From assembly GCA_027012135.1 (NCBI GenBank), contig JALUZF010000084.1:1-34084 (forward strand): 34,084 nt of DNA. The letters are read 5' to 3'. Each line of letters starts with the position of its first letter. Within the stretch, counting starts at the first letter, position 1. The stretch is from Gammaproteobacteria bacterium. Its GTDB lineage: Bacteria; Pseudomonadota; Gammaproteobacteria; GRL18. Below are positions 1-34,084 of the stretch, in pieces. A program made the position numbers and the translations under genes. The notes below the pieces were generated by a model. It made no database searches. It saw only the letters and a list, made by a program, of their open reading frames with translations, and was not told where the DNA came from.

Positions 1-1
1 A

Positions 2-88
2 ATTATTCTTAACGGAAAAGTTAATCAAACAGTACAAGAGTGGATTCCCATACAGAAGCATGAAAATCAGAAGAACTGGCAGAATTAA
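2..88 (+). CDS. possible 3' end of a rightward gene, cut by the left edge
   Basis: A frame is open from the window edge through 28 codons to a TAA at 86-88. It ends in a polar, Trp-containing tail (...WIPIQKHENQKNWQN). It would run convergently into the AOR cluster, whose last stop codon is at 100-102. The piece is too short to assign to a family, and a second plus-strand frame is also open here, so this is only a possible gene end. Confidence 0.3.
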   Translation: MILNGKVNQTVQEWIPIQKHENQKNWQN

Positions 89-99
89 TAACGTCTTTA

Positions 100-351
100 C
101 TAACCGCCGGCCACTTCCGGCCAGAGTGCCAGGGTATCACCTTCTTTTAACAGGGTTGTATCCCGGTCTTCACCGCAGACATAGACACCGTTAAGGATCA
201 CCAGGTAAGCATCCTCACGATCAATATGCCAGGCATCTATGACATCATTGATACTGGTGCCCTCTTCAATTTCAATTTCTGCCGCATTACGCTGAGCATG
301 TGAGGGCAGGTGTTTTGCCAGAAACGCGAAGCATTTTAAGGTGATTTTCAT
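100..351 (-). CDS. MoaD/ThiS-like sulfur-carrier protein of the AOR cluster
   Basis: A small beta-grasp protein of 83 aa ending in Gly-Gly (...LWPEVAGG). That diglycine tail is what MoaD and ThiS proteins use to carry thiocarboxylate sulfur in molybdopterin or thiamine synthesis. I chose the ATG at 349-351 (MKITLKCFAF) because the longer frame would need a TTG start and adds residues not typical of the fold. It starts about 40 bp after the FAD-oxidoreductase stop and is the last gene of the leftward AOR cluster. MoaD-like genes are known in bacterial tungsten AOR operons such as that of Aromatoleum. A dedicated role in making the tungsten pyranopterin cofactor is inferred; it could also serve general Moco synthesis. 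Confidence 0.8.
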   Translation of the reverse strand: MKITLKCFAFLAKHLPSHAQRNAAEIEIEEGTSINDVIDAWHIDREDAYLVILNGVYVCGEDRDTTLLKEGDTLALWPEVAGG

Positions 352-391
352 AAAATCAAAATTCCCAATTATTCCCAACTATACCCGACAA

Positions 392-1636
392 TCAGGCAAC
401 ACCGACAGAACAGGCCAGCCAGGCTTCCATCAGCCGTTCCGGATTTTTCTGCAGACGGCCTTTCCATTGTCCAAGAGAGACTTTTCCGCGTATTAAACCC
501 CGGGCCACACCGATATTTTCAGTATGCCCCAGGCTGCTGATACCCACCAGTACATCGTCTTTAAACTGCAGGTTAAGATATTTATAACGCTCCCTGTCCA
601 CGATGCAGACTGAATCACCTCCGGTGACACCCATCCACTGACCAAATGAGGTGGAGATTAAGCCCAGAGTATCCAGAACATTCATATTCAGACTGCCCTG
701 ATGCTCCAGGGTATTGTCCTGCACCATATTAGTTGCAGCCACCCGGCCATGTTCCACAGCAGTGGGCTGGATGGCCTGCACAGTAAATTCACCGGTGGAA
801 AAGTCCCGTCCCTGAGCCACATCGCCGGCTGCATAAACGGCCGGATGACTGGTCTGCAGATAACCGTTAACCAGAATACCCTGATCGGTTTCAATGCCGC
901 TGTCCTGCAGATAATCAATATTGGAACGTACACCAGTGGCTGAAATCACCAGATCAGCCGACAGACTTTCTCCGGAATCCAGTACGACGGACAGAGGCTC
1001 ACCGGCTTCAATGGAGGTAACACTATGACTGGTCAGTACCCGTACGCCCCTGTCCACACACCATTGTTTAAGCATATTGCCTGCCGTATCATCCATCATA
1101 CGCGGCACCATCCGGTCACCGCGCTCAACCACAGTCAGGCTGACACCCCGCTTAACCAGCGACTCCAGAATAATACAGCCGATAAAACCGGCCCCCATCA
1201 GTACGACCGATGAACCGCTTTTTGCTCTTGCAGCAATTTCCCGGGCATCCTCCAGAGTCCAGCAGTGCCGTACGCCCTCCAGATCCACGCCCGGTATGGG
1301 CGGGTTAATCGGTATTGCGCCGGTTGCCAGCAGTAAACGGTCAAAATCAGGTGACTCACCATTATCCAGTTTAAGCTGTTTAGCTGATGCATCAATACCG
1401 CTGATACGCTGCTGTAATCGCTTGATATTCAGCTGTTCATAATAACCTTCGGTTTTGCGTAAATGAGTGCCCTGTTCAGCAATTTTTTCACTTAACAGAT
1501 AGGGAATGGCCATACGTGAATAAGGCGGCTCCGGTTCTGCACCAATAAGCGTTATGGAGGCATCCGGGGAGAGTTTACGAATAGTTTCACAGGCCACCAC
1601 ACCGGCCGGGCCTGCTCCTGCTACAATATATTGCAT
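392..1636 (-). CDS. FAD-dependent NAD(P)-disulfide-type oxidoreductase of the AOR cluster
   Basis: A 414-aa flavoprotein of the pyridine nucleotide-disulfide oxidoreductase superfamily. The N-terminus has a dinucleotide fold for FAD (VAGAGPAG), a second GxGxxG fold for NAD(P) follows near residue 155 (LMGAGFIG), and the FAD-closing motif is AAGDVA. I moved the start from an upstream codon to the ATG at 1634-1636, because the FAD fold begins there and AGGA sits 8 nt upstream. It lies between the AOR catalytic gene and the MoaD-like gene. In characterised bacterial AORs such as AorABC of Aromatoleum, a comparable flavin subunit links the iron-sulfur chain to NAD+. That role is inferred here. 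No redox-active CxxC/CxxxxC is seen, so it is not a classic disulfide reductase. Confidence 0.85.
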   Translation of the reverse strand: MQYIVAGAGPAGVVACETIRKLSPDASITLIGAEPEPPYSRMAIPYLLSEKIAEQGTHLRKTEGYYEQLNIKRLQQRISGIDASAKQLKLDNGESPDFDRLLLATGAIPINPPIPGVDLEGVRHCWTLEDAREIAARAKSGSSVVLMGAGFIGCIILESLVKRGVSLTVVERGDRMVPRMMDDTAGNMLKQWCVDRGVRVLTSHSVTSIEAGEPLSVVLDSGESLSADLVISATGVRSNIDYLQDSGIETDQGILVNGYLQTSHPAVYAAGDVAQGRDFSTGEFTVQAIQPTAVEHGRVAATNMVQDNTLEHQGSLNMNVLDTLGLISTSFGQWMGVTGGDSVCIVDRERYKYLNLQFKDDVLVGISSLGHTENIGVARGLIRGKVSLGQWKGRLQKNPERLMEAWLACSVGVA

Positions 1637-1680
1637 TGATTGATTCCTGGTGAATGAGTGTTTAGTAGCCCTCACCCTGT

Positions 1681-1701
1681 CCCTCTCCCGAAGGGAGAGG
1701 G
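1681..1701. repeat. short REP-like hairpin CCCTCTCCC-gaa-GGGAGAGGG
   Basis: A perfect 9-bp inverted repeat with a 3-nt loop, preceded by CCCTCACCCTGT. Similar CCTCACCCTxxCCCTCTCCC strings are common dispersed intergenic repeats in gammaproteobacteria. It lies in the 199-bp gap between the AOR catalytic gene and the FAD-oxidoreductase gene and could act as an mRNA stabiliser or processing point within the operon. Confidence 0.75.
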
Positions 1702-1737
1702 AATAAAAGCATGGGAGTTACTTGAAATATACTCTGA

Positions 1738-1826
1738 GTATCCAGGTGTGATAGTGCCTTTCTAAAGTTTCGGCAGCATGGATGGATTCACGGCATCTTT
1801 AGAAAGGTGCTATCACACCCGGATAC
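1738..1826. repeat. 89-bp palindromic element between AOR genes
   Basis: Two 30-nt arms, 1738-1767 and 1797-1826, are inverted copies with three mismatches. They enclose a 29-nt loop containing GCATGGATGGATTCACGGC. The element fills the gap downstream of the AOR catalytic gene, next to the REP-like hairpin at 1681-1701. It carries no gene. It resembles the dispersed palindromic intergenic elements of gammaproteobacteria and differs in sequence from the three larger palindromes elsewhere in this window. Confidence 0.8.
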
Positions 1827-1835
1827 GGACTTGAT

Positions 1836-3692
1836 TTATAGCCCCAGACGATTCAGTGTCTCATCGGTAGGTACACCGTCTTCATTCCAGCCGCGCTTTT
1901 CATAATATTCAGGCAGCATTTTTTCCACCTCTGAATAACGGCCTTTGGCGGGGCCGGTTCGTGCTGCACCCTCTTCACTCTTCAGTCGTTCCGGAAGGGT
2001 ATCATCGGCTTTGGTTACACCGGCCTGCATATTGTACTGACGTTCCATATTCCAGACCCGTTCACCCAGTTCCACCAGTTTTTCCGGTGTCCATTCACCT
2101 TCGCAGGCAGCATCCAGCTGAGGAGCAATATTGGTCATATCCCAGGCAAAGGTGGTAAACAGACATAAACCGCTGGAATCTACAGCAGCCGTTGCATCCT
2201 GGAATGCCTTAACCAGTTCCGGTTTGCCTTCAGTCACCAGCGGATCGGTCTTAACCGGGACACCCAGCACTTCTGAGGCAACGGTATAACCACGCACATG
2301 GCAGGCACCGCGGTTGGAAGTGGCATAGTTCAGACCGATACCCTGTATACCACGAGGATCATAAGCCGGGAATTCCTGACCCTTAACGGTCATAGACAAC
2401 TCGGGATGCCCGTATTTCTCACATAAACGTTTTGAACCCAGTGCCAGTTCCTTACCAAAACCTTCACCGGTAGCCACCCATTCTGCGGCTTTGGCCAGTG
2501 CTTCGGCAGAACCAAAGTTAAAGGCAACACCACCGGTCTGCTCATCGGTAATAACGCCCATTTCATATAGTTCCATGGCAGCCGCAACGGTGGCACCAAA
2601 GGTAATGGGATCATAACCATCTTCATTACACAGGAAGTTGGCATAGGTCAGGGCGTCCAGATCATTGACTTCAGTATCTGCACCCAGAGCCCAGGCTGCT
2701 TCATATTCCAGTCCCCCGGAATTACCCCAGTATTTAGCCTTGTTTTCCACCGTAAAGTGGCCTTTATCAATGGTGGAAATACGACCACAGGCAATAGTAC
2801 AGCCAAAACAGGCCGCATTCGTCGTCAGATTAGGTTTGCCATCACTCTTGCGCGGTTCGTGCATGGCTTCCCCGGAAATATCATGGGCACCATCAAACTG
2901 TACTTCCTGCATGTTTCTGGCAGGTAATGCCCCAATTTCATTAATCACATTCATCAGCACCTGGGTACCATAGGCGGGCAGCCCCTGACCGGTAACCGGA
3001 TTTTCTGCCAGAATAACCTTGTTCTCATTAACCACCTGCATAAAACGGGCAGGATCCTTAATATTGCCCACACCCAGGGTGCCACGTACAGCAACGGCCT
3101 TCAGATTTTTGGACGCCATTACCGTACCCACACCGGAACGTCCTGCAGCACGATGCAGATCATTGATAATACCGGCATACAGACAGCCGGATTCTGCAGA
3201 GCGCCCTACCGCTGAGATACGCAGCAGGGGATCCTGGTACCTGTTATGCAGCCATTCATCGGTATACCAGACGGAGGTACCCCAGATTTCGGAAGCATCC
3301 ACCAGTTCAGCATGATCGTCTTCCACATAAAGATAGACCGGTGAAGGTGATTTACCTTCAAAAATAATCATATCCCAGCCGGCATGCTTCATTTCAGCAC
3401 CGATAAAGCCACCGGAATTAGAACAGGCAATGCAATTGGTCAACGGGCTTTTGGTGACAACGGAATAGCGTCCGCCGGTGGCAGCCATAGTACCGGTTAA
3501 AGGCCCGGTGGCCATAATCATTTTATTATCCGGCCCCAGGGGATCACATTTAGGGTCAGTTTCTTCTACCAGGTATTTGCTGGCCAGACCACGCTGACCC
3601 AGGTATTGCTGAGCCCATTCCATATTCAGAGGTTCTGCATTGACAGACCCTTCTGTCAGGTTTACACGAAGGATTTTTCCAGTCCAGGACAT
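1836..3692 (-). CDS. aor: aldehyde ferredoxin oxidoreductase, tungsten-pterin catalytic subunit
   Basis: A 618-aa protein of the AOR family, which oxidises aldehydes to carboxylic acids at a tungsten bis-pyranopterin site. Its length matches Pyrococcus AOR. The N-terminal domain begins MSWTGKILRVNLTEG, as is typical. The cysteines that bind the [4Fe-4S] cluster beside the pterin are visible as C295-x2-C298-x3-C302 plus C510 (GLCLF). The start has a good ribosome site (GGAG, 7 nt away). It lies downstream of the ferredoxin-type subunit and upstream of the FAD and MoaD-like genes, the same kinds of partners found in bacterial NAD-linked AORs. Tungsten use is inferred from the family. It should be cytoplasmic: there is no signal peptide. 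Confidence 0.95.
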   Translation of the reverse strand: MSWTGKILRVNLTEGSVNAEPLNMEWAQQYLGQRGLASKYLVEETDPKCDPLGPDNKMIMATGPLTGTMAATGGRYSVVTKSPLTNCIACSNSGGFIGAEMKHAGWDMIIFEGKSPSPVYLYVEDDHAELVDASEIWGTSVWYTDEWLHNRYQDPLLRISAVGRSAESGCLYAGIINDLHRAAGRSGVGTVMASKNLKAVAVRGTLGVGNIKDPARFMQVVNENKVILAENPVTGQGLPAYGTQVLMNVINEIGALPARNMQEVQFDGAHDISGEAMHEPRKSDGKPNLTTNAACFGCTIACGRISTIDKGHFTVENKAKYWGNSGGLEYEAAWALGADTEVNDLDALTYANFLCNEDGYDPITFGATVAAAMELYEMGVITDEQTGGVAFNFGSAEALAKAAEWVATGEGFGKELALGSKRLCEKYGHPELSMTVKGQEFPAYDPRGIQGIGLNYATSNRGACHVRGYTVASEVLGVPVKTDPLVTEGKPELVKAFQDATAAVDSSGLCLFTTFAWDMTNIAPQLDAACEGEWTPEKLVELGERVWNMERQYNMQAGVTKADDTLPERLKSEEGAARTGPAKGRYSEVEKMLPEYYEKRGWNEDGVPTDETLNRLGL

Positions 3693-3781
3693 TCGATTTC
3701 TCCTATCCGTTAAAGCCCGTTTTTCTTTATATTAGATAACATTGGCTTTAAAATTTGTACGCATGAAAGTGATTTTGAATA

Positions 3782-4260
3782 TTATGCAGAGGCCGACGGA
3801 TTATTATCCGTTTCTTTGGCCCATTGACGCATTTTCTCATAACCGGTTTGATCCGCATCGACATAAACAATCGCCTGCGTAGGACAGGCCGATACACATT
3901 TTGGATCACCACCGCATAAATCACACTTAATGACCTTACCGGTAGAATGATTATAATTAACGGTGCCGAAAGGACAGGCAATAGTACAGACTTTACAGCC
4001 TACACAGGCACTGTCATTAACATCCTTAGCTCCGGTTTCGCTATTGAGGGTAATGGCATCCACTGGACAGGCCTGCTGGCACCATGCCTCAGCGCACTGG
4101 GTACAGGTATAGGGAACAAAACGGCCTTCCTGATGAAAAGTAAATACCCGGATACGGGATCTGGAAGGGTTGAACACGCCTTCATGTTCATAAGAACAGG
4201 CCAGTTCACATTGCAGACATCCGTGCACTTGTCCGGATCAATTAACAGGGCTTTTTGCAT
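3782..4260 (-). pseudogene. 16-Cys ferredoxin-type electron-transfer subunit of AOR, with an N-terminal frameshift
   Basis: The ATG at 4258-4260 has a strong ribosome site (AAGGAG, 10 nt away) and encodes MQKALLIDPDKCT. The family motif then continues in another frame as GCLQCELACSYEHEG. Loss of one base near 4222-4225 (GGG to GG) explains it, since ACG-GGA-TGT would restore CTGCLQC. The repaired product is about 159 aa with four Cys groups (CxxCxxCxxxC, CTQCx4CQQAC, CVGCKVCTIAC, CDLCx5CVSAC), enough for four [4Fe-4S] clusters. A GTG at 4226-4228 is the only in-frame rescue start, but it loses the first cluster Cys and has no ribosome site. By analogy with AorA it should carry electrons from the pterin subunit to the FAD subunit. 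A sequencing error and a true mutation cannot be separated here. Confidence 0.85.
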
Positions 4261-4276
4261 GTAGATACAACTCCTT

Positions 4277-4302
4277 TAAAAATAGCAAAACCAGGTTTTG
4301 CT
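4277..4302 (-). terminator. hairpin plus T-run between the cytochrome c' and AOR genes
   Basis: AGCAAAACC and GGTTTTGCT (4284-4302) form a 9-bp palindrome around one base. In the leftward direction it is followed by ATTTTT and then at once by the AAAGGAG ribosome site of the ferredoxin gene. It could be a weak intrinsic terminator for the cytochrome c' gene or an attenuator for the AOR genes. The stem is AT-rich, so its strength is uncertain. Confidence 0.5.
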
Positions 4303-4351
4303 GGCTCAAGGCAGAAAATACAACTAACTTTAAGCAGTCAAACCGATTAAC

Positions 4352-4810
4352 TTAAAGTTCACGATACTTCTTATGACAGGCTTTACAGGTATTACTAATC
4401 TCTTTAACCTGTTCTAAAGCCTTATCACGCTCGTTAGCTTCAATCAGCCTGACCATGGTTTCACTGGCTTTAATAAGCTTCAGTGCTTTCTGATTAAAAT
4501 CACCTTTGTTTTCCCAGATTTCCTCTTTGGCTTCAGTATCACCAAAATCAGATTCCGGAGGGAAGACACTTTCAATCATATTGGCCATATCAACCATGGA
4601 TCGGGCATGGGGCAGCCATTGATCAGGCTGGCTGATCCGGCCTGTGGCCAGAAATTTAAGGGCTTTAAAGTGATTGGACATGGCAGTCATAACATATTGC
4701 CGGTACTTGATGACATTTTCTGAACTGTCACCTTCAGGACCAAAGGCAAAAGAAAAGCTGGAAAACAGAAAACTGAGTGACAGGGTAAAGAGTAATACCG
4801 TTTTTTTCAT
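4352..4810 (-). CDS. class II cytochrome c (cytochrome c' type), exported
   Basis: A 152-aa protein with an N-terminal signal peptide (MKKTVLLFTLSLSFLF...SFAF) and a single C-terminal haem motif CKACH followed by KKYREL. A haem motif near the C-terminus after a helical bundle is the hallmark of class II cytochromes c. It should be periplasmic. I prefer the ATG at 4808-4810, with AAGGAA just upstream, over the ATG five codons earlier. Members bind NO or CO or carry electrons. The actual role here is unknown. It lies upstream of the AOR genes in the same direction but is separated by a hairpin, so co-transcription is uncertain. Confidence 0.85.
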   Translation of the reverse strand: MKKTVLLFTLSLSFLFSSFSFAFGPEGDSSENVIKYRQYVMTAMSNHFKALKFLATGRISQPDQWLPHARSMVDMANMIESVFPPESDFGDTEAKEEIWENKGDFNQKALKLIKASETMVRLIEANERDKALEQVKEISNTCKACHKKYREL

Positions 4811-4942
4811 AAATGGTTCCTTCATCTGAATAGCAGACGCTTAACGACTCATTGTTAATAAGCCGTTTGTAGATATTTCAGCTGAGTATTACATATAATA
4901 TTATGAAATAAAACACAGCTGAGCAACTTCCCAGCACATCAG

Positions 4943-4971
4943 TTTTCAAGTAAATACTAATTGTGTATAAT
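4943..4971 (+). promoter_or_regulatory. candidate sigma-70 promoter for the 61-aa gene
   Basis: A perfect TATAAT (4966-4971) has TTTCAA 17 bp upstream as a weak -35. It lies about 50 bp before the start codon of the small rightward gene. The rest of the 212-bp divergent region to the cytochrome c' gene is AT-rich and shows no clear operator. Confidence 0.45.
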
Positions 4972-5022
4972 AAATAACCATTTTTATTTATTTTGTAACT
5001 TGCAGACTAAGACTATCAAAGT

Positions 5023-5208
5023 ATGGATCATCAAAAACTTGCTCAATATCTGGAAGTTATCTGTCAGAGCGGCTGTGATTCAGTGAATGCCACCATCCAG
5101 GCCATGGAAAACAATCAGCCCACCAGTATTACTGCAGAACTGCAGCCGGAAGAACAGCAAATTGTACTGCAGGAACTTAAAGCTATTATGTCTGTTTACG
5201 ACCAGTAA
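5023..5208 (+). CDS. small uncharacterised 61-aa protein
   Basis: A short acidic, helix-prone protein (MDHQKLAQYLEVICQSGCDS...). It has two cysteines four residues apart (CQSGC), no signal peptide and no membrane segment. I do not recognise the family. A TATAAT box lies about 50 bp upstream, but the ribosome site is poor. The stop is directly followed by the target duplication of an IS66-like element, so insertion happened just beyond the gene end and left it intact. The gene could be a real small protein or a chance frame; the promoter and protein-like composition favour a gene. Confidence 0.6.
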   Translation: MDHQKLAQYLEVICQSGCDSVNATIQAMENNQPTSITAELQPEEQQIVLQELKAIMSVYDQ

Positions 5209-5395
5209 TTTTCTGTAACTACTCAGCGTATTCATCGTTTGCACCACTCTTGTAGGTAAGAGATGCGTTATTTTCGTACTCAAATAGTCACGTATTAATA
5301 CACGCTCACATTTTCCGTGCACCTCTTGAGGTAGCGAAGCTATTGTGCCTTGAACTGGCACAAAATCTAAATACCCTGAGCAGTTACAATTTTCT
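5207..5395. mobile_element. IS66-like non-autonomous element (MITE) with 8-bp target duplication
   Basis: A 173-bp element (5215-5387) is bounded by 18-bp inverted ends, GTAACTACTCAGCGTATT and the complement of AATACCCTGAGCAGTTAC, with 16/18 matches. It is flanked by a perfect 8-bp direct repeat AATTTTCT at 5207-5214 and 5388-5395. Ends starting GTAA with 8-bp target duplications are the signature of the IS66 family. The interior codes for nothing recognisable, so it would move only with a transposase supplied from elsewhere. The left duplication overlaps the last two bases of the 61-aa gene's stop codon. Confidence 0.85.
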
Positions 5396-5444
5396 TTTCT
5401 ATTCCTCAATCCGGTTAACTGCTTCACAGCTTTTCTCTGCTTAC

Positions 5445-5473
5445 CTGTCATTAATAATCTTTATTGCTATAAT
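5445..5473 (+). promoter_or_regulatory. candidate sigma-70 promoter of pilU
   Basis: CTGTCA (5445-5450) and TATAAT (5468-5473) are 17 bp apart, 4/6 and 6/6 matches to the consensus, about 75 bp before the pilU start. The MITE ends 50 bp upstream of the -35, so its insertion cut pilU off from whatever lay further upstream. Confidence 0.55.
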
Positions 5474-5546
5474 TCTGGAACAGGCATTTAAATCTAAATA
5501 ATAAAAGCCAAAAACTCATATACGCAGTTAATGAAGGTATCTTGCA

Positions 5547-6644
5547 ATGGATATAAGCAAATTTCTCCAGTTAATGGTGGATGAAGAAGCATCTGACCTG
5601 TTTTTCAGTACCCATGCCAATGTTTCCATGAAGGTAATGGGAAAACTGCGCCCGGTCAGTAAACAGAAACTCACATCGGAACAGGTCCAGGCTATTTTAT
5701 TTAACCTGGTTGATGAAGAAAAACTACAGGAATTCCATGATACTCTGGAGCTGAATTTTGCCATTTCCCTGCCTGAAATTGGCCGTTTTCGTGCTAATGC
5801 TTTTCGTCAGCGTGGCGATATTGCCCTTGTTATCCGTCACATTAAAACTGAAATTCCCAGGGTGTCAGATATTAACCTGCCGCCTATTCTGAATGACCTG
5901 GTGGCTCATAAAAACGGCCTGATAATAGTGGTCGGAGCTACCGGTTCAGGCAAGTCCACCTCGCTGGCGGCCATGATCGGTTATCGAAATGCCAATATTG
6001 GCGGCCATATCCTGACCATTGAAGATCCAGTGGAGTTTATTCATTCCCATAAAAAAGCCATTGTTAATCAGCGGGAAGTCGGCCTGGATACCCTGAACTA
6101 CAGTAATGCTCTGAAAAATGCCATGCGTGAAGCACCTGATGTGATCCTTATCGGGGAGGTTCGGGATTCTGTAACCATGGAACATGCCATGGCTTATGCG
6201 GATACCGGCCACCTGTGTTTAACCACCCTGCATGCCAGTAATGCCCTGCAGTCTCTGGATCGTATTTTTAACTTTTTCCCTAAAAATGCCCACCGCCAGT
6301 TATCCGAAGATTTATCCAGAAACCTGCGGGCTATTATTTCTCAACGTCTGATCCCTGGCAAGGACGGTAATCTCTACCCTGCCGTGGAAGTACTGATTAA
6401 TACGCCCTATGTCACTGAGATTCTGCAGCAGGGTAAACTGGAAAAACTGCCCGAGGCTATGGAACAGGGTGCTAAATACGGTATGGCGACCTTTGATGAA
6501 GTACTGTACAAAATGTATAAGGCCGGCACCATTGATGTTAAAACCGCTCTCGAATATGCCGACTCCTACAATAATCTGCAGCTGAAGATCCGTATGAGTG
6601 ACGGCAGTGCCGGGGATGAGGTATTTTCAGATATTGAGTTTTAA
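5547..6644 (+). CDS. pilU: type IV pilus retraction ATPase PilU
   Basis: A 365-aa cytoplasmic secretion-type ATPase of the PilT/PilU family, powering type IV pilus retraction. Visible motifs are a Walker A GATGSGKST near residue 130, an Asp box (TIEDPVEFIH), a Walker B region (DVILIGEVRD) and the His box (TGHLCLTTLHA). The sequence MREAPDVILIGEVRDSVTME and the acidic C-terminal tail (...EVFSDIEF) fit PilU better than PilT. Length is normal. No pilT or other pilus gene is beside it here, whereas pilT and pilU are often adjacent, so this copy seems to stand alone with its own promoter. Confidence 0.93.
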   Translation: MDISKFLQLMVDEEASDLFFSTHANVSMKVMGKLRPVSKQKLTSEQVQAILFNLVDEEKLQEFHDTLELNFAISLPEIGRFRANAFRQRGDIALVIRHIKTEIPRVSDINLPPILNDLVAHKNGLIIVVGATGSGKSTSLAAMIGYRNANIGGHILTIEDPVEFIHSHKKAIVNQREVGLDTLNYSNALKNAMREAPDVILIGEVRDSVTMEHAMAYADTGHLCLTTLHASNALQSLDRIFNFFPKNAHRQLSEDLSRNLRAIISQRLIPGKDGNLYPAVEVLINTPYVTEILQQGKLEKLPEAMEQGAKYGMATFDEVLYKMYKAGTIDVKTALEYADSYNNLQLKIRMSDGSAGDEVFSDIEF

Positions 6645-6664
6645 GAGACAGGGAGTAGGTTTTG

Positions 6665-6690
6665 GGTTTTAGGTGACAGGTTTTAGGTGA
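6665..6690. repeat. short direct repeat GGTTTTAGGTGA x2
   Basis: Two copies (6665-6676 and 6679-6690) in the 61-bp gap between the convergent pilU and cysQ genes, preceded by a related TAGGTTTTGG. It looks like slippage-prone filler; no terminator stem is obvious. Confidence 0.6.
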
Positions 6691-6705
6691 TCAAGAATTT
6701 CCGGT

Positions 6706-7578
6706 TCAGGGGAGGAATTTTTCCCAGTGGATGCTTTTATCACCAAAGACAAAAAAATGAGGGTTTAGCAGGGAATCTTTGTTATTGTAACTCAGACGCT
6801 GCATCTGCAAATCTGTAATTCGGCCGCCGGCTTCTTCGACAATGCACTGGGCAGCAGCAGTATCCCATTCTGAAGTAGGCCCCAGACGGACGTAAAGGTC
6901 GGCCTTGCCTTCTGCTATCAGGCAGGATTTTAGTGAGCTGCCCAGAAACGTCATGCCATAGCCCTTAAAATGCTTCTCCACATTTTTTAGGTAGGCCAGC
7001 AATGCCGGACTGCGGGAAGAACGGGTACCGGCTATCATGGGGTAATCAGGGCAGTGTTCTCTGACATGCAGCGGTCTGGCCTCATCATTATTTTCCAGCC
7101 TGAAGGCACCGTTCTGTATACAGGCATAATAACAGACCTGCCGTACCGGGCTGTACACCACACCAATAACGGGATAGTGCCGGTGGATCAGGGCGATATT
7201 AATACTGAACTCCCCACTGCGTTCAATAAAGGCCCGGGTACCGTCCAGCGGATCCACCAACCAGTAGGTTTCCCAGCTTTGTCTCCGGGCAAAATCCACT
7301 TCATCTGATTCTTCTGATAGAACAGGAATATCCGGGGTTAATAAAGAGAGACTTTTTACAATCTGCTCATTAGCGGCCAGATCAGCACAGGTTACTGGAG
7401 TATTGTCTTTTTTATTATTTACCTGAAAACTGGAGCGGTAAATCTCCAGAATACTCTGCCCCACATTACGCGTTAACTCAATAATCTCAGGCATCCAGTT
7501 TCTTAAGGCAATTTTTAAATCCTCCGAAAGTTCTGGTTCTGAATATTGAGTTTTTTTTGAATGGTCAGATTCAGACAT
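6706..7578 (-). CDS. cysQ: 3'(2'),5'-bisphosphate nucleotidase CysQ
   Basis: A 290-aa member of the lithium-sensitive inositol monophosphatase superfamily. CysQ removes the 3'-phosphate from PAP, the by-product of sulfate assimilation. The metal-site motif DPLDGT is near residue 110, an upstream EES motif supplies another ligand, and the second signature SEWDTAAAQ is near the C-terminus. It has about 30 extra polar N-terminal residues compared with typical 250-270-aa CysQ. It starts 2 bp after the nudE stop, so the two are translated from one leftward message. The cysQ-nudE pairing is common in gammaproteobacteria. Confidence 0.9.
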   Translation of the reverse strand: MSESDHSKKTQYSEPELSEDLKIALRNWMPEIIELTRNVGQSILEIYRSSFQVNNKKDNTPVTCADLAANEQIVKSLSLLTPDIPVLSEESDEVDFARRQSWETYWLVDPLDGTRAFIERSGEFSINIALIHRHYPVIGVVYSPVRQVCYYACIQNGAFRLENNDEARPLHVREHCPDYPMIAGTRSSRSPALLAYLKNVEKHFKGYGMTFLGSSLKSCLIAEGKADLYVRLGPTSEWDTAAAQCIVEEAGGRITDLQMQRLSYNNKDSLLNPHFFVFGDKSIHWEKFLP

Positions 7579-7580
7579 AA

Positions 7581-8132
7581 TCAGTCTCGCTGTTCCAGCA
7601 AACTACGAATAATAAAGGCTGCAGCAATGGTACGGGCTTCTGTGACATCATTCTGCATAGCCAGTTGTTCAAATTCTGCAATAGGCCAGGTGGTCACCTG
7701 TAGTGGTTCCGGCTCATCACCATCCAGCTGTGCCGGATACAGATCTTCTGCCAGTACCACATGCGTCAGGTGACCCATATAACCAGGCGCCAATGTCATA
7801 GATTTAATATGTGTCAGCTTGCGGGCCGCAAAACCGATTTCTTCCTGTAATTCCCGGTTAGCCGCTTCTTCCACAGGCTCATTAGTTTCTATGCGTCCCT
7901 TGGGAAACATCAGCTCATAACGTTCGACGCCCGCACTGTATTCCCGAACCATATAAACAGTGTGCGGATCTTTAAGCGCAACCACCAGCACCCCGCCGCG
8001 GCTGGAGCCTTTCAGCCGCTCATACTCAACCTCATTACCATTACTGAAGGTGATCTCCATTTGCTCAATCTGAAACAAACGGCTTTTTGCAATAATCTTG
8101 CTGGCTGTTATCCTGGGTAGTTTATCGGTCAC
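7581..8132 (-). CDS. nudE: ADP compounds hydrolase NudE (Nudix)
   Basis: A 183-aa Nudix hydrolase. The Nudix box reads GRIETNEPVEEAANRELQEE followed by IGF, matching GX5EX7REUXEEXGU. NudE enzymes split ADP-ribose, NADH and diadenosine polyphosphates. The start is a GTG at 8130-8132; no better start keeps the N-terminal strand. It is the first gene of the leftward nudE-cysQ pair, divergent from the yrfG-like nucleotidase. A small palindrome spans the start codon and its weak ribosome site. Confidence 0.88.
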   Translation of the reverse strand: MTDKLPRITASKIIAKSRLFQIEQMEITFSNGNEVEYERLKGSSRGGVLVVALKDPHTVYMVREYSAGVERYELMFPKGRIETNEPVEEAANRELQEEIGFAARKLTHIKSMTLAPGYMGHLTHVVLAEDLYPAQLDGDEPEPLQVTTWPIAEFEQLAMQNDVTEARTIAAAFIIRSLLEQRD

Positions 8133-8149
8133 TAAAAAACCTTTTTAGT
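8131..8149 (-). promoter_or_regulatory. hairpin over the nudE start and ribosome site
   Basis: ACTAAAAA (8131-8138) and TTTTTAGT (8142-8149) are perfect inverted repeats around three bases. In the leftward mRNA the AAAAAGG ribosome-site-like stretch pairs with the U-rich segment just before the GTG. This could reduce translation, but the stem is weak because it is almost all A-U. Confidence 0.4.
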
Positions 8150-8239
8150 ATGCTGAAGTTTTGAGTCATTTTTTTAACGATGTATTTAATCCATAAAATG
8201 GTGGTATATATAGTTGATTGAATGCTGTAATTATATCAT

Positions 8240-8420
8240 GTATCCGACCGTGACTAAGTGCAGGAGCTGTATTTCCGGGGGCGTTCAAGTACTTCCATGT
8301 ATCGGTTTAGAAATTTTCAAAACTTGTTTTGTAAAAAGTTCTTATCCCCGTGATTGTGAAAACATCCATGTTTTCAAAACCCCGGAAATACAGCTCCTGC
8401 ACTTAGTCACTAAACCATTC
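8240..8420. repeat. long palindromic intergenic element, copy 1
   Basis: A perfect 31-bp inverted repeat (8250-8280 and 8380-8410) encloses 99 nt. The loop has its own palindromes, TGAAAACATCCATGTTTTCA and TACTTCCATGTA-like. It sits in the 356-bp divergent gap between nudE and the yrfG-like gene and carries no gene. The loop is nearly the same as in copy 2 at 17150-17330, whereas the stem sequence differs. The remainder of the gap holds a TATAAT box at 8449-8454 for the rightward gene. Confidence 0.9.
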
Positions 8421-8448
8421 CGGGTTATACTGAACAATTACTCAATGT

Positions 8449-8454
8449 TATAAT
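8449..8454 (+). promoter_or_regulatory. candidate -10 box of the yrfG-like gene
   Basis: A perfect TATAAT lies 35 bp before the start codon. No convincing -35 is present at the right spacing; the box follows the end of the palindromic element by about 30 bp. Confidence 0.4.
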
Positions 8455-8488
8455 AGCAGTTTTTTTATATGGAAAACAGGAACAGCCA

Positions 8489-9139
8489 ATGTTGGACTGG
8501 AGTGAAATTGACAGCGTTTTTCTGGACATGGACGGCACTTTGCTGGATCTCCACTTTGATAATCATTTCTGGCTGGATCATGTCCCCAGACGGTACGCTG
8601 AAAAAAATGGTCTGACCAATGAGCAGGCCCTGGATGAACTCATTCCGCGCTTTCGTTCCATTGAAGGCACTATTAACTGGTATTGTATCGATTACTGGAC
8701 CCACGAACTGGGTCTGGATATTGCCCTGCTTAAAGAAGAAGTCCAGCATCTGATCCAGGTACACCCTTATGTTACAGAGTTCCTGGAACGCCTGGCTCAA
8801 CAGGGAAAACGCAGGGTTCTGGTTACAAATGCCCATCAGAAAAGCCTGGCTCTGAAAATGAAAAATACCCCTCTGGCCGGACTGCTGGATAAAATTATCA
8901 GCGCCCATGAACTGGGCCTGCCCAAGGAAGAAGTTAGCTTCTGGGAAAAACTCGCCGTAATAGAAAAATACAATCCAGCCCGTACCCTGTTAATTGACGA
9001 TAATCTAACAGCACTACGTTCTTCAGGAGAATACGGCATCAGACACTTACTGGCTATTTACAGGCCTGACAGCAAGGCAGATATTAAGGATGTGGGGGAG
9101 TTTCGGGCGATTCATTCATTTGAGGAGATAATGCCGTAA
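8489..9139 (+). CDS. yrfG: HAD-family GMP/IMP nucleotidase (YrfG type)
   Basis: A 216-aa HAD-superfamily phosphatase. Motif I is FLDMDGTLLD near residue 11, motif II is VLVTNAH, and the acidic motif III is LLIDDN. The WYCIDYW segment in the cap and the location beside nudE-cysQ match YrfG, which dephosphorylates GMP and IMP. The ribosome site is modest (AGGA, about 9 nt away). The stop codon TAA lies inside the left arm of a palindromic element shared with the convergent DUF3392 gene. Confidence 0.85.
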   Translation: MLDWSEIDSVFLDMDGTLLDLHFDNHFWLDHVPRRYAEKNGLTNEQALDELIPRFRSIEGTINWYCIDYWTHELGLDIALLKEEVQHLIQVHPYVTEFLERLAQQGKRRVLVTNAHQKSLALKMKNTPLAGLLDKIISAHELGLPKEEVSFWEKLAVIEKYNPARTLLIDDNLTALRSSGEYGIRHLLAIYRPDSKADIKDVGEFRAIHSFEEIMP

Positions 9140-9310
9140 GAGCAGCGTTGAGCGTTGAACGTTGAACGTTGAACGTTGAACGTTGAACGTTGAGAAAAAA
9201 AGTATAAAATCCATTTTTCTTTCGTCAAGTAAATGTTATAAATATTTTGCATTTACTTGAGAATAAATCCTTTTGCTCTGGCTCTTTCTCAGCGCTGAAC
9301 GCTGCTCTTA
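9137..9310. repeat. 174-bp palindromic element supplying both stop codons of convergent genes
   Basis: TAAGAGCAGCGTTGAGCG (9137-9154) and the complement of 9293-9310 match at 17/18. Further in, TGAGAAA and TCAAGTAAATG also recur in inverted order, the latter pairing 9225-9235 with 9251-9261. The outermost TAA is the stop of the yrfG-like gene on one strand and of the DUF3392 gene on the other. The left arm has been expanded by a heptamer repeat. It may serve as a two-way terminator. Confidence 0.8.
9145..9193. repeat. tandem heptamer repeat (RCGTTGA)x7
   Basis: Seven head-to-tail copies of a 7-bp unit, two GCGTTGA then five ACGTTGA, lie just after the yrfG-like stop. The right arm of the surrounding palindrome has no such expansion, so it probably arose by slippage in one arm. 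Copy number may vary between strains. Confidence 0.9.
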
Positions 9311-9631
9311 TTCTTTTTCCGCAAGAACCCCGAGCGTAACAAAAATACCCACAATCAAAGGCCCCAGGTAAATCATCCCCACTCCGACCAGTATGTGGCT
9401 GAGTATTGGGGTGACATAGATTAACAGTGCTCCATAACCGAAGGTACACAATAAAATAAAAATCAGGGTGCGAAAGATAAAGTGCATACCGCTGGTTTGT
9501 TTTTTTACCAGTCGGTTAATACTGTGACCATAGATCACCAGCAGGGTGGCCATAATAGCCATGGCAATTTCTCCCAGCCAGGGGTAGAGCCATTGAGAAA
9601 AATTGATAATTAATACTTTTATCTGGTACAT
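9308..9631 (-). CDS. DUF3392 family inner-membrane protein
   Basis: A 107-aa membrane protein with about three hydrophobic segments. A conserved cytoplasmic-looking stretch (YGHSINRLVKK) and FRTLIFILLCTFGYG match DUF3392, a family of unknown function in gammaproteobacteria. I use the ATG at 9629-9631 (MYQIKV), with AGGA upstream and 13 bp after the rsmE stop, rather than the longer frame overlapping rsmE. It appears to be the last gene of a ykgJ-like/rsmE/DUF3392 leftward operon. No catalytic residues are apparent. Confidence 0.8.
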   Translation of the reverse strand: MYQIKVLIINFSQWLYPWLGEIAMAIMATLLVIYGHSINRLVKKQTSGMHFIFRTLIFILLCTFGYGALLIYVTPILSHILVGVGMIYLGPLIVGIFVTLGVLAEKE

Positions 9632-9644
9632 TTTTAATTCTATC

Positions 9645-10361
9645 CTAATACAACAAACGCCCCAGTAAAACCGGAATGGCATTTTCCACTCTTAAAATCC
9701 GCTCACCCATCTGACATTGGTTAAAGCCGGCCTGAGTAAATTTATTGACTTCGTAGTCACTAAAGCCGCCTTCGGGACCCACAGCCAGAATAACAGGCTG
9801 TTGTCTGTTTACCTGCTGTAAACAAAAATCTCCGTGTCCGGGATGAGCCGCTACCGCCTGCCGCCCGATTGCCAGTCCCGGCAGAACATCCTCTACAAAG
9901 GGTTTAAAACGCTGGTAAAAATTAACCTGGGGTAAAATGGTATCCTGGGCCTGCTCCAGGCCCAGGATCAGATGCTGGTTCATTTTATCAGCCTGCAGCC
10001 AGGGAGTCTGCCAGTAGCTTTTTTCAACTCTGGCACTGTGGATCAGGCTTAGCTGTTTTACACCCATGGCACTGATTGTCTGAAAAATCCGTTTTAACAT
10101 TTTAGGTCGCGGCAGAGCCAGTACCAGATGTACATTCAATACAGCAGGGGGTTGCTCTGTCAGTTTAACTGTCAGTTCAATATATTCATTATTTTGCTGT
10201 TCAACTTCAGCATAGCCGATATTGCCATTAAGCAACCCGGCTTTAATTCGTTCACCTGTTACGATTTTTATTATCTTTTTTAAATGAATAAAACGATAAT
10301 CATCAATTCTAACCCTTTCCGGTGCAATAAAATCACAGGCATGAAGCAGCAACAGATTCAT
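9645..10361 (-). CDS. rsmE: 16S rRNA m3U1498 methyltransferase RsmE
   Basis: A 238-aa SPOUT methyltransferase that methylates N3 of U1498 in 16S rRNA. The N-terminal PUA-like part is followed by the SPOUT domain with the S-adenosylmethionine knot motifs GPEGGFS near residue 195 and GERILRVENA near the C-terminus. Length is normal. It starts 5 bp after the YkgJ-like gene's stop, so the two are coupled. Confidence 0.93.
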   Translation of the reverse strand: MNLLLLHACDFIAPERVRIDDYRFIHLKKIIKIVTGERIKAGLLNGNIGYAEVEQQNNEYIELTVKLTEQPPAVLNVHLVLALPRPKMLKRIFQTISAMGVKQLSLIHSARVEKSYWQTPWLQADKMNQHLILGLEQAQDTILPQVNFYQRFKPFVEDVLPGLAIGRQAVAAHPGHGDFCLQQVNRQQPVILAVGPEGGFSDYEVNKFTQAGFNQCQMGERILRVENAIPVLLGRLLY

Positions 10362-10366
10362 GCACT

Positions 10367-10786
10367 TTAACCGGCTTTTTCCATTTTTTTCAGTTTTTTA
10401 TCCCAGCGTTTAAAACGTTTACGACAGTATGCCAGCAACTCATCGTAAGTTCTGAAGTACAGCTCAAAACCCTCTTCCGCTGGAGAATCATATTCACAAT
10501 AATCGTTGGAATAATCCCGGCAGATCTGCGGACGTTCATGATAAATTCCGCAGGCACTATCTTCCAGCAGATGTTCACAGGGTGTAATAAACATTAGAAA
10601 CCAGCCGTCTTCATCTTTATAAAATTCCACATTTTTATGCGATATCTGCCAGAGCATAAGCTGGAAATCATCTTTTTTGCGTGGTGAATCAATTTGCTGG
10701 GTGACATATTGACAGCATTTGGTGCCGGGACAGAAACTGCACTTGTTTTCAGCGGTAATTTCTATAGTTTTTGTAGAGGTTTTCAT
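10367..10786 (-). CDS. YkgJ-family cysteine-cluster (Zn/Fe-chelating) protein
   Basis: A 139-aa cytoplasmic protein with the cysteine pattern of the YkgJ/UPF0153 family: CSFCPGTKCC at the N-terminus, then C-x-x-L with ACGIYHERPQICRDY and a further DYCEY. Such proteins are predicted to chelate zinc or iron; the function is unknown. It is the first gene of the leftward group with rsmE and DUF3392 and has no clear ribosome site. The 139-bp gap to the divergent sensor kinase holds no recognisable operator. Confidence 0.8.
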   Translation of the reverse strand: MKTSTKTIEITAENKCSFCPGTKCCQYVTQQIDSPRKKDDFQLMLWQISHKNVEFYKDEDGWFLMFITPCEHLLEDSACGIYHERPQICRDYSNDYCEYDSPAEEGFELYFRTYDELLAYCRKRFKRWDKKLKKMEKAG

Positions 10787-10925
10787 AAAAAATTTTACAT
10801 CCAGAGCTTATTAGGTAAAAATAACCTATTAAAACGCATCAGTATCCATCCATTTATTGACGGGCACGTGCGACACGCAAATTATTTAAATATTCTGAAG
10901 GGATTCCGTCCTCTCAAAACATAAA

Positions 10926-13019
10926 ATGGAATTAATGAAACTTTATCCTTTTTCAATCGTCAAGCAGGGCAAAGAGTTTTACTCAGCCATGGTGCGCCTT
11001 AGCCTGGGGCTGATCCTGTCTTTATATATCTGGTTAGGTACAGTCCGGGGTGAGTTTGATATCTCTTATACCACCTTTGTCAATTTTGCCGCTTTTTATT
11101 TTAGCGTAACCATTTTACTGACACTGGATCTTTTTCGTAACCCCGAATCACATTTTAGACGCTATTTAACCCTGTTTTTTGATATTTCCTGCACATCCTA
11201 TGCTGCATTCCTGACCGGGGGGGCAGGCAGTGAATTTATTCTTATTTATATCTGGCTCTATATTGCTTACGGCACCCGTTACGGACTGAGTTATTTATTA
11301 ACCGCCGTCATCTTTGTTATGCTGGAATACAATATCGTCCTGTACCTGAATAATGACTGGATAATAAACCGTTTAAGCTCATGTGCACAGATTTTTGTAC
11401 TGGTGCTTATGCCGCTGTACCTGTACTCCATGATCAAACAGCTGCATAAAGCCAAAAGAGCCGCTGAACAGGCAACCCGAGCCAAAAGCAATTTTCTGGC
11501 TACCATGAGCCATGAAATTCGCACCCCTATGAGCGGTATTATCGGCACAGCTCACCTTTTGCAGAACACCCAACTAAGCAAGGAACAGCAGGAATATACC
11601 CGGGCTCTGCTGGATGCTTCCAAGTCTCTGCATGCCCTGATTGATGATATTCTGGACTTTTCCAAGATTGAAGCCAATAAGCTGGAACTGACCCGGTCCG
11701 GCTTTGATCTGCACCAGACCATCAACGAAGTACTGGCGGTACTTTCTCCCAATGCTGAATACCATAACCTGGACTTTATTGTTTATATTGATCCTGAGTT
11801 GCCTGCCTACGTTATTGGAGACAGTCAACGCATCCGCCAGATTTTATTCAATCTGGTCGGCAATGCCATTAAATTTACGGATCAGGGCGAGGTGTCTCTT
11901 AATGTTACCCGAATAGCTGATCAGTCCAGTGACCAACAGGTCAGCCTGCGTTTTGATATTATCGATACCGGCATTGGTATCAGCAAAGAATTACAGCAGA
12001 AAATTTTTGATAGTTTTACCCAGGCGGATTCTACTTCCCCCCATCGTTTTGGCGGTACTGGTCTGGGTACCACCATTTCCAAGCAGCTGGTGGAATTTAT
12101 GGGAGGTGAAATCGGCCTGAGCAGTGAACCCGGCAAAGGCAGCCATTTCTGGTTCACCCTGACGCTGCCCGTAAAAGAAGCAGGCAACATCCAGGAACGT
12201 TACAGACAACGCCTGAAGGGTAAAAACGCCGATGTACTGGTGGTCAATGATTCTAACTACGAAGTGATCCAGCGTTATTGTAATTACTTTGGTCTGAATA
12301 TTACCCGTTATCATTCTGAGCAGGAACTGCTCAACGGCATGGAGCAGTCCCGAGCACAATACCGTAACTGTGACCTGGTTATTTTATCCGACGATGCCAG
12401 CCACAAACTGCCTATTAAACTGGCCAGCCAGATTTCCCGTATTGAATGCGTTTCCGGTGCCAGGGCCAAAAAAATATTCCTGGGCTATCTGGGCCAGCGT
12501 GCCCGGGCACAGGAGCTGGGTAATGATTATTTTGATGCCTATGTGACCAAGCCCATTAATTTTGAACGTTTGGGTGATACTTTAATTGAACTGCTCTCAC
12601 CTGAAACATCACCCATCAGCAAGGACAAATTAAACAAGCCCATGGAAACCTCCCTGAAAATATTAATTGCCGAAGATGAAGATATTAATGCCATGGTACT
12701 CAGCAGCTTCCTGCAGGATGCCGGCCATGAAGTCATCCGGGTTGAAGATGGCGCACAGGCCGTAGATGCCCTGAATGAAAGCGCTTTTGACCTGGTTTTT
12801 ATGGATATGCGTATGCCGGAAATGAACGGTCTGGAAGCCACCCGGCTCTGGCGTCAGCAGGAACCGGAAGGTCAGCATATTCCCATTATTGCCCTGACAG
12901 CCAATGCCACCGTGGATGATCGCAAGGCCTGCATGGAAATCGGCATGGACGATTTTGTGACCAAGCCCATCAGTCCGGAACAATTGCTGGATATTATCCG
13001 TAAATATTACCAGCCATAA
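10926..13019 (+). CDS. RpfC-like hybrid sensor kinase with one false and one true receiver
   Basis: A 697-aa inner-membrane hybrid histidine kinase. About five hydrophobic helices fill residues 20-170, with no large periplasmic loop, resembling the input region of RpfC. The HisKA box MSHEIRTP has its His at 196 and is followed by an ATPase domain (N, G1 and G2 motifs DTGIGIS and GGTGLG). Residues about 430-560 look like a receiver (VLVVNDS..., YVTKPIN), but the phospho-acceptor position is Ser (DLVILSDD). A complete receiver follows with Asp627 (VFMDMRMPEMNG) and KPIS. No HPt domain is present, unlike RpfC. The double-receiver gene 99 bp downstream is the likely partner. The signal sensed is unknown. 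Confidence 0.88.
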   Translation: MELMKLYPFSIVKQGKEFYSAMVRLSLGLILSLYIWLGTVRGEFDISYTTFVNFAAFYFSVTILLTLDLFRNPESHFRRYLTLFFDISCTSYAAFLTGGAGSEFILIYIWLYIAYGTRYGLSYLLTAVIFVMLEYNIVLYLNNDWIINRLSSCAQIFVLVLMPLYLYSMIKQLHKAKRAAEQATRAKSNFLATMSHEIRTPMSGIIGTAHLLQNTQLSKEQQEYTRALLDASKSLHALIDDILDFSKIEANKLELTRSGFDLHQTINEVLAVLSPNAEYHNLDFIVYIDPELPAYVIGDSQRIRQILFNLVGNAIKFTDQGEVSLNVTRIADQSSDQQVSLRFDIIDTGIGISKELQQKIFDSFTQADSTSPHRFGGTGLGTTISKQLVEFMGGEIGLSSEPGKGSHFWFTLTLPVKEAGNIQERYRQRLKGKNADVLVVNDSNYEVIQRYCNYFGLNITRYHSEQELLNGMEQSRAQYRNCDLVILSDDASHKLPIKLASQISRIECVSGARAKKIFLGYLGQRARAQELGNDYFDAYVTKPINFERLGDTLIELLSPETSPISKDKLNKPMETSLKILIAEDEDINAMVLSSFLQDAGHEVIRVEDGAQAVDALNESAFDLVFMDMRMPEMNGLEATRLWRQQEPEGQHIPIIALTANATVDDRKACMEIGMDDFVTKPISPEQLLDIIRKYYQP

Positions 13020-13118
13020 TCCCATTTTCTCAGCACCAACGTTTATAGAGATCATCACTGGATTTTCTGTCAGCTTATTCTACACTCAGAATATTAAACC
13101 AACAGACAGACACCCTCA

Positions 13119-13925
13119 ATGGATACTAATTTAGTCACTATTTCCGATCTGGTTATTCTGGTCGTCGAGCCTTCCGCCATGCAGGCTAAAATAATTCAGC
13201 GCAACCTGCAGGATGCCCAGGTGCATACTGTACACATTGCCCATAATGGTACTGAAGCCCAGGCCATTATGGCCAGAGGCGCACCCGATCTGGTGGTCAG
13301 CGCACTGTACCTCCCGGATATTACCGGCACCGATCTGGTAGTGTCCATGCGCAATGATCCCCGTCTTGAACAGGTACCCTTTATGCTCATTTCCAGTGAA
13401 ACCTCGTTTGAGCAACTGGATCCGGTTCGCCAGGCCGGTGTCGTTGCCATCCTGCCCAAGCCCTTTGAATTTAAGGATTTAAAACGCGCTCTGTATAATA
13501 CTCTGGACTTTATTAACCCCTCTGCCAGTGAAATGCATGAAATTGATTTTAATGAGTTTCACGTTCTGGTGGTGGATGACAGTGCCATGGCCCGCAAACA
13601 CATTCGCAGAGTACTGGGTAAAATGGGTATTACCTCTTTTCAGGAAGCCGTTAACGGACATGATGCCATACCTGTTATTGAAAACAACTTTTTTGATTTA
13701 ATTGTCACCGATTACAATATGCCGGAAATGGATGGGGAAGAACTGACCCGATACGTCAGGGAACAAAGTTCACAAAGCTCTATTCCTATTTTAATGGTGA
13801 CCAGTGAAAACGACCACAACCGCCTGGCGGCAGTACAGCAGTCCGGTGTTTCAGGAATTTGCAACAAGCCGTTCGAGCCGGATACAGTAAAAACCTATCT
13901 GCAGAAAATTATGGCGGATTTGTGA
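13119..13925 (+). CDS. tandem-receiver response regulator, first receiver lacks the acceptor Asp
   Basis: A 268-aa cytoplasmic protein made of two CheY-like domains and no output domain. In the first, the acceptor position is Ala62 (DLVVSALYLP) and the acidic pair is reduced to Glu17-Pro18, so it should not be phosphorylated. The conserved Lys (LPKPFE) remains. The second is complete: acidic pair VVDDS, acceptor Asp198 (IVTDYNMPEMDG), Thr in MVTSE and Lys in NKPFE. It lies 99 bp after the hybrid kinase on the same strand, so the two probably form a pathway, ending in protein-protein contact rather than DNA binding. Confidence 0.85.
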   Translation: MDTNLVTISDLVILVVEPSAMQAKIIQRNLQDAQVHTVHIAHNGTEAQAIMARGAPDLVVSALYLPDITGTDLVVSMRNDPRLEQVPFMLISSETSFEQLDPVRQAGVVAILPKPFEFKDLKRALYNTLDFINPSASEMHEIDFNEFHVLVVDDSAMARKHIRRVLGKMGITSFQEAVNGHDAIPVIENNFFDLIVTDYNMPEMDGEELTRYVREQSSQSSIPILMVTSENDHNRLAAVQQSGVSGICNKPFEPDTVKTYLQKIMADL

Positions 13926-13956
13926 TTTTTTAAGTGGCGGGTCGATCTTAAAGCGT

Positions 13957-14769
13957 TTATTGCGTCTCTTCAGCCGTCATATCTTCACAGCACTCATTAA
14001 TGCCGGCAATCTGCTGCATAGCTTCCCGATCATTAATAACAATATGCTTGCGTTCAGCATCAATAATCCCGTCTTCCTGAAAACGGGTAAACATACGACT
14101 GACGGTCTCCACGGCCAGACCAAGATAATTGGCAATATCATTACGCGACATACTGAGATAAAATTCAGAAGAAGAAAAACCACGTTGTTTAAAACGCAGG
14201 GAAATACTCAGTAAAAAAGCCGACAGCCGAGCCTCAGCCGTCTTTTTACCCAGCAATAACATGAGTTCCTGATCATCAAAAATCTCTTTACTCATTAAAC
14301 GCAGCAGCTGATGCTGCAGGGTGGGTAATTCCTGTGCCAGAAGCTCAAGGTTTTCAAAAGGTACTTCACAGACACTGGTGGTTTCCAGGGCTTTGGCTGC
14401 ACAGGGATGCATCCCCTTGCCAATCGCATCCAGACCTAATAATTCACCGGGCAGATGAAAACCGGTAACCTGTTCCTGGCCGTCTACCGTGGGCGAATAG
14501 GTTTTAAGAGAACCGGAGCGAACCACATAAATGGAAGTAAACTGACCACCGACCTGAAACAGATGATCGTTACGTTTCAGGGGCCGTTTGCGTTCGATAA
14601 TATTATCCAGTTTTTCCAGATCATTACCGTCAATGGAGCTTGGAAGACACAGCTGATGTAAAGAACATTCTTTACAGGCAACTTTTGTGGCCAGAATATC
14701 AACAATCTTATTCTGTCGTGTTTTCCTGCGAGGCGTCTTTACCTCCAGATCCAGCTCCGTCTCACTCAT
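13957..14769 (-). CDS. fnr: Fnr-type oxygen-sensing transcription regulator
   Basis: A 270-aa Crp/Fnr regulator. The four cysteines that hold the oxygen-labile [4Fe-4S] cluster in Fnr are present at C32, C35, C41 (CKECSLHQLC) and C123 (GMHPCAAKALE), with the same spacing as E. coli C20/C23/C29/C122. The recognition helix VETVSRMFTRFQ carries the E-x-x-S-R set that reads TTGAT half-sites. I use the ATG at 14767-14769; the longer frame runs back into the promoter. A perfect Fnr box lies 26 bp upstream, so autoregulation is likely. It converges with the double-receiver gene, with only 31 bp between. Confidence 0.93.
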   Translation of the reverse strand: MSETELDLEVKTPRRKTRQNKIVDILATKVACKECSLHQLCLPSSIDGNDLEKLDNIIERKRPLKRNDHLFQVGGQFTSIYVVRSGSLKTYSPTVDGQEQVTGFHLPGELLGLDAIGKGMHPCAAKALETTSVCEVPFENLELLAQELPTLQHQLLRLMSKEIFDDQELMLLLGKKTAEARLSAFLLSISLRFKQRGFSSSEFYLSMSRNDIANYLGLAVETVSRMFTRFQEDGIIDAERKHIVINDREAMQQIAGINECCEDMTAEETQ

Positions 14770-14794
14770 AGCGAACCACTTATGCCTGATTAAA

Positions 14795-14808
14795 TTGATA
14801 AATATCAA
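14795..14808 (-). promoter_or_regulatory. Fnr box TTGATAAATATCAA upstream of fnr
   Basis: An exact match to the TTGAT-N4-ATCAA consensus, 26 bp from the fnr start codon. TTATAAAC directly upstream on the leftward strand could be the -10, which would place the box near or over the transcription start, a layout that favours self-repression. No second perfect Fnr box was noticed in the window. Confidence 0.8.
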
Positions 14809-14942
14809 GTTTATAACAAAACCGTTTAAAAAAAAACCATAATCTTAGCAAATACTAATGTTTGACTTGTTCTTAATACAGGCTCCTGATCACCGTTTGC
14901 AAATTTCTATTCCACACGCCTGTTTCCTGAACAAAGTTTCGT

Positions 14943-14948
14943 TATAAT
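14943..14948 (+). promoter_or_regulatory. candidate -10 box of the his operon
   Basis: A perfect TATAAT (GTTATAATAG) lies about 46 bp before hisB. No good TTGACA is seen at 16-18 bp spacing. The leader is too short for a his attenuator peptide, and no His-codon run is present. Confidence 0.5.
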
Positions 14949-14994
14949 AGCTTTTTGTAACAGCTTTTTTACCTACAGGCAAAAGGTTAAGACC

Positions 14995-15585
14995 ATGGCT
15001 AGACAGGCATCAGTAAAACGCGATACCAATGAAACCCGTATCGAGGTAGATATCAACCTGGACGGTACCGGTGCAGGCAGTTTTGATACCGGCGTCCCCT
15101 TTCTGGATCACATGATGGATCAGATAGCCCGTCACGGTATGATTGACATTACGGTTAAGGCCGAGGGTGATCTGGACATTGATGCCCACCACACGGTAGA
15201 GGATATCGGCATTACCCTGGGCATGGCCATGAGTAAGGCATTGGGCGATAAACAAGGCATTACCCGTTATGGTCATGCCTATGTCCCTCTGGATGAAGCA
15301 CTGTCACGGGTAGTGATTGATTTTTCCGGTCGTCCAGGGCTGGAAGATCAGTCAGTGTACCCCAGAGAAACCATTGGCAACTTTGATACCGAACTGTTCC
15401 ACGAGTTTTTTCAGGGCTTTGTTAATCATGCACTGGTTACCATGCACATCGACAATATTCGCGGCACTAACAGTCACCATATTGCTGAGACCGTTTTCAA
15501 GGCCTTTGGCCGTGCCGTACGCATGGCCATCAGCCCGGATCCACGCATGCAGGGCACTATCCCTTCCACCAAGGGTAGTTTATAA
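14995..15585 (+). CDS. hisB: imidazoleglycerol-phosphate dehydratase HisB (monofunctional)
   Basis: A 196-aa enzyme for the sixth step of histidine synthesis, dehydrating imidazoleglycerol phosphate to imidazoleacetol phosphate. The two manganese-binding signatures are visible: [10 protein letters not shown] near residue 63 and [10 protein letters not shown] near residue 155. It is the single-function form, without the phosphatase half of E. coli HisB. AAGG 10 nt upstream supports the ATG. It opens the his gene run, 47 bp before hisH. Confidence 0.96.
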
Positions 15586-15632
15586 TAACACCATTAATAA
15601 ATTAGCAATTTGTAACTTTAAAACAAAAGATT

Positions 15633-16313
15633 ATGTCCAGACAAATAAGCATTGCAGTCATTGATTACGGCATGGGGAATCTGCACTCTGTAGCCAAGGC
15701 ACTGGAACACGCAGACAGCCAGGCTGAGGTAAAAGTGACGGCTGATAAACAGGTTATTGCCAGCGCCGACCGGGTCTTATTGCCCGGAGTCGGTGCCATG
15801 CGGGACTGTATGGGCGAGATGCAGCGCCTGGATCTGGTGGACACCATTAAACAGGCTGCAGCCAGCAAGCCTTTTTTAGGGATCTGCATTGGTATGCAGG
15901 CCTTAATGACCCATAGTGAAGAAAACGGCGGTGTGGACTGCCTGAATATTATCCCTGGTAATGTGGAACGTTTTGCCGATGATTTAAGCGATCCCACTGC
16001 CAGCGGCGATGAACATCTTAAAATTCCGCACATGGGCTGGAACCAGGTTCACCAGCAGATTAAACATCCGCTATGGCAGAATATTCCCCAGAACCAGCGT
16101 TTTTATTTCGTGCACAGTTATTTTGTGGTACCCCAGTCTCCCGATCCGGTGGCCGGCTCCACTGTTTATGGCCATCCCCTGTGTGTAGCACTGGCGGCCG
16201 ATAACATCTTTGCCACCCAGTTTCATCCGGAAAAAAGTGCCGATGCCGGCCTGCAGTTGTTTCATAATTTTATTAACTGGGACGGCAGTTATGACAGTTC
16301 AACCTGCAGTTGA
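15633..16313 (+). CDS. hisH: imidazole glycerol phosphate synthase glutaminase subunit HisH
   Basis: A 226-aa class I glutamine amidotransferase that feeds ammonia to HisF. The nucleophile Cys is in LGICIGMQ near residue 85, and the His-Glu of the triad is in QFHPEKS. The oxyanion strand reads LLPGVGAM. A short C-terminal tail (YDSSTCS) extends beyond the usual end. It follows hisB and precedes hisA as in many gammaproteobacteria. Confidence 0.96.
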   Translation: MSRQISIAVIDYGMGNLHSVAKALEHADSQAEVKVTADKQVIASADRVLLPGVGAMRDCMGEMQRLDLVDTIKQAAASKPFLGICIGMQALMTHSEENGGVDCLNIIPGNVERFADDLSDPTASGDEHLKIPHMGWNQVHQQIKHPLWQNIPQNQRFYFVHSYFVVPQSPDPVAGSTVYGHPLCVALAADNIFATQFHPEKSADAGLQLFHNFINWDGSYDSSTCS

Positions 16314-16391
16314 TAAACACAGCAGCCGATACATAGAATATCAGAAACATTAATATAGCCTTAATAAAAAACAGCCTTTAAGAGAACAGTA

Positions 16392-17129
16392 ATGATTTTA
16401 ATACCTGCAATTGATTTAAAAGACGGCCAGTGTGTACGTCTACGCCAGGGACGTATGGAGGATGACACAGTATTTTCCGATAATCCCGTGGAAATGGCCG
16501 GACGCTGGTACGATGCCGGAGCACGTCGTCTGCACCTGGTTGATCTTAATGGTGCTTTTGAAGGCAAACCCGTTAATGGTGAAATTATTCAGGAAATTAC
16601 TAAAACCTGGCCTGATCTGCCGGTGGAAATCGGCGGCGGTATCCGTACTATAGAAACGGTGGAAGCCTACCTTGAGGCCGGTGTGGCCTATGTTATTATT
16701 GGTACTAAAGCGGTGGAAGATCCAGATTTTGTCACTGAACTGTGTAAGCAGTTCCCCGGTAATATTATTGTGGGTCTGGATGCCATGGATGGAAAAGTAG
16801 CCATTAAAGGCTGGGCAGAAGTCTCCGATATGGATTTATTTGACCTGTCCAGACGTTTTGAAGGCGATGGTGTGGATGCCATTATTTATACCGATATCAG
16901 CCGTGACGGCATGATGCAGGGTGCCAATGTGGAAAATACTGCCAAACTGGCCCAGGCTATTAATATTCCGGTGATCGCTTCCGGCGGCATCCATGATCTG
17001 GGTGATGTGGAAGCCATTTGCAAGGTCGCTCATTATGGGATTTCCGGTGCTATTACCGGCCGTGCCATTTATGAAGGCACCCTGGATTTTGCCGAAGGCC
17101 AGAAACTGGCGGATAAACTAACAGGTTAA
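16392..17129 (+). CDS. hisA: phosphoribosylformimino-AICAR-P isomerase HisA
   Basis: A 245-aa TIM-barrel isomerase. The catalytic Asp residues are in IPAIDLKDG (residue 8) and VGLDAMDGK (near residue 130), and the phosphate-binding loops are GGGIRT and ASGGI. It works just before HisF/HisH. The gap to hisF is unusually long (255 bp) because a palindromic element lies in it. Confidence 0.96.
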
Positions 17130-17149
17130 TTTAAACCTAACTATTCAGT

Positions 17150-17330
17150 TTATCTGACCGTGATTACTTACAGGTACTGTATTTCCGGGGACGCTCAAGT
17201 ACATCCATATATCGGTTTAGAACTTTTCAAAACTTGTTTTGTAAAAAGTTCTTATCCTGGTGATTGTGAAAACATCCATGTTTTCAAAACCTCGTAAACA
17301 CAGTACCTGTAGGTAGTCACTCTACGGTAT
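17150..17330. repeat. long palindromic intergenic element, copy 2 (inside the his operon)
   Basis: Arms 17160-17190 and 17290-17320 are inverted copies with about five mismatches. The 99-nt loop is about 92% identical to that of copy 1 by eye. An outer TTATC/GGTAT-type pair flanks the stem. It lies between hisA and hisF and has no ORF. In a polycistronic message it would fold into a long stem. Confidence 0.9.
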
Positions 17331-17384
17331 TTTAAATGATGCTGAATTGTTACAATTAAAGATATAAAAAAGAGAACTATAGAT

Positions 17385-18176
17385 ATGGGTCTTGCTAAAC
17401 GAATCATCCCCTGTCTGGATGTGGACAAAGGCCGGGTAGTGAAAGGCGTACAGTTTGTGGATATCCGCGATGCCGGCGATCCGGTGGAAGTAGCCCGCCG
17501 CTATAATAGCGAAGGTGCCGATGAACTGACTTTCCTTGATATTACCGCTACCCATGAAGGCCGTGACACCATTGTGCATGTGGTTGAGCAGGTGGCCGGG
17601 GAGATTTTTATTCCTCTGACGGTAGGCGGTGGGATCCGTACAGTGGATGATGTCCGCCTGATGCTTAATGCAGGAGCCGACAAGGTGGCGATTAACTCAG
17701 CCGCCGTTGCTAACCCGGACTTTGTCCGCGAAGCAGCCGAAAAATTCGGCAATCAGTGTATTGTGGTGGCCATTGATGCCAAGCAGGTCGCGGGCAAGTC
17801 AGGCACGGATACCGAAAACGAAACACCGCGCTGGGAGATTTTTACCCACGGCGGTCGTAAACCCACCGGCATTGATGCCATTGAATGGTCTAAAAAAATG
17901 GTGTCCTACGGCGCTGGTGAATTACTGGTGACCAGTATGGACAATGACGGCGTTAAGAACGGTTTTGACCTGCCCCTGACCCGTACCATCAGTGACAATG
18001 TCGCAGTACCGGTGATTGCTTCCGGCGGGGTCGGTAATCTGGATCATCTGGCTGAAGGCGTACTGGAAGGTCATGCCGATGCGGTTCTGGCCGCCAGTAT
18101 TTTCCATTTTGCCGAATACAGTATTGCCGAAGCCAAGCGGCATATGGCAGACCGTGGTATCGAGGTAAGACTGTGA
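17385..18176 (+). CDS. hisF: imidazole glycerol phosphate synthase cyclase subunit HisF
   Basis: A 263-aa TIM barrel that joins ammonia from HisH to PRFAR, yielding imidazole glycerol phosphate and AICAR. The catalytic Asp residues lie in [10 protein letters not shown] (residue 11) and VVAIDAKQ (near residue 130). It is a few residues longer than usual because of a polar insert after the second Asp ([14 protein letters not shown]), a variation often seen in proteobacteria. Its last four bases overlap the hisI start. Confidence 0.96.
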
Positions 18177-18577
18177 GTAATAATCAGGATCAGAGCTGGC
18201 TGGATGAATTAAAATGGGATGATCAGGGCCTGATCCCTGCCATTGCTCAGGATGAAAAAACCGGCAAGGTGGTGATGTTTGCCTGGATGAACCGTGAATC
18301 TCTGGCCATGACCCTGGATATGGGCCGGGCCGTATACTGGTCCCGCTCCCGGCAGAAGCTCTGGCCCAAGGGTGAAGAATCGGGGCATGTGCAGAAAATC
18401 CGCTCCATTCGTGTGGATTGCGACAAGGATGTGCTATTGTTAAGCATTGAGCAGATTGGCGGCATCGCCTGTCATACCGGCCGGGAAAGCTGTTTTTACT
18501 TTGAGCTGGATCCTCAGACAGCCCAGTGGCAGGCAGTGGAACCGGTATTAAAAAACCCTGACGATATTTATAAATAA
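18173..18577 (+). CDS. hisI: phosphoribosyl-AMP cyclohydrolase HisI
   Basis: A 134-aa enzyme for the third step of histidine synthesis. It is the stand-alone cyclohydrolase, not the HisIE fusion of E. coli. The metal-site motifs are visible: [16 protein letters not shown], the acidic RVDCDKD and [10 protein letters not shown]. The start is a GTG overlapping the hisF stop (GTGA), which implies translational coupling. hisE follows after 16 bp. Confidence 0.95.
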
Positions 18578-18593
18578 AGAGAATGAGATAGCC

Positions 18594-18917
18594 GTGGACA
18601 ATGATATTCTGGCACAGCTGGCCGCCACTCTGGAACAGCGTAAACAGGCGGATCCAGAATCATCTTATGTAGCCAGTCTGTATTATAAGGGTCAGGACAG
18701 TATTTTAAAAAAAGTGGGTGAAGAGGCCACTGAAACGGTGATTGCTTCCAAGGGCGGCAATAAGGATGAGATTATTTATGAAACGGCGGATTTGTGGTTT
18801 CATACTCTGGTGATGCTGTCTTATCATGGGCTGAGTCATGAGGATGTGTTGAATGAGCTGGGGCGGCGGTTTGGACTGTCGGGGATTGAGGAAAAAGCCT
18901 CAAGGAAGGATAAGTAG
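18594..18917 (+). CDS. hisE: phosphoribosyl-ATP pyrophosphatase HisE
   Basis: A 107-aa all-helical NTP pyrophosphohydrolase for the second step of histidine synthesis. The metal-binding signature is [14 protein letters not shown] with a later YETADLWFH. The GTG at 18594 is the start that fits family length. It is the last his gene; a palindromic element then separates it from hinT. Confidence 0.95.
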
Positions 18918-18930
18918 GTTATTATGTAGC

Positions 18931-19064
18931 ATACCTGACCGTGACTGGCTGAAGGTACTGCCTTTCCGGGGGCGCTCAAGTACATCCATGTATCGCTTTG
19001 TGAAAACATCCATGTTTTCAAAACCCCGGAAAGGCAGTACCTTCAGCCAGTCACTCTAGGGTAT
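18931..19064. repeat. long palindromic intergenic element, copy 3 (short form)
   Basis: A perfect 31-bp inverted repeat (18941-18971 and 19024-19054), with an outer ATACC/GGTAT pair separated by a 5-nt bulge. The loop is about 47 nt shorter than in copies 1 and 2 but keeps the TACATCCATGTA and TGAAAACATCCATGTTTTCA palindromes. It lies between hisE and hinT. Confidence 0.9.
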
Positions 19065-19113
19065 TTCAATTTATGCTATGAGGCTTTTAGTTGATGTAGG
19101 GAGAGGAGAAGAA

Positions 19114-19449
19114 ATGTCAGATTGTCTGTTCTGCAAAATAATCGCCGGGGATATTCCTGCGGATATTGTCTATCAGGATGATAAGATTCTGGTTTTTCGG
19201 GATATAAATCCAAAAGCGGATGTCCATTTATTAATGGTTCCTAAGGAACATGTGGAAAGTCTGGCTAAATTAAATGAATCACATCATGACCTGATAGCCT
19301 ATATGATGTTAAAATTGCCCGAATTGGCTGAGGCTCAGGGATTGTCGGGCGGGTTCAGGACCATTATAAATACGGGAAAAGAAGGTGGGCAGGAAGTGTT
19401 TCATCTTCATATCCATTTGCTGGGCGGTAAGAACCTGCCCGGATTTTAA
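19114..19449 (+). CDS. hinT: HIT family purine nucleotide phosphoramidase HinT
   Basis: A 111-aa HIT protein that hydrolyses adenosine 5'-phosphoramidates. The zinc-like N-terminal DCLFCKI and the catalytic triad motif HLHIHLLGG near the C-terminus are clear. I use the ATG at 19114-19116 because it has a strong ribosome site (GGAGAGGAG) and matches family length. An upstream in-frame ATG at 19078 adds an atypical N-terminus. It sits between his and tat genes, a common gammaproteobacterial order. Confidence 0.94.
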   Translation: MSDCLFCKIIAGDIPADIVYQDDKILVFRDINPKADVHLLMVPKEHVESLAKLNESHHDLIAYMMLKLPELAEAQGLSGGFRTIINTGKEGGQEVFHLHIHLLGGKNLPGF

Positions 19450-19538
19450 GTACTCTCCGCCTTTAAATAAAGGAGATTAGAGAGTTTAGATTTTAACTGT
19501 TTGTTTTGTTATTTTTTTATTAAGTACAGGAGAATCCA

Positions 19539-19784
19539 ATGGGATTTGGTGTTACTGAGTTATTAATTATTCTGGCCATTGTTCTGGTTTTATTTGGTGC
19601 CAAGAAGCTGCGTAATATTGGTGGTGATCTGGGTGGTGCGATCAAGAACTTTAAAACGGCTATGAAAGAAGAAGAAAATGCCCCTGAAGCATCCACCAAA
19701 ACCACCGCACAACTGGATGAAAAATCCGGTGCAACCATTGAAGGTCAGGTAGAAAACAGTTCTGAAAAAAAAGAACAGGTTTAA
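19539..19784 (+). CDS. tatA: twin-arginine translocase subunit TatA
   Basis: An 81-aa protein with one N-terminal membrane helix ([21 protein letters not shown]) including the conserved FG hinge, followed by an amphipathic helix ([19 protein letters not shown]) and an acidic, polar tail. TatA multimers form the passage for folded Tat substrates across the inner membrane. The ribosome site CAGGAG is 7 nt upstream. It begins the tatABC run. Confidence 0.95.
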
Positions 19785-19822
19785 TCTGCTTTTTTCCAAC
19801 CACTGTTTTTATTCAGTCAACA

Positions 19823-19846
19823 GTTCAGACAGGGGTCTGACTGAAC
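19823..19846. promoter_or_regulatory. hairpin between tatA and tatB
   Basis: GTTCAGACAG and CTGACTGAAC (9 of 10 pairs) enclose GGGT in the 90-bp tatA-tatB gap, 29 bp before the tatB start. No T-run follows, so it is not a strong terminator. It may protect the tatA message or lower read-through, which would help keep TatA in excess of TatB. Confidence 0.55.
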
Positions 19847-19874
19847 CTTCTTATTCAGGGTATTATCTTTAGAT

Positions 19875-20330
19875 ATGTTTGATATTGGCTTCTGGGAATT
19901 ATCCCTTATTGGTATAGTCGCCTTACTGGTTATCGGGCCGGAGCGCCTCCCGGCTGTGGCTCGTACTGTGGGTAAATACGTTGGCAAGGCCAATCGTTTT
20001 ATTGCCAATATCAAGGAAGATATTAATAAAGAGCTCAAAGACGAAGATCTCAAGCGCATTCTGGCTGAACAGCAAAAACTGGCCGACGAATATAAAAATG
20101 CCGCCAGTGCCATGAACTCTGCCGTTGCTTCTGAAACTGAATCCCTGCGTGAAAGCGTACAGATGGATGATCTGCTGGAAATTCAGGAACCGGATGAGCA
20201 CCAACCTGCAAAAGGCAGTCCGAAACCCAAAGTAAACGAAAACCATTCAGACAGGCCGGCTGAAACCGTTCATAGCACTGCGGCCTCAGAGTCCATCCCG
20301 GACAAGAAAAACACCTCTAACGCTTCCTGA
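19875..20330 (+). CDS. tatB: twin-arginine translocase subunit TatB
   Basis: A 151-aa protein. The N-terminus [21 protein letters not shown] has the conserved Glu8 and is followed by [13 protein letters not shown], the family hinge. A long amphipathic helix then gives way to an unordered polar tail (residues about 95-151). TatB joins TatC in the receptor for twin-arginine signal peptides. Confidence 0.95.
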
Positions 20331-20371
20331 GATTTAAGAAGACTACACAAAAGAGATTTTAATTTTATTTT

Positions 20372-21394
20372 ATGAGTACATCACAGGCCGATCAGGAACC
20401 ACCAATGGAACATGAACAACCGTTTATGAGCCATTTAATTGAATTACGCGACAGGATTCTACGTATTGTTGTCGTGGTTATTGCCATTTTTATGGTGCTG
20501 TTCTTTTTTGCCAACGACCTCTATCACATTGTATCAGCTCCCCTGCTGGCACAGCTGCCTGAAGGCAGTACCATGATTGCCACCGGTGTGGCGGCACCGT
20601 TTTTAACCCCGTTTAAATTAAGCCTGGTCACCTCGATTTTTATTGCTATTCCCTTTATTTTTTACCAGTTCTGGTCGTTTGTGGCGCCGGGCCTGTACCG
20701 CCACGAAAAACGTCTGGCTCTGCCCTTGCTGGTATCCAGTATTTTCCTGTTTTATGCCGGTATTGTATTTTCATTTTATGTGGTTTTCCCCCTGATGTTT
20801 GCTTTTTTTACCGCCACCACACCGGAAGGCGTGTCTATGATGACGGACATCAGTCAGTATCTCGATTTTGTCTTAAAAATGTTTTTTGCCTTTGGCCTGG
20901 CTTTTGAAGTCCCCATTGTCACTATTGTACTGACGATTACCGGTGTGACCAATGCCGATAAGCTGGCGGAAAAACGGCCTTATATTATTGTCGGCTCTTT
21001 TGTTGTCGGCATGCTGCTGACCCCGCCGGATATTATTTCCCAGACCTTATTAGCCATCCCTATCTGGCTGTTATTTGAACTGGGTGTGATTTTTTCCCGC
21101 ATGATCGGTAATAAAAAAGCAGAACGGGAAGCCCAGGAACAGGAGAGTTCCACTTCCAGCGCCACTGACACAGGTACAACGGCCAGTACTGCAGCAGGAG
21201 CTGGTGTGGCCGCAGCAACCGCCGCCGCCACTTCCTCTGAAGAAAGCACTGCCCAGACTCATGCAGATACTGCATCTGAAGATATATCAGATAGTGAGGA
21301 ATCCCGCTACCGCCCCATGACCGATGAGGAAATGGAAGCAGAACTGGATGCTATTGAGCGGGAAGAAGATGACGAGGATGAAGAAGGTCCTTAA
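20372..21394 (+). CDS. tatC: twin-arginine translocase subunit TatC with a long acidic C-terminal tail
   Basis: A 340-aa inner-membrane protein. The conserved cytoplasmic N-terminus (FMSHLIELRDR), six hydrophobic helices and the conserved FEVP motif are present in residues 1-250. The last roughly 85 residues are Ala/Ser/Thr-rich and then Glu/Asp-rich (MEAELDAIEREEDDEDEEGP), an unusual extension of the usual ~250-aa family. An alternative ATG at 20405 (MEHEQPFMSHL) has a better ribosome site (AGGA, 7 nt away) than the ATG at 20372, so the true start may be 11 codons later. Confidence 0.93.
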   Translation: MSTSQADQEPPMEHEQPFMSHLIELRDRILRIVVVVIAIFMVLFFFANDLYHIVSAPLLAQLPEGSTMIATGVAAPFLTPFKLSLVTSIFIAIPFIFYQFWSFVAPGLYRHEKRLALPLLVSSIFLFYAGIVFSFYVVFPLMFAFFTATTPEGVSMMTDISQYLDFVLKMFFAFGLAFEVPIVTIVLTITGVTNADKLAEKRPYIIVGSFVVGMLLTPPDIISQTLLAIPIWLLFELGVIFSRMIGNKKAEREAQEQESSTSSATDTGTTASTAAGAGVAAATAAATSSEESTAQTHADTASEDISDSEESRYRPMTDEEMEAELDAIEREEDDEDEEGP

Positions 21395-21407
21395 GCCTGC
21401 TTTACAG

Positions 21408-22202
21408 CTACAGGCTAATGGACCTGATTTCGGGTATTGCTTTTTCAGGCCCCACAATCAGCAGCCCTGCTTTTTTAACCGGCAGGGCAACCACCATTAA
21501 ACCCTCTTCTTTAGCCTGATAACGCCCTTCTTTTGCCACTTTCATACGCACCACCGGATTACGAAAGAACACTTTTTCTGTCACCGCATATTGAAACACA
21601 ATCTGATTACCGCTTCTGACTGCGTAAGCAGTTGCCGGAGCACCTCCAATACTGGTTTCCCAACTGGCCAGCACTCTCGCATCCGGCCAGCTGGCCGGGG
21701 CATTAACTTCTACTTTACTATGCCGGTTAAATTGTCCGGAAGTTCCTGCACTCTGGTATTCTGCCAGTACCTGGGCCACCATTGGAACCGTATGCTGGTG
21801 ATCTGAAGGTTTTAACGGCGGCAATAATACCAGCATCAGTACCATGGCAACCACCCAGCCACTTAGAGTTATTATGGGCATTATCTGAAAACGTGACTTA
21901 AAACCATTAAGCAATGCCCGCCAACTATCCTGCCTAGTTCTTTTTCCCGACATTGGGGTCGGCTGTTCCGGGCTCCTGTCCAGTTTCTGCTGCAAATGGG
22001 CAGGTAAGCGGGCGTGTGTAAGATGATTCAATCGGCGGCTGAGCTGTTGCTGACGTTCGACATCCATCCGGCAGGCCTGACAGCCCGCAAGATGCACCTC
22101 TACAATGTATTTTTCTGTTTCACTCAGGCTATCATCCACATAACCGGCCAGTAAATCCTGAATTTCCAGATGCAGGACTTTTAAATTGCTATTATCTCTC
22201 AT
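21408..22202 (-). CDS. membrane anti-sigma factor with zinc-finger domain
   Basis: A 264-aa protein. The N-terminal cytoplasmic domain carries the anti-sigma zinc motif HLAGCQACRMDV (H-x3-C-x2-C) near residue 38. One membrane helix follows near residue 110-130 (IITLSGWVVAMVLMLVLL), then a periplasmic C-terminal domain. It starts inside the sigma gene's stop (4-bp ATGA overlap), so the pair is coupled. It should hold the ECF sigma factor inactive until a periplasmic signal acts. Its stop converges with tatC, 13 bp away. Confidence 0.85.
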   Translation of the reverse strand: MRDNSNLKVLHLEIQDLLAGYVDDSLSETEKYIVEVHLAGCQACRMDVERQQQLSRRLNHLTHARLPAHLQQKLDRSPEQPTPMSGKRTRQDSWRALLNGFKSRFQIMPIITLSGWVVAMVLMLVLLPPLKPSDHQHTVPMVAQVLAEYQSAGTSGQFNRHSKVEVNAPASWPDARVLASWETSIGGAPATAYAVRSGNQIVFQYAVTEKVFFRNPVVRMKVAKEGRYQAKEEGLMVVALPVKKAGLLIVGPEKAIPEIRSISL

Positions 22203-22792
22203 TTATAAATCCCCTTTGTACGCTTATCGGTCTGTGGAAAGCTCCCCTGTCTGTCTGATCGGTTTAAAATATTGCTTAACAAACGCCGTCCACGTGACAA
22301 ACGACTCATAATAGTTCCCTCAGGAACATCCAGAATCCGGGATAACTCCTGATAACTCAGTCCTTCAATATCCCGTAATAAAATAACCTTGCCAAAATCC
22401 TCCGGTAAAGACTGTATGGCCTTTATCAACTGCTGATCAGTCTGTTGCTGCAGCAACTGCTCAAAGGGACCCTGATAAGAACTGTGCTGTTCCTGCAGAA
22501 ATATTTCCTCAGTTGAAATAAGCGGAGCAATCTGCTGTCTTCTGGCCTCTTTTCTTATATCATCAGCAATCACATGATCCAGTATTTTTAATAACCAGGC
22601 ATAGACCGCCTGAGGGTCAGCCAGATCATCAAAATCCTGCCAGGCACGCATAAATGTTTCCTGCACCCAGTCCTCTGCCCTGGTTGAAGTTCGGGTTTGT
22701 CTCAGCGCCACATTATACAGCCGCTCTCGCCACGGAGCAGTCACCTGCTGGAAGTTTTGCTGTCGTTGCTTTTTCCGCCTGAAAAAATTCAT
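22199..22792 (-). CDS. ECF-type RNA polymerase sigma factor
   Basis: A 197-aa sigma-70 family protein with regions 2 and 4 only. Region 2 includes RAEDWVQETFMRAWQDF, and region 4 has the helix-turn-helix YQELSRILDVPEGTIMSRLS, joined by a Gln-rich linker. The RLSRGRRLL ending is typical. It is co-transcribed with its anti-sigma factor and lies divergent from the cytochrome/propeller gene. Both genes have the same bipartite motif upstream, which suggests autoregulation. Confidence 0.92.
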   Translation of the reverse strand: MNFFRRKKQRQQNFQQVTAPWRERLYNVALRQTRTSTRAEDWVQETFMRAWQDFDDLADPQAVYAWLLKILDHVIADDIRKEARRQQIAPLISTEEIFLQEQHSSYQGPFEQLLQQQTDQQLIKAIQSLPEDFGKVILLRDIEGLSYQELSRILDVPEGTIMSRLSRGRRLLSNILNRSDRQGSFPQTDKRTKGIYK

Positions 22793-22837
22793 TGAGTTGA
22801 TTTCTCATTTAACCGAACTAGTATCCATCTAACTACA

Positions 22838-22865
22838 GGGCGTAACCAGGTCAAAATTTATTCCC
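22838..22865 (-). promoter_or_regulatory. candidate ECF promoter of the sigma/anti-sigma genes
   Basis: Reading leftward, GGGAATAAA (22865-22857) is followed by ACGCCCT (22843-22837), with GGGAAT and ACGCCC exactly 16 bp apart. The motif lies about 45 bp before the sigma gene. A GGAAT-type -35 is typical of ECF promoters. Confidence 0.65.
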
Positions 22866-22898
22866 TGATAACAGTTAAATTATTATTTTTTACTTTTC

Positions 22899-22926
22899 GG
22901 GAATAAAACCCGGCCTCCTGACGCCC
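22899..22926 (+). promoter_or_regulatory. candidate ECF promoter of the cytochrome-propeller gene
   Basis: GGGAATAAA (22899-22907) and ACGCCCT (22921-22927), with the same 16-bp spacing as the divergent motif 33 bp away. It would give a leader of about 70 nt before the start at 23006. The rest of the 213-bp gap shows no other clear site. Confidence 0.65.
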
Positions 22927-23005
22927 TTTAACATAAATCAGTTTAACCTACTTAACGTGATTTACTTTTAAAAACATCTTTAACAATAACCAATGGATAC
23001 AATAA

Positions 23006-24253
23006 ATGAAAAAAAATTCTTTTAAGCTGGTTTTTGCCAGTGCCGCTTTACTGACACTAAGTCACACCCTTTGGGCCGGTAATATTACCCAGGGGAAAAC
23101 CAAAGCAGCAGCCTGTGCAGGCTGTCATGGAATCAATGGTATAGGATTAAGTGAAGAATTTCCCAATCTGGCCGGACAGAAACCAGCTTATATTATTAAA
23201 CAGTTAACCGCTTTTAAAAACGGCAGCCGCAAAGATCCCACCATGAATGCCATGGCAGCGACTTTATCCACTGAAGATATGGCTGATCTAGCAGCTTACT
23301 TTTCCAGCCTGAAGACAAGCACTACTCAGGCTTCTGTTACAGATAAGCCCAAAACAGACAAAGCCAGTCATCAGGAGTTTCCTGAAAACGTCTATATTTC
23401 CATGAAAAAAAGTGCGACCATTGAAACCTTCCCTCAGCAACAGAGCTGGACCGGCGGTCCTAATATGCTTTATACCGCCATTACTCCCAATAAAAAAATG
23501 CTCTTATCAACCAGTCCTTCCAGCAATACCGTCTATGTATTTAATACCCAAAACGGTAAGCAGTTAGCTATTATTAAAACCGGCAAAGCCCCCAAAGGCG
23601 TTAAAGTATCACCCGATGGCAAACAGGCCTATATCAGTAATCAGGGTTCTGCCGATATCACAGTCATTAACCTGAGGTCTCTACAGGTCAGCAATACCAT
23701 AAAAGTTAAAAAAGGCCCTCATAATGTCCGCTTTACCAAAGATGGTAAACTGGCTTATGTGACATTACAGGGTGGTGACGGCCTGGGTATTATTGATACT
23801 CAGAAGCAAAAACTGATCCGTGTGATTCCAGTTCCGGGTATTACCGGCCCCCACAATATGGATTTATCTGCTGATGAAAAAACGGCTTTTGTCCGGGACT
23901 TTGTCCACCATGTCGCCGTTGTCGATTTAACGACAGGAAAGGTAAACAAAATTATTACAGTCGGCAATGGTCACGGTGGAATCGATGTATTTCCTAATGG
24001 TCAATACGCGGCTACTGCCGCCATTGGAGATGATTATATCAGCATCATTGACACTCGGACTCTGGAATCCAGAGACATAATAATCGGTACGGCCTCACAT
24101 GGTATACGGGTCAGTAAAAACAGTCAGTGGCTTTATGTTACCTTACCTAAGGAAAATGCAATTGCAGTGATTAATACCAGAACAATGGCAGTAGAAGCCA
24201 GAATTGCCAGTGGCAAATTCCCATTCTGGATTGCGGTTCCTGGAAACCCTTAA
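23006..24253 (+). CDS. exported cytochrome c fused to a YVTN-type beta-propeller
   Basis: A 415-aa periplasmic protein. The signal peptide ends near Ala24 (HTLWAG). A class I cytochrome c domain follows with CAGCH (C37, C40, H41) and likely axial Met80 (DPTMNAMA). After a short linker, residues about 140-415 contain about six to seven repeats of a YVTN-like propeller (SPDGKQAYISNQGSADITVIN). Several blades begin with a His at the same place (GPHNVRF, GPHNMDL, GHGGIDVF, SHGIRVS), which could form a metal or cofactor site. The overall layout recalls cytochrome cd1 proteins, but I cannot show d1 binding. It is divergent from the ECF sigma gene and shares its promoter motif, so it is a likely target. 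Confidence 0.85.
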   Translation: MKKNSFKLVFASAALLTLSHTLWAGNITQGKTKAAACAGCHGINGIGLSEEFPNLAGQKPAYIIKQLTAFKNGSRKDPTMNAMAATLSTEDMADLAAYFSSLKTSTTQASVTDKPKTDKASHQEFPENVYISMKKSATIETFPQQQSWTGGPNMLYTAITPNKKMLLSTSPSSNTVYVFNTQNGKQLAIIKTGKAPKGVKVSPDGKQAYISNQGSADITVINLRSLQVSNTIKVKKGPHNVRFTKDGKLAYVTLQGGDGLGIIDTQKQKLIRVIPVPGITGPHNMDLSADEKTAFVRDFVHHVAVVDLTTGKVNKIITVGNGHGGIDVFPNGQYAATAAIGDDYISIIDTRTLESRDIIIGTASHGIRVSKNSQWLYVTLPKENAIAVINTRTMAVEARIASGKFPFWIAVPGNP

Positions 24254-24254
24254 T

Positions 24255-26039
24255 TTATTTCTTTTTCCTGATAACCCGGAACGCCACCTTTTCAAAGGAG
24301 TCGGTGGCTTCCAGAATTTTTTCAATCCTGATCTGGTTTAATTTCCGGTTATGCCAGATTTTTAGTGTGCTGCCGATATCATAAATTCCGGGCGGGATAA
24401 TTAAATGCAGCCTGTCTTTTTTGTCCCGGGTATTATTTTCTGAAATCAGAAAAGCCCGATGAAACTGACCACCAACCCCTACCCCTTCTTCTGCTTTAAC
24501 AGCAACGGCTCTTGAATGTACAGCAATCAGATAAATACCAATGGCCATGCCTTTATGAGGATTAATGCGCAGCCATTTGACACTGGCCAGACAATAAGCT
24601 TTTTCTACTGCCAGCCGGTAGGCCACCAGCATTCCCACGGCAATAGGCATTTCTATGTCATTACGGCCAACCAGTAGCATACCGTGTTTGCTTTCATTAC
24701 GCTGCTTCCAGACCTGTTCCTGTAAATTCTCACCAAGCTGCTGCTGAGACTCAAAGATATTGGCCTGGACTACTGATGAAGCGTAAATTTTATCCCATTC
24801 ATCACCCACAATATCCACTTCCGACATAAACGGATTAATGGACTGTAACTCTCCCATTGGATTTTTTTTGTTCAGCAGGCGCTCTTCTTCCAGAAGATTA
24901 ATCAAATTAATTTCAGAGTCATCTTTCTCCTCTGCCTGAACCGCCGCCAGATTCTCTTCCTGCCACTGATGAATTTCCAGTTGCGGCTCAAAAGGCTTAC
25001 GATTATTAATAAAATGATGACAGGCCGTCAGCCCGGAAACCAGCCGTATCTCATTGCCGGAGAGCACTCGCTCCTCAGCCCTGTCTTTATACACTTTCAG
25101 CTCATCTCTGATCCTCTGCAGCATTTCATAGTGAATACGGGACTGGTAATTAAGCGCCTTCTGCTGTTTATCCTGATCAATCCGCTGCAGATATTCATCA
25201 ATAAATATGCGCAACGGTTCCAGATCAACAATGCGGCCTTCATAATCCTGCCCGGGTGGTACTTTATCCTTATCCGGATCAAAACAATGGGGAGGAAAAT
25301 CTGATAATAAATCCACTACATGGTGATGTTCCGGGTTTTGTCCTGCAAAACCTTTTAAATGACTGTGCTCTATCCATTTATCCAGCAGGAGATGTATTTT
25401 TCTGGATTCCAGACGCATCAGCCGGTAGGGATCCAGCAACTTCAGGATAACGATTTTAAGATAAGTATCTTTAATTGAGCGCTGGGAATGCATTACTTCA
25501 TTCTGGGCACCGATACGTTCTGTCAGCAGATAAAGCTGGTTCAGCTCCTGCCAGATACAGGGAGGTTCAGAAAGATAGAATTCATAGCGTTCCACCAGCA
25601 GACGGCTAAGGTATTGCAGAGCCATATACAGTGCTTCTGGTAATATATTGCCCAGATACTGGTTCAGATAATCTTTATTATTGGCAATGTCATTAACAAC
25701 AATCTGGTAGGCCACTGAACTTTCCAGCAGAAGATGCTGCATAATATCAATTAAGGACTGGTATTCTTCCGCCACAGGGAAAGAGACCAGTTCAGTCTTT
25801 CTGTACAGGTACTCCAGTTCCTTATGAATTTCCTTATCCATAATTTTCATCAGGGTGACCCGTAAATCCGGCTCGCATTGTACCCGGTTTAATTCGGTCA
25901 GAGTTTTCAACAAACCAGCTCTGTCTGACGGATCACGTTTATTCAACCAGTTTTGAATAGACAATACTTCCGGCAAAATACCCTGATAGTTATCATCTAA
26001 AATAACCTGTTCGGGTATTCTCAGCTTAGGCTTAAACAT
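24255..26039 (-). CDS. uncharacterised 594-aa cytoplasmic protein
   Basis: A large, mostly helical acidic protein without signal peptide or membrane helix. Residues about 1-370 look all-helical. The last ~170 residues are beta-rich (GMLLVGRNDIEMPIAVGMLV, SVKWLRINPHKGMAIGIYLI, LIIPPGIYDIG). That region faintly recalls PilZ-like beta-barrels, but I see no canonical RxxxR...DxSxxG c-di-GMP motif, so I assign no function. I believe similar proteins exist in other gammaproteobacteria. Its stop is one base from the stop of the convergent cytochrome-propeller gene. The 182-bp divergent gap to the receptor relic is AT-rich with only weak TATACT-like boxes. Confidence 0.75.
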   Translation of the reverse strand: MFKPKLRIPEQVILDDNYQGILPEVLSIQNWLNKRDPSDRAGLLKTLTELNRVQCEPDLRVTLMKIMDKEIHKELEYLYRKTELVSFPVAEEYQSLIDIMQHLLLESSVAYQIVVNDIANNKDYLNQYLGNILPEALYMALQYLSRLLVERYEFYLSEPPCIWQELNQLYLLTERIGAQNEVMHSQRSIKDTYLKIVILKLLDPYRLMRLESRKIHLLLDKWIEHSHLKGFAGQNPEHHHVVDLLSDFPPHCFDPDKDKVPPGQDYEGRIVDLEPLRIFIDEYLQRIDQDKQQKALNYQSRIHYEMLQRIRDELKVYKDRAEERVLSGNEIRLVSGLTACHHFINNRKPFEPQLEIHQWQEENLAAVQAEEKDDSEINLINLLEEERLLNKKNPMGELQSINPFMSEVDIVGDEWDKIYASSVVQANIFESQQQLGENLQEQVWKQRNESKHGMLLVGRNDIEMPIAVGMLVAYRLAVEKAYCLASVKWLRINPHKGMAIGIYLIAVHSRAVAVKAEEGVGVGGQFHRAFLISENNTRDKKDRLHLIIPPGIYDIGSTLKIWHNRKLNQIRIEKILEATDSFEKVAFRVIRKKK

Positions 26040-26221
26040 AATTCTGCGTCTCTTTTTTAAACACTCATTCCCATTTTAATTATTATAGCGCAGATTGATA
26101 TTTTGTATGTATTCAGTCCACAGACTTTTAATTTACAGCTATATCTAAAATCCAGCTGAACTATACATTAGTAAAATCTAAACTATACTTTGCCTGTCCA
26201 GTTGAAATAAATACTCCTATT

Positions 26222-26785
26222 ATGAATAAATTAATTACTCCCCTTCTTTTTTCTGCTTTTATTTTAATACTACTGATGAATTTAGCACAGGCTACAGATG
26301 AATCGTCTGAGTTACACATAGATGAAGAAGCCCTTTTGTTTAGTGATATACCTTCTGTTTTCAGTGCTTCAAAATACGAACAGCAAGTTACTGAAGCACC
26401 TGCCCGGATCAGCATTACTACCAGCGATGAAATTCAACGCCATGGTCACCGTCTGAATGAAAACATCTATGATTCCGTAGTAGCTGATAGAGATTTTCAA
26501 ATTGACCTGGATCTGATTGAACGGGTCGCTTTAATCTGGAATCCACTTGAAACAGCCAGTATTAAACTGCTCTATGGCAGTGCATTTCCTACGAACTGTA
26601 TTTTCACAATGGCAATGAGACCCAAAAGCCCTCCGGGACTGGATCCTGAAACCATTGATAGTTCTGAACTGATTATGAAGCAGCAATTAAACTACGATCT
26701 GATTATTATTGCCTGGGTTTATTAGTTTGAAATAAACAAAATTGAACAGAAAGGGTTAAACATTCCGCATTATATTTACGTATAA
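26222..26785 (+). pseudogene. decayed TonB-dependent outer-membrane receptor
   Basis: The 167-codon frame (to 26725) begins with a signal peptide and a plug-domain start (SASKYEQQVTEAPARISITT). It then jumps to the end of the plug (IYDSVVADRDF, DLDLIERV) and straight into barrel sequence (LIWNPLETASIKLLYGSAF, GLDPETIDSSELIMKQQLNY). The usual RAPNxYELYY segment is found in another frame (YELYFHNGNETQKP, about 26589-26630), showing a pair of small frame changes. After the TAG at 26723-26725 the same frame goes on with receptor-like FEINKIEQKG. So about three quarters of a ~650-aa receptor is gone. Lost ligand unknown. It lies before the giant sensor protein on the same strand. The rest of the gap up to 26966 holds only an 18-codon frame at 26889-26945. 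Confidence 0.8.
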
Positions 26786-26966
26786 CTTTTAATGATTAGA
26801 AGACTCAAAGGGTAAAAGGTGAAAAAGCTGACAACATCCCCATACAATCTCTAAATCAACAGATTTCCTGAAAACAGAGACACGTATGAAACTTAGTTTA
26901 AATAAAAAATTAATTAATGATGCCTTTAAAGTTTATCAATAATGCCTGGTAAAATAGAGAAAAATT

Positions 26967-29900
26967 ATGAAATGGTTTAATAATTTAGGTCTGATAACAA
27001 AATTTAACCTGCTATCCATTAGCTTAGTACTGTTTACTGCTATAGCCCTCACCAGCTATGAAATTAAAAGTGAACAGAATAGCCACTCTGAAGCATTGCT
27101 TGAACATGGTACTGAACTAACAGAAGTTATTTCCAGATTAAGCCAATACGCCCTGTTTACCGAAGATCGTAAGACTCTAAAAACCATACTTACTAACATA
27201 ACCGATGAAGAAACATCTTATCTTGCTTTTTTAAGGCCTGACGCTACAGTAATAACTGACCATGGCAGTCTCCCGTCCACTGCTCTTCCCCCGACTAAAA
27301 ACATTCTGACAAAAATCGGTACTGACCCGGCAAATAATAAAACATTCCATGATACAAGCCCCGATGGACAGTATATTCGTATTATTGCTCCAGTCATATC
27401 CAGTCATGACATAGAATTTGACAGCGACTTAACAGAGCAGGACTCAAAATCTCCAGAACAGGAACTTCTGGGTTATATACAGGTAATTTTTAACACCCAT
27501 AAAATGCAGTTACAGTCTATGCAAGCCATTGCAAATGCGGTTTTTATTGCTCTTGTAATTGTCATTATCGCAATTATTGTCACTTTTCTGATGACCCGAA
27601 AAATTACCCAGCCCATTAATCAGCTGATACTGGCCACCCAGAAAATTGCCGATGGCAATTTTAATGAACCCGTTGAAATTACCCAAAGTGGTGAATTAAG
27701 TCATTTGACAAATAATTTTAATCAGATGATCAGCAAACTGAACACCTCACGAAAAGTACTTGAAAATTATCAACAGACCCTGGAACAAAAAGTTGAACAA
27801 CGGACTCATGAATTAGTAGCAGCCAAAGAGGCAGCCGAAGCCGCCAGTCGTGCCAAGAGTGAATTTCTGGCAACCATGAGTCATGAAATACGTACCCCTA
27901 TGAATGGCGTTATGGGTATGACTGAATTACTTATGGACAGTGAACTGGACATCCGGACACATCGCCTGGCAGAAACGGCACACCGTTCAGCAGAAAGTCT
28001 ATTGCATATTATTAATGATATTCTGGATTTTTCAAAAATTGAAGCCGGTAAACTGGACATTCATAATGAAGATTTTAATTTTAGAACCTTATTAGAAGAT
28101 ACCATACAAATTGTTTCCGGACAGGCGTATCAAAAAGGTCTGACCCTGATATCCAGTTTACCGCCAGAATTACCTCAATGGCTTAACGGCGATTCACTTA
28201 GACTAAGCCAGGTTCTTATTAATTTACTGAGTAATGCCGTTAAGTTTACTGAACGAGGTGAAGTAAAACTCTGGGTTCGTTGCAAAGAACTGAACAATGA
28301 ACAGCTGTTAATTTCCTTTGAGGTTTCAGATACCGGACCTGGAATTTCTGCCTCTGCCCAGGAAAGAATCTTCCATGCATTTAGCCAGGAAGATGGTACT
28401 ACCACCCGTCGATACGGGGGTACAGGCCTTGGACTTGCCATAGCACAACAACTGGTTCAGCTTATGGGCGGAGAGTTAAAACTGGAATCCAGTCTGGGAG
28501 AAGGCTCCTGTTTTAGCTTTCAGGTTGTAATGAAAAAATCGCTTACTCAAACAATCTCCAACCCCAGGGTTGCACAATTATATGGCATTCATCTTCTGAT
28601 TGTAGATGATCAAATTGTTAACCGCGATATTTTATATAAACAGACGATGTCATGGGGCATCAGGACATCCAATGCCAGCTCTGGTTTTGATGCTCTGAAA
28701 CAATTGCGTCAGGCTGCCCTGGAAAATGATCCTTTTCAGATTGCCATTCTGGACTGGCATATGCCCGGCATGGATGGCGTGGAGTTAATTAAGAATATTA
28801 AAATAAGTAATGACATCCCTGCTCTGAAAATTATTATGCTCAGCTCAATGGAAATTAATTTACAGTCACTGAATGATGAAAATATTAATATTGACTGTTA
28901 CCTGCAAAAACCGGTACGCCAGCAGGAACTTCTGAACTGCTTATTACAAACCCTGGAAGAAAAAAACACAGCTTTACCTGAGAAGAAGACAAAACAGGAC
29001 AGGTTTGAAGCTCAAATTTTACTGGCAGAAGATAATCTGGTGAATCAGGAAGTGGCTATTGGCATGTTAATGAGCCTGGGCTGTCAGGTTGAAGTGGCTG
29101 AAAATGGTCTGGAAGCATTACAGGCGGTCAAAATGCAGAACTACGATTTAATATTAATGGACTGCCATATGCCGGAAATGGATGGTTTTGAAGCCACCAG
29201 AAAAATTCGCCAACTGGAACAGGTTTTAAAGCAGCCATTCACCCCCATAATTGCACTGACAGCTGATGTTCAAAAAGGTATTGAAGAACAATGCCTGGAA
29301 ACGGGTATGAATGATTATGTCAGCAAACCCTTTAGCAAAATTCAACTGCAGGAATTACTACAGCAATGGCTTCCCCATAAAGCCGTTCAGGTAACTGAGA
29401 CTATCCAGCAATCTCAAACGCAGTTACCATTAGAACACTCTAAAATTATAGATGAATCAGTATTAAATGAGTTAAAAATACTCAGTAATGAAGCGGGTCG
29501 TGATGTTCTGAGCACTTCTATTAATTATTATATGCAGAGTGCTGACCATAAAATGGCTGAACTGCACCAGGCTCTGGCCAGCCAGGATGCACAAAATCTC
29601 CGCAAAATCGCCCATAGTATGAAATCATCCAGTGCTAATCTGGGCGCAATTGAACTGAAAGAACTCTTTTTCAAACTGGAAACAGACGCCAGAAATAATG
29701 CTCTGGAAAATACCCCTGAGACACTTGAAAAAATTGCTCATTCGCTTAATCTGTTTATTAGTTTTCTTAAAAACTATATACAGCAATATAAGTCCAGCGA
29801 AATCAAACCTCTGCCACAGCTAAAGAGTTCCGATGCCAGACAAATACTACTGATAGATGATGAAGCCAACTTTCGTTATATTACCAGAGAGGTTCTGGAA

Positions 29901-31898
29901 AGTGCCGGTTATAATGTTGTTGAAGCACATAGTGGTCTACATGCACTTGAGCTGATCAGTGAGGTGCAACCTGATCTGATCTTGCTGGACGCCATTATGG
30001 AGGACATAAACGGTTTTGAAACCTGCCGTCGTCTGTTAGCAACCCAAAAGCTCAACAATGTACCTATTTTAATGGTTACCGGCCTGGATGATATGGAATC
30101 TGTCAACCAGGCTTATGATGCCGGAGCTATCGACTTTATCAGTAAGCCGGTAAACTACCCTGTTTTACTGCACAGACTGCGCTTTCAGTTACGCACCAGT
30201 GAAAATATAAAAAAGCTGCATGAAAGCCAGGAACAACTGGCCAGCGCCCAACGTGTTGCCAACCTGGGTTACTGGCGCTGGGATGCCACCAGTGATCACT
30301 TTACAGCCTCTGATAATTTTGCAGAAATGCTGGGCGTCAACCCGGAAAACTGCTGTTCAAAACTGAATGATTATCTGCAATTTGTTCACCCTGAAGATCG
30401 TGAATATCTTAGAAGTATTATTACCGGGCTTGATTTTGGTGCGCCACTTAAGCCGGTTGATTATCGCCTGGTACTGGCAGACAAACCGGCTATCATCGTC
30501 CATCAGGAAGTTGATATTTCCCCGGATTCAGCACATATCTTTTTAGGGACTGTACAGGATATAACCCAGAAAAATGCCACGGAGCAACATATCCGTCGGC
30601 TGGCCTATAATGATGAGTTAACCGGTCTGGCCAGTCGTACCTATTTTTATAAACACACCGAAGATATTATTAAAACAGCACAAAGAAGGCAGGAGCGTTT
30701 TGCTCTGCTGTTTCTTGACCTGGATGGTTTTAAAAAAATTAATGATACGATGGGCCATGACACCGGTGATCAACTACTAAAGGTTATTGCTTCAAGACTT
30801 GAAAATATAGTACGTCAATCAGATTTTGTAGCCCGACTTAGTGGTGATGAATTCTGTATTCTGGTTGACAATGTTAATGAACAATACGGTGCAGCTGAAA
30901 CTGCTGAGCGATGCCTGAATGAGCTGCATAAGCCTATCCAGTTAAAAGGCAACACGATTCAACCTGGCTGCAGTATTGGTATTGCCCATTATCCCGAAGA
31001 TGGTGAAGATCTGCAAAGCCTGCTCAAGGCGGCTGACAGTGCTATGTATATGGCCAAACAGGAAGGTAAACATCGCTATGTATTCCACCGACCTGAACTC
31101 ACCCATCAGACAAAACAACGTTTACAGATAGAGGAAGAGCTGCGTCTGGCATTAGAACGTAATCAGATGGTACTTTATTATCAGCCTCAGGTTGATAGCT
31201 CCAGCGGCAAGATAGTGGCTCTTGAAGCTCTAATACGCTGGAAACATCCTGAAAAAGGTCTTATTCTACCAGAGGATTTTTTACATATTATTGAACGCAT
31301 TGGTTTAATCAAACAGTTTGAACACTGGGTTTTATTTAATGCCTGTCAACAAATGGCTCTGTGGCTGGAACAGGGACTCACTGAAGTTAGAGTTACTGTA
31401 AATATTTCTCCCTTACACTTTTGCGATCCTGAGCTGCCAAATACAGTGGCCACTATTTTAGAAAAAACACAATTAAACTCAGCCAGTCTGGAACTTGAAA
31501 TCACTGAAAATATTGTGCAGACAACAGGCAATAATTACCACATGTTTAAGCAGCTAAAACAGCTTGGCGTTAAAATTGCCATTGATGATTTCGGTACAGG
31601 TTATTCCTCCCTAGCATCAATACAGTCTCTGCCCATTAATTATCTAAAAATTGATCGTCTCTTTATTGGCAATATCAACAAAGATCAGGACTCCAGCATT
31701 TTAGTTAAATCAATGATTGAAATGGCTCACGCCCTAAACCTTATTGTAGTAGCAGAAGGTGTTGAAGTTAATGAACAGATGGAGACTTTACAACGGCTAA
31801 ACTGCGATATTATTCAGGGTCATCTTATTAGCAAGCCCGTGCCTGAAAATAAGGTACCCGCTCTGCTGCAAAACCGCTTTTCTGGTACCCGGGTCTAA
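26967..31898 (+). CDS. single-chain phosphorelay/c-di-GMP protein: sensor kinase-REC-REC-HPt-REC-PAS-GGDEF-EAL
   Basis: A 1643-aa inner-membrane protein. Membrane helices near residues 10-28 and 190-210 bracket a periplasmic sensor resembling CHASE8. HAMP follows ([10 protein letters not shown]), then HisKA with His306 ([11 protein letters not shown]) and an ATPase domain ([15 protein letters not shown]). Receiver 1 has Asp596 ([11 protein letters not shown]), receiver 2 Asp732 ([11 protein letters not shown]), and the HPt has His883 ([12 protein letters not shown]). Receiver 3 has Asp1008 ([11 protein letters not shown]). After a PAS domain (~1090-1210) comes GGDEF, reading SGDEF at 1292-1296 with an RxxD inhibitory site (RQSD) five residues earlier. 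The EAL domain (EALIRW from 1420, [15 protein letters not shown]) looks complete. All phosphotransfer residues are present, so it looks like a BarA-type kinase fused to its own c-di-GMP response regulator. The ATG follows GAGAAAAATT. Confidence 0.92.
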
Positions 31899-31912
31899 AC
31901 CAGCTGTCTGCC

Positions 31913-32182
31913 TCAATAACGTATTATAAAGCCCTGATTACAGCCTGTTTCAATGGGTTGAGTGCTAATATTGTCCACCTGACTATACTTCGAACCGGTT
32001 TTTAAAATATCCAGGAACTGTTCAAGTGTGTGCTGTTCATCTACCGTAACACAGACTTCTACATCGCCATCAGGAAGGTTTTTTACATAACCGGAATAAC
32101 CCGCCTTTGCCGCCATCATCTGTATACTTGCACGGTAAAAAACACCCTGCACCCTGCCACTGATAATGCATTGATAATTCAT
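31913..32182 (-). CDS. acyP: acylphosphatase
   Basis: An 89-aa acylphosphatase. The phosphate-binding loop with catalytic Arg is GRVQGVFYRAS, and the catalytic Asn is in GYVKNLPDGDVEV. It hydrolyses small acyl phosphates such as carbamoyl phosphate. Length is normal. It converges with the giant sensor gene (14 bp between stops) and lies 24 bp after the hemerythrin gene on the same strand. Confidence 0.93.
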   Translation of the reverse strand: MNYQCIISGRVQGVFYRASIQMMAAKAGYSGYVKNLPDGDVEVCVTVDEQHTLEQFLDILKTGSKYSQVDNISTQPIETGCNQGFIIRY

Positions 32183-32206
32183 AGTTATTTCAACTGACTC
32201 TAATTT

Positions 32207-32605
32207 CTAAATAATTTCACCCAGAAAAGCACCCAGTTTCATATCGGTACTGAGAATATGCCCGGTCAGCCAGTGCTCAAGAAAACTGATGTCTTCATCC
32301 GAGAGTTTGCCCGCTGCCCGAAATCTTTTCTGTAAGTCTCTGACACTGTCAATCAGGGCTTCATGATCCGCCTTGTGTTCTGCATAGTCTCCATAATTAT
32401 ATTTAATCATCAGACGTTCTTCATGCCTGAAATGCCAGACCGTACAACTGATCAGTTCTTCCAGAACCGCTTCGACATAAATCAGACTGTCATTTTCTGC
32501 AACCGCATGGCTGAGTATATTAAACAGGTCAATCAGACGACGATGATCTTCATCAATCTCATCCACCTGAACACTTAATGATTCATCCCAGATTAAATCT
32601 TTCAT
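32207..32605 (-). CDS. bacteriohemerythrin
   Basis: A 132-aa single-domain hemerythrin, a di-iron oxygen-binding protein. The ligands are visible in order: DEDHRRL, CTVWHFRHEERLM, HKADHEAL and HWLTGHILSTD. I use the ATG at 32603-32605, with AGGAG 8 nt upstream; the GTG two codons earlier is too close to that site. Possible roles are oxygen storage, delivery or sensing. The 165-bp upstream gap is AT-rich with a perfect GGATATATCC palindrome at 32643-32652 but no firm promoter call. Confidence 0.9.
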   Translation of the reverse strand: MKDLIWDESLSVQVDEIDEDHRRLIDLFNILSHAVAENDSLIYVEAVLEELISCTVWHFRHEERLMIKYNYGDYAEHKADHEALIDSVRDLQKRFRAAGKLSDEDISFLEHWLTGHILSTDMKLGAFLGEII

Positions 32606-32770
32606 AGACACTGCTCCTGAATAATTGGTTTAACAGATTATTGGATATATCCTATCACTAATAGCCATTATTGTTGATAAATCTATACTTTTATATTTCA
32701 GCTCTTCTAAAATCATAAATAGAGAATGGTAAAGCAGAATACTTATCGGAATATTTTTTAAATTTCCAGC

Positions 32771-34084
32771 TCAGGTTATAAACACCCGCACCTGAAACGG
32801 GGCCAATGACAGGCGAACGGAACCCTCATCATTTTTTTCTAATGGAGCATGATGTGCTGGTGCAGCAAGTTCCTTTATTCTGGAAAAATCCATCCAGTAC
32901 CATGGCAGAATATAGCTGTCAAATGACTGCTCACCAAGATTGGCAACTACAACAACCTGTTCGTTTCTGCCCAGGGATTTATTGCGTGTCCGGCAATATG
33001 CCATGACCCGGGTTCCCTCATTGCGATTAAAATCAGGATGAAAATAAAAAAAAGTAATTTCATTACGTAATAAGGCCGGATGTGTTTTGCGCAAATTAAT
33101 CAGTGCGGCCACATTACGCCAGAGTTCAAGATTATTTGACCCAGTATCCCGACGTTCCCAGTCCACCGGATCAGACATTTTTAAACGCCAGTTGCTGTGA
33201 TCGATATCATGCACGTCGCCAAATTCATCGCCGGCCAGGATCATCGGAATACCAACGGCCGTCAGTAACAGACAAAATCCGCTGCGCAGTCGTTCCAGGG
33301 CAACACCATGCAAATAGCGCTGATCGGCATTTGCCTGTTCACCATCCCGTTCATTCAGGTGATCAGCCAGCCAGCGAATCGAGTTGACGGAACCGCAATA
33401 ACCCTGAGATTCAAGTAAAGGAGCTAACAGGAAGTTCATCATCCTTTTTTCACTGTCTTTTTCCACATCGTGTGAGGTCAGATAATTAACGTTCTGAGCC
33501 ATATCATAATAACCAGGCTTTTCTTCCTTGCTCCAGTCATCCCAGCTTCGGTCAGCACTAATCATCCACTGTACGCGGGTTTTTCTGGAGGGCTGCCCCC
33601 ATTCAGTTTCAATAGAATCCTGCATACTGCGTCTTAGTTCGTCCCGAAAGTTGAAATTCCACATCGCATCCGTGACTTTTCGAGCATTGGGATTACTGTC
33701 TGAAGGTTGGGTTATAATGGCTCGCCGCGATGAATCTTCAGCTATAACAATAAATGGGCGTCCGGGAAATAATGCTTGCTGGGTATTCCAGCTGTGTTCA
33801 CGAAACTGTTGTATAAATTCCCAGTTATTAATACCTTTAAATTCATCAATTCTAAAACCATCGGCATGGTATTCACTGATCAGGTAATCTGCCATCTGAA
33901 ACTGAAATTCACGTGCTGGTGTCTGTCCCTGTGCGTCTGGCCAGTAACGAAATAATAGTGCCCCATAATCTTCACCACGATGACCTCGTTCCTCATCCGT
34001 GTTGTCAAGAAAGTATCGTAAACGGTGCAAATAAGACAATGGACAAAGGCGGGCATGGTTCATGACAATATCAAAAATAACTCT
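32771..34084 (-). CDS. GH13 alpha-amylase-family glycosidase, 5' end beyond the window
   Basis: The frame stays open to the right edge, so the ATG at 34061-34063 is internal. The codons before it read RVIFDIV and continue MNH, which together form GH13 region I (DIVMNH). Region II is GFRIDEF with the nucleophile Asp, region III is VIAEDSS with the acid/base Glu, and region IV is YLTSHDVE. The AGDEFGDVHDIDHSNW segment and the following DPVDWER are like those in glycogen-debranching and related alpha-glucan enzymes. The C-terminus ends in a beta-domain (RLSLAPFQVRVFIT). Substrate cannot be fixed from this part. It acts on alpha-glucans, probably intracellular glycogen. Confidence 0.88.
   Translation of the reverse strand, partial: RVIFDIVMNHARLCPLSYLHRLRYFLDNTDEERGHRGEDYGALLFRYWPDAQGQTPAREFQFQMADYLISEYHADGFRIDEFKGINNWEFIQQFREHSWNTQQALFPGRPFIVIAEDSSRRAIITQPSDSNPNARKVTDAMWNFNFRDELRRSMQDSIETEWGQPSRKTRVQWMISADRSWDDWSKEEKPGYYDMAQNVNYLTSHDVEKDSEKRMMNFLLAPLLESQGYCGSVNSIRWLADHLNERDGEQANADQRYLHGVALERLRSGFCLLLTAVGIPMILAGDEFGDVHDIDHSNWRLKMSDPVDWERRDTGSNNLELWRNVAALINLRKTHPALLRNEITFFYFHPDFNRNEGTRVMAYCRTRNKSLGRNEQVVVVANLGEQSFDSYILPWYWMDFSRIKELAAPAHHAPLEKNDEGSVRLSLAPFQVRVFIT

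Follow-up and report, generated by a model that had tools for sequence, protein, structure and literature searches.

In hybrid histidine kinases of the BarA and GacS types, the HPt domain normally acts in trans. In Pseudomonas putida, the REC-PAS-GGDEF-EAL regulator CfcR has cyclase activity and is controlled by kinase phosphorylation (PMC4951495), and a survey of Alphaproteobacteria linked HisKA, HATPase and Hpt domains to EAL proteins (PMC9756655). Stimuli directly shown to interact with the histidine kinase sensors of c-di-GMP networks are exceptionally rare (2022 review, PMC8846402). Here we analyze a gammaproteobacterial contig of 34,084 nucleotides, referred to as the window, that encodes a kinase, a phosphorelay and a GGDEF-EAL module on one polypeptide (Table 1). 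We consider it probable (approximately 0.62) that this protein is a self-contained inner membrane phosphorelay setting c-di-GMP, the window copy being chimeric and cut off from the partners of its relatives.

Table 1. Features of the fused gene and its immediate surroundings; positions refer to the window
Feature	Position	Strand	Basis or remark
Segment absent in two congeners, relic + fused gene, ~5.9 kb	25995..31948		limits approximate
TonB-dependent receptor relic, internal deletions	26222..26725	+	profile match
Fused phosphorelay/c-di-GMP protein	26967..31898	+	1643 aa, ATG to stop
Periplasmic sCache_4 sensor, aa 42-188	27090..27530	+	Pfam; predicted fold
HAMP, aa 208-259	27588..27743	+	Pfam
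HisKA, aa 296-361	27852..28049	+	Pfam
HATPase_c, aa 408-520	28188..28526	+	Pfam
REC1, ~aa 541-660, Asp596	28587..28946	+	residue check, alignment of relatives
REC2, ~aa 682-800, Asp732	29010..29366	+	residue check, alignment of relatives
HPt (Pfam Hpt), aa 854-933, His883 (AHSMKS)	29526..29765	+	Pfam
REC3, aa 960-1071, Asp1008	29844..30179	+	Pfam
PAS_3, aa 1113-1179	30303..30503	+	Pfam
GGDEF, aa 1213-1369	30603..31073	+	Pfam
I-site RQSD, aa 1283-1286	30813-30824	+	RxxD motif
SGDEF active-site motif, aa 1292-1296	30840-30854	+	sequence
EAL, aa 1390-1624	31134..31838	+	Pfam

The gene is a single uninterrupted frame. It is also free of stops and frameshifts around residues 950-980, where a preliminary description of this DNA had placed a possible boundary between two genes. 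Pfam matches with strong E-values give the order sCache_4-HAMP-HisKA-HATPase-REC-REC-HPt-REC-PAS-GGDEF-EAL, in agreement with the kinase, two receivers, HPt, third receiver and PAS-GGDEF-EAL already proposed, and add the periplasmic sCache_4 domain, which had been overlooked. This domain is flanked by two membrane helices (~aa 7-33 and ~182-215), and a structural model of the sensor (pLDDT 74) has a Cache/PAS-like domain between the helices, with WalK as the nearest structure. The five residues named earlier as relay sites (His306, Asp596, Asp732, His883 and Asp1008) are all exactly in place, such that each domain of a full His-Asp-His-Asp relay has its phosphorylation residue; the phospho-acceptor His306 lies in the motif SHEIRTP and is encoded at 27882-27884. 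The active-site and metal residues of both the GGDEF and EAL domains are present and conserved, including all EAL catalytic residues that we checked. The cyclase motif is SGDEF rather than GGDEF, and the RxxD I-site begins nine residues ahead of it, which is the correct spacing.

Across 34 relatives, H306, D732, H883, D1008, RxxD and GDEF are invariant, as are the metal-binding acids, Thr and Lys of REC2 and REC3 and the HPt Lys; the EAL catalytic residues are nearly so. REC1 differs: D596 is replaced by Asn in three copies from the same genus (L033, L011 and L040), and the conserved Lys and acidic residues are also lost in places among the relatives. The relay is therefore likely H306-D732-H883-D1008 with REC1 as an accessory; because close relatives have lost its Asp, REC1 is probably dispensable for the relay and serves as a side receiver or in regulation. 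REC1 looks intact in the window copy, where it might instead be the working intermediate. A periplasmic signal perceived by sCache_4 would pass through HAMP to the kinase. Based on the standard His-Asp-His-Asp order and the invariance of these residues, we infer that His306, once autophosphorylated, would transfer phosphate to REC2 (Asp732), from there to the HPt domain (His883) and finally to REC3 (Asp1008). REC3 would in turn shift the balance between the SGDEF cyclase, product-limited at its I-site, and the EAL phosphodiesterase.

An SGDEF motif does not imply inactivity, given that the SGDEF enzymes MbaA, which has been reported to make c-di-GMP (PMC8079147), and CdgB (PMC9683572) are both described as likely or shown to be dual-function. 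The RxxD inhibitory site and the EAL motifs, both noted in the preliminary description, are present and conserved among relatives. Together with the reported c-di-GMP synthesis by SGDEF enzymes, this makes it plausible that the fused protein controls both synthesis and breakdown. Many GGDEF-EAL proteins show one activity, however, and this one may act chiefly as a phosphodiesterase or as a receptor.

The preliminary description held that the fusion would route every phosphate to its own output, but the phosphate could also leave the chain. Nothing prevents the HPt domain from serving other receivers, and the window itself encodes a further hybrid histidine kinase and then a two-receiver protein lacking a recognised output domain (10926-13925). 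One may imagine a branched hub in which the main targets of the kinase-HPt portion are other response regulators, phosphorylated in trans, while REC3 is only one receiver among several or serves as a phosphate sink. We judge this unlikely: the phosphorylation residues of REC3 are invariant, and in the members examined REC3 either shares a chain with the HPt domain or is encoded next to it.

The architecture is not unique to the window. We scanned species genomes as well as the window's own family and recovered 25 other fused copies, 21 of which have the complete HisKA-HATPase-REC-REC-HPt-REC-PAS-GGDEF-EAL order, the remaining four being more distant and without a detected PAS domain. The window protein has the same domain order and a core homologous over its full length. 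Hosts include Methylococcaceae, two isolate genomes of Nitrosomonas (Nm36 and Nm71), tubeworm symbionts and uncultured Gammaproteobacteria; in plasmid records, none of the relatives spanned 80% of the protein. A second fused copy is encoded on contig C197 of the window's own genome (~56% identical to the window copy over the core), and a core tree places the window copy beside copies of the same family with support of 100/100. By domain order and core homology, we assign the protein to a family that is widespread but has received little description. The original proposal was to count as refuted if the architecture belonged to a widespread family already described and of known function; the architecture indeed proved widespread, but we found neither a description of it nor a function for it in the open-licence PMC papers searched. 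A broken, partly inverted family copy in a genome of the same genus (G019; L122, ~977-3198), with REC3-PAS-GGDEF and EAL pieces in different orientations, reflects either decay or misassembly.

The assembly is in 325 contigs and has 4.59% contamination, so two genes might have been joined by an error of assembly or sequencing. We find this highly improbable, and reject it at the level of the family, because both Nitrosomonas isolates, further assemblies and the paralog, which lies on a different contig, have the same order, uninterrupted in the isolates and the paralog. The contig is also native, its flanks being 90-95% identical to those of congeners.

In six Desulfobulbaceae/deltaproteobacterial loci (L066, L067, L069, L072, L076 and L098), the same domains are divided between adjacent genes, a kinase ending in HPt followed by REC3-PAS-GGDEF-EAL, with an overlap of 8 bp in four of the six. 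The break falls exactly between HPt and REC3, so that REC3 is the first domain of the separate downstream gene. The earlier proposal of a hybrid kinase fused to a regulator that is elsewhere encoded separately thus finds its counterpart, and the fused protein is, judged by its predicted domains, the same machine as the two-gene hybrid kinase/REC-PAS-GGDEF-EAL pair, joined at the HPt-REC3 border. In a tree built from 1195 columns of the shared core, the fused and split states require two changes; this tree is unrooted and therefore does not polarise fusion against fission. Thiorhodococcus (L096) has a one-receiver version. Two further candidates for split genes were rejected: L059 (8706-9286, in a record of the Lamellibrachia barhami symbiont), where an N-gap breaks the gene and the flanks are duplicated, an assembly scar, and L060, which has a frameshift without a gap.

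Where the upstream sequence is long enough, most relatives carry a gene for a TonB-dependent receptor followed by a gene for a periplasmic protein, either DUF4154 (YfiR/HmsC-like) or ABC_sub_bind, near or abutting the kinase gene, and an HDOD gene often lies downstream. The sensor matches the partner without exception, CHASE8 with DUF4154 at 15 loci and sCache_4-like with ABC_sub_bind at eight, although some of the sCache_4-like sensors are only weakly assigned (CHASE8 gives weak partial matches to L047 and L051, and L083 has no Pfam match). Fisher's test (p 2e-6) overstates this correspondence, which involves three changes of partner type on the tree and only two well-supported independent pairs; we therefore treat it as suggestive. 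Relatives with a PAS-type N-terminus, some on short contigs, have neither partner in view. The Nitrosomonas copies have a core nested with Methylococcaceae, yet carry CHASE8 and DUF4154; sensor and partner therefore appear to have been exchanged together. In the window's own genome, the five DUF4154 genes and the five CHASE8 genes pair off one to one, the members of each pair being no more than a few hundred bases apart (contigs C197, C142, C137, C244 and C262). The C197 locus (L119, 3467-11032) is an intact cassette in which the ORFs for the TonB receptor, DUF4154 and the fused kinase overlap; this kinase has an adjacent DUF4154 and a CHASE8 sensor, as in a YfiBNR-like input, and has Asn in place of the REC1 phospho-Asp.

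In these relatives the TonB receptor and the dedicated periplasmic protein, YfiR-like or ABC_sub_bind, would probably deliver the stimulus to the sensor. We tentatively suggest, at somewhat less than even odds, that the cassette is a previously undescribed outer-membrane-to-c-di-GMP signalling system composed of a TonB receptor, a YfiR-like or ABC_sub_bind messenger and a one-protein phosphorelay, in which input modules (sensor plus partner genes) are exchanged whole around a fixed core and of which the window copy would be a naturally chimeric member that has lost its partners. The cassettes suggest that control by YfiR-type periplasmic proteins can extend from diguanylate cyclases to histidine kinases, and they supply candidate partners for histidine kinase sensors in c-di-GMP networks. 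Together, the split, fused, receiver-inactivated and partner-exchanged forms provide a natural series for asking why a whole phosphorelay is joined to its output.

The core of the window copy best matches copies of its own family (1703 bits versus 1254 to Methylococcaceae), whereas its sensor best matches the Methylococcaceae type (60 bits versus 10 to same-family copies); by these matches, it is a chimera of an own-family core and a Methylococcaceae-type sensor. It is the only sCache_4 protein in its genome. Upstream, the TonB receptor relic keeps segments 10-80 and 416-494 of the 668-position receptor profile, and its best match is a Methylobacter receptor (L044, E 2e-22) of the ABC_sub_bind-associated class. 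Of the ABC_sub_bind-type input, the window copy has the sCache_4-like sensor but no adjacent ABC_sub_bind gene; between 26726 and 26966 no remains of DUF4154 or ABC_sub_bind were found. The relic and the fused gene together constitute a presence/absence segment in a native contig, either gained here or lost in congeners: in G020 and G023 the same flanks lie close together without it, and the flanking 594-aa gene is 95% and 90% identical, respectively. No convincing flanking repeats or target duplication were found at the segment, and a sigma-70 promoter scan was not above shuffles (21 versus 17.1 +/- 3.8).

Immediately downstream of the fused gene and convergent with it is an 89-aa ORF that looks acylphosphatase-like (31913-32182, minus strand), adjoined by a bacteriohemerythrin (32207-32611). 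Elsewhere in the window, a cytochrome c fused to a YVTN-type beta-propeller (23006-24253), with partial matches to the L-NosZ and hydrazine-synthase beta families, adjoins an ECF sigma/anti-sigma pair (21408-22792).

That the TonB receptor is only a relic, that no ABC_sub_bind gene stands alongside (the whole genome has a single weak partial match) and that the segment is missing from two congeners could mean that the fused gene is a decaying orphan, a non-functional remnant that lost its input partners and is on its way out. We think this improbable, since 1643 codons are still open and every signature residue is kept despite the decayed neighbour. If the window copy is instead a working phosphorelay whose partners were lost or shed, it would sense directly, depend on a partner encoded elsewhere or hold a fixed set-point.

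Among structures, the protein matches 6qrj ('Hybrid kinase'), which we take to be ShkA of Caulobacter. ShkA has tandem receivers after the kinase, the first of which is not part of the relay, a likeness to the fused protein that we regard as a lead only; ShkA lacks the HPt-REC-GGDEF-EAL tail. The preliminary description called the protein BarA-type, and BarA/GacS-type kinases do share the order sCache_4-HAMP-HisKA-HATPase-REC-HPt and provide the best NCBIfam match (residues 16-921). The specific label is not supported, however: the BarA model (NF008318) scores 568.8 bits against a cut-off of 890, there are two intermediate receivers, the chain also includes the response regulator, and the sensor in most of the family is a YfiN-type CHASE8. 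The ABC_sub_bind subgroup resembles NspS-MbaA and LuxP-LuxQ, in which a solute-binding protein accompanies a membrane SGDEF-EAL enzyme (MbaA) or a hybrid kinase (LuxQ), but the NspS/LuxP binding-protein family differs from ABC_sub_bind and the window copy has no binding protein beside it. MbaA furthermore has no kinase, no receivers and an EVL motif (PMC8079147). Most relatives resemble YfiBNR/HmsCDE in pairing DUF4154 with a CHASE8 sensor, as YfiR is paired with YfiN; unlike in those systems, their sensor drives a histidine kinase relay instead of GGDEF directly and the outer membrane gene encodes a TonB receptor. The window copy has neither an adjacent DUF4154 nor CHASE8. CfcA/CfcR consists of separate genes, CfcR being described as an orphan regulator and CfcA being a different multisensor kinase; as a hybrid kinase controlling a REC-PAS-GGDEF-EAL regulator, it is a split analogue of the fused protein.
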